From Aquipuribacter sp. SD81 (GTDB taxonomy: Bacteria > Actinomycetota > Actinomycetes > Actinomycetales > JBBAYJ01), in NCBI RefSeq assembly GCF_037153975.1, contig NZ_JBBAYJ010000017.1:1-64000 (forward strand): a stretch of DNA of 64,000 nucleotides. Reading direction: 5' to 3'. A model generated the notes under the pieces. That model was given only the letters and a program-made list of their open reading frames with translations. It had not been told where the DNA came from and did not search any database. This document shows, piece after piece, positions 1 to 64,000 of the stretch. A program made the translations under genes and the position numbers. Every line of letters starts with the position of its first letter. Positions within the stretch are counted from its first letter, which is position 1.

Positions 1-680
1 AGCGCGGGCACGACGGGCGGGACGCCGCGGGCGTCGCGGCCGGGGGCACCCGCCGCCGTGACGGCCGCCGCGGCCAGGGCGCCGACCGTCGCCGAGGCGG
101 TCGCGGCCTGCGCGCGCACGGGCGCCGAGCCGCTCGACCCGTGCACCTCGTCGCGGCTGAGGTCGGTGACGCCGAGGGTGTGCACGCCGACGACGAGGGC
201 CGGCACGAGCCCGCGCGCCGTGCCGCCGCGGCTCGCGGTGGCGCCCAGCAGCACGTCGAGCGCGCGGGTCAGCGACATGCTGACCGGCGCGAGCGGACCG
301 CGCTTGCCGGCGAGGTCGTACGTCCACACCGCGGCGGCGAGCAGCCCGGCGACGCCGACCGCCCGGCGCCCGCCGGCGAGACCCGCGACGGCGACGCCGG
401 CCGCGGTGAGGCCGCCCGCCAGGGCGAGCGCCTCCTCCGGCCGGACCCGACCGCTCGGCACCGGTCGCTCGGGGCGTTCCAGCGCGTCGAGCTCGCGGTC
501 GCCCCAGTCGTTGAGCGCCATGCCGGCCCAGTACAGGCACAGCGACGAGGCGGGCAGCAGCCACGCGCGCGGGGCGGCGGGACCGCCGCCCGCGGCGAGG
601 CCGACGAGCGTGTCGCCGGGGACCGTCACCGCGGCGGGCAGGCGCACCAGCTCGGCGAGGTCCCGCAGGGCAGGGCTCAA
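1..680 (-). CDS. UbiA-family prenyltransferase, SCO3242/EboC-like (3' end outside window)
   Basis: This is the N-terminal ~226 residues of an integral membrane prenyltransferase; the gene runs off the left edge. The first Asp-rich motif NDWGDRELD and a second motif TDLSRDE are visible, separated by hydrophobic segments, as in UbiA enzymes that move prenyl groups to acceptors in the membrane. I chose a TTG start at 680 because its TTGA overlaps the stop codon of the upstream inositol-phosphate-synthase-like gene by 4 bp and gives an N-terminus (LRDLAELVRLPA) typical of the family; a GTG a few codons later is possible. Pairing with that neighbour is typical of the actinobacterial SCO3242/Ebo-like clusters. 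The lipid acceptor is unknown. Confidence 0.85.
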   Translation of the reverse strand, partial: MSPALRDLAELVRLPAAVTVPGDTLVGLAAGGGPAAPRAWLLPASSLCLYWAGMALNDWGDRELDALERPERPVPSGRVRPEEALALAGGLTAAGVAVAGLAGGRRAVGVAGLLAAAVWTYDLAGKRGPLAPVSMSLTRALDVLLGATASRGGTARGLVPALVVGVHTLGVTDLSRDEVHGSSGSAPVRAQAATASATVGALAAAAVTAAGAPGRDARGVPPVVPA

Positions 681-1921
681 CGACGCTCCCGACCGGCGAG
701 GTCCTGCGCGAGCCCGGTGAGCGCGACCCACTGCGGGGCCAGGGCGTGCTCGTCGGAGCCGAGGGGGTTCTTGAAGAAGAAGCCGAGCTCCGCGACCGGT
801 CCGGTCCGCCCGGCCTCGTCGCACGCGGCCAGCAGCCGCACGAGGTCGAGCACGAGGGGGGCGGCCAGCGCGGAGTCGCAGCCGTTCCACGTGAACTGCA
901 GCGTCATCCGCGTCCCGAGGAAGCCGGAGAACGTGACGAGGTTCATCGCGGTCTTCCAGTCGCCGAGCTCCGCGACGTAGTCGATGCGGACGGGGCCGGA
1001 CACCTGCCGACCGACCATCGCCTCGAGGCCCGCGGCCTTGGTCGTGGTCTTGCTGAGCGCGGCGTGCGGGTCCGACAGGGCGCGGCCGTCGCCGCCGCCC
1101 AGCACGTTGAACGACGACCACGACGTGAGCTCCAGCGCCCGCTGCACGAACATGGGGGCCAGGGTCGACTTCAGCAGCGTCTCGCCGGTCTTGCCGTCGC
1201 TGCCGGCCCAGACGGCACCGCGCTCGCGGCCGAGCGCGGCGACGGCGGGGACGTCCACCCCGGGGCTGGGCGTGAACGCCACGACGGACGCGCCCACCTC
1301 GAAGGCCGCCCACGCGTACTCCGCGGCGGGCGGCAGCGGGGAGCGGCCCGCGTCCCAGGCGGCGCGCACCGTGTCCGGCGTGGCGAGGTCGGCGGCGTGC
1401 TCCGCGGGGACGGGGGGCTGCGTGCTCGACACGTCGACGACCACGAGCCGGGCGAGCGAGTGCTCGGCCACGAAGCCGCGCAGGTCGGCGACGAGCGCCT
1501 CGACCCGCGCCCGCTGGTCGGGACCGGGGGAGGGGGCCGGCAGCACGGCGGCGTCGACGGCCTCCAGCTCCTCGCCGAGCGCGGCGACGAGGTCGCCGGG
1601 CACGACGCCCTGCGCGGCCAGCTCCTCGGCCCGCTTGCGCAGCGGCACCTGGGAGGTGTCGTGCCCGCCGACGACAAGCCGGTCCAGCGGCACGAGGCCC
1701 GCGACCGCGACGTCGGGCAGCTCGCTGACCAGACCGGTCGTGGGCGCGAGCCGCGCGCGCACGGCGAGGGCGCCGAGGACGGCGGTCGTCGCGACCGACC
1801 CGCGTCCACCGACGAGCCACACGCCGACGCGGCCCTCGCCGGACGCCTCAGGGACTCCTACGCTGCTGCGGTCGGCCGCTCTCGCGGCCTCGTCGGAAGG
1901 GCCGTCTCCGGTCCGGGGCAC
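677..1921 (-). CDS. inositol-3-phosphate synthase family protein
   Basis: Predicted NAD-dependent myo-inositol-1(3)-phosphate synthase-like enzyme, which would cyclise glucose 6-phosphate. The NAD-binding segment VWLVGGRGSVATT is near the N-terminus. Family-type segments lie further on: SDGKTGETLLKS, the FNVLGGGDG stretch and NGCDSALAAPLVLDLVRL. The product is ~414 aa from the GTG at 1921. The frame stays open upstream to a GTG at 2020, but that extension covers an AT-richer palindrome-bearing stretch that looks regulatory, so I prefer 1921; the start is uncertain. The stop overlaps the start of the prenyltransferase gene, implying co-transcription. The branch next to SCO3242-type prenyltransferases is probably not the housekeeping Ino1, so the exact substrate is inference. 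Confidence 0.85.
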   Translation of the reverse strand: MPRTGDGPSDEAARAADRSSVGVPEASGEGRVGVWLVGGRGSVATTAVLGALAVRARLAPTTGLVSELPDVAVAGLVPLDRLVVGGHDTSQVPLRKRAEELAAQGVVPGDLVAALGEELEAVDAAVLPAPSPGPDQRARVEALVADLRGFVAEHSLARLVVVDVSSTQPPVPAEHAADLATPDTVRAAWDAGRSPLPPAAEYAWAAFEVGASVVAFTPSPGVDVPAVAALGRERGAVWAGSDGKTGETLLKSTLAPMFVQRALELTSWSSFNVLGGGDGRALSDPHAALSKTTTKAAGLEAMVGRQVSGPVRIDYVAELGDWKTAMNLVTFSGFLGTRMTLQFTWNGCDSALAAPLVLDLVRLLAACDEAGRTGPVAELGFFFKNPLGSDEHALAPQWVALTGLAQDLAGRERR

Positions 1922-1967
1922 GTCCGTCTCGCGAACCACTTCGTCCACCGACCAAACGAACCACCTT

Positions 1968-2029
1968 TTGACTCGTTCGTCAATATCTTCTGGTCGTTGC
2001 CACCAGAAGTACCTGGTCACGAGCTCGTG
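1968..2029. promoter_or_regulatory. AT-richer divergent control region with three inverted repeats
   Basis: Three perfect inverted repeats lie within 62 bp: TTGAC-N6-GTCAA (1968-1983), CTTCTGGT-N7-ACCAGAAG (1987-2009) and the 12-bp palindrome CACGAGCTCGTG (2018-2029). Base composition here is far less GC-rich than in the flanking genes. The block sits between the divergent inositol-synthase-like gene (minus) and the secreted protein gene (plus), so it probably holds promoters and one or more repressor sites. The cognate regulator is not evident. Confidence 0.55.
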
Positions 2030-2238
2030 TCAAGCCGCCGTGTGACGAGGACCACATCAATGCGGCCGGCCGGTCGTTACCGCGTCGTGACCTGCGGGGA
2101 CCCGCGGGGCCGCGGCCGCGCCGGCCCCGCCCGGCCCCCGGCCGGGGCCGCGGGCACTTGAGCGACCCGACCGTACCGCCGATGAGCCGGGGCGGAACCC
2201 GCACTCGACGCGAACCCGACACGAGAGACGAACCCGAC

Positions 2239-2940
2239 ATGCGACAGACGCCCAGCACCCCGTCCCGTCCCGACCGGCGCCCCGGCTCGGTCCTCCTGCT
2301 CGCGCTCCTCACCGCCGTCCTGGTCGTGACCGGGAGCGGCGCCGCGCAGGCCCTCGCCACGCCCCGTCCGACGGTCCGCTTCGCCCACGTGACGCCCGAC
2401 AGGGCCCCCGGCTACCAGGGCCAGGTGACGTGCGACCCGAAGGAGCGCCCCGGCACCGTGGCGCTGCGGTCGCTGCTGCGCGCCACCTACGGCAAGGCCA
2501 ACAGCGGCGGCATCGTCCGCTCGTGCTCGACCGGCGGGCGCAGCGAGCACAAGGAGGGGCGCGCCTACGACTGGATGCTCGACGCCAACCGCGCGTCGGA
2601 CAAGGCGATGGCCGACGCGTTCCTCGCGTGGCTCACCGGGCCGGACCGCAACGGCTACCGCGGCGGCAACGCGCAGCGCCTCGGCGTGCAGTACGTCATC
2701 TGGAACAAGCGGCAGTGGTCCACGTGGGACAAGCGCTGGATCGCCTACAGGGGTGCGAGCCCCCACACCGACCACGTCCACATCTCGCTCACGTGGGACG
2801 GCGCCATGAAGCGCACCTCGTGGTGGGACGGTCACGAGGTCCTCAAGTTCGACCACGGCCCGTGCGTGCGCACGGCCGGCACGCTCGCCCCGCGCTACAC
2901 GAAGGTCAACTACACGCCCTGCCCGAAGCCGCGCCCCTGA
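2239..2940 (+). CDS. secreted M15-like / ARB_07466-type peptidase-fold protein
   Basis: A 233-aa exported protein. Residues ~15-40 form a signal peptide (Arg-rich n-region, hydrophobic LLLALLTAVLVV core, AQA-L cleavage site). The mature part contains SEHKEGRAYDWMLD and, further on, SPHTDHVHIS. This spacing of His/Asp residues is seen in zinc peptidases of the M15 / D-Ala-D-Ala-carboxypeptidase-like group, suggesting action on peptidoglycan cross-bridges outside the cell. The ATG at 2239 was chosen because it places the signal peptide at the N-terminus; an in-frame TTG at 2158 would bury it. The gene is monocistronic and convergent with the helicase gene. The substrate is inferred only. Confidence 0.8.
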   Translation: MRQTPSTPSRPDRRPGSVLLLALLTAVLVVTGSGAAQALATPRPTVRFAHVTPDRAPGYQGQVTCDPKERPGTVALRSLLRATYGKANSGGIVRSCSTGGRSEHKEGRAYDWMLDANRASDKAMADAFLAWLTGPDRNGYRGGNAQRLGVQYVIWNKRQWSTWDKRWIAYRGASPHTDHVHISLTWDGAMKRTSWWDGHEVLKFDHGPCVRTAGTLAPRYTKVNYTPCPKPRP

Positions 2941-2973
2941 CGGGTCCGGCGCACCGGGGGGCCGGCCCGTCAG
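2937..2973. terminator. bidirectional hairpin between convergent genes
   Basis: CTGACGGG-t-CCGG pairs with CCGG-c-CCGTCAG around a short G-rich loop. The arms overlap the stop codons of both convergent genes (the secreted protein ending at 2940 and the helicase ending at 2970), as expected of a shared intrinsic-type terminator; no U-tract is present, as is common at this GC content. Confidence 0.6.
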
Positions 2974-4727
2974 CCCGTGCGGTGACGCGGGCGGCCGGGC
3001 CGGCCGGGCCGCACCTGTCGGGGCGAGCCGTCGGTGGTGCCCCGGTCGCGGCGCACCTGCACCTTGCGGCCCTTGACCCGCGAGGCCTGCAGCGCGTGGA
3101 TGACCTCGGTGGCGGCCGCGTCGGGGACGTCGACGAGCGTGAAGCGCTCGGTGATTACGACCGGGCCGATGTCGCGGCCGGACAGCCGGGACTCACCCGC
3201 GATGGCCCCGACGATGTCCTGCGGCCGCATGCCGCCCGCCTTGCCGACGCTGACGAACAGCCGCGCCTTGCCCGGCGCCGGACCCTCGCGGTCGGCGCGC
3301 GGCCGGACCCCGTCGGAGCCGTCCCGGCCGCCGCGCGAGGGGCCCTCCTCCCGCCACGCCCGGATCGGCACCTGCGGGATCTCCTCCTCGTCCTGCGAGC
3401 CGCGGCGGGAGTCGGCGACGAGCGCGACCGCCGCGAGCAGCAGGTCGTCGGTGCCGGAGCCGGCCGGCAGGTCGGCGAGCACCGTGTCGCGGACCGCGAC
3501 GAGCTCCTCGAGGTCGTCGCGGCCCACCGCCTCCCGCAGCGCGGCGGCGGTGTCGTCGAGCCGGCGCGCGCGCAGGTCCGCGACGCTCGGCAGCGGGAGC
3601 AGCGGCACCTGCCGGCCCGTGACCCGCTCGACGGCCTGGATCTGGCGGCGCTCGCGCGGCGTGGCGAGGGTGAGGGCGACGCCCTCCCGGCCGCCGCGCC
3701 CCACGCGCCCGGTGCGGTGCACGTAGGACTCCGGGGCCGAGGGCACGTCGTAGTTCACGACGTGGGTGAGGTGGTCGATGTCGAGCCCGCGCGCGGCGAC
3801 GTCGGTCGCGACGAGCAGCTCCGCGGCCTGCGAGCGCACGCGCCCCATGACCCGGTCGCGCTGCTCCTGGCTCATGCCGCCGTGCAGCGCCTCCGCGCGG
3901 TACCCGCGCGCCCCCAGGGTCTCCGTCACCTGCTCGACCTCGTCGCGGGTGCGGCAGAACACGATCGTGGCGACGGGCTGCTCGATGTCGAGCAGGCGGC
4001 CGAGCGCGGCCGGCTTGTGGGCGCGGTCGACGAGGTACGCCACCTCGCGGACGCGGGGCGCCTCGCCCTCGGCGGGCACCTCCCGCTCGATGCGGATGCG
4101 CTCCGGGTCCCGCAGGTGCGTGCGGGCGATGGTCTCCAGCCGCCGCGGCATGGTCGCGGAGAACAGCACCGTCTGCCGGGCGGAGGGGGTCGCGTCGAGG
4201 ACCTGCTCGAGCTCCTCCGCGAAGCCCATGTCGAGCATCTCGTCGGCCTCGTCGAGGACGACGGTCCGCACGTGCGACAGGTCGAGCGAGCGCCGGTCCA
4301 GCAGGTCGACGGCCCGCCCCGGCGTCGCGACCACGACGTCGACGCCGCGCTGCAGCTCCTTGACCTGCCGCACGACGGGCTGCCCGCCGTAGACCGGCAG
4401 CGTCCGCACGCCGAGGGTGCGGCCGTAGCGCAGCAGGGCCTGCGACACCTGGACGCACAGCTCGCGGGTCGGCACGAGCACGAGCGCGGCCGGCGCGCCG
4501 CCGCTGCGGGCGGGGGTGTCGTCGTCGCGGGCGTCGGCGACCTGCTGCAGCAGCGGCAGGGCGAAGGCGGCGGTCTTGCCCGTGCCGGTCGCGGCCTGCC
4601 CGAGCAGGTCCGACCCGGTCAGCAGGACGGGGACCGCCTCGGTCTGGATGGGCGTCGGCTCCTCGTACCCGAGGTCCGCGAGCGCGTCGAGCAGCTCAGC
4701 GCGCAGGCCGAGGGAGTCGAAGGTCAT
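2970..4727 (-). CDS. DEAD-box ATP-dependent RNA helicase (DeaD/CshA type)
   Basis: A 585-aa RNA helicase. Visible in order are the Q-motif (YEEPTPIQTEAVP), motif I ATGTGKT, Ia PTRELCVQ, Ib GVDVVVATPGR, the DEAD box VLDEADEM, SAT (FSATMPRR), then the second RecA domain with FCRTRDEVEQ, ATDVAARGLDI and HRTGRVGRGG. Residues ~500-560 form a DbpA-type RNA-binding domain (LFVSVGKAGGMRPQDIVGAIAGE), followed by a basic tail. This layout marks it as a ribosome-assembly or cold-adaptation helicase. The ATG at 4727 overlaps the stop of the upstream acyl-CoA synthetase gene (ATGA), so translation is coupled. Confidence 0.95.
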   Translation of the reverse strand: MTFDSLGLRAELLDALADLGYEEPTPIQTEAVPVLLTGSDLLGQAATGTGKTAAFALPLLQQVADARDDDTPARSGGAPAALVLVPTRELCVQVSQALLRYGRTLGVRTLPVYGGQPVVRQVKELQRGVDVVVATPGRAVDLLDRRSLDLSHVRTVVLDEADEMLDMGFAEELEQVLDATPSARQTVLFSATMPRRLETIARTHLRDPERIRIEREVPAEGEAPRVREVAYLVDRAHKPAALGRLLDIEQPVATIVFCRTRDEVEQVTETLGARGYRAEALHGGMSQEQRDRVMGRVRSQAAELLVATDVAARGLDIDHLTHVVNYDVPSAPESYVHRTGRVGRGGREGVALTLATPRERRQIQAVERVTGRQVPLLPLPSVADLRARRLDDTAAALREAVGRDDLEELVAVRDTVLADLPAGSGTDDLLLAAVALVADSRRGSQDEEEIPQVPIRAWREEGPSRGGRDGSDGVRPRADREGPAPGKARLFVSVGKAGGMRPQDIVGAIAGESRLSGRDIGPVVITERFTLVDVPDAAATEVIHALQASRVKGRKVQVRRDRGTTDGSPRQVRPGRPGRPRHRTG

Positions 4728-6424
4728 GCCTCCAGTGTCCCGCCTGCGGGGGGTGCCCCGCGCAGGGCCGCCCGCAGGGCCGACTTGTCGGTCTTGCCGG
4801 TGCCGCCGCGGGGCAGCGCGTCGACCCACCGGACGACGCTGGGGGCGGCCGCGTCGCCGAGGCGTGCGCGCACCCACGCGCGCAGCTCGGCGTCGGACGG
4901 GCGGGTCAGGGCGCGGATCGCGCGGCCGTCGTCGGGGCCGTCGTCGCGGCCGTCGTCGGGGTCGTCGCCGCGCGCGACGAGGACCACCGCGACGGTCTCC
5001 CCGGCCCGGTCGTCGGGCACGGCCACGCACGCGCTCTCCGCGACGGCGGGGTGGGCGTCGAGCACCCGCTCGACCTCCGCGGCGAAGACCTTGGTGCCGG
5101 CGCGGTTCACCATGTCCTTGACCCGGTCCAGCAGCGTGAGCACGGGGCCCGCCCCGTCGCGGCGCACCACGCCGACGTCCCCGGTGCGGAACGCGCCCGC
5201 CCGCACGGCGGCCGCGGTCGCCCCGGCGTCGTCGGCGTAGCCGGTCGTCACGAGCGAGGAGCGCAGCCACACTTCGCCGGCCTCGCCGTCCGGCAGCACC
5301 CGGCCGTCCTCGTCGCGCGTCGTCACCTCGACGACCTCCAGCGGACGTCCCGCCGCGCCCGGGTGCTCCCACAGCTCACGTCCCCGCAGCACCGTGGCGG
5401 GGGAGTGGGTCTCGCTCAGGCCGTAGACGTTGAGCAGCTCCGTGCGTGGCAGCCGCTCGGCGAGGCCGTCGCGCAGCCGGTCGGGGAACGGCGAGCCCCC
5501 CGCCCCGGCCAGTCGCAGGCGCGGCAGCGCCGAGGCGGCCAGGCCCGGCTCGCGCAGCGCGAGCAGCCACCACGACGGGACCGCGTACGCCCACGCGACG
5601 TCGAACGCCGCCAGCTGCTCGACCCACGTCCGAGGCGAGCCCGTCGGGAGCATGACGAGGCGCGCGCCGGACAGCAGGGCCGGCAGCACGTGGGCGTGCA
5701 TCGCGCTGATGTAGCCGAGGGAGAACAGGACCCCGGTGGACTCCCCGGGCGCCAGGCGCAGGAGGCGGTCGTAGGCCAGGCCGGAGTGCACCGACGCCCG
5801 GTGCACGACCTGGCTCGCCTTGGGTCGGCCGGTCGTGCCGGACGTGTAGACGACCTGGTACGCCTGCTCGGGCCGCGCGGGGGTCCGCGTGGCCTGGAAG
5901 CGCTGCCAGTCCTCGGTCCGGGGGTCGCCGACGGAACCCAGCGCCGGGACCCGCCGGACGCCCGGCAGGTCGCGGACCGCGTCGCGGGCGAGCGTCGCGT
6001 GCGTGTCGTCGTCGGGCTCGTGCAGCAGCCACCGGCACCGTGAGCGCGTCAGCTGGTAGCGCCACTGGTCGACGGCCAGCCGCGGCGACAGCCCGACCGC
6101 GACCGCCCCGGTCGCCGCGCACGCGAGCAGCGCGACGAGGTGGTCGCCGCTGTTCGCGGCCGCGATGCCGACCCCGTCGCCGGGCTGCAGCCCCGCCGTC
6201 GCCCAGGCGCGCGCGGTCGCGACGACGTCGAGGGCGAGCCGGTGCGCGGTCCGCGTGGTGCCGTCTCGGGCGTCGACGACCGCGACCGCGTCCGGGTCAC
6301 GGCGCACCGCGAGGTCGAGCACGTCCAGGACGTCCCGGGGGCGCGGCCGGTACGACAGCACCTCGCCGCCGCACCACGGCTCGCGGACGACCTCGACGGC
6401 GTCCCGTTCCCAGCCCGCGCCCAC
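4724..6424 (-). CDS. AMP-binding acyl-CoA synthetase / ligase
   Basis: An adenylate-forming enzyme of 566 aa, activating a carboxylic acid with ATP and then CoA. The P-loop-like A3 motif YTSGTTGRPK is near residue 190, YGLSETHS (A5) near 330, FRTGDVG near 415, and the C-terminal GGTGKTDK carries the catalytic Lys. The first ~50 residues precede the usual N-terminal fold. The GTG at 6424 lies just past the stop of the GAF-EAL gene (6429) and the 3' end overlaps the helicase start by 4 bp, so all three are probably one transcript. The acid substrate cannot be read from the sequence; the active-site pocket resembles medium/long-chain or aryl acid ligases rather than acetate ligases. Confidence 0.88.
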   Translation of the reverse strand: MGAGWERDAVEVVREPWCGGEVLSYRPRPRDVLDVLDLAVRRDPDAVAVVDARDGTTRTAHRLALDVVATARAWATAGLQPGDGVGIAAANSGDHLVALLACAATGAVAVGLSPRLAVDQWRYQLTRSRCRWLLHEPDDDTHATLARDAVRDLPGVRRVPALGSVGDPRTEDWQRFQATRTPARPEQAYQVVYTSGTTGRPKASQVVHRASVHSGLAYDRLLRLAPGESTGVLFSLGYISAMHAHVLPALLSGARLVMLPTGSPRTWVEQLAAFDVAWAYAVPSWWLLALREPGLAASALPRLRLAGAGGSPFPDRLRDGLAERLPRTELLNVYGLSETHSPATVLRGRELWEHPGAAGRPLEVVEVTTRDEDGRVLPDGEAGEVWLRSSLVTTGYADDAGATAAAVRAGAFRTGDVGVVRRDGAGPVLTLLDRVKDMVNRAGTKVFAAEVERVLDAHPAVAESACVAVPDDRAGETVAVVLVARGDDPDDGRDDGPDDGRAIRALTRPSDAELRAWVRARLGDAAAPSVVRWVDALPRGGTGKTDKSALRAALRGAPPAGGTLEA

Positions 6425-6428
6425 GCCG

Positions 6429-7688
6429 TCAGCGGGCGAGGACCGGCTCGCCGAGCAGGTGCCCCTGCCCGAACGGCACGCCGAGCCGGCGCAGCACGCG
6501 CGCGTCGGCCTCCCGCTCGATGCCCTCCGCCACGATCTGCGCGCCGCTTCTGCGCGCGAACCACGTGAGGGCCGACACGAGGGACTGCCGCACCTCGTCG
6601 CCCGCGACCCCGTCGACGAGCAGGCGGTCGAGCTTGATGAGGTCGGGCGACAGCTCGAGGATGCGGTGCAGCCCCGCGTACCCGGTGCCCGCGTCGTCGA
6701 CGGCGACCCGCGCCCCGCGCCCGCGCAGCGCGGACAGCCGCTCGCGCAGCACGTCGTAGTCCGGCACGCCGGTCTGCTCGGTGAGCTCGACGACGAGCCG
6801 GGCGAGCACGGAGTCGTCGAGGCCGTCGACCAGATCGCCCATCGACTCCGAGCAGACGGCGGCGGCGGAGGCGTTGACCGCGAGGTAGGCGCCGGGAGGC
6901 AGGTCGGGCAGGCGCCGCAGCGCGGCCCGGACCGCGACGAGCTCGAGCTCCACCCCGAGGCCGACGGTGGCGGCGAGCGCGAACCACCCGTCCGGCGCGC
7001 GCCCGTCGGGGAAGCGGGCGAGCGCCTCGAACCCGACGACGCGCAGGTCCTCCAGCGCGAGGACGGGCTGCAGCGCGATCTCGGGCGGGCGCTCGTCGAG
7101 CGCGCCCTGCACACGGGTGCGGTCTCGGGCGAGCTCGTCGCCGGGCCTGGCCTCCCGCTCCAGGTGGGTGGCGAGCAGGCGCGCGACGAGGCGGAGGACG
7201 CCGAGCTCGCGGGCCTGCAGCTGCGGGTCCGGCTCGCGCGTGAAGCCGCACAACGTCCCGTACACCGACCCGTCGCTCAGCCGGATGGGCACGCTGAGGT
7301 GGGTGCCGACGGGCAGCTGCGTCGTGCCGGGCAGGTCGGCGACGGACGGCTCGTGCCGGGCGTCCGGGACGAACTCCGGGGTGCGGCCGTCCGCCACGCG
7401 GGCGCAGTACGACTCCTCGAGCGGGTCGCACGTGCCGACCGGCAGGACGGGCGGCCCGTCGAGCCGCTCGGCGACCGTCCGGATACGGCGCTGGCCGCCC
7501 TCGAACACGCCGACGAAGGCGACGTCCATGCCGAGGTGCTCCCGCAGCCCGGCGACGACGAGCTGCAGCGTGCTGTCGGTGTCCTGCCGACGCCCGGCCG
7601 CGAGGTCGTCCGCGACCTGCAGCAGGCCCAGCAGGTCGATCGTCGACGTGCCCGACCCGGTCCCGTCGTGCGTCACCTCGGGTGCCAC
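6429..7688 (-). CDS. GAF-EAL cyclic-di-GMP phosphodiesterase
   Basis: A 419-aa cytoplasmic signalling protein with a GAF sensory domain (about residues 15-175) and an EAL domain (190-415). The EAL motif is intact at residues 221-223, and the other metal and catalytic positions are present: N272, E301, the D331-D332 pair (DDAGTG), K352 in IKLDR and E388 in AEGIE. It is therefore predicted to be an active c-di-GMP phosphodiesterase. No GGDEF domain is attached. The GTG at 7688 is directly abutted by a GGGGAGG box, which is too close for a good ribosome site; the in-frame GTG at 7676 may be the true start. First gene of the GAF-EAL / acyl-CoA synthetase / helicase run. Confidence 0.9.
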   Translation of the reverse strand: MAPEVTHDGTGSGTSTIDLLGLLQVADDLAAGRRQDTDSTLQLVVAGLREHLGMDVAFVGVFEGGQRRIRTVAERLDGPPVLPVGTCDPLEESYCARVADGRTPEFVPDARHEPSVADLPGTTQLPVGTHLSVPIRLSDGSVYGTLCGFTREPDPQLQARELGVLRLVARLLATHLEREARPGDELARDRTRVQGALDERPPEIALQPVLALEDLRVVGFEALARFPDGRAPDGWFALAATVGLGVELELVAVRAALRRLPDLPPGAYLAVNASAAAVCSESMGDLVDGLDDSVLARLVVELTEQTGVPDYDVLRERLSALRGRGARVAVDDAGTGYAGLHRILELSPDLIKLDRLLVDGVAGDEVRQSLVSALTWFARRSGAQIVAEGIEREADARVLRRLGVPFGQGHLLGEPVLAR

Positions 7689-7870
7689 CTCCCCAATGCG
7701 GACCCCCCGGTCCTCGTCCTTCCCCCGCCCCCAGTGAACCGGACGCGGGCCTCCGGTCGCAGCAAGTTACATCTGGTGGCGCAACGTACGGCCCGGCCGG
7801 GGCGACGGCATCCCTCCGCCACCCCGGCCGGGTTCCTCCCTACCCGACGGGGCGCGCGTCACGCCTGGTC

Positions 7871-7936
7871 GTGTCCTCGTGTCCTCGTGTCCTCGTGTCC
7901 TCGTGTCCTCGTGTGTCCTCGTGTCCTCGTGTCCTC
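7871..7936. repeat. 8-bp tandem repeat (GTGTCCTC)8 in divergent intergenic region
   Basis: Eight copies of GTGTCCTC, perfect apart from one extra GT between copies five and six. It occupies the middle of the 337-bp non-coding stretch (7689-8025) separating the divergent GAF-EAL and dehydrogenase genes. Because 8 is not a multiple of three, copy-number change would not be tolerated in coding sequence; here it would alter promoter spacing. The rest of the stretch shows no convincing gene. Confidence 0.9.
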
Positions 7937-8025
7937 GGGCGCCGGGGCCGGTCCGCAGCCGGGCCGTGCGGGTGGCGGCGGCTGCGCCACCGGTCGCGGC
8001 GGCGTGGGCGTGGCACGCTCCCCGG

Positions 8026-9027
8026 GTGGGCCCGACGTCACCGGTGCTGCTGCTCACCCGTCCCTCGCTGCCGGGGGACGACGCGCTGGGCGCCGCCGCG
8101 GCGGCCGGCACCCGCATCGTCCGGGCGCCGGGGGCCGACCCGGACGGCGCCGCGCTGGCCCGCCGGGTGACCGGCTGCGGCGCCGGGGCCGTGCTCGCGC
8201 TCGGCGTCGACCCGCTGGACGCGGCCTTCTTCGACGGCGTCGCCGGCAGCGGGCTGCGCGGCGTGGCCCTTGCCGCCGCGGGCCACGACAACGTCGACCT
8301 CGACGCTGCGGCCCGCGCGGGCGTCGTCGTGACGAACACGCCCGGGGTGCTCGCCGAGACCGTGGCCGACACGGCGCTCGCGCTCGTGCTCATGGCCCGG
8401 CGGCGTCTCGTGGAGGCCACCGACGACATGCGGGCGGGGCGGTGGGAGGGCTTCGCCATGGACGGCTGGCTCGGGCTCGACGTGCACGGTGCGGTGCTCG
8501 GGGTCCTCGGCTACGGCGGGATCGGCCGGGCGGTCGCACGCCGCGGCCGTGGCCTCGGCATGCGGGTGCAGCACCTGCGCCGCGCCTCCGCCCCCTCCGA
8601 CGACGTGTCGACGGCGGTCGGCTTCGACGAGCTGCTGACGGGCAGCGACGTCCTCGTGGTCGCCCTGCCCCTCACCGACGGGCCGACCGGCACGCGCGGG
8701 CTCCTCGACGCGGCCGCGCTGGCTCGGATGCGCCCGACGGCCACCCTGGTCAACGTCGGTCGCGGGCCGCTCGTCGTGGAGGCCGACCTCCTCGCCGCGC
8801 TGCGCTCCGGGCGGCTGCACTCGGCCGGGCTCGACGTGTTCGAGGGCGAGCCGCGACGGGACCCGGACGACCCGGTGCTGCGGACCCCTGGCCTCGTCGT
8901 GTTGCCGCACGTCGGCTCCGCGAGCGAGCAGACGCGCGCCGCCATGACCGGTCTCGCGGTGCGCAACTGCCTGGCCCTGCTGGCCGGGGAGGAGCCGCCG
9001 ACGCCGGTGCGGCGGCGGTTAGGGTGA
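8026..9027 (+). CDS. D-isomer-specific 2-hydroxyacid dehydrogenase
   Basis: A 333-aa NAD(P)-dependent oxidoreductase of the phosphoglycerate/glyoxylate reductase family. The nucleotide-binding fingerprint GYGGIG is in mid-protein. The catalytic triad is visible as Arg in NVGRGPLV, Glu in LDVFEGEP and His in LPHVGSAS. It lacks the ACT/ASB regulatory tail of SerA, so it is more likely a hydroxypyruvate/glyoxylate or 2-ketoacid reductase. The GTG at 8026 is chosen because the family's first beta strand (VLLLTRP) begins at once; the open frame upstream only reads the 8-bp repeat. It is followed 153 bp later by the sigma factor gene. Confidence 0.9.
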   Translation: MGPTSPVLLLTRPSLPGDDALGAAAAAGTRIVRAPGADPDGAALARRVTGCGAGAVLALGVDPLDAAFFDGVAGSGLRGVALAAAGHDNVDLDAAARAGVVVTNTPGVLAETVADTALALVLMARRRLVEATDDMRAGRWEGFAMDGWLGLDVHGAVLGVLGYGGIGRAVARRGRGLGMRVQHLRRASAPSDDVSTAVGFDELLTGSDVLVVALPLTDGPTGTRGLLDAAALARMRPTATLVNVGRGPLVVEADLLAALRSGRLHSAGLDVFEGEPRRDPDDPVLRTPGLVVLPHVGSASEQTRAAMTGLAVRNCLALLAGEEPPTPVRRRLG

Positions 9028-9180
9028 CGTCCCGGTGCCCGCCCGGGCCGCCTGCCCCGCACCGGCCGGGTGGGTGACCTCGGCCCGTCACCCCATCCGG
9101 TCGGCGCCGCCGCGGCGTACCTGTGATCGAGAGCCGGTGGTCGGACCGACAGCGGTCCACGAGCAGGCGACGGAGGAACG

Positions 9181-9828
9181 GTGGCAGGACCCGAGGACCC
9201 GGGAGACGGCGAGGAGCACGCCCGCCAGGCCGAGCAGGCCCGGCTGCGCGGGCTCGTCCAGCTGACCGCGCGCGGGGACGAGGCGGCGTTCGAGGAGCTG
9301 TACGACGCGCTCGCCGCGACCGTCTTCGGCGTCTGCCGCCGCGTGCTGCGCGACCCCGCGGAGGCCGAGGAGGTGGCGCAGGAGGTGCTGCTGGAGCTGT
9401 GGCGGACCGCGACGCGCTACGACCCCGGCCGCGGCGGGGTGCGCTCCTGGGCGGTGACCGTCGCGCACTCGCGGGCCGTGGACCGTGTCCGCTCGCGCGA
9501 GCGACGGCGGGCGCGGGAGGAGGCGACGGCGCTGCCGGAGCCACCCGCGGTCGACGAGGTCGCCGAGGCCGCGGTCTCGGCCCTGGAGGGCCGCCGGGTG
9601 CGCCGGGCCATGGCGTCGCTGAGCGACGTGCAGCGCGAGTCGGTCCGGCTCGCCTTCTACGGCGGGCACACGCACCGCGAGGTGTCCGCGCTGCTGGGCG
9701 TGCCCCTCGGCACGGTCAAGACACGCATCCGCGACGGGCTCGCCCGCCTGCGGACGCAGCTGGAGCCGGACGACCTGCGTCCGGCCGCAGGGCTCGGGCG
9801 CACCGGGCGGACGGAGGTGGCCCGGTGA
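9181..9828 (+). CDS. sigK: ECF RNA polymerase sigma factor, SigK-like
   Basis: A 215-aa extracytoplasmic-function sigma factor. Sigma-2 is seen in AFEELYDALAATVFGVCRRVL with the -10-reading segment RSWAVTVAHSRAVDRVR. Sigma-4 follows with the helix-turn-helix THREVSALLGVPLGTVKTRI. The GTG at 9181 is preceded by GGAGGAACG, a good ribosome site. Its stop overlaps the GTG of the adjacent anti-sigma gene (GTGA), the classic arrangement for SigK/RskA; the SigK assignment rests on that pairing and on overall resemblance. Targets are not recognisable here. Confidence 0.9.
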   Translation: MAGPEDPGDGEEHARQAEQARLRGLVQLTARGDEAAFEELYDALAATVFGVCRRVLRDPAEAEEVAQEVLLELWRTATRYDPGRGGVRSWAVTVAHSRAVDRVRSRERRRAREEATALPEPPAVDEVAEAAVSALEGRRVRRAMASLSDVQRESVRLAFYGGHTHREVSALLGVPLGTVKTRIRDGLARLRTQLEPDDLRPAAGLGRTGRTEVAR

Positions 9829-10874
9829 GGTCGGACGCGCACGCACTGGTCGCCGCATACGCGGTCGACGCCCTCGACGCGGCGGAGGACGCAGACGTCG
9901 AGGCCCACCTCGCGGAGTGCGAGGTGTGTCGCGAGGACCTGCTCGAGCACCGGGAGACGCTCGCGACGCTCGCGGCGGCGACCGCCGAGGCGCCGCCGGC
10001 GCGGTTGCGGGCCTCCGTCCTCGCCCGCGTCCGCACGACGCCGCAGCTGCCGCCGCTCGAGCCGGCCGGCGTCTCCGCCGACAGCACCGAGCACCGTAGC
10101 GAGCACCGCGGGGAGCGTGAGGACCGCGGCGAGGACCGCAGCGAGGACCGCGGCGAGGACCGCAGCGAGGACCGCAGCGAGGACCGCAGCGAGGACCGCA
10201 CCGCGGCCACCGCGGCGGCGGCTCCTGCCACGACCCCCGCCGCGACCCCCGCGGCGACCCCCGCCACGAGTCAGGCCACGAGTCAGGCGACGACCGCCGG
10301 CGCGCCGGCCGGCTCGCCGGGCGTGCCCGGTACCCGCGCGGCCGAGGACGTGCGCGAGCAGCCGACCGAGCCGTCGCCGGCACCGGGCCGGACCGGAGGG
10401 CCCCGGGCGGGGCGCTCGCTGCTCGCCCTCGCCGCCTCGGTGCTCGCCGTGGCGGCCATCGGCCTCGGCGTGTGGGGCGTGGGGACCGCGAACCGGCTCG
10501 ACGACGTCCGCGCGCAGCAGGCCGCCGTGCAGCAGGTGCTCGCCGCCGACGACGTGACGTCGTTCAGCGGGCGCCCGCAGCTCGGCGAGGGCGTCCAGGG
10601 CGACGAGGTGTACGTGCTCGTGAGCCAGGAGGCCGACGCGGCCCTGCTGCTGCCGGCCGGGCTGCCCGCCGCACCCGACGGGTCGACGTGGCAGGCCTGG
10701 ACGGTCGAGGGCGGCGAGCCGGTACCGGCCGGGCTCTTCGACACGCGCGGCGGCGAGGCGGTGGCCCTCGCGGGCGGGGTGTCGGGCGTCGAGGCGGTCG
10801 CGGTCAGCCTGGAGCCGTCGGGCGGCTCCGACGCGCCGACGACCGACCCGGTGCTCGTGGTCCCCATCGCCTGA
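9825..10874 (+). CDS. rskA: membrane anti-sigma-K factor, RskA-like
   Basis: A 349-aa single-pass membrane protein that should sequester the SigK-like factor encoded just upstream. The cytoplasmic N-terminus has the anti-sigma zinc-type motif HLAECEVC (H-x3-C-x2-C, near residue 30). A long linker (residues ~90-195) is unusually charged, then Ala/Thr/Pro-rich, and carries a 12-bp DNA repeat. One transmembrane helix (LLALAASVLAVAAIGLGVWG) follows, then an extracytoplasmic RskA domain with GSTWQAWTVEGGEPVPAGLF. Release would be by regulated intramembrane proteolysis, as in the family. The linker is much longer than in mycobacterial RskA. Confidence 0.9.
   Translation: MRSDAHALVAAYAVDALDAAEDADVEAHLAECEVCREDLLEHRETLATLAAATAEAPPARLRASVLARVRTTPQLPPLEPAGVSADSTEHRSEHRGEREDRGEDRSEDRGEDRSEDRSEDRSEDRTAATAAAAPATTPAATPAATPATSQATSQATTAGAPAGSPGVPGTRAAEDVREQPTEPSPAPGRTGGPRAGRSLLALAASVLAVAAIGLGVWGVGTANRLDDVRAQQAAVQQVLAADDVTSFSGRPQLGEGVQGDEVYVLVSQEADAALLLPAGLPAAPDGSTWQAWTVEGGEPVPAGLFDTRGGEAVALAGGVSGVEAVAVSLEPSGGSDAPTTDPVLVVPIA
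10119..10202 (+). repeat. 12-bp tandem repeat (7 copies) inside rskA linker
   Basis: Seven consecutive copies of GAGGACCGC(A/G)GC, the last one degenerate, encode an alternating Glu-Asp-Arg-Ser/Gly chain. Because the unit is a multiple of three, copy number can change without breaking the frame. It lies between the zinc-type anti-sigma domain and the transmembrane helix, so it would alter the length of the cytoplasmic tether. Confidence 0.9.
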
Positions 10875-10886
10875 ACGGGGTGGGCC

Positions 10887-10892
10887 TAGGAT
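10887..10892 (+). promoter_or_regulatory. candidate -10 box for the ROK gene
   Basis: TAGGAT (TANNNT consensus) lies 49 bp before the ATG of the ROK regulator, in the 67-bp gap after rskA. A GGGAG ribosome site then precedes the ATG. No clear -35 is seen. Confidence 0.35.
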
Positions 10893-10941
10893 TGCGCGGG
10901 GTGACCCGACCAAAAGCCCTCCGAGACGACGGGAGACGACG

Positions 10942-12207
10942 ATGTCGACCCGTAGCACCGCCGCCCCGGCCGACCAGCTGACGGTCCGGCGCTCGAACCT
11001 GAGCCTGGTGCTCACGCACCTGCGGGACGCCGGTCCGCGCTCGCGCGCCCGGGTGGCGGCCGACACCGGCCTCAACAAGGCGACGGTGTCCAGCCTCGTC
11101 GCCGAGCTCATCGAGCGCGGGCTCGTGCGCGAGGGCGACGTGCAGCGCATCGGCAGCGTGGGCCGCCCCGGGCTCATGGTGGAGCTCGCCGCGAGCACCG
11201 TGGTGGGGGTGGGCCTGGAGGTGAACGCCGACTTCGTCGACGTCACGGCCCTCGACCTCACGCACGGGGTCGTGCTGTCCGAGCGGACCGCCGCGGACAT
11301 GCGCGCCCTCGGCGAGCAGGGCGGGATCGGCCTGCTCACCGACTGCCTGCGCTCGGCCCTCGACGCGCTCGTCGCCGCCGGCTGCACCGTCGTCGGGATC
11401 ACGGTGGCGGTGCCCGCCCTCGTCGACTCCCGCCTCGGCCGCATCGCGATCGCGCCGAACCTCGGCTGGTCCGACTGCCCGATCGGCCCCCTCCTCACGG
11501 AGGCGACCCGCGGCCACCCCGCCTTCGGCGCGGCCGCCGAGGTCCCCGTCATGGTGGACAACGACGCGAACCTCGGGGCCATCGCCGAGCACGCGGTCGG
11601 CGTCGGCCGGGACGTCGACGACCTCGTGTACCTCGCCGGTGAGGTGGGTGTCGGCTGCGGCGTGGTGGTCGACGGCGAGCTCGTGCGCGGGGCGACCGGG
11701 TTCACGGGCGAGATCGGCCACGCACCGCTCAACCCGCGCCTCGACCGCTGCGGGTGCGGCCGCGTGGGCTGCTGGGAGACGCAGGTGGGACTGGGGGTGC
11801 TCCTCACCGGCTGCGCGCACGGCCCCGACGACGTGCTCCTCGACCCCGAGACGGACATCGACGGACGGCTCGCGGTCGTGAGGCAGCGTGCCGCGGCCGA
11901 GGACGAGCGCACCTGCGCGACGCTCGAGCGGGTCGGCATCGCCCTCGGGCTCGGCGCGAGCGTGCTCGTCAACATCGTGAACCCCCGGGTGCTCGTGCTC
12001 GGTGGGTACTTCGCCCTGCTGGCGCCGCTGCTGCGCGGCTACGTGGTCGACACCCTGCTCGAGCGGGTGGTGGCCCCGGACGGCGGCGGGGTGGACGTGC
12101 GGGCCTCCACGTTCGGCTTCGCGGCCGCGAGCCGGGGCGGCGCCGTGGTCGCCCTGCAGGAGGTCTTCGCCGACCCGACCCGCGTGGCGGGGACCACCGC
12201 CGGCTGA
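10942..12207 (+). CDS. ROK-family transcriptional regulator
   Basis: A 421-aa repressor-type ROK protein. An N-terminal winged helix-turn-helix (residues ~18-75, SRARVAADTGLNKATVSSLV) precedes a sugar-kinase-like domain. That domain carries the ROK signature around GEIGHAPLNP and the zinc cluster CGCGRVGCWET. ATP-site residues of true kinases are not obvious, as in NagC/XylR/Mlc-type regulators that bind a sugar or sugar phosphate. The ATG at 10942 is preceded by GGGAGACGACG. No sugar operon is adjacent, so the ligand and regulon are unknown. Confidence 0.92.
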   Translation: MSTRSTAAPADQLTVRRSNLSLVLTHLRDAGPRSRARVAADTGLNKATVSSLVAELIERGLVREGDVQRIGSVGRPGLMVELAASTVVGVGLEVNADFVDVTALDLTHGVVLSERTAADMRALGEQGGIGLLTDCLRSALDALVAAGCTVVGITVAVPALVDSRLGRIAIAPNLGWSDCPIGPLLTEATRGHPAFGAAAEVPVMVDNDANLGAIAEHAVGVGRDVDDLVYLAGEVGVGCGVVVDGELVRGATGFTGEIGHAPLNPRLDRCGCGRVGCWETQVGLGVLLTGCAHGPDDVLLDPETDIDGRLAVVRQRAAAEDERTCATLERVGIALGLGASVLVNIVNPRVLVLGGYFALLAPLLRGYVVDTLLERVVAPDGGGVDVRASTFGFAAASRGGAVVALQEVFADPTRVAGTTAG

Positions 12208-12287
12208 GGCGGGACCGGGTCGCCCAGGAGGAACAGCAGCCAGATCACGGCGAGGACGACGGGGAGCGCGAGGGCGGTCAGCACCAT
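12039..12287 (-). CDS. possible small membrane protein (low confidence)
   Basis: An 82-codon frame opening with MVLTALALPVVLAVIWLLFL, a convincing single transmembrane helix. It lies in the otherwise empty 164-bp gap between the convergent ROK and flavoprotein genes. Its last ~55 codons run antisense to the ROK gene, whose reading frame is clearly real, so the C-terminal half may be fortuitous. It would be read after the srs-like operon. Only the helix supports it. Confidence 0.25.
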   Translation of the reverse strand: MVLTALALPVVLAVIWLLFLLGDPVPPQPAVVPATRVGSAKTSCRATTAPPRLAAAKPNVEARTSTPPPSGATTRSSRVSTT

Positions 12288-12371
12288 GGCCGGGACGCTA
12301 GGGAGCACCCCGGACACAACCCCGCTCGCGGCCCCGGGTGGGTCCGGACCGGCTCTCCTGCCCCCCCGGCC

Positions 12372-13421
12372 TCAGCGGGCCAGCGCGTCGACCGCGGCGG
12401 AGAAGACGCCGGGCAGGCGCTGCGCCGCCGGCACGAGCGCGCGGCGCGCGAGCGGCACGGACGTCACGGCCAGCAGCCCCTCGGTGAGCACCCGCGGGCG
12501 GCGCTCGACGCGCGCGAGCCTGCGCTCGTAGTCGCGGGCGTCGTCGGCCAGCACGCACGCGACGGCCTCCTCGGCCGCCGCGAGGCCCACCCGCAGACCC
12601 TCGCCGGTGAGCGCGTCCACGTAGCCCGCGGCGTCGCCCACCAGCAGCACCCGCCCCTGCCGTCGGCGCCGGACGCGCTGCCGCAGCGGACCGGCGCCGA
12701 GCACCGGCGAGGCCGGCTCGGCCGACGCCAGGCGCGCGGCGAGCTGCGGCAGCCGCTGCAGGTGCGCGTCGAAGGAGCGCCGCCGCGACGACAGCACCGC
12801 CACACCCACGAGGTCCGGCGCGACGGGCGTCACGTACGCCTCGACGTCCTCGGCCCAGAGCACGTCGACCCACGGCGACCACGGCGCCGTGCGCACGTGC
12901 CGGCGGAGCCCGAAGCGCGCGGGCGCGCCCGGGGCGCTCGGCCGCGCGAGACCGAGCGCGCGCCGGACGGGGGAGTGCAGGCCGTCGGCCGCGAGGCACC
13001 AGCGCGCGCGGACGCCCGCGACCGTCACCCCGGCCGGGTCCTGCACCGGGGTGCCGGCGCGCGCCCGCACCACCCGGACGCCGAGCTCGCGGGCGCGCTC
13101 GGCGAGGGCGTGGGACAGGACCGTACGCCGCACCCCGAGGCCGGGACCGGCCCGGAAGTCGGCCGTGACGGCGTGGCCGGGCGCGAGGTACCGGATGCCG
13201 CGGAAGGGGTGGCCACCGCCCGCGGCCGCCAGGTCGACGCCGAGGCGGTTGAGCCGGTCGACCGCGCCCGGCATGAGGCCCTCGCCGCACGCCTTGTCGA
13301 CGGGGCCGTCGCGGGGCTCGACGACGGCGACCGTCAGGCCCGCCGCGGCCGCGCCGACCGCCGAGGCCAGCCCGACGGGTCCGCCGCCCACGACCACGAC
13401 GTCGGCGTCGTGCCCGCTCAC
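12372..13421 (-). CDS. FAD-dependent oxidoreductase, SrsC-like hydroxylase / geranylgeranyl-reductase family
   Basis: A 349-aa flavoprotein. The FAD fingerprint GGGPVGLASA opens the protein; later come the DG-type segment CLAADGLHSPVRRALGL and GDAAGYVDALTGEGL, which contact the flavin in group A monooxygenases and geranylgeranyl reductases. In the Streptomyces srs operon the third gene encodes a flavoprotein that hydroxylates the alkylresorcinol ring to a quinone/quinol, and this gene occupies the same position after a type III PKS and a methyltransferase. The GTG at 13421 overlaps the stop of the methyltransferase gene (GTGA). Reduction of an isoprenoid chain is the main alternative. Confidence 0.85.
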   Translation of the reverse strand: MSGHDADVVVVGGGPVGLASAVGAAAAGLTVAVVEPRDGPVDKACGEGLMPGAVDRLNRLGVDLAAAGGGHPFRGIRYLAPGHAVTADFRAGPGLGVRRTVLSHALAERARELGVRVVRARAGTPVQDPAGVTVAGVRARWCLAADGLHSPVRRALGLARPSAPGAPARFGLRRHVRTAPWSPWVDVLWAEDVEAYVTPVAPDLVGVAVLSSRRRSFDAHLQRLPQLAARLASAEPASPVLGAGPLRQRVRRRRQGRVLLVGDAAGYVDALTGEGLRVGLAAAEEAVACVLADDARDYERRLARVERRPRVLTEGLLAVTSVPLARRALVPAAQRLPGVFSAAVDALAR

Positions 13422-13951
13422 CCAGGGGTCCTCGACGCCAGCTCCGTGAGCGCCTGCTCCTCGACCCGCACCCGGTGCCGCAGCAGCACGAGGTCGGCGA
13501 CGGTGAAGACGACCGCGGTGAGCCACGCCGAGTGCACGAGGGGCAGGGCGACGCCCTCCAGCACCACCGCCACGTAGTTCGGGTGCCGCAGCCACCGGTA
13601 CGGCCCGCCCGTGACGAGCGGCAGGCCCGGGACGACGACGACGCGGGTGTTCCACTGCGGGCCCAGCGTCGTGATGCACCACCAGCGCAGGGCGTGGGAG
13701 GCGACGAGCAGCGCGAGCGCCGACCAGCCGAGCACCGGCACGAACGGGCGGTCCAGCAGCCACACCTCCAGCGGCGCGCCCACGAGCAGCGCGACGTGCA
13801 GGGCCACCATGACCGGGTAGTGGCCGGCGCCGCGCTCGACCCCGCCGCGCTCCTGGGCCCAGCGCAGGTGGCGCGCCGCGACGGCGAGCTCCACGAGCCG
13901 CGCGACGACGACGGCGCCGACGAGGACGAGGAACCACCCCTGGCTGGTCAC
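13418..13951 (-). CDS. isoprenylcysteine carboxyl methyltransferase-family protein, SrsB-like
   Basis: A 177-aa polytopic membrane methyltransferase. Four to five hydrophobic segments precede the SAM-binding region GPYRWLRHPNYVAVVLEG, the hallmark of the ICMT/PEMT fold. In srs-type operons the enzyme O-methylates the phenolic ring made by the adjacent type III PKS. The GTG at 13951 is 10 bp after the stop of the PKS gene, and the 3' end overlaps the flavoprotein start by 4 bp, so the three genes form one translational unit. Confidence 0.88.
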   Translation of the reverse strand: MTSQGWFLVLVGAVVVARLVELAVAARHLRWAQERGGVERGAGHYPVMVALHVALLVGAPLEVWLLDRPFVPVLGWSALALLVASHALRWWCITTLGPQWNTRVVVVPGLPLVTGGPYRWLRHPNYVAVVLEGVALPLVHSAWLTAVVFTVADLVLLRHRVRVEEQALTELASRTPG

Positions 13952-13961
13952 GACGCGCCCG

Positions 13962-15035
13962 TCACCAGCGCAGCAGGACGAGCTCGGCGCAGAACCCCGG
14001 TCCCATCGCGAGCAGCAGCCCGGTGCTGCCGGGCGGGGGCGTGCGCTCGGCGAGCGTCGCCTCGAGGACCTGCAGCACCGAGACGCTCGACAGGTTGCCG
14101 ACCTGGGCGAGCGAGCGCCACGTGAGGGCCAGGGCGTCGTCGTCGAGGCCGAGCGCCTCCTGCACCGCGAGGAGCACCTTCGGCCCGCCCGGGTGCGCGA
14201 CGTACGTCGAGACGTCCGCGACGTCGAGGTCGTGGTCGGCGAGGAAGCCCTTGACGTCGGCCCCCAGGTGCGCGCGCACCAGGTCCGGCACGCCCGGGTC
14301 GAGCACGATCCGGAAGCCGCTCGCACCGATGTCCCAGCCCATCGTGCGCTCGGTGTCCGGGTACAGGCGGCTGCGCGTGGCGAGGACGCGCGGCGCACCC
14401 GGGGGTGCGTCGTCGTCACCGCCGGACCCGCGCAGCACGACGGCGGCCGCCCCGTCGCCGAACAGGCCGCTGGCGACGAGGTTGGCCCGCGACGTGTCGT
14501 CGCGCTGGAACGTCAGCGAGCACAGCTCGACGGCCACGAGGACGGCCACCGCCCCGGGCTCGCCGCGGACGGTGTCGTGCAGCCGGGCGACGCCCGCGGC
14601 GCCGGCGACGCAGCCGAGCCCGAACACCGGCAGCCGGCGGACGTCCTCACGCAGGCCGAGGCGGTGCACGAGGCGCGCGTCCAGCGACGGGACCGCGACC
14701 CCCGTCACGGTCGTCGACATGAGGACGTCGACGTCGCGCAGGCGCAGCCCCGCCGCCGCGACCGCCTCGCGCACCGCCCGCTCGGCGAGGTCGAGCGCCG
14801 CCTCGACGAACACGTCGTTGCTGGCGGTGAAGCCGCCGAGGTCCCGGTAGGCCTCGACGGGGAGCACGAGGTGGCGGGTGCGCACGCCCGCCGACGCGTG
14901 CACCTTGCGCAGCAGCGCGTGGTCGGCCGGGGCGGCGTCGGGCCCGAGCAGCACGTCCGCGAGCTCCTCGGTGATGCGCTGCTGCGGGTAGGTGTGCGGT
15001 GGCAGCACGCCACGGGCTGCGAGGAGCACCGACAT
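13962..15035 (-). CDS. type III polyketide synthase, SrsA-like alkylresorcinol/alkylpyrone synthase
   Basis: A 357-aa chalcone-synthase-fold homodimeric enzyme expected to extend a fatty acyl starter with malonyl-CoA units and cyclise it to an alkylresorcinol or alkylpyrone. The catalytic triad is complete: Cys142 in GLGCVAGAAG, His281 in VAHPGGPKVL and Asn314 in GNLSSVSVL. The ATG at 15035 gives a normal family N-terminus. It heads the three-gene operon with the methyltransferase and flavoprotein. Promoter evidence suggests a leaderless mRNA. The product chain length cannot be predicted by eye. Confidence 0.92.
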   Translation of the reverse strand: MSVLLAARGVLPPHTYPQQRITEELADVLLGPDAAPADHALLRKVHASAGVRTRHLVLPVEAYRDLGGFTASNDVFVEAALDLAERAVREAVAAAGLRLRDVDVLMSTTVTGVAVPSLDARLVHRLGLREDVRRLPVFGLGCVAGAAGVARLHDTVRGEPGAVAVLVAVELCSLTFQRDDTSRANLVASGLFGDGAAAVVLRGSGGDDDAPPGAPRVLATRSRLYPDTERTMGWDIGASGFRIVLDPGVPDLVRAHLGADVKGFLADHDLDVADVSTYVAHPGGPKVLLAVQEALGLDDDALALTWRSLAQVGNLSSVSVLQVLEATLAERTPPPGSTGLLLAMGPGFCAELVLLRW

Positions 15036-15041
15036 ACCGGC

Positions 15042-15047
15042 ACGGTA
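15042..15047 (-). promoter_or_regulatory. candidate -10 box for leaderless type III PKS mRNA
   Basis: On the minus strand TACCGT (TANNNT) is followed by six bases and then the PKS ATG at 15035. That spacing puts the transcription start at or next to the A of ATG. The divergent UbiA ATG is only 17 bp from the PKS ATG, leaving no room for a Shine-Dalgarno site for the PKS. Confidence 0.5.
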
Positions 15048-15052
15048 GGCGC

Positions 15053-15868
15053 ATGGCGAGGACCGCGCTCGGGCTCGCGCGCGCCTGCCACCCCGGGCCG
15101 ACGCTGGCGGTCACCGCCTACGCGGCCGCGTGGGCCCTGCTGGGGGCCGGCGCCGCCGCGGGGCAGGCGCTGCTGGTCGCCGCCGCCGTGCTGGCCGGCC
15201 AGCTCTCGGTCGGGTGGTGCAACGACTGGGTCGACGCACCGGCGGACACCGCCGTCGGGCGGACGGAGAAGCCCGTCGCCGCGGGGCTCGTCACCCGGCG
15301 GACGGTCGGGGTGGCGGCGCTCGCCGCGCTCGGGGCGTGCGTGGTGCTGTCGCTCGCGCTCGGCCTCGCCGCGGGGCTCGTCCACCTGCTCGCCGTCGCG
15401 GCCGCGTGGGCCTACGACCTCGGCCTCAAGAGCACTGTCGTCAGCCCGCTGCCGTACGCCGTCGCGTTCGGCCTGCTGCCCGCGGTCGCGACGCTCGCCG
15501 TCGACGGCACGTGGCCGGCCGCGGGCGTGCTCGTGGCCACGGCCGCCCTCGGGGTCGCCGCGCACCTGGCGAACACCGTCCCCGACACCGAGAGCGACCG
15601 CCTCGCGGGGGTCCGCGGCCTGCCTCAGCGCATGGGTCCGCGCTCGAGCCTCGTGGCTGCGGGTGCCGCGCTCGCCGTCGCCGCGGCGGCCCTGCTCGTC
15701 GACGGCCTGGCGGGCCCGACGGCCCGCGCGCTGCTCGTCGCCGCGCTCGCGCTGGGCCTCGGCGTCGTCGTGCTGGCCCGGCGGCCCGGCGCCCGCCGGG
15801 GCCGAGCGGTCTTCTGGGCCGTGGTGGGCGCCGCGGGGCTCGTGGTGGCCGCGGTCCTCGTCGGGTGA
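15053..15868 (+). CDS. UbiA-family prenyltransferase beside the phenolic-lipid operon
   Basis: A 271-aa membrane protein with about eight to nine hydrophobic helices. The two Mg-pyrophosphate motifs are NDWVDAPAD (residues ~61-69) and PDTESD (near 180), diagnostic of UbiA aromatic prenyltransferases. It is transcribed divergently from the type III PKS, with 17 bp between the ATGs, a pairing that suggests it prenylates the resorcinol/quinone made by that operon or supplies a related redox lipid. The two UbiA genes in this window are clearly different proteins. No good upstream promoter was found. Confidence 0.88.
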   Translation: MARTALGLARACHPGPTLAVTAYAAAWALLGAGAAAGQALLVAAAVLAGQLSVGWCNDWVDAPADTAVGRTEKPVAAGLVTRRTVGVAALAALGACVVLSLALGLAAGLVHLLAVAAAWAYDLGLKSTVVSPLPYAVAFGLLPAVATLAVDGTWPAAGVLVATAALGVAAHLANTVPDTESDRLAGVRGLPQRMGPRSSLVAAGAALAVAAAALLVDGLAGPTARALLVAALALGLGVVVLARRPGARRGRAVFWAVVGAAGLVVAAVLVG

Positions 15869-15928
15869 CGGGCGCGACGGGCGGGGAGTGGCTCGCGGGC
15901 CCGCGCCCCCCGTCAGCCCCCGCCGCCG

Positions 15929-16600
15929 TCAGTCGCCGCCGCCGCCGTCGCCGCCGTCGCCGTCGCCCGAGCCGTCCCCGGCGCCGCCGCGGTCCCCGAA
16001 GCCGTCCCGGTCCTCGGCGGGCACCAGCACCGGCACCCCGGCGTCGTCGCCGCCGAGCCGACCCAGGGCGCGCCGCAGCGCGAGCACGACCCGGGTCGCG
16101 TCCGGACCCATCGCGGCGGGCAGGGAGTTGAGGTGCGTGGCCAGCGCCCGACGTGCCCGCTGGTCGGGCAGGTCCACGACACGCCGGGACAGCCCCGCGA
16201 CGCTCGCGAGCGCGGCCAGCGCGGCGTCCGCGGGCGCGGGCCGGCTCCCGCCGGGTCCGGCGGGGGCCAGCGCCCGCAGGAGGCGTTCCTCGGCGGCACG
16301 GCGGCGACGGGAGTCCGTCACGACGTGGCCGTGCCGCGGCACGAGGCCGAGCACGAGGTGCCGGTGCGGCTCCAGGACGCCGCCGGCGACGAGCCCGGCG
16401 GCCGTCACCTCGAAGGCCGCCGGGGCCCGCCGTTCGACCACGCGCGCGAGCCCGGTGACCTCCTCGGCCGGCAGCCGGCCGCCCGACAGGACGTCGTCCA
16501 CGAGGCACGCGGCGGCGACGGGCAGCCGGACGGGGCCACGGGTCGTGTACCGGGCGCGCGACCCGACGGCGAGCAGGAGCAGGTCCCCGGCGACGGACAC
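15929..16600 (-). CDS. GPP34 (GOLPH3/Vps74-like) family protein
   Basis: A 223-aa protein starting SVAGDLLLLAVG and continuing RGPVRLPVAAACLVDDVLSGG, the typical start of bacterial GPP34 proteins, which are related to eukaryotic phosphoinositide-binding GOLPH3. A mostly helical core follows, and the last ~30 residues are an acidic Gly/Asp-rich tail (GDGSGDGDGGDGGGGD) that looks disordered. The function in bacteria is not established. The GTG at 16600 was chosen on family similarity; the frame is open further upstream. It lies 97 bp after the 102-aa unknown gene on the same strand. Confidence 0.8.
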   Translation of the reverse strand: MSVAGDLLLLAVGSRARYTTRGPVRLPVAAACLVDDVLSGGRLPAEEVTGLARVVERRAPAAFEVTAAGLVAGGVLEPHRHLVLGLVPRHGHVVTDSRRRRAAEERLLRALAPAGPGGSRPAPADAALAALASVAGLSRRVVDLPDQRARRALATHLNSLPAAMGPDATRVVLALRRALGRLGGDDAGVPVLVPAEDRDGFGDRGGAGDGSGDGDGGDGGGGD

Positions 16601-16697
16601 GGCGACGACGCTACGCCGCGCCGGTCCGCCGCGTCCGCCCGTCCGGTCCGCAGGCCCTGCGACTGGCACCCGCCCGCCGCAGGGCCCGTGCCTTGCC

Positions 16698-17006
16698 TCA
16701 GGCGAGAGCGGGCTCGGCGGCGCGGGCCGGGAGGGACCCGGCGCGGGCCACGCCGCGCACGGCCCGGTGGGCGACCGCGGCCGCGGTGAGGGTGAAGGCC
16801 CGGAGCCGGGCGACAGCCGGCTCGCCGGCGTCGAGCATGACGTCGAGCACGACGGGACGGACGCCGACGGCGGTCGCGCGGTCCGCGAGAGCGAAGAGCG
16901 TCGCGGCGTGCGCGTCCAGGCCGTCGCGCTCGACGGCCTCCGCGAGGTCGGTGACGGCCGTCCCGGTGAAGGCGGTGACGGAGGTGGCGTGGGTGCTGCG
17001 GTCCAT
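16698..17006 (-). CDS. conserved-looking hypothetical protein, 102 aa
   Basis: I do not recognise a family. The product is soluble, mostly helical, acidic in the first half and Ala/Arg-rich at the end, with a central segment DRATAVGVRPVVLDVMLDAG. Support for coding is an excellent ribosome site (AGAGGAG seven bases before ATG at 17006), a promoter-like pair upstream and typical codon use. It faces the LysR gene across a 160-bp control region, so it may be a LysR target. Confidence 0.7.
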   Translation of the reverse strand: MDRSTHATSVTAFTGTAVTDLAEAVERDGLDAHAATLFALADRATAVGVRPVVLDVMLDAGEPAVARLRAFTLTAAAVAHRAVRGVARAGSLPARAAEPALA

Positions 17007-17096
17007 GGTCGTGCTCCTCTCGGTGGGTCGGGCCCGACGGCGCTGGCGGGGACGTGTCCGCAGGTCACGGGCGGTTCCGCCGCACCTGCTGAGGTA

Positions 17097-17126
17097 ACGG
17101 TAGGCACTGCGCATCATCACGTCCAA
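17097..17126 (-). promoter_or_regulatory. promoter for the 102-aa gene
   Basis: Read on the minus strand, a -35-like TTGGAC (17126-17121) and a -10-like TACCGT (17102-17097) are separated by 18 bp. Transcription would start near 17090, leaving an ~85-nt leader. The -35 overlaps the inverted repeat GCATC-N12-GATGC (17111-17132), a possible LysR site. Confidence 0.5.
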
Positions 17127-17159
17127 CGATGCTTCATCATGATCCCGATCGCTTACGCT
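17111..17159 (+). promoter_or_regulatory. LysR control region with leaderless-type -10
   Basis: TACGCT (17154-17159) precedes the LysR ATG (17167) by seven bases, matching a leaderless start. Just upstream are GCATC-N12-GATGC (17111-17132) and the palindrome ATCATGAT (17136-17143), which could be autoregulatory sites shared with the divergent 102-aa gene. Confidence 0.5.
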
Positions 17160-17166
17160 TATCACC

Positions 17167-18114
17167 ATGGGACTGCTCGACGACATCCAGGTCCGCCACC
17201 TCCACGCCCTCGTCGCCGTCGCCGAGGAGGGCTCGTTCCGCGGTGCGGGGCACCTGCTCGGCTTCAGCCAGTCCGCGGTGAGCCAGCAGGTCGCGGGGCT
17301 CGAGCGAGCCGTCGGCATGGCGGTGTTCGACCGGCCGGGCGGGCCGCGGCCGCCGACCCTCACCCCGGCCGGCCGGCTGCTCCTGCGCCACGCCACCGCG
17401 GTGCTCGACCGCCTCGGCCAGGCGGCGGAGGAGCTCGAGCAGCTGCGGCTGGGGCGTAGCGGGCGCCTCGTCATCGGCACGTTCCAGTCGGTCTCGGTCC
17501 AGCTGCTGCCGCGGCTCCTCGGCCGCCTGCGCGAGGACGTCCCCGACCTCGACGTCCGGCTGTTCGAGGAGGAGGTCGTCGACCTCGTCGACCGGGTCGC
17601 GGACGACCGCCTCGACCTCGCCTTCGTCGTCGGGCCGGTGACGGACCCGCGCGTCGAGCACGTCCTGGTCCGTCAGGACCCCCTGCGCGTCGTCGTGCCG
17701 CTGTCGTGGGCCCCGGACGGTGCGACGTCGTACCCCCTCTCGGACCTCAACGGCCGGCCGATGATCGGGCAGAGCGTCCTCGACACCTACCAGCGCCGGA
17801 TCGACGCGACCCTGCAGGCCGAGGGCGTCGACCCGGCGTACGTGTTCCGCACCAACGACAACGGGGCCGTCCAGGCGATGGTCCGCGCGGGCATCGGGGG
17901 CTCGGTAATGCCCGAGCTCGCCGTCGACACCGACGACGACGAGGTCCGCATCCTCGACCCCGACCCTGCGTTGCCGCTGCGCGACGTCGAGCTCGTGTGG
18001 CGCCGCGGGGCGACGCAGTCGCCGGCCGCGCGCCGCTTCGTCGAGCTCGCCGTCGCGGCGGCGACGTCCTCCGCCGTCGGCGAACTCTCTGGTGCAACGA
18101 GTGCAAGCGAGTAA
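17167..18114 (+). CDS. LysR-family transcriptional regulator
   Basis: A 315-aa LTTR. The N-terminal winged helix-turn-helix spans residues ~6-65 (HLHALVAVAEEGSFRGAGHL, then FSQSAVSQQVAGLERAVG). A linker helix and a periplasmic-binding-protein-like effector domain (about 92-300) follow. The divergent orientation to the 102-aa gene is the usual LTTR arrangement. The effector is unknown. It is followed 10 bp downstream by another unknown gene that has its own operator-like palindrome. Confidence 0.92.
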   Translation: MGLLDDIQVRHLHALVAVAEEGSFRGAGHLLGFSQSAVSQQVAGLERAVGMAVFDRPGGPRPPTLTPAGRLLLRHATAVLDRLGQAAEELEQLRLGRSGRLVIGTFQSVSVQLLPRLLGRLREDVPDLDVRLFEEEVVDLVDRVADDRLDLAFVVGPVTDPRVEHVLVRQDPLRVVVPLSWAPDGATSYPLSDLNGRPMIGQSVLDTYQRRIDATLQAEGVDPAYVFRTNDNGAVQAMVRAGIGGSVMPELAVDTDDDEVRILDPDPALPLRDVELVWRRGATQSPAARRFVELAVAAATSSAVGELSGATSASE

Positions 18115-18125
18115 TCCTGCTTGCA
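18102..18125 (+). promoter_or_regulatory. palindromic operator over the start of the 170-aa gene
   Basis: TGCAAGC-N10-GCTTGCA is a perfect 7-bp inverted repeat whose right arm reaches the A of the ATG at 18125. The N10 spacer contains TAATCC at -10 distance for a leaderless mRNA. A protein bound here would block transcription initiation, so this looks like a repressor site. The partial repeat GTGCAACGA / GTGCAAGCGA overlaps the left arm. Confidence 0.5.
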
Positions 18126-18637
18126 TGCGAAGCGACACGACGACGACCAAGGTGACGAGCTGGCTGCGCGGCCGGCTCCCGGACGCGTGGCACCCCGACG
18201 AGGCGACCGTGACCGTCGACCGGGAGGAGGTGGTGGTCGTGCTGCGGCTGCCGGGCCTGCCCGCGGACGGCGACGCACCCGACGCCGACGAGCTCGACGG
18301 CCGCATCCAGCGCTTCCGCTCCGACAGCCGGGCGGAACGCATGACCATCGCCGACGAGGCCGAGCGCCGCTACGGCCGCAAGGTCGCGTGGGGGGTGCGC
18401 GCGGGGGAGACCGAGGAGCTCTTCACCACCCTCGCCGTGCCCGTCATGACGAGGCTGCGCCAGCCCGAGCGCATCGTGCTCGAGACGCTCGTGGAGGCCG
18501 GGGTCGCGCGGTCGCGGGCGCACGCCCTCGCGTGGTGCGTGCGGCTCGTCGGACAGCACTCCGGGGACTGGCTCGAGGAGCTGCGGGCGGCCATGACGGC
18601 GGTGGAGAAGGTGCGCGACACCGGTCCCGCGGTGTGA
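18125..18637 (+). CDS. hypothetical protein, 170 aa
   Basis: I do not recognise this family. The N-terminal half alternates short beta-type stretches (EEVVVVLRLPGLP) with an Arg-rich helix (DELDGRIQRFRSDSRAERMT). The C-terminal half is helical, with SRAHALAWCVRLVGQHSGDWLEEL. The mix suggests a small globular, perhaps nucleic-acid-binding, protein. The ATG at 18125 lies inside a perfect palindrome, hinting at autoregulation. It is followed by a 12-bp tandem repeat that begins over its stop codon. Confidence 0.7.
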   Translation: MRSDTTTTKVTSWLRGRLPDAWHPDEATVTVDREEVVVVLRLPGLPADGDAPDADELDGRIQRFRSDSRAERMTIADEAERRYGRKVAWGVRAGETEELFTTLAVPVMTRLRQPERIVLETLVEAGVARSRAHALAWCVRLVGQHSGDWLEELRAAMTAVEKVRDTGPAV

Positions 18638-18679
18638 GCCGTGGTGCGAGCCGTCGTGCGAGCCGTCGTGCGAGCCGCC
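18632..18679. repeat. 12-bp tandem repeat (4 copies) at gene end
   Basis: Four copies of GTG(C/T)GAGCCGT(C/G), the first containing the stop codon of the 170-aa gene, ending 25 bp before the B12 riboswitch region. Confidence 0.85.
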
Positions 18680-18703
18680 GTGTGACAGGCCGGACGGGAC
18701 TCG

Positions 18704-18925
18704 GCTAGGTTCTCCACGCCCCGCACGGCGGGGCACCACGGGTCCAGCGAAGTCCGGTGCGAAACCGGCGCTGTCCCGCAACTGTGGAGGGCCCGCGAGG
18801 GTCCCGAGCCAGGTCGCCTGGGCGCGTGGTCACGTACTGGTCCTCGGACGAAGGACGGTTCGTGTCGACGCCCCGTGGGGAGACGACCCGAGACCCAGCT
18901 CGTCCCCTCACCTCAGGGGATACCT
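18704..18925 (+). promoter_or_regulatory. cobalamin (B12) riboswitch with SD-sequestering platform
   Basis: The conserved core AAGTCCGGTGCGAAACCGG, then CGCTGTCCCGCAACTGT (18750-18784), and the B12 box GAGCCAGGTCGCCTGGGCG (18806-18824) are unmistakable. Downstream, CCCCT (18904-18908) can pair with the Shine-Dalgarno AGGGG (18915-18919), hiding it. Alternatively TCGTCCCC (18900-18907) can pair with GGGG-AG-ACGA (18877-18886), freeing it. That predicts translational OFF control by adenosylcobalamin of the btuFCD-cob operon. The 5' boundary is approximate. Confidence 0.93.
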
Positions 18926-19975
18926 GTGAACGCACGCACCACGCGCCGGCTCGCCGCCGTCGCGAGCCTGCCCCTCGCCGCCCTCCTCGTCGCCGCGTGC
19001 GGCGGGGACGGCACCACCTCGACGCCCGCCGACGGCGCCACGACCTCCGGCGGTGCCGCCTCCGAGGCGGCCGCCCCGGACGCCGCGGACACCTCCGCGG
19101 CCCCCTCGGACCCGGCCTCGGCCCCGACGGGCGACGCCGCCGGGGACTTCCCCGTCACGGTCGCCTCGGGCCAGCTGCCCGACACGACCGACCTGGTCGT
19201 CGAGGAGCGGCCCACCTCGATCGTGTCCATCAGCCCGACGGCGACCGAGATGCTGTTCGCGGTCGGCGCGGGAGAGCAGGTCGTCGCGGTCGACGCCTTC
19301 TCGTACTACCCCGAGGAGGCGCCCGTCACCGACCTGTCGGGCTTCGAGCCGAACCTCGAGGCCATCCTCGGCTACGACCCTGACCTCGTCGTCGCCTCCG
19401 GCGACCCGGGCGACCTCGTGAGCGGCCTGGACGCCGCGGGCGTCCCCACCCTGCTGCTGCCCTCGGCGCTCGACCTCGAGGAGTCCTACGACCAGGTGCG
19501 CCGCGTCGGCGCCGCCACCGGCCACGCCGACGCCGCCGAGGACGTCGTCGCCGAGACGCAGGCGAACATCGACGCCGCCGTCGCCGACGCGGGCGACGCG
19601 GGCGAGGGCCTGACGTACTACCACGAGCTCGACCCGTCGTTCTTCACCGCGAGCGGCGACACGTTCATCGGCGAGGTGTACGGCCTCTTCGGGCTGGAGA
19701 ACATCGCCGACGAGACCGGCGAGGCGTACCCGCAGCTGTCGCAGGAGTTCGTCGTCGAGGCCGACCCCGACCTCGTCTTCGTGACGTCCGGCGACTTCTC
19801 CGCGAGCCCCGAGGAGATCGCGGACCGATCCGGCTGGGGCGAGGTGACGGCCGTGGAGAACGGCGACGTCGTCGTCGTCGACGCCGACACCGCCAGCCGG
19901 TGGGGCCCGCGCACCGACGAGTTCGCCCGCTCGGTCGCGGACGCGCTCGTCGACGCCGTCCCCGCGGGCCGGTGA
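18926..19975 (+). CDS. btuF: corrinoid ABC transporter substrate-binding lipoprotein (BtuF-like)
   Basis: A 349-aa secreted lipoprotein. The lipobox LVAAC puts the lipidated Cys at residue 25, followed by a ~60-residue Ala/Ser/Thr/Pro-rich tether. The body is a class III (helical-backbone) binding protein: IVSISPTATEMLFAVGAGEQVVAVD, then LSGFEPNLEAILGYDPDLVVA. Siderophore-binding relatives look alike, but the B12 riboswitch and the following cob genes make cobalamin/cobinamide the likely ligand. The GTG at 18926 has AGGGGA six bases upstream. It overlaps the permease gene by GTGA. Confidence 0.92.
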   Translation: MNARTTRRLAAVASLPLAALLVAACGGDGTTSTPADGATTSGGAASEAAAPDAADTSAAPSDPASAPTGDAAGDFPVTVASGQLPDTTDLVVEERPTSIVSISPTATEMLFAVGAGEQVVAVDAFSYYPEEAPVTDLSGFEPNLEAILGYDPDLVVASGDPGDLVSGLDAAGVPTLLLPSALDLEESYDQVRRVGAATGHADAAEDVVAETQANIDAAVADAGDAGEGLTYYHELDPSFFTASGDTFIGEVYGLFGLENIADETGEAYPQLSQEFVVEADPDLVFVTSGDFSASPEEIADRSGWGEVTAVENGDVVVVDADTASRWGPRTDEFARSVADALVDAVPAGR

Positions 19976-21057
19976 GCACCCCCGCCGCCGCGCGCCGCCC
20001 GCTGGCCGCGACGCTGACGGGCGGGGGCGCACGCCCCCGGCCGGGGCGCCGCGCGCTGTGGGTCGCGGCGGCGGCGGGGCTGCTGCTGCTCGCCCTCGCC
20101 GTCGGGGTGCTCGTCGGCCCGGCGGGCCTCACCCCGCGGGCGGTGCTGCTCGAGCTGTGGCACGCGGCGACGGGCTCCGGTGCCGCGAGCGGCCTCAGCA
20201 GCCAGCAGGAGGCGATCCTCTGGCAGATCCGGCTGCCCCGGGTCGTGCTCGGCGCGCTCGTCGGCGCGATGCTCGCGCTCGCGGGCGCCGCCTACCAGGG
20301 CGTGTTCCGCAACCCGCTCGCCGACCCCTACCTGCTCGGGGTGTCGAGCGGCGCGGGCCTCGGCGCCACCCTCGCGATCGTCGCGGGCGGCAGCCTGGCC
20401 GGGCTCGGGCTGCCCGTCGTCGCCTTCCTCGGCGGGCTGGTCGGGGTGGCCGCCACGTACGCGCTCGGCAGCAGCGTCGGCGGCGGGGCCCGGTCCTCGG
20501 TCGTCATCGTGCTCGCGGGCGTCGCGGTCGCCGCGTTCCTCAACGCGGTGCAGACGTTCGTCCAGCAGCGCTACGACGACACGCTCCGCTCGGTGTACTC
20601 GTGGCTGCTCGGGCGGCTGTCGACGCAGGGGTGGGCCGAGGTGCTCACCGTGCTGCCGTACGTCGTGCTCGCGAGCGTCGTGGTGCTCCTGCACCGGCGC
20701 GTGCTCGACGTCATGTCGGTCGGCGACACGGAGGCCCGCAGCCTCGGCGTCGACGCCGGCCGGACCCGGCTCGTCCTCGTGCTCGCCGCGACGCTCGGCA
20801 CCGCGGCCGTCGTGAGCGTGAGCGGCCTCATCGGCTTCGTCGGCATCGTCGTGCCGCACGCGGTCCGGCTCGTGCTCGGGGCGTCCCACCGCACGCTGCT
20901 GCCGGTGTCGATGCTGCTGGGGGCGGCGTTCCTCGTGGGCGCCGACGTGCTCGCCCGCACCGTCATGAGCCCGGCCGAGCTGCCGATCGGGGTCGTCACC
21001 GCGCTCGTCGGCGCCCCGTTCTTCGTCGTCGTCCTGCGGCGGGCGAGGCTGCGGTGA
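19972..21057 (+). CDS. btuC: corrinoid ABC transporter permease (BtuC/FecCD family)
   Basis: A 361-aa permease with about ten transmembrane helices. Family hallmarks are IRLPRVVLGALVGAMLALAG, then YQGVFRNPLADPYLLGVSSGAG, and the coupling region SVSGLIGFVGIVVPHAVRL near the end, which contacts the ATPase. It forms the dimeric channel with the ATPase encoded next. Starts (GTG) and stops overlap both neighbours by 4 bp, so the operon is translationally coupled. Confidence 0.93.
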   Translation: MSTPAAARRPLAATLTGGGARPRPGRRALWVAAAAGLLLLALAVGVLVGPAGLTPRAVLLELWHAATGSGAASGLSSQQEAILWQIRLPRVVLGALVGAMLALAGAAYQGVFRNPLADPYLLGVSSGAGLGATLAIVAGGSLAGLGLPVVAFLGGLVGVAATYALGSSVGGGARSSVVIVLAGVAVAAFLNAVQTFVQQRYDDTLRSVYSWLLGRLSTQGWAEVLTVLPYVVLASVVVLLHRRVLDVMSVGDTEARSLGVDAGRTRLVLVLAATLGTAAVVSVSGLIGFVGIVVPHAVRLVLGASHRTLLPVSMLLGAAFLVGADVLARTVMSPAELPIGVVTALVGAPFFVVVLRRARLR

Positions 21058-21920
21058 GCGGGCCGCAGCGGCCACCCGCCCTCGCGGCGGGCAGCGCGCC
21101 GGACGACGGCGTCTCCTGCCGGGCGGTGTCGGTCGCCCGCGGGCAGGTGACGGTCGTGCACGACCTCGACCTCGACGTCACCCCTGGGGAGTGGGTCGGG
21201 CTCGTCGGTCCCAACGGGGCGGGCAAGACGACCCTGCTGCACGCCGTCGGCGGGCTGCTGCCGTTCGCCGGGCGCATCCGCGTCGCCGGGGCCGACCCCG
21301 CGAGCAGCGGCGAGCGCGCGCTCGCCCGGCTCGTCGGCCTCATGCCGCAGCGGCCCGTCGTGCCCGAGGGCACGAGCGTGCGCGAGCTGATCGGTCTCGG
21401 CCGGACCCCGCACGTGCCCCGCTTCGGCGCGACCGGCGCGCACGACGACGAGGTCGTCGAGCGGTGCATCGAGCGGCTCTGCCTCGACCACGTCGCCGCC
21501 CGGCCCGCCACCGAGCTGTCGGGCGGGGAGCTGCAGCGGGTCGTGCTCGCCCGCGCGCTCGCGCAGGAGCCGCGCGTGCTGCTGCTGGACGAGCCGACGA
21601 GCGCGCTCGACATCGGCCACCAGCAGACCGTCCTCGACCTCGTCGACTCGCTGCGGCGCGAGGTCGGGCTCACCGTGCTCGCCGCCATGCACGACCTCAC
21701 CCTCGCCGCGCAGTACTGCGACCGGCTCGTGCTCCTGGAGTCCGGCCGCCTCGCGGCCGACGGCCCGCCCGTCGACGTGCTGGAGGCGGACCTGCTCGCC
21801 CGCGTGTACGGCGCGCGCGTGCAGGTGCTCCCGGGCGCGTGCGGCCCCGCCGTCGTCCCGGTGCGGGCGGGGTCGGGGTTCGTGCCCCACCCGGCCCCGC
21901 GGACCGGCGACCGGCTGTGA
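21054..21920 (+). CDS. btuD: corrinoid ABC transporter ATP-binding protein (BtuD-like)
   Basis: A 288-aa ABC ATPase. Walker A is GPNGAGKTTLL, the Q-loop is in GLMPQRPV, the signature LSGGELQRV, Walker B VLLLDEPTSALD and the switch His is in AAMHDLTLAAQ. It powers the BtuC-like permease and completes the BtuFCD importer. The GTG start overlaps btuC and the stop overlaps cbiB. Confidence 0.93.
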   Translation: MSGPQRPPALAAGSAPDDGVSCRAVSVARGQVTVVHDLDLDVTPGEWVGLVGPNGAGKTTLLHAVGGLLPFAGRIRVAGADPASSGERALARLVGLMPQRPVVPEGTSVRELIGLGRTPHVPRFGATGAHDDEVVERCIERLCLDHVAARPATELSGGELQRVVLARALAQEPRVLLLDEPTSALDIGHQQTVLDLVDSLRREVGLTVLAAMHDLTLAAQYCDRLVLLESGRLAADGPPVDVLEADLLARVYGARVQVLPGACGPAVVPVRAGSGFVPHPAPRTGDRL

Positions 21921-22921
21921 GGGACGGCCCGCGGCGGGCGGCGGCGCTGCTCGTGGCGCTCGCCCTCGACGGGCTCCTCGGGGAGCCGCCGGAGCGGACG
22001 CACCCCGTCGTGGCGATGGGCCGCGGGCTCGCCGCGCTGGAGGGACGGCTGCCGAGCGCGCCCGCCGGCCGGGCCCGCGCCCTCGGCGGCGCCGCCTGGA
22101 CGGGGCAGGCGCTCGGGTGGGCGGCGGCCGGGACCGCCGTGCAGCACGTGGTGCGGCGCGCGCCCGCGCCGGTCGCGGTGGCGCTCGAGGGGGCGGCGCT
22201 GTGGCCGCTGCTGTCGCTGCGGCTGCTGCTGCGCGAGACGGCGGCCGTCGAGACCGCGCTCGCGCGCTCGCTGCCCGAGGGTCGGACCGCGGTCGCGCGG
22301 CTCGTGAGCCGCCCCACCGCCGGGCTCGACGCGGCGCAGGTGCGCGAGGCGGCCCTGTCGTCGTGCGCGGAGAACCTCGTCGACTCGGTCGTCGCGCCGC
22401 TGCTCGCGCACGCCGTGGGCGGGCTGCCCGCTGCGGCCGCGTACCGGTTCGCGAACACCGCCGACGCGATGTGGGGCCACCGGGACGAGCGACGGGTCCA
22501 CCTCGGGCTCGTCGCCGCCCGCGCCGACGACGTCGCCAACCTCGTGCCGGCCCGGCTGGCGGGGCTGCTGCTCGCCGTGCTGCCCGTGCCGCCCGTGCCG
22601 CCCGTGCGCCGACCTGCCGGACCCGCGTCCTCGCGCGTGCGGCTCCGTGCGCTGCGGGTCGAGGCGACGCGCACGCCGTCGCCCAACGGCGGGTGGCCGA
22701 TGGGCGCGCTCGCGCTGCGACTGGGGGTGCGGCTGCGCAAGCCCGGCGTGTACGCCCTCCACCCCGGCGGCCGCGCTCCGGACGCCGCCGACACCGCCCG
22801 CGCGCTCCGGCTGGTGCGCGATGCGGCACTGGTGGCGGCCGCCCTGGCCGCCGTCGTCGCCGTCGGGCTCGCCGCCGGGCCGGTCACCGTCCTTTCGCGC
22901 CCGGGCGGGGGCTCGAGGTGA
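21917..22921 (+). CDS. cbiB: adenosylcobinamide-phosphate synthase (CbiB/CobD)
   Basis: A 334-aa membrane enzyme that joins adenosylcobyric acid to (R)-1-amino-2-propanol phosphate or a related linker. Seen are LDGLLGEPPERTHPVVAMG at the N-terminus, AALSSCAENLVDSVVAPL and FANTADAMWGHRDERR in the middle, and PSPNGGWPMGALALRLGV later, all typical of CbiB. A 9-bp repeat encodes VPPVPPV in a loop near residue 218. It overlaps btuD and cobQ by 4 bp each. Confidence 0.93.
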   Translation: MRDGPRRAAALLVALALDGLLGEPPERTHPVVAMGRGLAALEGRLPSAPAGRARALGGAAWTGQALGWAAAGTAVQHVVRRAPAPVAVALEGAALWPLLSLRLLLRETAAVETALARSLPEGRTAVARLVSRPTAGLDAAQVREAALSSCAENLVDSVVAPLLAHAVGGLPAAAAYRFANTADAMWGHRDERRVHLGLVAARADDVANLVPARLAGLLLAVLPVPPVPPVRRPAGPASSRVRLRALRVEATRTPSPNGGWPMGALALRLGVRLRKPGVYALHPGGRAPDAADTARALRLVRDAALVAAALAAVVAVGLAAGPVTVLSRPGGGSR

Positions 22922-24378
22922 GCCGCGCGCGGGCCGTCATGGTGCTCGGCTGCACGAGCTGGGCGGGCAAGAGCCTCGTCGCGACCGCCCTGTGCCGCTG
23001 GTACGTGCGGCAGGGCCTGCGGGTCGTGCCGTTCAAGGGCCAGAACATGTCGAACAACGCCCGGGTCGTCGCGGCCGCGCCCGGGTCGGCCGACGCGGGC
23101 GAGATGGGGGTCGCGCAGTGGCTGCAGGCCCGCGCGGCCCGGGTCACCCCGGACGTCCGCATGAACCCCGTCCTCGTCAAGCCCGAGCACGACGGCAGCC
23201 AGGTGGTGGTGCTCGGGCGGGCCGACCCCGCCCTGTCGGCGCTCGCGTGGGCCGCCCGGCCGGGCGGGCTGTGGCCGGTGATCGCCTCGGTGTACGACGA
23301 GCTCGCCGCCGACCCCGGCCTGCGCCCGGACCTCGTCGTCGCCGAGGGCGCGGGCAGCCCCGCCGAGACCAACCTCCGCGACACCGACCTCGCCAACCTG
23401 CGCGTCGCGCACCACGCCGACGCCCGGGCGCTGCTCGTCGCCGACATCGACCGGGGCGGGGCCTTCGCGCACCTGCTCGGCACGTGGCAGCTGCTCGCGC
23501 CCGCCGACCGCGCGCGGCTGGACGGCTTCGTCCTCAACCGCTTCCGCGGCGACGCGACGCTGCTGCGGGACGCACCGGGCGACCTGACGGCCCGCACCGG
23601 GATGGCCCACGCCGGCGTGCTGCCGATGCTCGCCCACCGCCTGCCCGACGAGGACGGCGCCCGCGACCTCGCCGACCTCGCCCCTCCCGGCGCCCCGGAG
23701 GTCGCGGTCGTGCGCTACCCGACCGCGAGCAACCTCGACGAGCTGCTCGTGCTCGCCGGCGCCGCGCGGCTGCGCTGGGCCCGCACCGCCGCCGACCTGG
23801 ACGGGGCCGACCTGGTCGTCCTCCCCGGCAGCAAGGACGTGCCCGGCGACCTCGCATGGCTGCACGCGGGCGGCGTCGGGGCCGCCGTCGTGCGCCGGGC
23901 GGAGGCCGGCGCGCGCGTGCTCGGCGTGTGCGGCGGGCTGCAGGTGCTCGGGCGGGCCGTCGACGACCGGCCGGGGCTCGGGCTGCTGCCCGTCCACACC
24001 CGCAACGCCCCGGACAAGCTGACGCGGCGCGTGAGGCAGCGCTTCGCCGACCGGCTGCCCGCGCCCTGGGCCGGGCTCGCGGGTACGACGGTCGACGGCT
24101 ACGACATCCGGCACGGCCGGACCGTCGCCGCGCCCTCCGGTGACGGGACACCCGGCGCGGCCCCGGTGCTCGGCACCGACTCCGGCTGGGCGACCGGGAG
24201 CGTGCTCGGGGTCGCGTGCCACGGGCTGCTCGAGGACCCGGCCGTCGTCGCCGCCGTCCTGCCCGGGACCCGACCCGTCGCCGACCCGCTCGAGGCGACC
24301 CTCGACGGGCTCGCCGACGCGGTCGAGGAGCACCTCGACACCGACCTGCTCCGCCGACTGACCGGAGGACTGCTGTGA
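22918..24378 (+). CDS. cobQ: cobyric acid synthase (CobQ/CbiP)
   Basis: A 486-aa amidotransferase that amidates side chains b, d, e and g of adenosylcobyrinate a,c-diamide. The N-terminal ATP-binding domain carries TSWAGKSLVATALCR and PFKGQNMSNNA. The glutaminase domain has the nucleophile Cys338 in GVCGGLQ and a GYDIRHG segment, with the His in ACHGLLED near the end. Both starts and stops overlap neighbours. Together with cbiB, cobO and cobC this makes a late-pathway cassette. Confidence 0.94.
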   Translation: MSRARAVMVLGCTSWAGKSLVATALCRWYVRQGLRVVPFKGQNMSNNARVVAAAPGSADAGEMGVAQWLQARAARVTPDVRMNPVLVKPEHDGSQVVVLGRADPALSALAWAARPGGLWPVIASVYDELAADPGLRPDLVVAEGAGSPAETNLRDTDLANLRVAHHADARALLVADIDRGGAFAHLLGTWQLLAPADRARLDGFVLNRFRGDATLLRDAPGDLTARTGMAHAGVLPMLAHRLPDEDGARDLADLAPPGAPEVAVVRYPTASNLDELLVLAGAARLRWARTAADLDGADLVVLPGSKDVPGDLAWLHAGGVGAAVVRRAEAGARVLGVCGGLQVLGRAVDDRPGLGLLPVHTRNAPDKLTRRVRQRFADRLPAPWAGLAGTTVDGYDIRHGRTVAAPSGDGTPGAAPVLGTDSGWATGSVLGVACHGLLEDPAVVAAVLPGTRPVADPLEATLDGLADAVEEHLDTDLLRRLTGGLL

Positions 24379-24980
24379 GCGACCCGACCCACCCGAGCGA
24401 GCCGGCTGCTGCGGACCGGACCGACCCCGCTCGCACGCGCCCGCCACGGCCGGAGCGCCGCGACGTCGACTCCCTCGTCCTCGTCTCCACCGGCGACGGC
24501 AAGGGGAAGTCGACCGCGGCCTTCGGCACGGTCCTGCGCGCCGTGGCCCGCGACTGGCGGGTCCTCGTCGTGCAGTTCATGAAGTCGGGCCGGTGGCACG
24601 TGGGGGAGGAGGCCGTCTGCCGGCGCCTCGGGGTGGAGTGGTGGACGATCGGCGACGGCTTCACGTGGGAGTCCGACGACCTCGACCGCTCGGCCGCGAT
24701 CGCCCGCGAGGCGTGGCGCGCCGCCGCCGAGGCCCTGGCCTCCGGCGAGTGGCAGCTCGTCGTGCTCGACGAGGTCACCTACCCCATGACGTACGGCTGG
24801 GTCGACGCCGACGAGGTCCTCGCGACCATCCGCGACCGCGCCCCGGGGACGTACGTGTACTGCACGGGCCGCAACGCCTCCGACGCGCTCGTCGAGCTCG
24901 CGGACACCGTCAGCGAGGTGCGCAAGGTCAAGCACGCGTACGCCACCGGGGTCCGCGCCCGCCGCGGCATCGACTACTGA
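24375..24980 (+). CDS. cobO: corrinoid adenosyltransferase (CobO/BtuR family)
   Basis: A 201-aa ATP:cob(I)alamin adenosyltransferase. The reversed-direction P-loop STGDGKGKSTAAFG, then QFMKSGRWHVGEE, VVLDEVTYPMTYGW and the closing YATGVRARRGIDY are all family hallmarks. It installs the upper axial adenosyl ligand on cobinamide/cobyrate intermediates and imported corrinoids, which is also the ligand form sensed by the upstream riboswitch. GTG overlaps cobQ. Confidence 0.95.
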   Translation: MSDPTHPSEPAAADRTDPARTRPPRPERRDVDSLVLVSTGDGKGKSTAAFGTVLRAVARDWRVLVVQFMKSGRWHVGEEAVCRRLGVEWWTIGDGFTWESDDLDRSAAIAREAWRAAAEALASGEWQLVVLDEVTYPMTYGWVDADEVLATIRDRAPGTYVYCTGRNASDALVELADTVSEVRKVKHAYATGVRARRGIDY

Positions 24981-24985
24981 GCGGC

Positions 24986-26032
24986 GTGACGTCGCTCTCC
25001 GGGCCCGGGCCCGACCTGCGGTCCCACGGCGACACCCAGGTGCCGCCCGGCGCCCTCGACCTCGCCGTCAACGTGCACCCCGACCCCCCGCCCGGGCTCG
25101 CGGAGCGCCTCGCCCGCCTCGACGTCGTCGCCTACCCCGACGGCGCCCGGGCGCGGGCGCTGCTCGCCGCGCGCCACGGGGTGCCGGTCGAGCACGTGCT
25201 GCTCGTCAACGGGGCGGCGGAGGCCTTCCACGCGCTCGCCCACGGGCTGCGGCCGTCGCTCGCGGCGTGCGTCCACCCGTCGTTCACCGCGCCCGAGGCG
25301 GCCCTGCGCGCCGCCGGCGTGCCGGTGCTGCGCGTGCTGCGCGACGCCCGGGACGGCTTCGCCCTCGACCCGTCGACGGTGCCGGCCAGGGCCGACCTCG
25401 TCGTGCTCGGCCGGCCCGACAACCCCACCGGGCACGTGGCGCCGCCCGACGTGCTCGCGCGGCTCGCCCGGCCAGGGCGACGGCTCGTCGTGGACGAGGC
25501 GTTCGCCGAGCACGCCGTCGACCCGCTCGAGCTCGACCGCCTCGACCGGGCGGCCGTGCCCGGGCTCGTGCGGGTCCGCAGCCTCACGAAGGTGTGGGGC
25601 GTCGCGGGGCTCCGGGTCGGCTACGTGCTCGCCGAGCCGGACGTCGTGGCCCGGCTCGCCGCCGTGCTGCAGCCGTGGCCGGTCAACGTCGCCGCCCTCG
25701 CGGTCGTCGAGCACCTCTTCGGCGACGGCGCCGAGCGGCTGGAGGCGGAGCGGCGGCTCCGGGTCGCGGCGGTGGACACAGCCCGCGCCGCGCTGCTCGC
25801 CGGCCTGCGCGACCTGCCCGGGTCGCCCGTCGAGGTCCACGCGGGCCCCGTCAACTACGTGCTGCTGCGCCACCCGTCGCTCGACCTGCGGGAGACGCTG
25901 CTCGCCCACGGCGTCGCCGTCCGCCGCTGCGACACCTTCCCCGGCCTCGACCGCTCCTGGGTGCGCGTCGCGGTCCACCCGGACCCGAGCGTCGGGCGCC
26001 GCCTGCTCGACGGGCTCGCCGCCGTCCGCTGA
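24986..26032 (+). CDS. cobC: threonine-phosphate decarboxylase-like aminotransferase (CobC/CobD type)
   Basis: A 348-aa fold-type-I PLP enzyme. GRPDNPTGHVAP contains the Asn/Pro of the PLP site, VVDEAFAEHA the Asp, and SLTKVWGVAGLRVGY the Schiff-base Lys and phosphate-binding Arg. In a cob operon such proteins decarboxylate threonine phosphate to the aminopropanol linker used by CbiB. A histidinol-phosphate aminotransferase is the structural alternative, but it is disfavoured by context. It starts five bases after cobO. Confidence 0.85.
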   Translation: MTSLSGPGPDLRSHGDTQVPPGALDLAVNVHPDPPPGLAERLARLDVVAYPDGARARALLAARHGVPVEHVLLVNGAAEAFHALAHGLRPSLAACVHPSFTAPEAALRAAGVPVLRVLRDARDGFALDPSTVPARADLVVLGRPDNPTGHVAPPDVLARLARPGRRLVVDEAFAEHAVDPLELDRLDRAAVPGLVRVRSLTKVWGVAGLRVGYVLAEPDVVARLAAVLQPWPVNVAALAVVEHLFGDGAERLEAERRLRVAAVDTARAALLAGLRDLPGSPVEVHAGPVNYVLLRHPSLDLRETLLAHGVAVRRCDTFPGLDRSWVRVAVHPDPSVGRRLLDGLAAVR

Positions 26033-26054
26033 GGCGGCCGGGCAGGATGGCCCG

Positions 26055-26522
26055 GTGCCGACGACCCCCAAGCAGCGTGTCCGCGTGCTCGCCCTCGCCG
26101 CCGCGCGACGCGAGGACGGCCGCCTCCTCGTGCAGCGCGGCACCGACCCGGCCGGCGGTGCGTTCCACCGTCTCGTCGGGGGCGGCGTCGAGTTCGGCGA
26201 GACCGCCGCGGAGGCACTCGCCCGTGAGCTGCACGAGGAGCTCGGCACCCGCGCCCGCGTCGGCGAGGTGCTCGTGTGGCACGAGAACCTCTTCACCTTC
26301 GCCGGGAAGCCCGGCCACGAGGTAGTCGCGGTGTGCGAGGCGGTCCTCGACGACCCCGCCGTGACCGGGCCCGACGACCTCGGCCGCATCCCCGGCACCG
26401 ACAGCACCGTGCACTGGGTGCCCGCCGAGGACGTGCTCGACGGGCCGCTGCCGTTCCACCCGCAGGGTGTCGTGCCCGCGCTCAGGGACTGGTACGCACG
26501 GGTGGGCGCGCCCCGCGCCTGA
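26055..26522 (+). CDS. NUDIX hydrolase
   Basis: A 155-aa pyrophosphohydrolase. The Nudix box is GGVEFGETAAEALARELHEE, with the metal-binding REXXEE core intact. The substrate cannot be read. The last ~40 bases overlap the 3' end of the convergent membrane-protein gene. It starts 22 bp after cobC; co-transcription is possible but a metabolic link is not obvious. Confidence 0.88.
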   Translation: MPTTPKQRVRVLALAAARREDGRLLVQRGTDPAGGAFHRLVGGGVEFGETAAEALARELHEELGTRARVGEVLVWHENLFTFAGKPGHEVVAVCEAVLDDPAVTGPDDLGRIPGTDSTVHWVPAEDVLDGPLPFHPQGVVPALRDWYARVGAPRA

Positions 26523-28041
26523 CGCGCGCCGCGCCCCGCCCGCCCAGCACGACGAGGCCCACGAGCACGACGGTCCACGCGACGGTGAGCGCGGCCGTCG
26601 CCGGGCCGGGCGTGGTGAGGTCCGGCAGCACCGCCCGCAGCGCGCGGTACACCGGCCACGACGTGCGGGCGAGGTCGACGACGAGGGTGTGCCGGCCCGC
26701 CTCCCGGGCCACCGGGTCGTCGCGGCCGTCGAGGGCCGTCGTGCTCGCCGTCGCCGCGACAAGGGCCGCCCACGCGCCGGCGCCCGCGAGGCCGAGGACC
26801 GCGACGAGCGCCGTCCGCCCCGCGCCCGCCCGTCCCGCGCCCCACGCCGCGCCCGCCCACGCCGCCACGAGGAGCACGGCCGCGGGCAGCACGACGACGA
26901 GCTGCCGTCCCGGCCACCACCAGCCGTGCATGGTCTGCGCGACCCAGGTCGCCACGACCCACCCGGCCGCGAGGACCGCGAGCAGGACCGTGGGCGCGGC
27001 CGCGGGCGGGCCGGCCGGGGCCCCACCGCGACGGCGGTGTACCAGCGCCCAGCCGATCGCCACCGGCAGCAGGACGACGACCGGCGCCCACGCCAGCAGG
27101 CCGAAGTCGCGGTCGACGAGCAGGCCCACGAGGCGCTGGCTGCGGGCGGCGTAGTCCGGGTCCGGGCCCGTCGCGGACACCGACCCTCCCTCGAAGTAGT
27201 CGCCCGAGGCGTAGGAGGTGAGGCCGCCGTACACCACCAGGTGGAACCACAGCCAGTGCGCGCCCGCGAGCCCGAGGCCGAGCGCCCACGTCACCTGCGC
27301 GGGCCGGTCGCGGCGCAGCCACACCAGCCCTGCGACCGCGAGCACGAGCGCGACGAGCGCGTACTTGACCGCGAGCCACGGCAGGGCGACGACCGCGAGC
27401 CCCAGTGCCACCGCGGCGCCCCGGCCCGGCCGCCCGAGCAGGCAGCCGAGCGCGAGGACGACCGCGAGCGCGGCAGGCAGCTCCGGGTACACCTGCGTCG
27501 CGTACACCGCGATCGGCGGCGACAGCGCGAACGCCGCCACGGTGACGAGCGCCGGGACGGCCGGCACGCGCAGGCGGCGCACCGAGACCCACGCCGTCAC
27601 GGCCGCCGTCACCCCTGCGAGCCCCGCGAGCGCGAGCTTGGCGAGCAGCCAGCCCGGCAGCCCGAGCCCGGGGCCCGCGGCGACGGCCGGCGCGAGCAGC
27701 AGCGGCAGCAGCGGGTCGTGGGGGCTGAGCCGGGACCCGTCGGGGCGCGGCCGGGTCTGCTCCGGCAGGTCCGCGGCGTGCCACGCCCGCCAGCGCTGCT
27801 CGGCGAGCTCGTCGGACACGTCGAGGTCGCCGTCGGTCACCAGCGACAGCGCGCTCAGCAGGTACTGCGGCTCGTCCGCCGTCACCTGCGCCCCGTACGT
27901 CGCGCGGGCGAGCGCGCCCGGCGCCGTGAGGAGCGCGACGACGACGCCCAGCGCGACGCAGGCCAGCGCGAGACGGCCCGGTCGGCCGGGCCGGCCGCGC
28001 CGGACGTCAGGCCCCGCTGCGGGCCCGCGCCCCGGCGCCAC
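26482..28041 (-). CDS. multi-pass GT-C-like membrane protein
   Basis: A 519-aa integral membrane protein with roughly 11-12 hydrophobic helices. The first extracytoplasmic loop has TADEPQYLLSALSLVTDGDLDV, with the acidic pair DE after the first helix, the arrangement of the catalytic site in GT-C (GT39/GT83-like) polyprenyl-phosphate-sugar transferases. A long loop follows near SGDYFEGGSVSATGPDPDY. GTG at 28041 is five bases after the iron-binding protein stop, so it is co-transcribed with it. Acceptor and sugar are unknown. Confidence 0.8.
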   Translation of the reverse strand: MAPGRGPAAGPDVRRGRPGRPGRLALACVALGVVVALLTAPGALARATYGAQVTADEPQYLLSALSLVTDGDLDVSDELAEQRWRAWHAADLPEQTRPRPDGSRLSPHDPLLPLLLAPAVAAGPGLGLPGWLLAKLALAGLAGVTAAVTAWVSVRRLRVPAVPALVTVAAFALSPPIAVYATQVYPELPAALAVVLALGCLLGRPGRGAAVALGLAVVALPWLAVKYALVALVLAVAGLVWLRRDRPAQVTWALGLGLAGAHWLWFHLVVYGGLTSYASGDYFEGGSVSATGPDPDYAARSQRLVGLLVDRDFGLLAWAPVVVLLPVAIGWALVHRRRGGAPAGPPAAAPTVLLAVLAAGWVVATWVAQTMHGWWWPGRQLVVVLPAAVLLVAAWAGAAWGAGRAGAGRTALVAVLGLAGAGAWAALVAATASTTALDGRDDPVAREAGRHTLVVDLARTSWPVYRALRAVLPDLTTPGPATAALTVAWTVVLVGLVVLGGRGAARVRRGARPPVRTSP

Positions 28042-28046
28042 CGGGC

Positions 28047-29075
28047 TCAGCCGTCGAGCCCGCTGCCGGCGATGAGCTCGCGGGTGCGGGCGAGCCCGCC
28101 GCCGAGGCCGTCGAGGTCGAAGGTCGCGACGCCGAGACCGTCCAGCGGCGGCAGGTCGCCGGCCGGCTCCACGCCCGCGGCGAGCGGGTACTCGAAGGTC
28201 TCCTCGGAGAAGAAGGTCTGCGCCTCCTCCGACAGCATGAACCCGACGAACTCGTCGGCGAGGTCGGGGCTGTCGCTGCTCGCGAGCTTCGCGACGCCCG
28301 TGGTGATGAGGAGGTTGCCGATGTCGCCGTCGGCGAAGAAGTAGTTCTCGGTCCCGATGCCGGGGTCCTCCGCGAGCGCGCGGTAGTTGTAGTAGTGGTT
28401 GACGAGCCCCATCGGCACCTCGCCGCGGCCGACGGCCTGCACGATGGCCGTGTTGTTGGCGTACGTCGGGGCGCCGTTGTCCGCCAGGCCCTGCAGCCAC
28501 TCCTCGGCCACCTCGTCGCCCTCGGTCTCGCGCAGCGCGGTGACGAAGTCCTGGAACGAGCCGTTGCTCGGGGCGACGGCGACCTGCCCGGCGTACTCCG
28601 GGGAGGCGACGTCGAGGACGCTCCTCGGCAGGTCCGCCGGGTCCACGGCCTCGGTGTCGTAGACGAGGGTGCGGACCCGGCCCGACATGCCGACCCAGCT
28701 GCCGTCGTCGGCCCGGAACTGCGGGTCCACGAGGTCGAGCACGGCCTGGTCGAGCGGGGCGAGGGCGCCGAGCCCGTCGAGGTAGCCGACCGCCCCCGGG
28801 CTCTGGGAGATGACGACGTCCGCAGGGCTCGCGTCCCCCTCCTGCTCCAGCAGCAGCGCGAGGTCGGCGGAGTCGCCGTAGCGCACCTCGATGTCGATGT
28901 CGTTCTCCTCCGAGAACGTCGTGAGCAGCGGTCCCACGAGGTTCTCGGTCCGCCCGGAGTACACGGTGAGGACCTCGCGGTCCGTGCCGCACGCGCCGAG
29001 GCCGGCGGCCAGGGCGAGCACGGCGCCGGCGGTGACCGCGCGGCGCGCGACGGGGCGGGGACGGGCGGGCGGCAT
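28047..29075 (-). CDS. Fe(III) ABC transporter substrate-binding lipoprotein (FbpA-like)
   Basis: A 342-aa secreted lipoprotein with lipobox LGAC. The mature start VYSGRTENLVGPLL and the double Tyr in NHYYNYRALAE are typical of bacterial transferrin-type ferric-binding proteins, where the Tyr pair ligates Fe(III). A GAGGAG ribosome site precedes the ATG at 29075. Its permease and ATPase lie 4.5 kb upstream on the same strand, separated by envelope-sugar genes. Confidence 0.9.
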   Translation of the reverse strand: MPPARPRPVARRAVTAGAVLALAAGLGACGTDREVLTVYSGRTENLVGPLLTTFSEENDIDIEVRYGDSADLALLLEQEGDASPADVVISQSPGAVGYLDGLGALAPLDQAVLDLVDPQFRADDGSWVGMSGRVRTLVYDTEAVDPADLPRSVLDVASPEYAGQVAVAPSNGSFQDFVTALRETEGDEVAEEWLQGLADNGAPTYANNTAIVQAVGRGEVPMGLVNHYYNYRALAEDPGIGTENYFFADGDIGNLLITTGVAKLASSDSPDLADEFVGFMLSEEAQTFFSEETFEYPLAAGVEPAGDLPPLDGLGVATFDLDGLGGGLARTRELIAGSGLDG

Positions 29076-29152
29076 GGGACTCCTCGGTGCTCGTGGTGAC
29101 GGGTCGGGCAGGGCGGGACGTGCGGGGGCTCCGGTCGTCCGCGGAGGCTCGC

Positions 29153-30178
29153 TCAGGCGGCGACCGTGGCGCGGTCCGGGACGGTGTCGTCGGCCCCGGC
29201 CGGGGCCTGGGCGAGCAGGTGCCGCAGCTGGCGCGCCACGACGGCCTCGAGGTCGGTGGTGGGGTCGACGCCGAGCGCGCGCAGCCGCCCGGTCGCGGCC
29301 CACGAGGCCGGCACCTCCTCGGGCGCGGCGCGCTCCACCACGACCCGCGGTGCGTCCCAGCCGGCCGTGGCCGCCGCGCCGGCCACGGCCTCGACGACCT
29401 CCGCGAGCCGGCGGGGGCGACCGGAGCCGAGGTTGACGACCCCGGGGGCGCCGCGGTCCAGCGCGGCCAGCAGGCCCGCCACGACGACGTCGACGTCGGT
29501 GAGGTCGCGCGTCCGCTCGAGCCCGCCGAGCACGCGCAGCGGCCGGCCGGCGCGGGCGGCCGCGAGCCACGCCGCCACCGCCATGTCGGGCCGCTGCCCC
29601 TCGCCGACGACCGTGAAGGGCCGGGCGACGACGACCGCGCCCCCGGCCGCCGCGCGGCGCGCGCACGCCTGCTCGACCCGCACCTTCCACCCGGCGTAGG
29701 AGCCGAGGGGGCGGACCTGGTCGGTCTCGCGGCTGGGGGCGCGCCGGCCGGCGGCGTCGAGGCAGCCGCCGTAGACGGCGGAGGAGGACATGACGACGAT
29801 CGGCACGTCCGGCGCGGTGGCGGCCAGGACGGCCTGCGCGGTGCCGAGGATGTCGCGAGCCCGGGCCGCCTCGAGCGCGACGAGGTCGGCGCCGGCTCGG
29901 GCGCGGACCCCGGAGCGCGCCGCGCAGTGCACGACCGCGTCGGCGCCGCCGCACACGTCGGGCAGGGCGGCGGTGACCGGGTCGGCGACGTCGGCGAGGT
30001 CGACGGCCAGCGGCACGAGGACGCCCGGGGCGCCGGCGGCGGCCGCGAGCACCTCGGCCGGCGCGGGCCGGCGGTCGAGGGCGACGACGTGGTCGCCGCG
30101 GCGCAGCGCCCGGGCGACGAGCCGGGAGCCGATGAAGCCGGACGAGCCCGTCACCACCATGCGCACGAGCCCGGACAT
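29153..30178 (-). CDS. NAD-dependent nucleotide-sugar epimerase/dehydratase (extended SDR)
   Basis: A 341-aa extended short-chain dehydrogenase. The NAD motif GSSGFIG opens the protein, the catalytic Ser-Tyr-Lys triad is represented by MSSSAVYGG and the YAGWK segment (YxxxK), and ARPFTVVGEGQRPDM is substrate-pocket sequence of the UDP-sugar 4-epimerase group. ATG at 30178 is used; an in-frame ATG at 30160 immediately before MVVTGSSGFIG is possible. Probably supplies a sugar for the glycosyltransferases on either side. Confidence 0.87.
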   Translation of the reverse strand: MSGLVRMVVTGSSGFIGSRLVARALRRGDHVVALDRRPAPAEVLAAAAGAPGVLVPLAVDLADVADPVTAALPDVCGGADAVVHCAARSGVRARAGADLVALEAARARDILGTAQAVLAATAPDVPIVVMSSSAVYGGCLDAAGRRAPSRETDQVRPLGSYAGWKVRVEQACARRAAAGGAVVVARPFTVVGEGQRPDMAVAAWLAAARAGRPLRVLGGLERTRDLTDVDVVVAGLLAALDRGAPGVVNLGSGRPRRLAEVVEAVAGAAATAGWDAPRVVVERAAPEEVPASWAATGRLRALGVDPTTDLEAVVARQLRHLLAQAPAGADDTVPDRATVAA

Positions 30179-30220
30179 TACATCAGCGGGGACTCCCGTA
30201 ATTGGTGGGATGCTGCTGCG

Positions 30221-31840
30221 GTGCACCGGTCCCTCGGCCTCGCAGGCGGTCTCGCGGTCGCCGCGGTCGTGACCGTCGCGGCCGTCGTCGTCATCGTGGC
30301 CACGGTCGACCCCGGTGACCTCGCGAGGGCCGCGGCCCGGCTGGCCGCGTCGCCGGGACCCGCGCTCGTGGGCCTCGTGTGCTTCGGTCTCGCGTTCGTG
30401 CTGCGCGCGCTCGCGTGGACCCGGGTCCTGCCGGCGCTGCCGCCCGGCCAGGCGTGGGCGGGCGTGCACGTGGCCCTGCTCGGCAACCGCCTGCTGCCGC
30501 TGCGGCTCGGTGAGCCGCTGCGCGTGCTGTCGGCCGTGCGGCGCTCGCCCGGGGTCGGGGTGCGGGCGGCGACCGCGTCCACGCTGTCGCTGCGCGGGGC
30601 CGACACCGTCGCCCTCCTCGCGGTCGGGGCCGCGGCGGGCCTCGCGCTCGGCCTGGACGCCCGCGACGTCGACGGCCGGGTCGTCGCCGTCACCGCGGTC
30701 GCCGCCGCCGCAGTCACCGCGGCCGGGCTGGGGTGGGGCCTGCGGCTGCGGGCCCGCGGCCACGACGTCCGGGCGCCTGGTCCGGCCGCCGTCGCGCTCA
30801 CGGTCCTCGCGTGGCCGCTGGAGGCCGTCGTCGTCCTCGTCGCGGCCCGCGCCACCGGCCTGGAGCTGTCGGTGGCGGGCGCGCTCGTCGTGACCGCCGC
30901 CGCCGTGCTCGCCCAGGTCGCCGCGGTCGCCCCCGGCGGCCTCGGCACCTACGAGGCCGGCGCCGTCGCCGGCTACGTGCTCCTCGGCCACGACCCCGCC
31001 GCCGGTCTCGCCGCCGCCCTCGTCACCCGTGCCCTCACCACGCTGTACGCCCTCGTCGCCGGAGGTTCCGCCGTGCTCGTCCCCGCCCCCACCCTGCTCG
31101 GCCGGCTGCGGCTGCCGCGACGGCGGCCCGAGCGCCCCGTCGCGCCCGCGCCCGACCCCGACGCCCCCGTCGTGCTCGTGCTGCCCGCGCACGACGAGGC
31201 CGCGACCGTGGCCGCGGTCGTGGCGCGCGCCCCGCACCGCGTGCTCGGCCGCGACGTGCGGGTCGTCGTCGTCGACGACGGCTCGCGCGACGCGACCGCG
31301 GCGCTGGCCCGCGAGGCGGGGGCCGAGGTGGTCGCGCACCCCGTCAACCGCGGCCTCGGGGCCGCGGTCCGCACCGGCCTCGCGCACGCGGTCGGCCTGG
31401 GCGCGGCGGCGGTGGCCTTCGCCGACGCCGACGGCGAGTACCCGCCCGAGGAGCTCGAGGCGCTCGTGGGGCCCGTGCTGGCGGGAGAGGCCGACTACGT
31501 CGTCGGCTCGCGCTTCGCCGGGCGCATCGACCGCATGCTCCCGCACCGGCGCCTCGGCAACCGCGTCCTCACGCTGTGGGTGCGCTGGCTCACGCGGCAC
31601 CCGGTGACGGACGGGCAGTCCGGCTACCGGGCCCTGTCCCGGGCGGCGGCGGCGGACGCCGAGGTCGTCCACGACTACAACTACGCGCAGGTGCTCACCC
31701 TCGACCTGCTCGGCAAGGGCTACCGCTACGCCGAGGTGCCGATCAGCTACGGCTTCCGCACGAGCGGGACGTCGTTCGTGCGGCTCGGCCGGTACCTGCG
31801 TGCGGTGGTGCCGGCGGTGCACCGCGAGCTCAACGCCTGA
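30221..31840 (+). CDS. flippase-like (LPG synthase TM-type) and GT2 glycosyltransferase fusion
   Basis: A 539-aa two-domain protein. Residues ~1-300 form about eight hydrophobic helices of the lysylphosphatidylglycerol-synthase transmembrane family (NRLLPLRLGEPLRVLSAVRR; APGGLGTYEAGAVAGYVLLG), lacking the aminoacyl-transferase part. Residues ~315-539 form a GT2 DPM1-like glycosyltransferase: VVLVLPAHDEAATV, VVVVDDGSRD, AFADADGEYPPEEL (DxD type) and YRYAEVPISYGFR. It could make and translocate a polyprenyl-phosphate sugar. GTG at 30221 begins the first helix. It is divergent from the epimerase by 42 bp. Confidence 0.87.
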   Translation: MHRSLGLAGGLAVAAVVTVAAVVVIVATVDPGDLARAAARLAASPGPALVGLVCFGLAFVLRALAWTRVLPALPPGQAWAGVHVALLGNRLLPLRLGEPLRVLSAVRRSPGVGVRAATASTLSLRGADTVALLAVGAAAGLALGLDARDVDGRVVAVTAVAAAAVTAAGLGWGLRLRARGHDVRAPGPAAVALTVLAWPLEAVVVLVAARATGLELSVAGALVVTAAAVLAQVAAVAPGGLGTYEAGAVAGYVLLGHDPAAGLAAALVTRALTTLYALVAGGSAVLVPAPTLLGRLRLPRRRPERPVAPAPDPDAPVVLVLPAHDEAATVAAVVARAPHRVLGRDVRVVVVDDGSRDATAALAREAGAEVVAHPVNRGLGAAVRTGLAHAVGLGAAAVAFADADGEYPPEELEALVGPVLAGEADYVVGSRFAGRIDRMLPHRRLGNRVLTLWVRWLTRHPVTDGQSGYRALSRAAAADAEVVHDYNYAQVLTLDLLGKGYRYAEVPISYGFRTSGTSFVRLGRYLRAVVPAVHRELNA

Positions 31841-31895
31841 GCGGTCACGTGCCCGTCGGGCCGTGGGTCGTCGGGGGGCGCGGGCCCCGGCGGGC

Positions 31896-32117
31896 TCAGC
31901 CCGTCGTGGCCTCGCTGCCGGCCGTCTCCTCGACCTCCGACCCGCTGCCGGACCCCGAGCCGGAGCCCGAGCCGGACCCCGAGCCGGAGCCCGAGCCGGA
32001 GCCGTCCTCCGAGCCGGTGCCGTCGAGGTTGCGGACCTCGGCGCCGTCGTCGGCGCAGGCGCTGAGCCCGCCGGCGAGCGCGACGAGGACGGCGGCGGTG
32101 GCGAGCGTGCGGCGCAT
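31896..32117 (-). CDS. small Ser-Gly-repeat lipoprotein
   Basis: A 73-aa protein with signal peptide and lipobox LSAC (Cys near residue 21), followed by a short acidic stretch and a run of about eleven Gly-Ser dipeptides encoded by a 6-bp DNA repeat (about 31938-32004), then a Glu/Thr tail. There is no folded domain, so it may be a surface tether or spacer. It lies downstream of the flavoprotein gene on the same strand. Confidence 0.75.
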   Translation of the reverse strand: MRRTLATAAVLVALAGGLSACADDGAEVRNLDGTGSEDGSGSGSGSGSGSGSGSGSGSGSEVEETAGSEATTG

Positions 32118-32192
32118 GGGTGCCCTTCCGGTGTGACGACGAGGGAGGCGCCCCCTATTTGGTGACGCTGGCGTGACCTTATCCGATGGGGG

Positions 32193-33596
32193 TCAGTCCT
32201 GGACGACGTGCTCCGCGAAGCCCTCGCGCGCGCGTGCCCACGCGGCCTCGTCGAGGGTCCCGTCGGTCCGGCGGCAGCGGACGGCGGCCTCGGCCATCGC
32301 GAGGGTGTGGTGGGTGTTGTCGTGCGCGAGGAGCCCCTGCCGGCCGAACGTCAGCAGCCCGGGGACGGCGTCGACGGCCGCGAGCACGGTCTCCAGCGCC
32401 CCCTCGCTGCCGAGCAGGTGGACCGGGTACGCCGACGGCACGCGCCGGACGTCGACCGCGGCGACGTCCGGCACCGGCAGCCCGCACGCGGCCACGCCGT
32501 CGAGCACGAGGCGGCCGAGGGCGTCGTCGCCGCTGCGCCACAGCGCGTCGCCGACCTGGCACGGCACCTCGGCGGTGAGGACCGTGACGTCGTCCGGGTC
32601 GGGCCCGTCGCGGTAGTTGCGCGGCTCCGACAGCCGGGTGACGGGCGTCTCGGGCCCGGGGAGGTAGTGGGCGTCGAAGGTCGTCCACGACGGCTGCGAC
32701 ACCGGACGGGGCACGACGAGGTGGACGACGAGCATCGCGCGGCTCGGCAGCGACGGCAGCGGTCCCCCGTCGGGGGCGGTGAGGCCCGCGAGCCGCGCGA
32801 GCAGCGGCAGGGGCACCGTCGACCACACCTGCCGGGCGCGCAGCACGCCTCGCTCGGTCGAGACGGTCCAGCCGCCGTCCTCGCGCGCGAGGGCGCTGAC
32901 CCCGGCACCGGTCACGACGTCGGCGCCCGCGGCCGAGGCGGCGTCGGCCAGCACCTCGCTGATGCGGCCGAAGCCGCCGGCCGGGTAGTGGAACCAGCGC
33001 CCGCCGGAGTCCGCGCCCGCGGCCACGCGGGCGGCGAGCCGCCACGGGGAGTCGGCGCTGATGCGCCGGCGCGCCTGCTCGCCGCTCAGCACCGACGGGT
33101 CCGCGCCCCACACCTTGCGCGCGTACGGGAAGTAGAACTCCCGCCCCATGACCGTGCCGAGCCCGCTCGTCACGTACGAGGCGAAGGACGACGTGTCGCG
33201 GCGTCGCAGCACCGCCCGGGCGCTGCTGAGCCCGGCGCGCGCGAGGAACCCCGGCGGCAGGCTCGTCGCGAGGTCGCGTGGGCTCAGCGGGAAGCCGACC
33301 CAGCGCCCGGCGAGGCGGACCCGGCCGTTGCGGCGCCGGGTCTGCAGCTCCGCGCCCAGCAGCCGCCGCAGCAGCGCCATGACGTGCGGGTCGGTGGCCG
33401 GGTGCAGCCGGTGGCTGCCGACGTCGACGCGCACGCCCCCGACGGTCCGGGAGGCCGTGAGCCCGCCGACGTGGTCCTCGCGCTCGAGCACCGCGACCGA
33501 CGAGCCCGCCTCGGCCAGCCGCAGGCCGGCCCCGAGCCCGGCGGGCCCGGCGCCCAGCACCGCGACGTCGACCTCGCCGCGGGGCAGGCCGCTCAC
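32193..33596 (-). CDS. FAD-dependent oxidoreductase, UGM/protoporphyrinogen-oxidase-like
   Basis: A 467-aa amine-oxidase-fold flavoprotein. GAGPAGLGAGLRLAEAG is the FAD dinucleotide motif, GGLTASRTVGGVRVDVGSHRL the following GG motif, and YARKVWGADPSVLSGEQA with HYPAGGFGRISEVLADA resemble UDP-galactopyranose-mutase/LPS-locus flavoproteins more than haem-pathway HemY. Its GTG overlaps the stop of the iron permease gene (GTGA), tying it to the transporter operon. The exact reaction is not predictable. Confidence 0.83.
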   Translation of the reverse strand: MSGLPRGEVDVAVLGAGPAGLGAGLRLAEAGSSVAVLEREDHVGGLTASRTVGGVRVDVGSHRLHPATDPHVMALLRRLLGAELQTRRRNGRVRLAGRWVGFPLSPRDLATSLPPGFLARAGLSSARAVLRRRDTSSFASYVTSGLGTVMGREFYFPYARKVWGADPSVLSGEQARRRISADSPWRLAARVAAGADSGGRWFHYPAGGFGRISEVLADAASAAGADVVTGAGVSALAREDGGWTVSTERGVLRARQVWSTVPLPLLARLAGLTAPDGGPLPSLPSRAMLVVHLVVPRPVSQPSWTTFDAHYLPGPETPVTRLSEPRNYRDGPDPDDVTVLTAEVPCQVGDALWRSGDDALGRLVLDGVAACGLPVPDVAAVDVRRVPSAYPVHLLGSEGALETVLAAVDAVPGLLTFGRQGLLAHDNTHHTLAMAEAAVRCRRTDGTLDEAAWARAREGFAEHVVQD

Positions 33597-35269
33597 GGGA
33601 CCGCCCCGCCGCCGGTCGTCGCGGGTGCGCCGCTCGCCCGGTCCGCCCCCGGCGCCCCCACCGCCTCCGGGTCCGCCCCGTCCTCGCCGGGCCCCGCCCC
33701 CGCGCCGCCGGTCGGGGCCCGCAGCTCCGGGCGGAGCACCAGCAGCCACGTGAGGACCGCCGACATCGCGAGCAGCACGAGCGAGGTGATGCCGACCTCG
33801 GCGAAGAAGCCGTCCTGGGCGGCGAAGAAGATGCGCGTCGCGAGCGTCTCGAAGCCGGTCGGGGCGAGCAGGGCCGTGGCGGGCAGCTCCTTGAGCGTGC
33901 TGAGCAGCACGAGCCCGCCCCCGGCGACCAGCCCCGGCAGCACGAGCGGCAGGTCGACGCTCACGAGCCGGCGCGTCGGGCCGGCCCCCAGGGTGCGGGC
34001 GGCCTCGCCGAGGCGGACGGGGACCGCGGCCACCGCGGTCTGCGAGGCGCGCAGCGCCTGCGCGCCGAAGTGGAGGACGTAGCCGAGCACGAGCAGCGGG
34101 AAGGTCTGGTAGAGCCCCGCGAGCGGTCCGGGCGCCTGGAGGACGAAGAACACGAGCGCGAGGGCGACGAGCAGGCCGGGCAGGGCGAACGTGCTCGTGA
34201 CGACGGCGCCGACGACGCGGGTGACGGGGCCGGGCCGGCGCACGGAGGCGACGGCCAGCGGCAGCACGAGCACGACCGCGGCGACCGCCGCCGCGACCGA
34301 GGCCGCGACGGAGCCGAGCGCGGGCGCCACGAGGAACCCCAGCGGGTCCCCGAAGCCCGACCAGCCCACCCCGGTCGTCACGCTGCCGCGCGCCGCCCAC
34401 AGCGCGAGCACCGCCACCGGCGCGACGAGGGCGAGGAGGACCACGGCCACCGGCACGAGCGTGACGAGGGTGCGCAGCCGGCCGAGGTGCATGTCGGCCG
34501 GCGGCCGGGCGGGCCGGGGACCCGCGGGCACGGCTGCGGCCGAGCGGGCGGCCAGCGCGACCCCGACGGCGAGCACGGCGAGGAAGAGCCCGAGCGTCAC
34601 CGACGTCGTGCGGTCGAGCAGGCGGCTGGCGTACAGCGCGCGGGTGATCGTGTCGTAGCGCAGCAGCGCGACCGCCCCGAAGTCGGACAGCACGTAGAGG
34701 AACACGAGCAGGCCGCCCGCGGCGGTGGCGGGACGCAGCTGCGGCAGCAGCACGGTGAGCACCGTGCGGACCGGGCTCGCCCCGAGCAGGCGCGCCGCCT
34801 CCTCGTGGCTGCGCGGCACCATCCGCAGCCGCGCGAGCACGACGAGGTAGACGTAGGGATAGGTGAGCAGGGTGAGCACGACCGCCGCGCCGGTGAAGCC
34901 CTGCGGCCGCGGCAGGAACGGCACGAGACCGCCCGGGCCGGTCGCGGCGAGCCACGCCGTGGCGCCCACGAAGCTCGGCACCACCAGCGGCAGCGCGAGC
35001 GCGACCCGCAGCGCCTCCCGGCCGCGCACGTCGGTGCGCGCGACGAGGACCGCGAGCCCCGTCCCGAGCGCCATGGCGGCGAGCGCGCACGTCGAGGCGA
35101 GCAGCAGCGACGCGGCCAGCGGCCCCAGCACGGCGGGGGAGGCCACGGTCGCGACGAGGTCGCCGCCGAGCCGCACGCTCTCGGCGGCGAGGAACAGCGC
35201 CGGGAAGGCGAAGAACAGGCCGAGGACGACGACGACGCCGGTGGTGAGCCGGCCGCGGGTGGCGCTCAC
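33593..35269 (-). CDS. Fe(III) ABC transporter permease (FbpB-like, fused two-domain)
   Basis: A 558-aa permease with about twelve helices in two BPD-type halves, each with an EAA loop: the first in RMVPRSHEEAARLLGASPVRTV, the second in VRLGEAARTLGAGPTRRLVSV. This duplicated layout is the norm for iron FbpB/SfuB permeases. GTG at 35269 lies five bases after the ATPase stop and its own stop overlaps the flavoprotein start. The C-terminal ~40 residues are a Gly/Ala/Pro/Asp-rich tail beyond the usual end. Confidence 0.92.
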   Translation of the reverse strand: MSATRGRLTTGVVVVLGLFFAFPALFLAAESVRLGGDLVATVASPAVLGPLAASLLLASTCALAAMALGTGLAVLVARTDVRGREALRVALALPLVVPSFVGATAWLAATGPGGLVPFLPRPQGFTGAAVVLTLLTYPYVYLVVLARLRMVPRSHEEAARLLGASPVRTVLTVLLPQLRPATAAGGLLVFLYVLSDFGAVALLRYDTITRALYASRLLDRTTSVTLGLFLAVLAVGVALAARSAAAVPAGPRPARPPADMHLGRLRTLVTLVPVAVVLLALVAPVAVLALWAARGSVTTGVGWSGFGDPLGFLVAPALGSVAASVAAAVAAVVLVLPLAVASVRRPGPVTRVVGAVVTSTFALPGLLVALALVFFVLQAPGPLAGLYQTFPLLVLGYVLHFGAQALRASQTAVAAVPVRLGEAARTLGAGPTRRLVSVDLPLVLPGLVAGGGLVLLSTLKELPATALLAPTGFETLATRIFFAAQDGFFAEVGITSLVLLAMSAVLTWLLVLRPELRAPTGGAGAGPGEDGADPEAVGAPGADRASGAPATTGGGAVP

Positions 35270-35274
35270 GGGCC

Positions 35275-36366
35275 CTACGCGGGGGTGAGCTGCGACGAGC
35301 GGCGCGGCGCGGCGGCCGCGGTGCCACCGACCGGGTAGTGCGCGGCCGCGGGCCCCACGAAGCGGACGGCCACGCGGTCCCCGACGGCGAAGCGCGGCCC
35401 CGCGGCGGCCCGGACCCGCACCTCGAGCGCGGGCAGGCGGACGACGTAGCTGCAGTCGTGTCCGTAGAACGCGACGTCGGTGACCTCGCCGTCCTCACCC
35501 GGACGCAGGTCGAGGTGCTCGGGACGCACCAGCACGTCGCGCGGACCGCGGCCGAGGCTCTCGGCGGCGCGCACCGGGATGCGCCCGAGCGGGGTCTCGG
35601 CGACCGCGCCGGCCACGGCCGCGGGCAGCAGGTTCGCCTCGCCGACGAAGCGCGCGACCCACGAGTCGACGGGGGAGGAGTAGACGTCCGCGGGCGTGCC
35701 GACCTGGCGGACGGCCCCGTCGCGCATGACCGCGACCCGGTCGCCGAGCACGAAGGCCTCCTCCTGGTCGTGGGTGACGAACACCGACGTCATGCCGACC
35801 TCGCGCAGCAGCTGGGCGATCTCGCCGCGCACCCGCACCCGCAGCCCGCTGTCGAGGCCCGTGAACGCCTCGTCGAAGAGCAGGACGCGGGGTCGCGGGG
35901 CCAGCGCGCGGGCGAGCGCGACGCGCTGCGCCTGGCCGCCGGACAGCTCGTGCGGCCGGCGCCCGGCCAGGTGCCGCAGGTCGACGAGGTCGAGGGTCTC
36001 CTCGACCCGGCCTGCCGCGACCTCGTGGCGGCTGAGCCCGTACGCGACGTTGCGCGCGACCGTGAGGTGGGGGAACAGGGCGGCGTCCTGGAACACCATG
36101 CCGACCCGGCGGCGCTCGGCCGGCACGTGCCGGCCCGGCCCCGTGAGGACCTGCCCGGCCACGGTGACGGTGCCGGCGTCCGGCACCTCCAGCCCGGCCA
36201 GGACGCGCAGCAGCGTCGTCTTGCCGCAGCCGCTCGGGCCGAGCAGCGCGAGGCTCTCGCCCTCGCCGAGGCCCACGTGCGCGCCGTCGAGCGCGACGGT
36301 GCGGCCGAAGCGTCGGCTCACCCCGTCCGCGACGAGGAAGCGCCCGGTGGGCGACGAATTGTGCAT
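35275..36366 (-). CDS. Fe(III) ABC transporter ATP-binding protein (FbpC-like)
   Basis: A 363-aa ABC ATPase. Walker A GPSGCGKTT, Q-loop MVFQDAALFPH, signature LSGGQAQRVALARAL, Walker B VLLFDEAFTGLD and switch His in VTHDQEEAF are followed by a C-terminal TOBE domain (about residues 270-345), as in FbpC/PotA-type proteins. It heads the operon; the ATG has AAAGG seven bases upstream. A -10-like box embedded in an inverted repeat lies just before it. Confidence 0.93.
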   Translation of the reverse strand: MHNSSPTGRFLVADGVSRRFGRTVALDGAHVGLGEGESLALLGPSGCGKTTLLRVLAGLEVPDAGTVTVAGQVLTGPGRHVPAERRRVGMVFQDAALFPHLTVARNVAYGLSRHEVAAGRVEETLDLVDLRHLAGRRPHELSGGQAQRVALARALAPRPRVLLFDEAFTGLDSGLRVRVRGEIAQLLREVGMTSVFVTHDQEEAFVLGDRVAVMRDGAVRQVGTPADVYSSPVDSWVARFVGEANLLPAAVAGAVAETPLGRIPVRAAESLGRGPRDVLVRPEHLDLRPGEDGEVTDVAFYGHDCSYVVRLPALEVRVRAAAGPRFAVGDRVAVRFVGPAAAHYPVGGTAAAAPRRSSQLTPA

Positions 36367-36389
36367 GGGCGACCTTTCCGAATCAGTGC

Positions 36390-36404
36390 AGGGTAACCGA
36401 CCCT
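36390..36404 (-). promoter_or_regulatory. promoter/operator of the iron-transport operon
   Basis: The perfect inverted repeat AGGGT-N5-ACCCT includes the minus-strand -10 hexamer TACCCT. A start near 36383 would give a ~17-nt leader containing the AAAGG ribosome site. The surrounding 19 bases match the DtxR/IdeR consensus at about 11 positions, including both AGG and CCT cores, so an iron-responsive repressor is a reasonable guess. Confidence 0.45.
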
Positions 36405-36742
36405 CGGACGGTCGCGGCGTGAGGGATGCGGGGTGGGCAACCGGGTGAGCGTCGGCGTGGCGGCTCGCCTCCGTGCCCCCGGCCGCCGAAACCCTCCGGA
36501 CACGGAATTTGCCAAATCGTTACCTGGGACTCATCGTCATGACCGGACAGCACGCCCGCTCCACGACCCCGGCGCGAGGTCACGACCTCGTGCCGTGGGA
36601 CGGTCCTCGCGCACACCGGTCGACACCCCAGGCCGGGACGGACCCGGCCACGCGCTCCCCCGCGCAGCCCGGGACCGAGGGACCGGAGCCCGGGCGCCGC
36701 CGACCGCGCCCGTGCGAGGCGCGGCCCGACGACAGAGACCTG
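36405..36742. other. divergent non-coding region before the transglycosylase gene
   Basis: About 340 bp without a convincing gene. It contains an AT-richer patch at 36505-36525 with the palindrome ATTTG-C-CAAAT (36507-36517) and GTTACC immediately after, resembling half-sites of the MtrA cell-wall regulator. A c-di-AMP (ydaO) riboswitch, common before such genes, was looked for and not found. Confidence 0.4.
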
Positions 36743-37651
36743 ATGACCCGACACCTCACGATCCTCCCCGACCGTCCCCGACCCTCCCGGCGCCTGCACC
36801 GGGCCGGCGCGACCGCCGGCCTCACCGTGGCCGCGCTCGCGCTCGGCGTCGGCGGCTGGGCCGTCACGACCGCACCGACCCTCGCGACGGACGGCGACCG
36901 CGTCGCCGTCGGCGACCTGCTCGCGGGCGAGCCCGCAGGGGCCGCCGAGCAGGCGGCCGTCGCCGCCCGCACCGACGAGCAGGCCTCCCGCTCGCAGGAG
37001 CGGACGGCCGCCAGCGGCCTGCCCACCAGCGCCTCGCAGGCGCAGGCGTGGGCCCGCGACGACGCCCAGCTCCACGCGCGGCTCGCCGCCGAGGAGGCCG
37101 AGCGCGAGGCGGCCCGCGAGGCCGCCGCCGAGGCCGAGCGCGAGGCCGCCGAGGAGGAGGCCGCCCGCCTCGCCGCGCAGGAGGAGGCCGAGCGGAAGGC
37201 CGCCGAGGAGGAGGCCGCCCGCGTCGCCGCCGAGGAGGAGGCCGCCCGCGTCGCCGCCGAGGAGGAGGCCGCCCGTCTCGCCGCGGAGGAGGAGGCCGCT
37301 GAGGCCGCCGCCGCGGCCGAGCGCGAGGCCGCCGCCCGCGCCGCGGACCCCGGCTCCAACCGGGCCCTCGGCGAGCAGCTCATGTACGAGGCCGGGTTCT
37401 CCGGCGACCAGTGGTCGTGCCTGGACTCGCTGTGGCAGAAGGAGTCGGGCTGGAGCCACACGGCCGACAACCCGACCTCCAGCGCCTACGGCATCCCCCA
37501 GGCGCTCCCGGGCCGCAAGATGTCGTCGCACGGCGCCGACTGGGAGACGAACCCGGCCACCCAGATCCGCTGGGGCCTGTCGTACATCGCCGACGTCTAC
37601 GGCAGCCCGTGCGCCGCGTGGCAGCACAGCCAGTCCCACAACTGGTACTGA
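36743..37651 (+). CDS. secreted coiled-coil lytic transglycosylase-like protein
   Basis: A 302-aa exported protein. A hydrophobic segment (AGLTVAALALGVGGWAV, residues ~27-43) anchors or exports it. Residues ~110-195 are an Ala/Glu coiled coil with 10-residue repeats (AAEEEAARVA, 30-bp DNA units between about 37198 and 37300). The C-terminal ~95 residues are a transglycosylase-like (SLT/aggregation-promoting-factor) domain with the catalytic-type Glu in WQKESGWSH and SSAYGIPQAL. It should cleave or bind peptidoglycan. ATG 36743 was chosen for the signal sequence; the frame is open further upstream. Confidence 0.85.
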   Translation: MTRHLTILPDRPRPSRRLHRAGATAGLTVAALALGVGGWAVTTAPTLATDGDRVAVGDLLAGEPAGAAEQAAVAARTDEQASRSQERTAASGLPTSASQAQAWARDDAQLHARLAAEEAEREAAREAAAEAEREAAEEEAARLAAQEEAERKAAEEEAARVAAEEEAARVAAEEEAARLAAEEEAAEAAAAAEREAAARAADPGSNRALGEQLMYEAGFSGDQWSCLDSLWQKESGWSHTADNPTSSAYGIPQALPGRKMSSHGADWETNPATQIRWGLSYIADVYGSPCAAWQHSQSHNWY

Positions 37652-37654
37652 GCC

Positions 37655-37697
37655 CCGCCCGCCCGCCCGCCCGCCCGCTCGCCCGCCCGCCCGGCCC
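37655..37697. repeat. CCCG tetranucleotide run
   Basis: About ten near-perfect CCCG/CGCC units directly after the transglycosylase stop codon, interrupted by one CTCG. No coding role. Confidence 0.8.
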
Positions 37698-37710
37698 CAC
37701 CGCCCCCGCG

Positions 37711-37768
37711 GTCGTGGGACCCCCCGGCACCCGCCGCGTCGTCGGCGAGGTGCGGGGGGTCCCACGAC
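37711..37768. terminator. strong bidirectional terminator hairpin
   Basis: A left arm of 20 bases (37711-37730, beginning GTCGTGGGACCCCCC) pairs with 37750-37768 with a single bulged base, closing a 19-nt loop. It separates the convergent transglycosylase (ends 37651) and fumC (ends 37788) genes. Confidence 0.8.
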
Positions 37769-37787
37769 CCGGCGCGGGAGCCGGTCG

Positions 37788-39254
37788 TCAGCGGCGCGCG
37801 GGCCCCGTCATCGTCGTGACGTCGAGGTAGCGGTCGAGCTGCTCCTCGGTGAGGCGTTCGCCGTCGACGTGGCCGAGCTCGACGACGGCCTCCTTGATCG
37901 TGATGCGCCGCGCGAGCGCGTGCTTCGCGACCTTCGCCGCCGCCTCGTAGCCGATGACGCGGTTGAGCGGCGTCACGATCGACGGCGAGGACTCCGCATA
38001 CGCGCGGCAGCGCTCCTCGTCGGCCTCGATGCCGTCGACGCAGCGGTCCGCCAGCAGCCGGCTCGCGTTGGCGAGCAGCCGGGCCGACTCCAGCACGTTG
38101 CGGGCCATGACGGGGATCTGGACGTTGAGCTCGAACGTGCCCGACGCCCCGGCGAAGGCGACTGCGGCGTCGTTGCCCACCACCTGCGAGCACACCATGA
38201 GCATCGCCTCGGGCAGGACCGGGTTCACCTTGCCCGGCATGATCGAGCTGCCCGGCTGCAGGTCGGGCAGGCGGAGCTCGGCGAGCCCCGTCGTGGGGCC
38301 GGACGACTTCCAGCGCAGGTCGTTGCACACCTTGACGAGGCCGACCGCGACCGTCCGCAGCGCGCCGGAGGCCTCGACGAGCCCGTCGCGCGCACCCTGC
38401 GCCTCGAAGTGGTCGCGCGCCTCCGTGATCGGCAGGCCCGTCTCCGTCGCGAGGCGCTCCACGACCGCCGCCGCGAAGCCGTCGGGGGTGTTGATGCCCG
38501 TGCCGACGGCCGTGCCGCCGAGCGGCACCTCCGCGACGCGCGGGAGGACGGCGTGGACGCGCTCGACGCCGCGGCGGACCTGCGCGGCCCAGCCGCCCAC
38601 CTCCTGCCCGAGCGTGACGGGCGTGGCGTCCATGAGGTGCGTGCGCCCCGACGTCACGACGTCCGCGAGCTCGGCCGCCTTGCGCTCCAGCGCCTGGGCC
38701 AGGTGCTCGAGCGCCGGGACGAGGTCGAGGGCGAGCGCGCCGGTCGCCGCCACGTGCACCGACGTGGGGAACACGTCGTTGCTGGACTGCGAGGCGTTGA
38801 CGTGGTCGTTCGGGTGCACGTCGCGGCCGAGCCGGCGGGTCGCCAGCGTCGCGAGGACCTCGTTCATGTTCATGTTGCTGCTCGTGCCGGAGCCCGTCTG
38901 GAACACGTCGACGGGGAAGTCGGCGTCGAAGCGACCGTCCGGGGCGCCCGCGACGACCTCGTCCGCGGCGTCGGCGACGGCCTGCGCGACGTCCGCGTCG
39001 AGCACGCCGAGGTCGGCGTTGACCTGGGCGGCGGCCTTCTTGACCCGTGCGAGGGCCACGACGTGCGCCCGCTCCAGACCGACCCCGCTGATGGGGAAGT
39101 TCTCGACGGCGCGCTGGGTCTGCGCCCGGTACAGCGCCCGCGCCGGGACGCGCACCTCGCCCATGGTGTCGTGCTCGACGCGGTAGCCGTCGGCGTCGGA
39201 CGCGGGCTCGGGTCCTGGCTCCGGTGCGGTGCCGGGGGTGAGGGGGTTCGCCAT
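37788..39254 (-). CDS. fumC: class II fumarate hydratase
   Basis: A 488-aa iron-independent fumarase of the TCA cycle, interconverting fumarate and malate as a homotetramer. The superfamily signature [11 protein letters not shown] is present, as are [17 protein letters not shown] (catalytic His region) and [13 protein letters not shown]. The N-terminal ~20 residues are a Pro/Glu-rich extension. Start ATG at 39254 fits family length. Confidence 0.96.
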
Positions 39255-39301
39255 GCCCCCATCATGGTGCGCCGCCGCCCCACGGGCGCGAGGGTGGGGC
39301 C

Positions 39302-39775
39302 GTGAGACCGGCCACGCACGACGTGCTCGTCGCGGTGCAGCTGGTGGCCGCGGCCGGCCACGCGCTGCCCGGTGGACCGCGCCTGCCGCTGCCCGCCGCC
39401 TGGCGACGCCCGGCCCGGCTGGCGGGCGCCGCCCTCCTCGTGGCCGGGACCGGCGTCGCGGTGACCTCGGCCACGCAGCTCGGTCGCGACCTCACGCCCC
39501 GCCCGCGGCCGCGTGACGGGGCCGTGCTGCGTACCGACGGGCCGTACGCGCTGTCCCGGCACCCGCTGTACGCCGGGCTGCTCGCCGCCTCGGCCGGTGC
39601 GGTCCTCGTGCGCGGGAGGGTCACGACGGCGCTCTCGGCTGCCGTCCTGGCCACCGTCCTGCACGTCAAGGCGGGCGAGGAGGACCGGCTGCTCGCCGAG
39701 CGCTTCGGTCCGGCGTGGCGGGCCTGGGCCGACCGCGTGCCTCGGCTGGTCGGCGTCCCGGGTCGCCGGCCCTGA
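39302..39775 (+). CDS. small membrane methyltransferase (ICMT/PEMT-like)
   Basis: A 157-aa membrane protein with about four hydrophobic helices and the SAM-site sequence [18 protein letters not shown], then a conserved-type [17 protein letters not shown] near the C-terminus. This is the isoprenylcysteine/phospholipid methyltransferase fold; the acceptor is unknown. GTG at 39302 starts 47 bp from the divergent fumC. It resembles the methyltransferase in the phenolic-lipid operon only at the SAM motif. Confidence 0.82.
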
Positions 39776-39783
39776 GGCCGGGC

Positions 39784-40407
39784 TCAGGAGAGCCCGGTCG
39801 ACCACTCCTCGCGGACGACACCGTCGGTGAGGGCGTAGGAGGCGCCGACCACGCCGAGGCGCCCGTCGTCGACGGCCCGGCGCAGGGCCGTCGAGCGCTC
39901 GAGGACCTGCTCCGCGGTGCAGCGGACGTGGGTGCGCACGACGTCGTCGACGGCGTCCTGACCCGCGTGCTCGGCCACCAGGACGCTCGGCGTGACGCGC
40001 TCCACGATGTCGCGGACGAAGCCGCCGGGCATGGTGCCGTCGCGCCGAGCCGCGAGCGTGGCCGCGACCGCGCCGCACGAGTCGTGCCCGAGCACGACGA
40101 GCAGGGGCACGCCGAGCGCGTCGACGGCGAACTCGAGCGACCCCACGACGGTGGCGTCCAGGACGTGGCCGGCGGTCCGGACGACGAACAGGTCGCCCAG
40201 ACCGCGGTCGAAGACCAGCTCCGCGGCGACGCGGGAGTCGCTGCACCCGAGCACGGCCGCGAACGGCGACTGGCCGCCCGCGACGCGCTGCCGCTGGGCG
40301 AGGTCGGCGTTGGGGCGCTCGGCGCGGTCGGCCGCGAAGCGGTCGTTCCCGGCCCGCAGCGCGCGCCACGCGGCCTCAGGGGTCCGGAGCGATGCGTCCT
40401 CGTGCAC
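39784..40407 (-). CDS. beta-class carbonic anhydrase
   Basis: A 207-aa zinc enzyme hydrating CO2. The zinc ligands are in CSDSRV and GHDSCGAV (Cys, Asp-Arg dyad, His-x2-Cys). Full length for the family. It sits between fumC and the PfkB kinase, the usual neighbourhood in actinobacteria. Confidence 0.95.
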   Translation of the reverse strand: MHEDASLRTPEAAWRALRAGNDRFAADRAERPNADLAQRQRVAGGQSPFAAVLGCSDSRVAAELVFDRGLGDLFVVRTAGHVLDATVVGSLEFAVDALGVPLLVVLGHDSCGAVAATLAARRDGTMPGGFVRDIVERVTPSVLVAEHAGQDAVDDVVRTHVRCTAEQVLERSTALRRAVDDGRLGVVGASYALTDGVVREEWSTGLS

Positions 40408-40430
40408 GGGGTACAGCCTGCCAGTCGGGA

Positions 40431-41372
40431 TCAGCCCGCCACGCGGGCGTCCAGCTCCTCACGCCACGGCGGGTCGGCGCCCGGGCGCGCGCACGTCAGC
40501 GCGGCGACGAGGGCCGCGTGCCGCAGCACCTCGGCGAGCGTCCCGGTGTCGAGCGCCGCGAGCGCGGCGCGCCGGTCGGCGCCGAGCAGCGACCGGGACG
40601 CGAGCGCGTCGAGCAGGCCGGCCATGAAGGCGTCACCGGCCCCGACGGTGTCGGCCACGTCCGTGCGCGGGGTGTCGACGTGGACCGCGCCGGCCGCCAC
40701 GACGGCGTCGGCGCCCTCCCCGCCCCGCGTCACGACGACGAGCGAGGGCCCGCGCGTGAGCCACGCGCCCGCGACGTCGAGCGGGTCGACCCCGGGCCGC
40801 AGCCACGCGAGGTCCTCGTCGCTCACCTTGACGACGTCGGCGATGCCGACGTACGCGAGGACCTTCGCGAGGGCGAGGTCGGGCTCGCCCATGAGCGCGG
40901 GCCGCGTGTTGGGGTCGTAGGTGATCGTCGAGCGGTGCCGCGTGCGCGACAGCAGGGCCTCCGCCACGGCGCTGCCGGGACCGAGCACGGCCGCGATCGA
41001 CCCGGTGTGGACGACGTCGAAGCCCTCCGGCCCGCTGACGGCCTGCAGGTCGACCGCCGGCACGACGGGGTCGAGGTCGAAGTCGTACGTCGCGACCCCG
41101 GTGCCGTCGAGCCGTGCGGTCGCGGTCGAGGTCCTCGCCGCCTCACGGCTGCCCGGCACGAGCTGGACGCCGGAGTCCTCCAGGTGGCGGGCGACGAGGT
41201 CGCCGTCCTCGTCGGCACCGAGCCACGTGAGCAGCTCGGCGCGGTGCCCGAGCCGGGACAGGCCGAGGGCCACGTTGGCCGGGCTGCCGCCCGGGTGCCG
41301 GCCCCGCGAGGCCCCGTCGTGGCCGACGACCACGTCGACGAGCGCTTCTCCGACCACCAGTGCCCGTGCCAC
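40431..41372 (-). CDS. PfkB-family carbohydrate kinase (fructokinase-like)
   Basis: A 313-aa ribokinase-fold kinase. GGSPANVALGLSRLG is the N-terminal signature; DTVGAGDAFMAGLL contains the catalytic Asp and anion hole. It resembles fructokinases by the TATARLDGTGVATYDFDLD pocket strand. GTG at 41372. It lies where many actinobacteria carry the class II fructose-bisphosphatase gene glpX between carbonic anhydrase and DUF4245. Confidence 0.92.
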   Translation of the reverse strand: MARALVVGEALVDVVVGHDGASRGRHPGGSPANVALGLSRLGHRAELLTWLGADEDGDLVARHLEDSGVQLVPGSREAARTSTATARLDGTGVATYDFDLDPVVPAVDLQAVSGPEGFDVVHTGSIAAVLGPGSAVAEALLSRTRHRSTITYDPNTRPALMGEPDLALAKVLAYVGIADVVKVSDEDLAWLRPGVDPLDVAGAWLTRGPSLVVVTRGGEGADAVVAAGAVHVDTPRTDVADTVGAGDAFMAGLLDALASRSLLGADRRAALAALDTGTLAEVLRHAALVAALTCARPGADPPWREELDARVAG

Positions 41373-41459
41373 CGTCGCAGGCTAGTGGACCGGCGGTGTG
41401 CCGCCCCGGACGCACCGGCCCCGCACACATCCGGCCGGGCGTCCTGCGACCATGACCTC

Positions 41460-41507
41460 GTGATCGCAGTCGTGATCGGAGTCGTGATCGGAGCGGTGAT
41501 CGGGCGG
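41460..41507. repeat. 12-bp tandem repeat (4 copies) before DUF4245 gene
   Basis: Four copies of GTGATCG(C/G)(A/G)G(T/C)(C/G) end 10 bases before the start codon of the DUF4245 gene, each copy carrying a potential GTG start, so the 5' region of that gene is built from repeat sequence. Confidence 0.85.
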
Positions 41508-41517
41508 TGAGCGGGCG

Positions 41518-42186
41518 GTGAGCGGCGCCGGTGGCGCCGAGGGCCGTCGGTCCCGTGGCCGTGGCAGCGCCTTCGACCTCGTGCGGAGCCTCGCGCTCGT
41601 GCTCGGCGTCGTCGCGGTCGTCGTCTTCTTCCTCGCCCCGCAGCCGACGCCGGAGCGGCTCCCGGCCCTCGACGACGGCGCCGGCGCGCGCGCGGCGAGC
41701 GCGGCGGCGGCGGACCTCGGCCTGGCGCCGGTCCTCGTGCTCGGCGGCGCGCCGCGCGAGGTCGTCGGGGCCGACGCGACGGTGGACGTCCGCTTCCTCG
41801 GCGAGGACTGGCAGCTCGACTACGCGCGCACGGAGCCGGTCGTGGACGTCGCCACGTGGCGCCAGGGGGTGCTGTCCCCCGGCGACCGGCGGGTGACCGT
41901 CGAGCAGGCCCCGAGCGACGCGGTCGACGACACGTGGCTCGCACGCCCCGGCGAGGAGGCCGACCGCGAGCCGGCGGAGGTCGTGGCCGCCGCCGAGCCG
42001 CTCGAGGTCGCCGGCGTGCAGTGGCAGCGGCTCCGGCACGGGGACGGTCGGACCGCCTACGTCCGGGAGGACGGCGGGACCACGACGTCCGTCAGCGCGA
42101 CGGACGACGCGGCCTACCTCGTCGAGGTGGTCGAGCTGCTGTCGGCCCCGGCGTCGGCCCCCGCGTCGGCGGAGCCGACCGGCTGA
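41518..42186 (+). CDS. DUF4245 membrane-anchored protein
   Basis: A 222-aa protein with one N-terminal transmembrane helix ([18 protein letters not shown], residues ~24-42) and an extracytoplasmic beta-rich domain ([52 protein letters not shown]). The family is found in actinobacteria next to glpX and xseA/B; its function is unknown. GTG 41518 is chosen over repeat-borne GTGs upstream. Its last 73 bases overlap the end of xseB on the other strand. Confidence 0.85.
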
Positions 42187-42455
42187 CCCGCCTGCTGGGC
42201 GTCCTGACCCGCATGCTGGGCGTCGTCGAGGCGCTGCAGCGCCCCGTCGAGCACGTCCTGGCAGCGCTCGGCCAGCCGCTCACCGCGCTCCCACAGCGCG
42301 AGGGACTCCTCGAGGTCGGCCGAGCCGGACTCCAGGCGGCGGACCACCTCGAGCAGCTCGTCGCGCGCCGCCTCGTAGGGGAGGGTCGCGGGGTCCGGAC
42401 CGGTCGCCGGCGGGGTCGGCCGTGATCCGGTCGGGTGCGGGTCGGGTCGGCTCAC
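42114..42455 (-). CDS. xseB: exodeoxyribonuclease VII small subunit
   Basis: A 113-aa subunit. The helical core [20 protein letters not shown], then [20 protein letters not shown] is the whole conserved XseB domain; the first ~25 and last ~35 residues (Asp/Ala/Ser-rich) are extensions. The ATG overlaps the end of xseA. The tail is encoded in the region antisense to the DUF4245 gene. Confidence 0.93.
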
Positions 42456-43750
42456 GGGGCGCTCCTCGCGGTCGGTGCGGTGCTGGGGGAGGTGGTGGCG
42501 GTCCCCGGTGCGGGGGCGTCCGCGACGACGACGTCGAGCCGGCCGTCAGCGAGGTCGACCCGGAGCCCGCTGCCGGGCGGTGCCTGGGCGGACGACGTCA
42601 CGACGTGGCCGTCGTCGCGGCGCACGACGGCGTACCCGCGCGCGAGGGTCGCGCCCGGCGACAGGGCCCGCAGGTGGGCGAGGGTCGCCGCGAGCGACTC
42701 CGACCGTCGTTCCAGGCCGCGCCGCGCGGCGGCCCGACCGCGGGTGCGGAGGTCGGCGAGGGCTGCGACGCGCTGCTCGAAGAGCCCCCTGAGGTCGCGC
42801 AGGGCGGGCCGGGCCCGCAGGTCCGCGAGCGCGGCCCGCTCCCGCTCGACACGCCGGCGCACCACGGCGCGGGCCCGCTCGTGCGCCTGCCCGACGACGG
42901 CGCGCTCCGCGGCGGCGTCCGGCACGACCCGGCGCGCGGCGTCGGTGGGGGTCGACGCGCGGACGTCGGCGACGAGGTCGAGCAGCGGGGTGTCGACCTC
43001 GTGGCCGATCGCCGACACCACCGGCGTCGTGCAGGCGGCCACCACGCGCAGCAGCGACTCGTTGCTGAAGGGCAGCAGGTCCTCGGTCGAGCCCCCACCG
43101 CGGGCCACGACGACGACGTCGACGTCGGGGTGGGCGTCGAGCTCGCGGACGGCGTCGCTGACCTGCTGCACCGCGAGCGGTCCCTGCACCGCCACCTCGC
43201 GCACCTCCACGCGGACGGCGGGCCAGCGTCGGCGGGCGTTGTCCACGACGTCGCGCTCGGCGGCGCTGCCGCGCCCGCAGACGAGCCCGACCGTGCCGGG
43301 CAGGAACGGCAGCGGCCGCTTGCGGGAGGCGTCGAAGAGGCCCTCGCCGGCGAGCGTGCGGCGCAGCTGCTCGAGGCGGGCGAGCAGCTCGCCCTCGCCG
43401 ACGGGGCGCACGAGCACGACGAACAGCGACAGGCTGCCGCGCCCGGTGTGGAAGCGGACCTGCACCCGCAGCACGACACGGGCGCCCTCGCGGACGCCCG
43501 GCCCCGCGGCCTCGACGGTGCGGACCGGCGCCACCGCCTGCATCGACGTGTCGGTGTCGGTGTCGCGCAGCCGGAGGAAGGCGAGGCCCGAACCCGGGCG
43601 CCGGTCGAGCGAGACGAGCTGGGCCTCGACCCACAGCGCCGGCATCCTGTCGACGTACACGCCGATGTTGTGCGCGAGCAGCCGCAGCGGCCACGGCTGC
43701 TCCGCCGTGGTGTCGCTCGCCCGCTCGGGCAGTGCGCGGACGCGTTCCAT
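42452..43750 (-). CDS. xseA: exodeoxyribonuclease VII large subunit
   Basis: A 432-aa nuclease subunit. An OB-fold N-terminal domain ([20 protein letters not shown]) is followed by the catalytic segment [20 protein letters not shown] and [20 protein letters not shown], then a long coiled coil and the C-terminal [13 protein letters not shown] repeat. ATG at 43750. A TAGGTT box 8 bases upstream suggests a leaderless mRNA, divergent from ispH. Confidence 0.95.
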
Positions 43751-43758
43751 CGCGGGCA

Positions 43759-43768
43759 AACCTACGAT
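43759..43768. promoter_or_regulatory. overlapping divergent -10 boxes for xseA and ispH
   Basis: On the plus strand TACGAT (43763-43768) is 6 bases before the ispH GTG. On the minus strand TAGGTT (43764-43759) is 8 bases before the xseA ATG. The hexamers share two base pairs. Only 24 bp separate the start codons, so both mRNAs are predicted to be leaderless and initiation in one direction should exclude the other. Confidence 0.55.
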
Positions 43769-43774
43769 GGGGTC

Positions 43775-44758
43775 GTGACGGATTCCCCCAAGCGTGTCCT
43801 CCTGGCGGCTCCCCGCGGCTACTGCGCCGGCGTCGACAGGGCCGTGGTGGCCGTCGAGAAGGCGCTGGAGCTCTACGGCCCGCCCGTGTACGTGCGCAAG
43901 CAGATCGTGCACAACAAGCACGTCGTGGAGACCCTCGCGGCCCGCGGCGCCGTCTTCGTCGACGAGACCGATGAGGTGCCGGAGGGCGCCCGGGTCGTGT
44001 TCAGCGCGCACGGCGTCTCGCCGCAGGTCCACGCCGAGGCGGCCCGCCGCATGCTGCAGACCATCGACGCGACGTGCCCGCTCGTGACCAAGGTGCACCG
44101 CGAGGCGGTCCGCTTCGCCGACGACGACTTCGACATCCTGCTCATCGGCCACGAGGGCCACGAGGAGGTCGAGGGCACCGCGGGCGAGGCGCCGGAGCGC
44201 ATCCAGCTCGTCGACGGGCCCGACGACGTCGACGGCGTCGTCGTGCGCGACCCCTCACGGGTCGTGTGGCTGTCGCAGACCACGCTGAGCGTCGACGAGA
44301 CGATGGAGACGGTCCGCCGGCTGCGCGAGCGCTTCCCCGAGCTGCAGGACCCGCCGAGCGACGACATCTGCTACGCGACCCAGAACCGCCAGGTCGCGGT
44401 GAAGAAGGTCGCCCGCGAGGCCGAGCTCGTCATCGTGGTCGGCTCGGCGAACTCCTCCAACAGCGTCCGGCTCGTGGAGGTCGCGCTCGAGAACGGCGCG
44501 GACGCCTCCTACCGGGTGGACAACGTGCGCGAGATCGACGAGGCGTGGCTGGACGGCGTCTCGACGGTCGGCGTCACGTCCGGCGCGTCGGTGCCGGAGA
44601 TCCTCGTCCGCGAGGTCCTCGACTGGCTGGCCGGGCGCGGCTACGGCTCGGTCGAGGAGGTCGTGACGGCGGAGGAGGACCTGCTGTTCTCGCTGCCGAA
44701 GGAGCTGCGCCGCGACATCAAGCAGGCCAAGCAGCAGGCCGCGGCCGCCCGGGCCTGA
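43775..44758 (+). CDS. ispH: 4-hydroxy-3-methylbut-2-enyl diphosphate reductase
   Basis: A 327-aa [4Fe-4S] enzyme, the last step of the MEP isoprenoid pathway, giving IPP and DMAPP. The three cluster Cys are in [22 protein letters not shown] and [11 protein letters not shown]; the catalytic-type Glu lies in [11 protein letters not shown]. Full length. GTG at 43775 is the leaderless start. The isoprenoids it supplies feed, among others, the two UbiA prenyltransferases in this window. Confidence 0.96.
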
Positions 44759-44760
44759 CA

Positions 44761-45069
44761 GTGCCGGCCCGCGGGGACCGCTCCGGACCGCCCACCGACT
44801 GGGTGAGCGGGGAGCGGGTGTTCGCGCCGCCCACCGGGACGCTGGACGTCGACTGGCTGGTGCCCGCGGTCCTCGAGGCCGTGCCGGGGTCGACGCCGGA
44901 GCAGGCGCGCACCGCGCTCGTCGCGGCCGCCACGGCGCCGGGCGGTCCCGACGACGCGGGTGAGCCGGCGGGGGAGACGGCGGAGGAGAGCCGGCCGGAC
45001 GACCCCGACGAGGTGCGGCTCGCGGCGGACCGGGTGGTGGCCGAGGCCCGGCGGTCGTTCCGGGCCTGA
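44761..45069 (+). CDS. hypothetical protein, 102 aa
   Basis: I do not recognise a family. The GTG at 44761 starts two bases after the ispH stop, implying coupling. The middle (TLDVDWLVPAVLEAVPGSTPEQARTALVA) looks like a short helical domain; the rest is acidic and Ala/Glu-rich. Codon use matches the neighbours. Coding is likely but function is unknown. Confidence 0.6.
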   Translation: MPARGDRSGPPTDWVSGERVFAPPTGTLDVDWLVPAVLEAVPGSTPEQARTALVAAATAPGGPDDAGEPAGETAEESRPDDPDEVRLAADRVVAEARRSFRA

Positions 45070-45082
45070 TCACAGCCGAGCC

Positions 45083-45397
45083 GTGACACCCGCCGAGCGA
45101 CCCGATGAGGGCGCCGACGTGGGTGCCGACGTGGTCGCCGACGTGGGTGCCGACCCCATCCCGGGGATCGACGCGATGCTGAGCGGCGGGCACCCGAGCT
45201 CGCTCGGGCGGACCGCCGAGGTGGTCGACCTCGTGCTCGCCGACGGCCGGGGCGTCAGGACGCAGACCGCCGCGGGCCGTCGAGCTCTGCGCCGCCGGCG
45301 TGCTTGGGGTGGCTCCGGCCCCGCGGAGCGACGGAGCCCGGTCGGCCGTCCGGGCCCTCCGGGTCGGCGAGGCCGTCGAGCAGCTCCGGGGCCGTGA
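45083..45397 (+). pseudogene. 3'-truncated remnant of a conserved helical-repeat protein gene
   Basis: The frame encodes an acidic start, partly a Gly-Ala-Asp-Val repeat, then IDAMLSGGHPSSLGRTAEVVDLVLADG, which I recognise as the N-terminal segment of a ~150-aa actinobacterial protein that normally continues with helical repeats. After residue ~58 the sequence turns into Arg-rich antisense of rmuC and stops at 45397. The 3' two-thirds appear to have been lost where rmuC now ends (45255). It may still be translated as a 104-aa product. Family recognition is from memory and needs a search. Confidence 0.5.
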
Positions 45398-46463
45398 GGG
45401 GCCGCGGCACCGCGTCGAGCGCCGCGAGCTCGGCGAGGCCGTCGTCGACGACGCCCAGGTCGCGCATCCGCCGCGCCGTGACGAGCACCCGGGTCTCCAG
45501 CGAGCCGACCATCGTGTTGTACGCCTCGACCGAGCGGTGCAGGTCACGGCCGAGGCGCTGCGCGTGCCCCCCGAGCGTGCCGAGCCGCGCGTGGAGCTCG
45601 CGGCCCACCTCGAACAGCTCGCGCGCGGAGCCGGCGAGCGCCTCCTGCTGCCAGGTGAGCGCGACGGTCCGCAGCAGCGCGAGGAGCGTCGTCGGCGTGG
45701 CGAGCACGACCCGCTTCGCCATGGCGGCCTCCAGCAGCGCCGGGTCCGCGTCGCACGCGGCGGCGAGGAACGCCTCGCCGGGCACGAAGCACACGACCAG
45801 CTCCGGCGACGGCTCGAAGGCCGTCCAGTACTCCTTGGCCGCGAGCGCGTCGACGTGGCGGCGCAGCGAGGCGGCGTGGGCGGCGTGGTCCTGCTCGAGG
45901 AAACCCGCGAGTGGCGCCTTCGCGTCGACGACGACGTGCTTGCCGCCGGGCAGACGCACCACGAGGTCCGGCCGTACCGCCGCGCCTGCGCGCGAGGTCC
46001 CCGACGCCTGCGCCGTGAAGTCGACCCGCTCGAGCATGCCCGCGTGCTCGACGACCCGGCGCAGCTGCACCTCCCCCCATGCGCCGCGGACGTTGGGCGA
46101 GCGGAGCGCTCCCGCGAGCGCCTCGGTCTGCGAGCGCAGGGCCTCGTTCGTGCTCGCGAGCCCGCTCAGCTGCTCGCGGAGGCCGGCGTACTGGTCGACG
46201 CGGTCGCGTTCGAGCACCGACACCTGCCGCTCGACCCGCGCGAGGGCCGAGGTGAGGGGGGCGAGCGCACGGTCGGTGCCGTCGCGCTCGGCGAGCGTGC
46301 GGCGGAGGTCGTCGGCCTGCGAGCGGACCATGTCGCGCTCCGCTACCACCTGGGCGTGCTCCGCCCGTGCCCGGGCGCGCAGCAGCGTGGTCGCGGCGGC
46401 CGCACCGGCTGCGGTGCCGAGCAGCAGGCCGAGCACGAGGAGCAGGAGGGGGAGCGGGTCCAT
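45255..46463 (-). CDS. rmuC: DNA recombination protein RmuC
   Basis: A 402-aa protein with an N-terminal transmembrane helix (PLLLLVLGLLLGTAAGAAAATT), a coiled coil (residues ~35-115) and the RmuC nuclease-like domain: SPNVRGAWGEVQLRRVVEHAG, VVDAKAPLAGF, FVPGEAFLAAA and YNTMVGSLETRVL. The last ~40 residues (PDGRPGSVAPRGRSHPK...) are not family-like and overlap the truncated gene on the other strand. Neighbour of ychF, as in many actinobacteria. Confidence 0.93.
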   Translation of the reverse strand: MDPLPLLLLVLGLLLGTAAGAAAATTLLRARARAEHAQVVAERDMVRSQADDLRRTLAERDGTDRALAPLTSALARVERQVSVLERDRVDQYAGLREQLSGLASTNEALRSQTEALAGALRSPNVRGAWGEVQLRRVVEHAGMLERVDFTAQASGTSRAGAAVRPDLVVRLPGGKHVVVDAKAPLAGFLEQDHAAHAASLRRHVDALAAKEYWTAFEPSPELVVCFVPGEAFLAAACDADPALLEAAMAKRVVLATPTTLLALLRTVALTWQQEALAGSARELFEVGRELHARLGTLGGHAQRLGRDLHRSVEAYNTMVGSLETRVLVTARRMRDLGVVDDGLAELAALDAVPRPLTAPELLDGLADPEGPDGRPGSVAPRGRSHPKHAGGAELDGPRRSAS

Positions 46464-46533
46464 ACGGCGATGGTCCGCCGCGGCCCGGACACAACCCGGC
46501 AGCGACGCGCGCCGGGGCTCGCCGGCACCCCCG

Positions 46534-46539
46534 TAGACT
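46534..46539 (+). promoter_or_regulatory. candidate -10 box for leaderless ychF mRNA
   Basis: TAGACT lies 8 bases before the GTG at 46548 and no Shine-Dalgarno sequence is present between them. Confidence 0.4.
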
Positions 46540-46547
46540 CCCCGCAC

Positions 46548-47645
46548 GTGGCTCTGACCATCGGCATCGTGGGACTGCCCAACGTGGGCAAGTCGACCCT
46601 GTTCAACGCGCTCACCGCCAACGAGGTGCTGGCCGCGAACTACCCGTTCGCGACCATCGAGCCGAACGTCGGGGTGGTCCCGCTGCCGGACGAGCGCCTC
46701 GACCGGCTCGCGGAGATCTTCGCGAGCGAGCGGACCGTGCCCGCGACGGTGTCGTTCGTCGACATCGCCGGCATCGTGCGCGGCGCGAGCGAGGGCCAGG
46801 GGCTCGGCAACAAGTTCCTGGCCAACATCCGCGAGGCCGACGCGATCTGCCAGGTCATCCGCGCCTTCGTCGACGACGACGTCACGCACGTCGACGGTCG
46901 CGTCGACCCCGCGGCCGACATCGAGACCATCAACACCGAGCTCGTCCTCGCCGACCTGCAGACGGTCGAGAACGCGCTGCCGCGCCTGGAGAAGGAGGTC
47001 CGCGGCAAGAAGACGGACCCCGCCGTCCTCGCCGCCGCGCAGCAGGCCGAGGCGACGCTGTCCGACGGCGTGCCGCTGTCGAGCGCGGTCAAGGCGGGTC
47101 GGCTCGAGGCGGCGCACCTGCGCGAGCTCGGCCTGCTGACGACCAAGCCGTTCCTCTACGTCTTCAACGTCGACGCGGCCACCCTCGGCGACGACGAGGC
47201 GGCGCTCGCGCGACGGCAGGAGCTGGCCGCCCTCGTCGCGCCGGCCGAGGCCATCTTCCTCGACGCGCAGCTGGAGTCCGACCTCGCAGGGCTGGAGCCG
47301 GAGGACGCCGCCGAGCTGCTCGCGGAGTCCGGCCAGAGCGAGCCCGGTCTGCACCAGCTCGCGCGCGTCGGCTTCGCCACCCTCGGCCTGCAGACCTACC
47401 TGACGGCCGGCCCCAAGGAGTCCCGCGCCTGGACCATCCCGCAGGGGGCCACGGCGCCGGAGGCCGCGGGTGTGATCCACACCGACTTCCAGCGCGGCTT
47501 CATCAAGGCGGAGGTCGTGTCCTACGGCGACCTCGTGGACGCGGGCTCCATGGCGGAGGCGAAGTCCCGCGGCAAGGTCCGCATGGAGGGCAAGGACTAC
47601 GTGATGGCCGACGGCGACGTCGTGGAGTTCCGCTTCAACGTCTGA
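46548..47645 (+). CDS. ychF: redox-responsive ribosome-associated ATPase/GTPase YchF
   Basis: A 365-aa OBG-family P-loop protein. G1 GLPNVGKST, G3 DIAGIVRGASEGQGLGNKF, and the noncanonical G4 FNVD that gives ATP preference are seen, then the coiled-coil domain and the C-terminal TGS domain (TYLTAGPKESRAWTIPQGAT...DGDVVEFRFNV). It binds ribosomes. Full length; the GTG start fits. Confidence 0.96.
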   Translation: MALTIGIVGLPNVGKSTLFNALTANEVLAANYPFATIEPNVGVVPLPDERLDRLAEIFASERTVPATVSFVDIAGIVRGASEGQGLGNKFLANIREADAICQVIRAFVDDDVTHVDGRVDPAADIETINTELVLADLQTVENALPRLEKEVRGKKTDPAVLAAAQQAEATLSDGVPLSSAVKAGRLEAAHLRELGLLTTKPFLYVFNVDAATLGDDEAALARRQELAALVAPAEAIFLDAQLESDLAGLEPEDAAELLAESGQSEPGLHQLARVGFATLGLQTYLTAGPKESRAWTIPQGATAPEAAGVIHTDFQRGFIKAEVVSYGDLVDAGSMAEAKSRGKVRMEGKDYVMADGDVVEFRFNV

Positions 47646-48004
47646 GGGTTCCGCTTCGACGTCTGACCGGGCCGCGCCCGGCCGAGCCGCTGCGCGCCGC
47701 CCCCCGGGCAGGGGTGGGTCGTCGCGCGCTCGCGACGGGTGCTGGCTGGGAAGGCGCGACACGCCGGACCCGACCAGCAGGAGCCAGCACTCGTCGCAAC
47801 ATGACGAGTGCTGGGTCTGCGGCGGCTCGGCCGGCGTGTCGGCCCCTCCCACCCAGCCCGCGTCGTGAGCGTCGCGGTACCTACCCTGTGGCTCGGCCCG
47901 GTCGGGCGGCGAACCGGACCGACGCGCGTTGCGGAGGCCGGCGGGACGGCCGGTGGCCGGCGGGACGGCCGGTGGCCGGCGGTCCCGCCGCGGGACGGCA
48001 GGCT
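47646..48004. other. non-coding stretch with stem-loop and direct repeats
   Basis: A 359-bp gap. It holds a perfect 11-bp hairpin (CAGCACTCGTC, loop of seven, GACGAGTGCTG; 47785-47813), a further copy of its arm in inverted order near 47736-47748, a 19-bp direct repeat GGCCGGCGGGACGGCCGGT (47936-47973, plus a half copy to 47982), and GTCCCG-ccg-CGGGAC before the TauE gene. I see no gene. The hairpin may terminate ychF; the repeated TGCTGGCT arms look like a mobile REP/MITE-type relic. Confidence 0.6.
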
Positions 48005-48832
48005 GTGACGGTGCCCAGCGACGCCGTCGTGCTCGACCCCCTCACCCTCAGCGCGTGCCTGGTCGTCGTCGCGCTCGGGGCGCTCGTGCAGGGGGTGCTC
48101 GGCTTCGGCCTCGCGCTCCTTGCCGTGCCGGTGCTCGTGTTCCTCGTCCCTGGGCTCGTGCCCGTCGGGGTGCTCGTGGCGGTCCTGCCGCTGGTCGTGC
48201 TGCAGGCGCTCCGGGAGCGTGCGCACGTCGACGCCCGGGGCTTCGGCTGGGCGCTCGTAGGGCGCGTGCCCGGCGGGCTGGCCGGGGCCGCGGCCGTCGC
48301 CCTGCTGCCGGTGCGGGGACTGCAGCTGCTCGTGGCGGCCACGGTGCTCGCCGCCGTCGGTGCGGCGGTCCACGCCGACAGTCCCCGCCGGGTCCGCCGA
48401 GACGGGCTGGCCGGGCCTGACCCCGAGCTTGCCGTCCTCCCGCCCGCCGGCGGCGCGACGGCACGACAGCCCCGCCGGGCCACGCTCGCGCTCGCCGGTG
48501 CCCTCAGCGGCCTCGGCGGCACGACCTCGGGCATCGGCGGGCCGCCGATGGCGATCGCGTACCGGAACGCGGGCGGGCAGGTGCTGCGGGCCACGCTCGC
48601 GACGTTCTTCCTCGTCGGCGCCCTGCTCAGCCTCGGCTCGCTCCTCGCGGTCGGCGAGGTGAGCACGGCGAGCCTCGCCCAGGGTGCGGTCCTCGTCCCG
48701 GCCGTCGTCGTCGGGTACCTCGCCGCCGCTCCGCTGCGGCGCCGGGTCGACCCCGTCCGGGTGCGGCAGGCGGTCCTCGTCGTCTCCGCGGCTGCCGGTG
48801 CGGGCCTCCTCGTGCAGGCGCTGCTGCCGTGA
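48005..48832 (+). CDS. TSUP (TauE/SafE) family transporter
   Basis: A 275-aa membrane protein with about eight helices. The two TauE repeats begin ALGALVQGVLGFGLALLAVP and SGLGGTTSGIGGPPMAIAY, the latter the family's conserved GGPP loop. Such proteins export or import organosulfur anions or related organic anions. GTG 48005 or 48011 are both possible. No sulfur genes are adjacent. Confidence 0.88.
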   Translation: MTVPSDAVVLDPLTLSACLVVVALGALVQGVLGFGLALLAVPVLVFLVPGLVPVGVLVAVLPLVVLQALRERAHVDARGFGWALVGRVPGGLAGAAAVALLPVRGLQLLVAATVLAAVGAAVHADSPRRVRRDGLAGPDPELAVLPPAGGATARQPRRATLALAGALSGLGGTTSGIGGPPMAIAYRNAGGQVLRATLATFFLVGALLSLGSLLAVGEVSTASLAQGAVLVPAVVVGYLAAAPLRRRVDPVRVRQAVLVVSAAAGAGLLVQALLP

Positions 48833-49059
48833 GGTCGCTCCCAGGCGTTACCCAGGCACCGCCCGGTTTGTCACGGTGCGTGCGCGAATGTGCCGTGCTG
48901 CTACCGCGCGGTGACGACGGTACGCGCACGACGGTTGCGACTCGGTAACGAGGGGCCTCCGTTCTTGCGGTCGTCGTCCGGTCTGCGGCATGTTTCGGCG
49001 GTCACCCGCCGTTCCGGCCAGAAACCGTGCGGCGACAGAAACCTGATGGAGGATCCCCA

Positions 49060-50835
49060 GTGATCAGCACCCGGACAAGCGCGAAGGTCATCGCGCTGCT
49101 CGCCGGCTCCGCCCTCGTCCTCAGCGCCTGCGCGACGTCGGACGACGGTGCCGCGGAGGGCGAGGCCACGGCCGGCGGCGGCGACGCGGCGACGGCGGAG
49201 CCCACGGACACCGGCGCGAGCGCCGGCGAGGCCGCTGGCAGCGGCACGTTCACGTGGGCCTACGAGCAGGAGATCTTCTCGTACAACTCGGACACCGCCG
49301 AGACCAACGCCTCCGCGAACGCAGTCGCCCTCAACCCCGTCCTGCGCGGGTTCTGGTACTTCGGTCCCGAGGGCACCGTCGAGCCGGACGAGGAGTTCGG
49401 CACGTTCGAGGTCACGAGCGAGGACCCGCTGACGATCGACTACACGTTCGCCGAGGAGGCCGTCTGGTCCGACGGCGAGCCGATCGACTGCGACGACGCC
49501 GTCCTGTACTGGGCGGCCCAGAACGGTGGCTTCCCCGAGTTCTCCGCCGCCGGCAACACCGGCTACGAGTCGCACGCGCGCCCCGACTGCGAGGACGGCG
49601 ACAAGTCGTTCACCGTCACGTACGACACGCCGTACGCCGACTACGCGGCCACCTACGGCGCCATGAAGCCGGCCCACGTGCTCGAGCGCGAGAGCGGCGT
49701 CGAGGACATCATCGCCGCGGTCGACGCCGGCGACGCCGAGGCCCTCTCCCCGGCCGCCGAGTTCTGGAACACCGGCTGGAACTTCGCGCCGGGCGAGTGG
49801 AACTCCGAGACCGCGCTGTCCTCCGGCCCGTACGTGGTCGACAGCTGGGAGGCCGGCCAGTCGCTCACCTACACGGCCAACCCCGAGTGGTGGGGCACGC
49901 CGCCGGCCAGCGACACCATCGTCACGCGCTTCATCGCGCAGGACGCCCAGGCCCAGGCGCTGCAGAACGGCGAGATCCAGGCCATGGCGCCCCAGCCCAG
50001 CCCCGACCTGCTCGCGCAGCTCGAGGCGATCGGCGACTCCATCGAGGTCGCCGGCCAGGACCAGTACACGTACGAGCACTGGGACTTCAACTTCCAGGGC
50101 GAGTTCGCGGACCCGGTGCTGCGTGAGGCGTTCGCCCTCTGCATCCCCCGCCAGACCATGATCGACAACCTCATCGCCCCGCTCAACCCCGAGGCCGAGG
50201 TGCTGAACGCGCGCTTCAGCTTCCCGTTCGAGCCCGACTACGAGGCCATCGTCGGCGCGGCCTACGACGGCCAGTCCGAGCAGGACATCGAGGCCGCCGC
50301 CGCGCTCCTCGAGGAGAACGGCCTCACGGGCACCACGCTGCGCCTCGGCCACAACGCGAACCCGCGTCGTCAGCAGGAGGCCGCCCTCATCGTCGACGCC
50401 TGCGGCCCGAACGGCGCCGGCTTCGACGTGCAGGACATCGGCAACGAGAACTTCTTCGAGGCCGACGGCGAGCTCGCCACGGGTGCCTTCGACGTCGCGC
50501 AGTTCGCGTGGGCGGGCTCCCCGCTCAAGTCGGGCTCCGTCTCGACGTTCGAGTGCGTCCCCGAGGGTGAGCCCAAGGGCAACAACAACGGCTACTACTG
50601 CAACGAGGAGGTCGACGCCCTGCTCGATCAGCTCGTGCAGGAGCCCGACGCCGACGCGCAGACCGAGCTCGTGACGCAGATCGAGACGATCCTCTGGGAG
50701 GACCTCGCCACGATCCCGGGCTTCACCTTCCCCGGCCTGCTCGCCACGACCTCCGGTGTCGAGGGCGTCGTGTACAACCCGACCCAGGCCGACCTCACGT
50801 GGAACGCGTGGGAGTGGGCGAACACCGCGCAGTGA
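49060..50835 (+). CDS. ABC transporter family 5 (oligopeptide-type) substrate-binding lipoprotein
   Basis: A 591-aa secreted lipoprotein with lipobox LSAC (Cys24), an Ala/Glu/Gly-rich tether and a family 5 SBP body (ALNPVLRGFWYFGPEG; LSSGPYVVDSWEAGQSLTYTANPEWWG; LREAFALCIPRQTMIDNL). Acidic and Asn/Gln-rich, as usual for extracellular binding proteins. GTG at 49060 has GGAGGA six bases upstream. It heads the dpp/opp-type operon; the ligand (peptide, nickel or glycoside) cannot be fixed from the sequence. Confidence 0.92.
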   Translation: MISTRTSAKVIALLAGSALVLSACATSDDGAAEGEATAGGGDAATAEPTDTGASAGEAAGSGTFTWAYEQEIFSYNSDTAETNASANAVALNPVLRGFWYFGPEGTVEPDEEFGTFEVTSEDPLTIDYTFAEEAVWSDGEPIDCDDAVLYWAAQNGGFPEFSAAGNTGYESHARPDCEDGDKSFTVTYDTPYADYAATYGAMKPAHVLERESGVEDIIAAVDAGDAEALSPAAEFWNTGWNFAPGEWNSETALSSGPYVVDSWEAGQSLTYTANPEWWGTPPASDTIVTRFIAQDAQAQALQNGEIQAMAPQPSPDLLAQLEAIGDSIEVAGQDQYTYEHWDFNFQGEFADPVLREAFALCIPRQTMIDNLIAPLNPEAEVLNARFSFPFEPDYEAIVGAAYDGQSEQDIEAAAALLEENGLTGTTLRLGHNANPRRQQEAALIVDACGPNGAGFDVQDIGNENFFEADGELATGAFDVAQFAWAGSPLKSGSVSTFECVPEGEPKGNNNGYYCNEEVDALLDQLVQEPDADAQTELVTQIETILWEDLATIPGFTFPGLLATTSGVEGVVYNPTQADLTWNAWEWANTAQ

Positions 50836-50884
50836 CGTCGGTCTGACGCCACTGCAGCAGCACCACCGCACCAGCAGCACGACG

Positions 50885-50917
50885 GACGGGGCCCCGCCCA
50901 CCAGGCGGGGCCCCGTC
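50885..50917 (+). terminator. hairpin between binding protein and permease genes
   Basis: A perfect 14-bp stem GACGGGGCCCCGCC / GGCGGGGCCCCGTC with a five-base loop (CACCA) lies 50 bp after the SBP stop and 200 bp before the first permease gene. Partial read-through here would give the usual excess of binding protein over membrane components. Confidence 0.8.
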
Positions 50918-51119
50918 CCCGTGCCGGACGCCCTCAGGCGTTCCGAGCACCCGCACGCACGACGTAGGCTCGGTGCGGCGGACGGCACGGGGCTGACCCG
51001 GTCACGACCGGGACACACGACGGCGTGGCTCCCGTGCCGCGAGACCGTCGGGCACGCCCGAGGAGCCCCCCACCAGAGGGTCGAGGACGGGTCCGGCCGA
51101 GACAACCAGGAGGCCAGCG

Positions 51120-52646
51120 ATGGGCGTGTTCGTCGTGCGTCGCGTCATCATCTCGATCTTCACGCTGCTCGCGGCGACCTTCGTCGTCTACCTGCTCGTC
51201 GTGAACTCCGGTGACCCGCTGGAGGAGCTCTACCCGATCCCCAACGCCGACCAGCGCGAGGCGGCGATCGAGGGGCGCATCGAGCTGCTCGGCCTCGACC
51301 AACCCGTCCTGCAGCGCTACGTCGGCTGGCTGAGCGGCGCCGCCGGCTGCCTGGTCGGCGCGTGCGACCTCGGGCAGTCCATCGAGCAGCAGGAGGTCAC
51401 GACGCTGCTCGCGCAGGCCATGGCCTCGACCATCCGCCTCGTGACGGCCGCGACGTTCCTCGCGATCATCTTCGGCGTCACGGTCGGCATCGTCTCGGCG
51501 CTGCGGCAGTACACGGGCTTCGACTACGTCGTCACCTTCCTCGCCTTCCTCTTCTTCTCCCTGCCGATCTTCTGGGTGGCGGTGCTGCTCAAGGAGTTCG
51601 GCGCCATCCGCCTCAACGACTGGCTGGCCGACCCCGGCATCCCCCTGTGGGTGACGGTCGCGCTCGCCGTGGTCGCGGCGGCGGTGTGGCAGGCCGTCCT
51701 CGGCGGGGCGGCGCGACGACGGCTCGTGGTGGCCGCGGTCGCGGCCGCGGCGACCGCGGGCGTGCTCGTCTACCTCGACGCCGTCGAGTGGTTCGCGCGC
51801 CCTGCGCTCGGGCCCGTGCTTGTCGTGTTCATCAGCCTCGGCTGGGCGCTGGGCATCACGTTCCTCGTCTCGGGCCTGCGCAACCTGCGCGTGCTCTACG
51901 CGAGCCTGGCCGCGACCGCCGGCGGCCTGATCGGGGCCACGCTGCTGGCCGGGCCGCTGCGCGACCCGTCGTGGCTGCTCATCGGACTGTGCACCGTGGG
52001 CCTCATCGCGCTCGGCGTCGTCGCCGGCGTCCTGCTCGGCGGGCTGGACCGGCCGCAGGCCGTCCGCGCGGCGGTGTTCTCCGCCCTGCTGACGGGTGCG
52101 ACGGTGTTCACCGACTACGTGCTCGTCGCCTTCTCGGGCTACTCCGACCGCGTCAACGGCCGCATCGTCAAGACGATCGGGTCGGGCACGCCGAACTTCA
52201 CCGGCACCTTCTGGGAGGTGTGGCTGGACCGCAGCGCCTCGCTCGTCCTGCCGACCGCCGCCCTCATCCTCATCTCGTTCGCGACGTACACCCGCTACAC
52301 GCGCGCGTCGATGCTCGAGGTGCTCAACATGGACTACGTCCGGACCGCCCGGGCCAAGGGTCTGACGGAGCGGACGGTCACGGTCCGGCACGCCTTCCGC
52401 AACGCGCTCATCCCCGTCACGACGCTCGCGGCCTTCGACTTCGGCGCCGTCATCGGCGGCGCGGTCATCACCGAGACGGTCTTCGGCTGGTCGGGCATGG
52501 GCCAGCTGTTCGTGACGGGGCTGCGGAACGTCGACCCGAACCCGGTCATGGGCTTCTTCGTCGTGACGGCCGTGCTCGTCGTCCTGTTCAACCTCGTGGC
52601 GGACATCCTCTACGCCTACCTCGACCCCCGGATCCGGCTGTCGTGA
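51120..52646 (+). CDS. oligopeptide-type ABC permease, DppB-like with central insertion
   Basis: A 508-aa permease. The N-terminal DppB features (VRRVIISIFTLLAATFVVYLL; VSALRQYTGFDYVVTFLAFLF) and C-terminal EAA region (YTRASMLEVLNMDYVRTARA and HAFRNALIPVTTLAAF) are canonical, but residues ~166-340 are an extra block with about five hydrophobic segments, where standard DppB (about 310-340 aa) has a short loop. AGGAGG precedes the ATG by six bases. Confidence 0.9.
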   Translation: MGVFVVRRVIISIFTLLAATFVVYLLVVNSGDPLEELYPIPNADQREAAIEGRIELLGLDQPVLQRYVGWLSGAAGCLVGACDLGQSIEQQEVTTLLAQAMASTIRLVTAATFLAIIFGVTVGIVSALRQYTGFDYVVTFLAFLFFSLPIFWVAVLLKEFGAIRLNDWLADPGIPLWVTVALAVVAAAVWQAVLGGAARRRLVVAAVAAAATAGVLVYLDAVEWFARPALGPVLVVFISLGWALGITFLVSGLRNLRVLYASLAATAGGLIGATLLAGPLRDPSWLLIGLCTVGLIALGVVAGVLLGGLDRPQAVRAAVFSALLTGATVFTDYVLVAFSGYSDRVNGRIVKTIGSGTPNFTGTFWEVWLDRSASLVLPTAALILISFATYTRYTRASMLEVLNMDYVRTARAKGLTERTVTVRHAFRNALIPVTTLAAFDFGAVIGGAVITETVFGWSGMGQLFVTGLRNVDPNPVMGFFVVTAVLVVLFNLVADILYAYLDPRIRLS

Positions 52647-52701
52647 CGGTCCAGCGCCCGACCGACGACGACCGCCCCCGCCCGCGACCGGAGGAGGACC
52701 G

Positions 52702-53760
52702 ATGACCGTCCCGCCCACGAACGACGAGGACCGCAACCCGAACGCGACCGAGCTTAAGGACGACGTGTCGGCTCGGGAGGTCGACGACCACTCCGGCACC
52801 GGCGTCCCGTCGCAGCGCTCGGAGGAGCAGGGCTTCAGCGTCAAGGCCCGCACGCAGCGCGAGCTGGTGCTCCGCCGCTTCCTGCGCCACCGCGCGGCGA
52901 TGGTCGCGCTCTTCCTCTTCGTCGCGATCGTGGTGCTCGCCGTGTCGAGCATCGGCGCGGGACCCATCCCCGGCTGGTGGGACAAGTCGTACCTGACGAC
53001 CGGCGCGGTCGTCGACGGCGGGCGGCCCACGCTCGACGTGCTGCCGGCCTTCGTCGACGGCGACGGCCTCGCCTGGGGCGAGCACCCGTTCGGGCAGGAC
53101 AGCGTCGGTCGCGACTACTTCGCCACCACCATGCGCGGGGCGCAGCAGTCGCTGCAGATCGCGCTGCTCGTGGGGCTGGTCTCCACCTTCGTCGGGACGG
53201 TGGTCGGGGCCGTCGCCGGCTACTTCGGCGGTCTCGCGGAGACGGGCCTCATGCGCGTCGTCGACGTCATCATCGCCATCCCGCTGCTCGTCCTCGCCGC
53301 CGTGGTCGCCCGCGGCACCGACGGCACCGCCATCGTCCTCGGGCTGTTCCTCGGCATCGTCGTGTGGACGAGCCTCGCGCGACTCATCCGCGGGGAGGTG
53401 CTCTCGCTCAAGGAGCGCGAGTTCGTGGAGGCGGCCCGGGCGATGGGGGCGAGCCCGTTCCGGATCATCACCCGGCACGTCCTGCCCAACACCGTCTCGA
53501 CGATCATCGTGAACGCCACGCTGACGATCGCCGCGGCGATCCTGCTGGAGACGGCGCTCAGCTTCCTCGGGTTCGGCGTGCAGCCGCCCGACACGAGCCT
53601 CGGCCGCCTCATCAGCACGTACCAGACGGCCTTCGCGACCCGGCCGTGGCTGTTCTGGTTCCCCGGCCTGTTCATCATCGGCATCGCCCTCACCATCAAC
53701 TTCATCGGCGACGGTCTGCGCGACGCGTTCGACCCGCGCCAGAACAAGGTGCGCGCATGA
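52702..53760 (+). CDS. oligopeptide-type ABC permease, DppC-like
   Basis: A 352-aa permease with six helices. A ~55-residue cytoplasmic N-terminus precedes the first helix; the periplasmic loop has [20 protein letters not shown], typical of DppC, and the EAA loop is in [28 protein letters not shown] precedes the ATG. ATGA overlap with the ATPase gene downstream. Partners the DppB-like permease. Confidence 0.94.
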
Positions 53761-54908
53761 TCCTCGGCAGGAACCGCAGGTCCGGCGGCGCGACCGCCGC
53801 GCCCTCCGACGACCGGTCCGGCTCGGCGGCGGGCGAGGTCCACGGCGACGTCGTCGCGCCCGAGGTGGACCTCGAGACCGAGCTGCTGCGGGTGGAGGAC
53901 CTCACCGTCCGCTTCCCGACCGACGACGGCGTCGTCAAGGCCGTCCGCGGGGTCGACTACGCGCTGCGCCCGCGCGAGGTCCTCGGCATCGTGGGGGAGT
54001 CGGGCTCCGGCAAGTCGGTGTCGAGCATGGCCGTCATGGGGCTGCTGCCGAAGAGCGCGCAGATCGACGGGCGCATCCTCTACCGCGGCAAGGACGTGCT
54101 GCGCATGCGCCCGGAGGAGCAGCGCGGGCTGCGCGGGCGCAAGATCGGCATGATCTTCCAGGACCCGATGACGGCGATGAACCCCGTCCTGACGGTCGGG
54201 TACCAGCTCGCCGAGGCCGTCCGGTCCCACGAGCACGTGTCGATGTCGACGGCGCTCACGCGCGCGCAGGAGATGCTCGACCTCGTCGGCATCCCGCAGG
54301 CGAAGTCGCGGCTGCGGTCGTACCCGCACGAGTTCTCCGGCGGCATGCGCCAGCGCGCCATGATCGCGATGGCCGTCATCAACCGGCCGGACGTGATCTT
54401 CGCCGACGAGCCGACGACCGCGCTCGACGTGACGGTGCAGGCGCAGATCCTCGACACCCTCCTCGAGGTCAAGGACGCCGTCGACGCGGCCATCGTGTTC
54501 ATCACCCACGACCTCGGCGTCATCGCCGGCATCGCCGACCGCGTCCTCGTGATGTACGCGGGGAAGCCGGTGGAGACGGCGGGCGTCGAGGAGGTCTTCG
54601 CCCGGCCCCGCATGCCGTACACCGCCGGCCTGCTCGGCTCCGTGCCGCGCACCGACATGATCGGCGAGCGGCTGCGCCCCATCGAGGGCACGCCGCCGTC
54701 GCTCATCCAGCTGCCCGAGGGCTGTCCGTTCCGGCCCCGCTGCCCGCTCGCGGTCGAGCAGTGCCGCACGAGCGAGCCGCCGCTGTACGAGACCGACCGA
54801 CGCGACCACCACGCCGCGTGCCACCGGTGGGAGGAGGTCGCGACCTACGAGGACGCGACCGCGATCTTCCGCTCGGACGCGGCCACCACAGGGAGCGCCC
54901 CCGCATGA
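53757..54908 (+). CDS. oligopeptide-type ABC ATPase, DppD-like
   Basis: A 383-aa ATPase. Walker [10 protein letters not shown]-loop [12 protein letters not shown], signature [14 protein letters not shown], Walker [13 protein letters not shown] and switch His in ITHDLG are followed by the Oligo-HPY C-terminal extension with the [14 protein letters not shown] cysteine set found in this subfamily (often an Fe-S site). Overlaps both neighbours by 4 bp. Confidence 0.95.
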
Positions 54909-55960
54909 GCACGACCACCAGCCCGGTGCCGAGCCCGTCGGGCACCGACCCCGCGACGGGCGGGCCGGGCACGAAGCTGCTCGAGGTCGACGACCTCGTC
55001 ATGAACTTCCCCGTCCGCGGCGGCGGGCTGCTGCGACGGACGGTCGGGCACGTGCAGGCCGTCAGCGGCGTGTCCTTCGCGGTCGACGCGGGGGAGACCC
55101 TCGGCATCGTCGGTGAGTCCGGCTGCGGCAAGTCGACGACGGGTCGCGCGGTGCTGCAGCTGCACACGCCCACGTCGGGCTCGGTGCGCTTCGAGGGCCG
55201 CGAGCTCACGACGATGTCGACCCGGCAGCTGCGCCCCGTGCGCAAGGACCTGCAGATCGTCTTCCAGGACCCGTACGCCTCGCTCAACCCGAAGCTCCCG
55301 GTCAACGACATCGTCGGGGAGCCGCTGAAGATCCACGGCGAGTGGGGTCGGCAGTCCGGCCCCGAGCGCGTCGCGGAGCTGCTCCGGCTCGTGGGCCTGA
55401 GCCCCGAGCACGGCAACCGCTACCCGCACGAGTTCTCCGGCGGGCAGCGCCAGCGCATCGGCATCGCCCGCGCGCTCGCGCTCGAGCCGAAGATGCTCGT
55501 GCTCGACGAGCCCGTCTCGGCCCTCGACGTGTCCGTCCAGGCCGGCGTCATCAACCTCCTGGAGGAGCTCCAGGAGCGGATGAACCTCGGCTACCTGTTC
55601 ATCGCGCACGACCTGTCGGTGGTCCGGCACATCTCCGACCGGGTCGCCGTCATGTACCTGGGCCGGATCGTCGAGGTCGCCGAGCGCGACCGGCTGTACG
55701 GCTACGGCAAGCACCCGTACACGCGTGCGCTGCTGTCGGCGGCGCCGGTGGCCGACCCGTCGCGGGAGCGCGGGCGCGAGCGCATCACGCTGACCGGCGA
55801 CGTGCCGAGCCCGCTCAACCCGCCGAGCGGGTGCCGGTTCCGGACGCGCTGCTGGAAGGCGCAGGACGTCTGCGCCACGGAGACCCCGCCGCTCGCGGAG
55901 GTCGCACCGGGGCACCGGGTGGCGTGCCACTTCCCCGAGGACGGGCCGACCGGGTTCTGA
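54905..55960 (+). CDS. oligopeptide-type ABC ATPase, DppF-like
   Basis: A 351-aa second ATPase of the importer. [53 protein letters not shown] and [12 protein letters not shown] are all intact, and the C-terminus carries the [15 protein letters not shown] cysteine set. Heterodimerises with the DppD-like protein. It ends the operon. Confidence 0.95.
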
Positions 55961-56185
55961 GGGCCGGCTCGATCGCTCGGGGGTGCGTCGGGCGCGCCTC
56001 GTAGGCGGGCTCGGGCGTCCTGGCGCGGCGTATCCTCTCGGCGTCCGCGCGTGCCGAGCCGGTGAAGGGTCAGCTGGGCGCGTGACCGATGTCCGGCAGG
56101 CGGCGGCTGCTCGGCGGCTCGGCGGCGTCGACGCATGCCACCGGAGCCATGGGCGGGTGCAGTTGGTGTGCCCGAATACCTTGCG

Positions 56186-56209
56186 TTCGAACACGTGTTC
56201 GAATAGTGT
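56186..56209 (+). promoter_or_regulatory. LexA (SOS) box abutting a leaderless -10
   Basis: TTCGAACACGTGTTCGAA (56186-56203) is an 18-bp perfect palindrome matching the actinobacterial LexA consensus TCGAAC-N4-GTTCGA. It directly abuts TAGTGT (56204-56209), a TANNNT -10 six bases before the ATG of the DUF222/HNH gene. LexA bound here would block RNA polymerase, predicting DNA-damage induction. Confidence 0.85.
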
Positions 56210-56215
56210 GTCTGC

Positions 56216-57619
56216 ATGGCGGCGTTGGTGGTGGAGGTCCCTCGCTGGGACCCGCTGCCGGTGCGCCTGGCGTCGGCGGGGGCCGCGTTGGACGGGCTGG
56301 TGGAGCAGATCGAGCACGTGCAGGCGGCTGGTGCGGGTGTGCCGCAGGTCGCCGCTCGGTTGCGTGAGGTGGACCGGTTGATCACGCGCTGGCAGGCGGT
56401 GCGCCTGGCGTTGGTGCGGGCCGCGGACACCGCCGACGTCGCGGGGTCCTCGGGTGCGTCGGGGACGTCGGCGTGGCTGGCGGGCCGCTCGAAGACGAGC
56501 GGCGCCGCGGCGGCCGCGGACGTGGCGCTGGCTCGGGACCTGGCGGAGTTCCTGCCCATGACCCGGCAGGCGATGAGTGAGGGGGACGTGCCGCGGGAGT
56601 CCGCGGCGGTGATCGCGCGGACGATGCGGGACCTGCCGCCGGGGTTGTCCGCGGACCGCCGTGCGGCGGTGGAACAACGGCTGGTCGCCCGGGCGCGGGA
56701 GGTGTCCCCGGCCGAGCTGCGGCGCCTGGCGGCGCGGGCGGTCGAGGCGGCGCGGCTGTCGGCGCGGGAGGTCGCCGCGCACGAGGACCGTGTGCAGCGC
56801 TCGGAGGAGGAACGCGCGCGGGCGAGGGCGCGGTTGTCGTGGCGGGACAACACCGACGGCACCACCGATGTGTGGGCGACCCTGCCGAGTGCCTCCGCGG
56901 CGGTGCTGGTGAAGGCGGTGCAGCAGATGACCGCACCCCGCCGCGCGCGCACCAGCGCCACGCACTCGCCGCAGCACGCGGCCCCTAATCACGCGGCCCC
57001 GCAGCACGCGGCCCCGCAGCACGCGGCGCCGCAGCAGGGGGCGCCGCAGCAGGGGGCGCCGCAGGAGGGAGCGGGAAGGCCGGTGACCGCGCAGGAGAGG
57101 GCGAACCAGCGGGGCCTGGCGTTCGCGGACCTGCTGGAGCACCTGCCGACCGACCGGCTGCACGGCAAGGTCGCCGCCACCGTCGTGGTCACGATGAGCC
57201 TCGCCCAGCTGCACGAGGCGACCGGGAACCTCGGCACCGCCCGCCTGGACACCGGCCACGCCGTCTCGGGCGGACAGGCCCGGCGCCTGGCGTGCGGGGC
57301 CGGGCTCGTACCGGCGGTCCTGGGTGGTGCCTCGCTGCCGCTGGACCTCGGCCGGGCCGGCCGGTTCTTCACCGAGGCCCACCGCACCGCCCTGGCCACC
57401 GTGTACGACACGTGCGCCGCCCGAGACTGCGACCGCCCCTACGCCTGGACCGAGCTGCACCACGAGGACCCCTGGTCCACCGGCGGCACCACCGACCTGG
57501 CGAAGGCCGTGCCCCTGTGCGGGCACCACCACCGCAGGGTCCACGACCCCACCTACCAGCACTCGATCACCACCGACCGCACCGGACGCAAACAGGTCAC
57601 CTACACCCGACGGACGTAG
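56216..57619 (+). CDS. DUF222 / HNH endonuclease domain protein (13E12-like)
   Basis: A 467-aa protein: DUF222 domain (residues ~20-240) with a Glu/Arg-rich helix, a low-complexity His/Gln/Ala/Pro linker (about 256-285, built on a 15-bp repeat), then the DUF222 tail and an HNH nuclease motif at the C-terminus (CDRPYAWTELHHEDPWSTGG...CGHHHRRVHDP). Homologous repeat proteins in mycobacteria are multicopy and SOS-regulated; here the LexA box shows the same control. No flanking mobile-element ends are visible. Confidence 0.9.
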   Translation: MAALVVEVPRWDPLPVRLASAGAALDGLVEQIEHVQAAGAGVPQVAARLREVDRLITRWQAVRLALVRAADTADVAGSSGASGTSAWLAGRSKTSGAAAAADVALARDLAEFLPMTRQAMSEGDVPRESAAVIARTMRDLPPGLSADRRAAVEQRLVARAREVSPAELRRLAARAVEAARLSAREVAAHEDRVQRSEEERARARARLSWRDNTDGTTDVWATLPSASAAVLVKAVQQMTAPRRARTSATHSPQHAAPNHAAPQHAAPQHAAPQQGAPQQGAPQEGAGRPVTAQERANQRGLAFADLLEHLPTDRLHGKVAATVVVTMSLAQLHEATGNLGTARLDTGHAVSGGQARRLACGAGLVPAVLGGASLPLDLGRAGRFFTEAHRTALATVYDTCAARDCDRPYAWTELHHEDPWSTGGTTDLAKAVPLCGHHHRRVHDPTYQHSITTDRTGRKQVTYTRRT

Positions 57620-57704
57620 ACCGAGCGGGGTGCAGGGCCGGCGGAGCGCGCCGAGCGTGCGACGCCGAGTGGGCGACGAGGTGAGCGGGCCGCCGGGGGA
57701 GCAG

Positions 57705-57768
57705 TGCCGTGGCGTCGCGGTGCCGTGGCGTCGCGGTGCCGTGGCGTCACGGTGCCGTGGCGTCGCGG
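57705..57768. repeat. 16-bp tandem repeat (4 copies)
   Basis: Four copies of TGCCGTGGCGTC(G/A)CGG, followed by a partial copy, in the 176-bp gap between the convergent HNH and VIT1-like genes. Confidence 0.9.
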
Positions 57769-57795
57769 CGTCGCGCTGCTGGCGTGACGTGGGGG

Positions 57796-58635
57796 CTACA
57801 GCGCGCCGCCGACCTGGGAGCCGACGACGAAGGTGAGGAGCATGGCGAGCAGGCCGACGCCGACGTTGCGCAGGACGGGCCGCACCACGGGCGCGCCGCC
57901 GAGCCGGGCGCTCAGGAAGCCGGTGATGGTGAGCGCGACCACGACGGCGGCGACGGTGACCGGCACCCGCGCACCGGGGGAGGGCAGCACGATGGCGAGC
58001 AGCGGCAGCAGCGCACCGACGGCGAAGGACACGAGCGACGCGAGTGCGGCCTGCCACGGGCTGACGAGCGCCTCGGCGTCGATGCCGAGCTCGATCTCGG
58101 CGTGCGCACGGAGGGCGTCGTGAGCCGTCAGCTCGACCGCGACCTGCTGGGCGGTCTCGTCGCTCAGGCCCTTGTCCCGGTAGAAGCCCGCGAGCTCGGC
58201 GAGCTCCTCGTCCGGTGTCTCGCGCAGCTCGCGGGCCTCCTTGGCCAGCAGCGCACGCTCGGTGTCGCGCTGCGTGCTCACCGACACGTACTCGCCGCCC
58301 GCCATCGACAGCGCGCCCGCGACGAGCGCGGCGACGCCCGCGACGAGCAGCGTGGGCCGGTCGGTCGTCGCCGCCGCGACCCCGACGACGAGCCCGGCGG
58401 TCGAGACGATGCCGTCGTTCGCGCCCAGCACACCGGCCCGCAGCCAGTTCAGCTTCGCGTTCACCTGGGCGAGGCTCGTCTCCTCCGCGTGCAGCGTCGC
58501 CGCGGCGCCGGCGGGGGTCGCGCCGACCGCCGACGTACCGCCGGCCGGGGCCGCGTCGGGCGGGGTCCCGCCTGCCGGGGTCGCGCCGGTCGGACTCGCC
58601 GCCTCGGAGCTGCTCGCGGGCCGGTCGCCGCTCAT
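57796..58635 (-). CDS. VIT1/CCC1-family divalent metal transporter
   Basis: A 279-aa membrane protein. After a ~55-residue Ala/Pro/Thr-rich N-terminus comes NWLRAGVLGANDGIVSTAGLVVGV and MAGGEYVSVSTQRDTERALLAKE, hallmarks of VIT1/CCC1 Fe2+/Mn2+ exporters with the acidic cytosolic metal-binding segment, then three more helices. It probably exports iron or manganese from the cytosol. ATG overlaps the stop of the upstream PCD-VOC gene. Confidence 0.9.
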   Translation of the reverse strand: MSGDRPASSSEAASPTGATPAGGTPPDAAPAGGTSAVGATPAGAAATLHAEETSLAQVNAKLNWLRAGVLGANDGIVSTAGLVVGVAAATTDRPTLLVAGVAALVAGALSMAGGEYVSVSTQRDTERALLAKEARELRETPDEELAELAGFYRDKGLSDETAQQVAVELTAHDALRAHAEIELGIDAEALVSPWQAALASLVSFAVGALLPLLAIVLPSPGARVPVTVAAVVVALTITGFLSARLGGAPVVRPVLRNVGVGLLAMLLTFVVGSQVGGAL

Positions 58636-59324
58636 GCGTCCTCCCGGCCGAAGCCGGTGCAGAGGCACACCTCGTTGCCGTCGGGGTCGGCGTACACCCA
58701 CCAGGCCGGGGCGTGCGTGTCGTCGAGCAGCCGGCCGCCGGCCGCCTCCACGTCCGCGCGCCGCGTCGCGGCCTCGGCCAGCGTGCCGACGCTGACGTCG
58801 ACGTGGAGCCGGCCGCGCGTGCCCGCGGGGGCCGCCGGCGTGGGCGTCGACTGGAACCACACCGCCGGTCCCCGGCCCGCGGGGTCCACCAGCACGTCCT
58901 CGCCCTCCGGCCCGGCGTACCCGAGCGCGGCGCGCCAGAACGGCGCGACGCGTGCCGGGTCCGCGGTGTCGACGCCCACCTCGACGAGCTGCGACTGCGG
59001 CGGCAGGTGCGTCGCACCGCGTCGCGCGGCCACGTCCTCGATGCGGTGGGCGAGCTCGATGTCGAGCTGGGTGACCCCGCCCTCGCTGTGCGTCGACAGC
59101 GCGAAACGCACCCGCTTCCACCGGATGTCCGCGTCGGGGTGGTGGTCGACGAGCTCGGCCTCGTCGAAGGCGTCCGCGACCAGCCCCACCGCGGCCGGCA
59201 CGTCGGGCGCGTCGAAGCGGGCGTGCAGGGCGACGCCCACGTGCTCCCACGCCGGCAGGTCGGCGAGCTGGGTGGCGACGTCGGCGTGGGCGAGCAGCCG
59301 CGGACCGGGACCGTCTGGGCTCAT
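58632..59324 (-). CDS. PCD (pterin-4a-carbinolamine dehydratase)-VOC fusion protein
   Basis: A 230-aa fusion. Residues ~1-100 are a PCD/DCoH domain: FDAPDVPAAVGLVADAFDEAELVDHHPDADIRW holds the ExxxHHP-type active-site motif. Residues ~110-225 are a glyoxalase/VOC metalloenzyme domain (VEVGVDTADPARVAPFWRAALGY; WWVYADPDGNEVCLC). Dehydratase or dioxygenase-type activity is plausible; the combined substrate is unknown. ATG 59324 was used; an in-frame GTG lies three codons upstream. Coupled to the VIT1-like gene. Confidence 0.85.
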   Translation of the reverse strand: MSPDGPGPRLLAHADVATQLADLPAWEHVGVALHARFDAPDVPAAVGLVADAFDEAELVDHHPDADIRWKRVRFALSTHSEGGVTQLDIELAHRIEDVAARRGATHLPPQSQLVEVGVDTADPARVAPFWRAALGYAGPEGEDVLVDPAGRGPAVWFQSTPTPAAPAGTRGRLHVDVSVGTLAEAATRRADVEAAGGRLLDDTHAPAWWVYADPDGNEVCLCTGFGREDA

Positions 59325-59466
59325 GACGGCCACGCTAGCCAGGTCGTCGGCGCGGAGCGTAGGTCACGGGCAGGTCACGGCCAACTTGACCTCAGGAGGA
59401 TCTCGGGAATGGTGGGTAGGCCCCTTCCCCCCATTTCGCCTCCCCCCGGGCGAGCCTGGAGTCGTC

Positions 59467-61221
59467 ATGTCTGCCCCTCCCGCCGACCGTCCCCGTACGT
59501 CGGCGACCGGTCCCGCCACCCCCGAGCCCGTCGCGCCGCGGGTGTCGCGGGGCAAGTCCATCGAGCCACGGGTGTTCTGGCCCGCAACCGGCATCATCGG
59601 CGTCTTCGCCCTGCTCGCGCTCGTCTTCCCCGGCACCACCGCGGAGGCGATGAGCAGCGTCCAGGGCGTCGTGCTCGACGGCTTCGGCTGGTACTACGTG
59701 CTGCTCATCGCCGCCTTCGTCGCCTTCTCCGCCTTCGTCGCGTTCAGCCGCTACGGCGACCTGCGTCTCGGTCGCGACGACGAGGCGCCCGAGTTCGGCC
59801 TCCGCAGCTGGTTCGCCATGCTGTTCAGCGCCGGCATGGGCATCGGTCTCGTCTTCTGGGGTGTCGCCGAGCCGCTCAACCACTTCGCCGCACCGCGGCC
59901 CGGCTTCGACGGCACGCAGACCCAGGCCGCCGCGCAGGCGATCACGACGACCTACCTGCACTGGGGCGTGCACGCGTGGGCGATCTACGTGGTCGTCGGG
60001 CTCGCCATCGCCTACGCGGTGCACCGGAAGGGGCGCCCGATCTCGATCCGCTGGGCTCTGGAGCCGCTGGTCGGCGAGCGGGTCGCACGCGGCGTGTTCG
60101 GCGACGTCATCGACGTCATCGCCGTCGTGGGCACGCTGTTCGGCGTCGCCACCTCGCTCGGCTTCGGCGTCCTCCAGCTGTCCGCCGGGCTCGACTTCCT
60201 CGGCGTCCCCGCCGACACGCCGCTGTGGCAGACGGTCCTCATCGCCGCCATCACCGGGCTCGCCGTGCTGTCCGTGGTGACCGGGGTCGCCAAGGGCATC
60301 CGCATCCTGTCGAACGTTAACATGGTGCTCGCGGCCGTCGTGCTGCTCTTCGTCCTGCTCGCCGGCCCGACGCTGTTCCTGCTCCGCGAGTTCGTCGCGA
60401 GCATCGGCCTGTACGCCGCCAACGTCCTGCGCCTCACCTTCGACACCTCCCCGCTGCAGGGTGCGGAGGGCCAGGCGTGGCAGGCCGCGTGGACGACCTT
60501 CTACTGGGGCTGGTGGATGTCGTGGGCGCCCTTCGTCGGCGTCTTCATCGCGCGCATCTCGCGCGGGCGCACCATCCGCGAGTTCGTCGTCGGTGTCCTC
60601 GCGGTCCCGACGCTGCTCACGTTCCTGTGGTTCTCCGTCCTCGGCGGGACGGCGCTGTACCGCGAGCTCTTCGGTGACGGCGGCCTCGTCGGGGCCGACG
60701 GCGCGGTCGACACCAACACGTCGCTGTTCCTCATGCTCGACGGGCTTCCCCTCGGTGGGATCGTGAGCGTCATCGCGCTCGTGCTCATCGTCACGTTCTT
60801 CGTCACGTCGTCGGACTCCGGCTCGCTCGTCGTCGACATGCTCGCCTCGGGCGGCAACACGAACCCGCCGGCCTGGAGCCGGGTCATGTGGGCGGTCCTC
60901 GAGGGCGTCGTCGCGGCGGCGCTGCTCATCGTGGGTGCGGTCACGGGCGCGACGAGCGGTCTGAGCGCGCTGCAGACGACGGCCATCGTCATCGCGCTGC
61001 CGTTCTCCTTCGTCATGATCATGATGATGGTGGCGACGCTCAAGGCGCTGCGCGAGGAGTGGGCGGAGGTGGACCGGCACCGCCGGCGGCGGCGCACCAA
61101 GCGCCTCGCGGCCGACGTCGCGGCCGAGCTCAGCGACGACGGCCCGTCGCCGGACGAGCACCCCGGCAGCGTGGCGCGGGGAGCGCGTACGCCGGCCGGC
61201 ACCGGACCGCGCGAGGTCTGA
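59467..61221 (+). CDS. BCCT-family osmolyte transporter (betaine/choline/carnitine)
   Basis: A 584-aa secondary transporter with twelve helices. The family signature WGWWMSWAPFVGVFIARISRGRTIRE is present (positions ~60487-60570), with the glycine-rich GMGIGLVFWGVAEP stretch in TM3. Charged N- and C-terminal cytoplasmic ends (last ~45 residues Arg/Asp-rich) resemble osmosensing BetP. ATG at 59467 has GGAG nine bases upstream. Imports glycine betaine-like solutes, probably Na+-coupled. Confidence 0.93.
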   Translation: MSAPPADRPRTSATGPATPEPVAPRVSRGKSIEPRVFWPATGIIGVFALLALVFPGTTAEAMSSVQGVVLDGFGWYYVLLIAAFVAFSAFVAFSRYGDLRLGRDDEAPEFGLRSWFAMLFSAGMGIGLVFWGVAEPLNHFAAPRPGFDGTQTQAAAQAITTTYLHWGVHAWAIYVVVGLAIAYAVHRKGRPISIRWALEPLVGERVARGVFGDVIDVIAVVGTLFGVATSLGFGVLQLSAGLDFLGVPADTPLWQTVLIAAITGLAVLSVVTGVAKGIRILSNVNMVLAAVVLLFVLLAGPTLFLLREFVASIGLYAANVLRLTFDTSPLQGAEGQAWQAAWTTFYWGWWMSWAPFVGVFIARISRGRTIREFVVGVLAVPTLLTFLWFSVLGGTALYRELFGDGGLVGADGAVDTNTSLFLMLDGLPLGGIVSVIALVLIVTFFVTSSDSGSLVVDMLASGGNTNPPAWSRVMWAVLEGVVAAALLIVGAVTGATSGLSALQTTAIVIALPFSFVMIMMMVATLKALREEWAEVDRHRRRRRTKRLAADVAAELSDDGPSPDEHPGSVARGARTPAGTGPREV

Positions 61222-63728
<2,507 letters not shown>

Positions 63729-63793
63729 CCGCGGCGCGGTGCTCCGCCGCGGCGGGGGCGGTGCTGTCGACCGCCTCACCGCCGCGGCGCGGG

Positions 63794-64000
63794 TCACCAG
63801 CCGAGCGGCCCGTGGCGGTCGCGGTAGGTGCCGGTGGGCCCGTCGGCGCCGATCGTCGCCATGGCGACGATGACCTCGGCGCCCTCCTCGACGGTCTGCG
63901 GCCCGCTGTGGCCGTTGAACTCGGTGGCGGTCCAGCCGGGGTCGACGGCGTTGACACGCAGGTCCGGGAGGGCCGCCGCCCACTGGGCGGTGAGCATGTT
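63794..64000 (-). CDS. short-chain dehydrogenase/reductase (SDR), 3' part only
   Basis: The last ~68 residues of a classical SDR; the gene continues beyond the right edge. VNAVDPGWTATEFNG is the conserved stretch following the catalytic Tyr-Lys helix (upstream, outside the window). GTYRDRHGPLGW ends the protein. Substrate unknown. Convergent with typA. Confidence 0.85.
   Translation of the reverse strand, partial: NMLTAQWAAALPDLRVNAVDPGWTATEFNGHSGPQTVEEGAEVIVAMATIGADGPTGTYRDRHGPLGW

Follow-up and report, generated by a model that had tools for sequence, protein, structure and literature searches.

Setting, and predicted operator and promoter, of a DUF222-HNH gene

The sequence analysed here, referred to as the window, is a 64-kb stretch of the genome of Aquipuribacter sp. 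SD81 (G000; 3.86 Mb in 69 contigs), which was compared with G001 and G002, the only congeners included. It carries on its forward strand an ORF of 467 amino acids (56216-57619; ATG at 56216, TAG at 57617-57619) encoding a DUF222-HNH protein. Ahead of this ORF lies TTCGAACACGTGTTCGAA (56186-56203), an 18-bp perfect palindrome equal to its own reverse complement, and the 16-bp core within it, TCGAACACGTGTTCGA, is the SOS box TCGAAC-N4-GTTCGA given for M. tuberculosis in PMC4181829. The 12 fixed bases of that box occur at one site in the window and in none of 100 dinucleotide-preserving shuffles. The palindrome, a predicted LexA operator, fills the spacer of a putative promoter: to its left is the -35-like hexamer TTGCGT (56180-56185, forward strand), and to its right it abuts the -10 hexamer TAGTGT (56204-56209, forward strand), which follows the 16-bp core by 1 bp. 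Since TTGCGT stands exactly 17 bp from TAGTGT, the operator amounts to the whole spacer between -35 and -10, and this perfect SOS palindrome is so placed as to block the promoter, as would be expected of a member of the SOS regulon. The three other copies of the window subfamily with a readable promoter have TTGTGT-17-TAGTGT, compared with TTGCGT in the window.

Six bases, GTCTGC, separate TAGTGT from the ATG, so that a leaderless mRNA is predicted, with transcription starting, to judge from the spacing, at or next to the start codon. The sequence-only reading had described a palindrome abutting TAGTGT six bases from the ATG of a DUF222/HNH gene, and every element of that description proved to be in place.

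The gene lies in the interval between the stop codons of its neighbours (55961-57795), which are, as named by eye, a gene for an oligopeptide-type ABC ATPase, whose end is at 55960, and, convergent to it, a membrane-protein gene that ends at 57796. No partner gene adjoins it on its own strand. Just downstream of it, tandem 16-bp repeats of GTGCCGTGGCGTCGCG (57704-57792) occupy a part of the interval that is absent from G002.

The predicted protein

The DUF222 match (PF02720, E 3.9e-15, model positions 4-302 of 306) covers residues 49-393 (56360-57394, forward strand) and includes a hypervariable low-complexity linker (56945-57085, forward strand), in which 15-nt repeats coding for PQHAA or PQQGA cannot be aligned between copies. 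The HNH region follows (57413-57547, forward strand), reading C400-x4-C405 ... H415 H416 ... TDLAKAVPLC-GHHH-RRVH443, with Lys at the canonical Asn position. Against the Pfam HNH model the protein scores 18.2 bits (E 0.0028), short of the cut-off of 21.4. In a 14-member alignment C400, C405, H415, H416, C435, H439 and H443 are invariant. At the Asn position, most members do have Asn, the three window-subfamily copies of full length have Lys and a Rhodococcus relative has Arg; in some other intact members Arg, Asp, Ala or Gln was read there by eye. Since the His and Cys residues are invariant and the Asn position variable, nuclease activity of the window protein is plausible. The earlier designation as an HNH nuclease is weaker than it was put, for although the histidines and cysteines are kept, Lys stands in the place of the usual HNH Asn.

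No credible relative was found among solved structures, and a predicted structure (input: the window protein plus the L049 fragment) had a mean pLDDT of 46.5, too poor to use. The search for the closest related loci gave one partial locus, in a Rhodococcus MAG. The protein had no match in PADLOC, which speaks against a recognised defence system, and in searches against phage-protein and defence families nothing but generic HNH was matched.

The window subfamily: copies and sites

Full-length copies are present in the window and at C2:37878 and C6:38171; those on C43 and C41 are truncated where their contigs stop. Homology between copies extends from the -35 hexamer, its left edge, to the stop codon and no further. 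Between copies the 36-bp promoter shows 89-100% identity, and the 100 bp upstream of it score 0.52-0.66, compared with shuffle means of 0.51-0.55 and maxima of 0.57-0.69 (six pairs). A single pair of the six, C2-C6, slightly exceeds its shuffled maximum (0.59 against 0.57), and the 100 bp downstream also score near shuffled sequence. At a dS between copies of 0.12-0.20, flanks duplicated together with the gene ought not to have faded beyond recognition, so that either flanks were not carried along or conversion has kept old copies alike. Conversion is favoured by the mosaic structure of the copies: across the four N-terminal parts, 53 informative sites fall into 8 runs, 28.9 being expected and none of 20000 shuffles giving so few, N-terminal stretches pairing the window copy with C2 and later stretches pairing it with C6. 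When the linker and an N-terminal loop are set aside, dN/dS amounts to 0.19-0.28 (6 pairs), with 0.05-0.28 in the HNH part and 0.19-0.52 over the whole shared ORF; judged by these ratios, the copies stay under purifying selection.

The sites of these genes are empty in the congeners in all five comparisons that were possible. The interval corresponding to 55961-57795 measures 6 bp in G002, while in G001 it is about 242 bp long, the gene being absent from both; the C2 site is empty in G001 and G002, and the C6 site in G002. On a simple reading the copies were gained in the lineage of the window genome, although loss would also be compatible. The difference at the window site exceeds the shared unit by about 220 bp on the left and 175 bp on the right, and a clean insertion is for that reason not demonstrated; neither a target site nor terminal repeats nor a target duplication was found for the unit. 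A tRNA-Gly gene lies near the C6 copy, and no tRNA was found in the window.

Conventional vehicles were considered and set aside. A transposon or insertion sequence would be expected to show itself otherwise, as no repeat pair brackets the unit and no transposase is among the Pfam matches of the ORF. A phage or plasmid origin fares no better, the window protein being matched in 0 of 50,697 phage records and, partially, in 1 of 72,556 plasmid records; a relative, L075, is matched in 8 phage and 6 plasmid records, all partially.

Putative LexA sites across the genome

Perfect SOS sites number 8 in G000, compared with none for the reversed pattern and 0.03 expected from the composition of the window, and 29 sites have at most one mismatch, compared with 2 for the control pattern. 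The operator core recurs, with one mismatch each, at recA (C19:29164, L032) and lexA (C19:53654, L033), whose products were recognised by reading their sequences rather than by family search; G000 thus encodes a LexA protein beside its own boxes. Further pairs of LexA box and DUF222 gene, for which the sequence-only reading had proposed searching the genome, are abundant: perfect boxes stand just upstream of a DUF222 gene in 7 of 8 cases in G000, 5 of 5 in G002 and 1 of 3 in G001, or 13 of 16 in total. LexA control of the window gene, anticipated from the palindrome, is borne out in silico by this association and by the shared core at recA and lexA; we regard it as highly probable, and as certain as sequence alone allows.

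Two other loci with such boxes were observed. At C14:13713-13744 (L017, G000), tandem boxes at 13713 and 13729, with 0 and 1 mismatch, precede genes that by eye resemble an imuA/imuB/dnaE2 mutasome locus. A LexA box also precedes an unnamed ORF in two congeners (L029 2124, C11:63123; and L091, G001 C130:1098), and the start regions of the two are alike; this is probably a conserved SOS gene.

Predicted damage-responsive promoters in the DUF222 family

The family is multi-copy in this genus: PF02720 is matched 13 times in G000, in about 12 genes, 6 times in G001 and 8 times in G002. For a survey of promoters, a first set of 48 DUF222 loci was assembled, 22 being from the genus and the other 26 from the rest of the order (15 genomes). 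The order-wide search gave 44 rows, 30 with a locus and 14 without; two of the latter, from G002, are covered by other loci, and the remaining 12 stand outside the promoter counts, except G003:C1:2138371, entered later as L162. Dropped before the count of 48 were L009 and L085, second pieces of counted genes, and L011, L082 and L083, whose upstream sequence runs off the contig. A second set of 21 loci came from a phylum-wide draw of 60 genomes, 10 of which matched at E <= 1e-25, with 4 of the 25 rows already counted. The resulting 69 loci, from 26 actinobacterial genomes, are best-scoring matches and include paralogs (11 from G062 alone), and are consequently neither random nor independent. 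In the order, 12 of 29 genomes had no match at E <= 1e-20.

A LexA box with at most one mismatch precedes 21 of the 48 loci (15 perfect), where 60 permuted half-sites gave 0.02 on average, and 11 of the 21 loci of the second set, against 0.00 for the permuted control. A second signal is the motif of PafBC, printed in PMC8151990 as TGTCGG-N10-TA-N3-T. Searched as TGTCRG-N10-TAnnnT, it precedes 15 of the 48 loci, with none for 60 permuted motifs and none on the reverse strand, and 8 of the 21 (the permuted control covering the first 48 loci only). Over all 69 loci the LexA box is found at 32 and the PafBC-type motif at 23, with either at 44, both at 11 and neither at 25. The PafBC-type motif occurs neither before the window gene nor anywhere else in the 64-kb window. 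A candidate regulator is encoded in G000, where a fused two-WYL PafB-PafC ORF (L176 3824-6040; C3:144323-146539) with a PafC HTH domain (PF19187, 6.3e-39) lies between pafA (TIGR03686, 1e-227) and tatA.

The operators fall into two layouts. In Class I, that of the window, the box is followed after 1 bp by TAnnnT; it accounts for 10 of the 69 loci, in three genomes (G000, G002 and G014); by spacing, half of these are leaderless, namely all four copies of the window subfamily and a single locus of G014, and the other five are not. In Class II, a start codon in frame lies inside the operator itself, so that operator, likely transcription start and translation start would all fall within 16 bp. 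This layout is seen at 14 of 69 loci, one of them with a less certain TTG: L003, L004, L007, L013, L084, L087, L118 and 7 of the 11 loci of G062 (L150, L163, L164, L165, L167, L169 and L170). In the six genus loci that were read, the codon begins at box position 9 and the protein starts V/M-F-[D/E], coded by the right half-site. An exact upstream PafBC motif accompanies 8 of the 14, its -10 overlapping or adjoining the left edge of the operator. Across both sets, 24 of 69 loci have a start codon 6-7 bases downstream of a -10. Judged from these motifs, damage-responsive wiring is a recurrent trait of the DUF222 family, reached through two regulators and two operator layouts.

Two G000 loci, L031 (C12:114527) and L034 (C22:73344), are 91% identical and combine a PafBC motif with a start codon inside a one-mismatch LexA box. 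Their ORFs run off the contig at about 115 codons and have no meaningful Pfam match; they are possibly further DUF222 genes, and were left out of all counts because the cut ORFs could not be assigned to the family.

Relation to known systems

Davis et al. (2002) are said to have described seven LexA-regulated 13E12-type genes in M. tuberculosis, and Smollett et al. (2012) is reportedly a further related paper. The sequence-only reading had likewise stated that mycobacterial 13E12 genes are SOS regulated, and this agrees with PMC4181829, PMC5005354 and PMC8151990, which describe LexA-regulated 13E12/HNH genes in M. tuberculosis. The first lists 28 putative LexA genes, including 13E12-family HNH genes for which a hypothetical role in mismatch repair is raised, and the third counts five putative HNH endonucleases among RecA-dependent genes. 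The 13E12 genes are described as mobile-element-like (PMC4181829, PMC5005354), and frequent gene conversion is reported between REP13E12 loci (PMC13061034); further related literature includes PMC10589994 and PMC6789036. Given these published LexA-controlled genes, the regulation of the window gene is of a known kind. What is new here is the survey, the operator layouts, the link to PafBC, and the data on the shared unit, its mosaicism and its empty sites. In a literature search mostly outside subscription journals, neither layout was found described as a trait of the DUF222 family, and no paper was found joining 13E12 and PafBC.

The window subfamily resembles the REP13E12 genes in being a multi-copy chromosomal set of DUF222/HNH genes with the same SOS-box sequence and conversion between copies. 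It differs in genus, in the 25-34% identity of the window protein to the more general DUF222 proteins aligned, and in traits of its own: the spacer operator, the separate -10 and the predicted leaderless ATG, read on the window side only, and the change of Asn to Lys. Elsewhere in the family, the TGTCGG motif or its TGTCAG variant before 23 of 69 loci and the fused PafBC-type protein beside PafA in G000 recall the mycobacterial PafBC (RecA-NDp) regulon, unlike the window gene itself, which lacks the motif. Free-standing HNH homing endonuclease genes offer another likeness, being stand-alone ORFs at scattered sites, present or absent in relatives, with mosaic copies; unlike them, the genes considered here are chromosomal rather than carried by phage, intron or intein, have host damage regulators, and have yielded no cleavage site. 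MSMEG_1275 (PMC9416677) is similarly an actinobacterial HNH DNase linked to DNA damage, but has an ArsR-type regulator and keeps the Asn.

Interpretation and alternatives

The window gene is probably a damage-induced, chromosomal, multi-copy HNH nuclease gene that spreads or is homogenised by recombination. Our preferred explanation, to which we give a probability of roughly 0.4, is that of a LexA-repressed, probably leaderless DUF222-HNH gene, belonging to a chromosomal, lineage-expanded multi-copy family and working as a damage-timed, homing-like selfish nuclease gene. In the undamaged cell, LexA bound to the palindrome between -35 and -10 would exclude RNA polymerase, and RecA-triggered cleavage of LexA would release a burst of DUF222-HNH protein. 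We infer that the protein might then nick or cut DNA while RecA is abundant, that the break could be repaired by recombination with another copy, and that such repair might homogenise, and occasionally multiply, a unit made up of -35, LexA box, -10 and ORF. It is the coincidence of damage-timed cutting with recombinational repair that would make the gene homing-like. Some DNA-cleaving activity in the DUF222-HNH family is rather probable, and is less so in the window copy on account of its Lys. That recombination-driven spread is the reason for the persistence of the gene is a tentative proposition, with odds a little short of even. For the selfish element suggested by the sequence-only reading there are lineage-specific copies, a promoter-plus-ORF unit, mosaic paralogs and empty congener sites, all of them indirect indications.

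Points against the homing-like explanation bear on the same observations: the mosaicism may reflect ordinary gene conversion of old duplicates, unaided by the protein, and absence in the congeners could be loss. There are, moreover, almost no relatives on phages or plasmids, unlike classical selfish genes. This chromosomal confinement suits the main rival, a host DNA-repair nuclease in which DUF222-HNH proteins process damaged or mismatched DNA alongside other SOS genes. Two independent damage switches on the family (LexA and PafBC-type), an operator shared with recA and lexA, purifying selection on each copy and the mismatch-repair role hypothesised for 13E12 genes in PMC4181829 all speak for it. 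We nonetheless think it somewhat unlikely: congeners lack the window-subfamily copies at the corresponding sites, copy numbers vary between genomes, the order includes those 12 genomes without a match, whereas an enzyme central to repair should vary less, and the linker is hypervariable. A nuclease that degrades the cell's own DNA upon damage, in programmed death or an abortive response to phage, is improbable, although over-expression of MSMEG_1275 in M. smegmatis leads to cleavage of chromosomal DNA and to death of the cells (PMC9416677) and the tight double control in relatives would suit a dangerous product. Only one of five HNH proteins tested in that study was lethal, and it is not stated there that MSMEG_1275 is a DUF222 protein; the absence of a same-strand partner and of any defence-family match, together with the Lys of the window subfamily, also count against self-killing.

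The same Lys, the Arg of the Rhodococcus relative and the weak HNH score would fit a relic gene, decayed or catalytically inactive, that retains its promoter and is maintained by gene conversion, or a protein that only binds DNA. Full ORFs, the low dN/dS of the core and HNH part, the invariant histidines and cysteines, and the variation of the Asn in other intact members make this more improbable still. Binding of the palindrome by another regulator, or by the DUF222 protein itself, would accommodate the concentration of perfect sites before DUF222 genes (7 of 8); since recA, lexA and the imuA/imuB/dnaE2-like locus of G000 share the core, and its sequence is the published M. tuberculosis SOS box, we consider this very remote. 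We accordingly continue to prefer the homing-like selfish nuclease, a tentative preference in which a host repair nuclease is the chief competitor.

Extended to the phylum, the homing-like explanation becomes rather doubtful, though it would give the family a definition. DUF222-HNH genes across Actinomycetota might form a chromosomal selfish-nuclease family recognisable by its wiring, namely leaderless promoters in which a LexA operator either takes the place of the -35/-10 spacer or includes the start codon, in many cases with a PafBC promoter in addition, the copies (promoter plus ORF) being spread and homogenised by damage-induced gene conversion. Such wiring would make production of the nuclease coincide with maximal capacity for recombination.

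The function of 13E12/DUF222 genes in M. tuberculosis, and the reason why LexA controls so many of them, is a long-standing question, which the present comparison makes testable in harmless relatives with concrete predictions. If the homing-like explanation is true, the SOS response would also drive recombination at a dozen sites in the organism's own genome.
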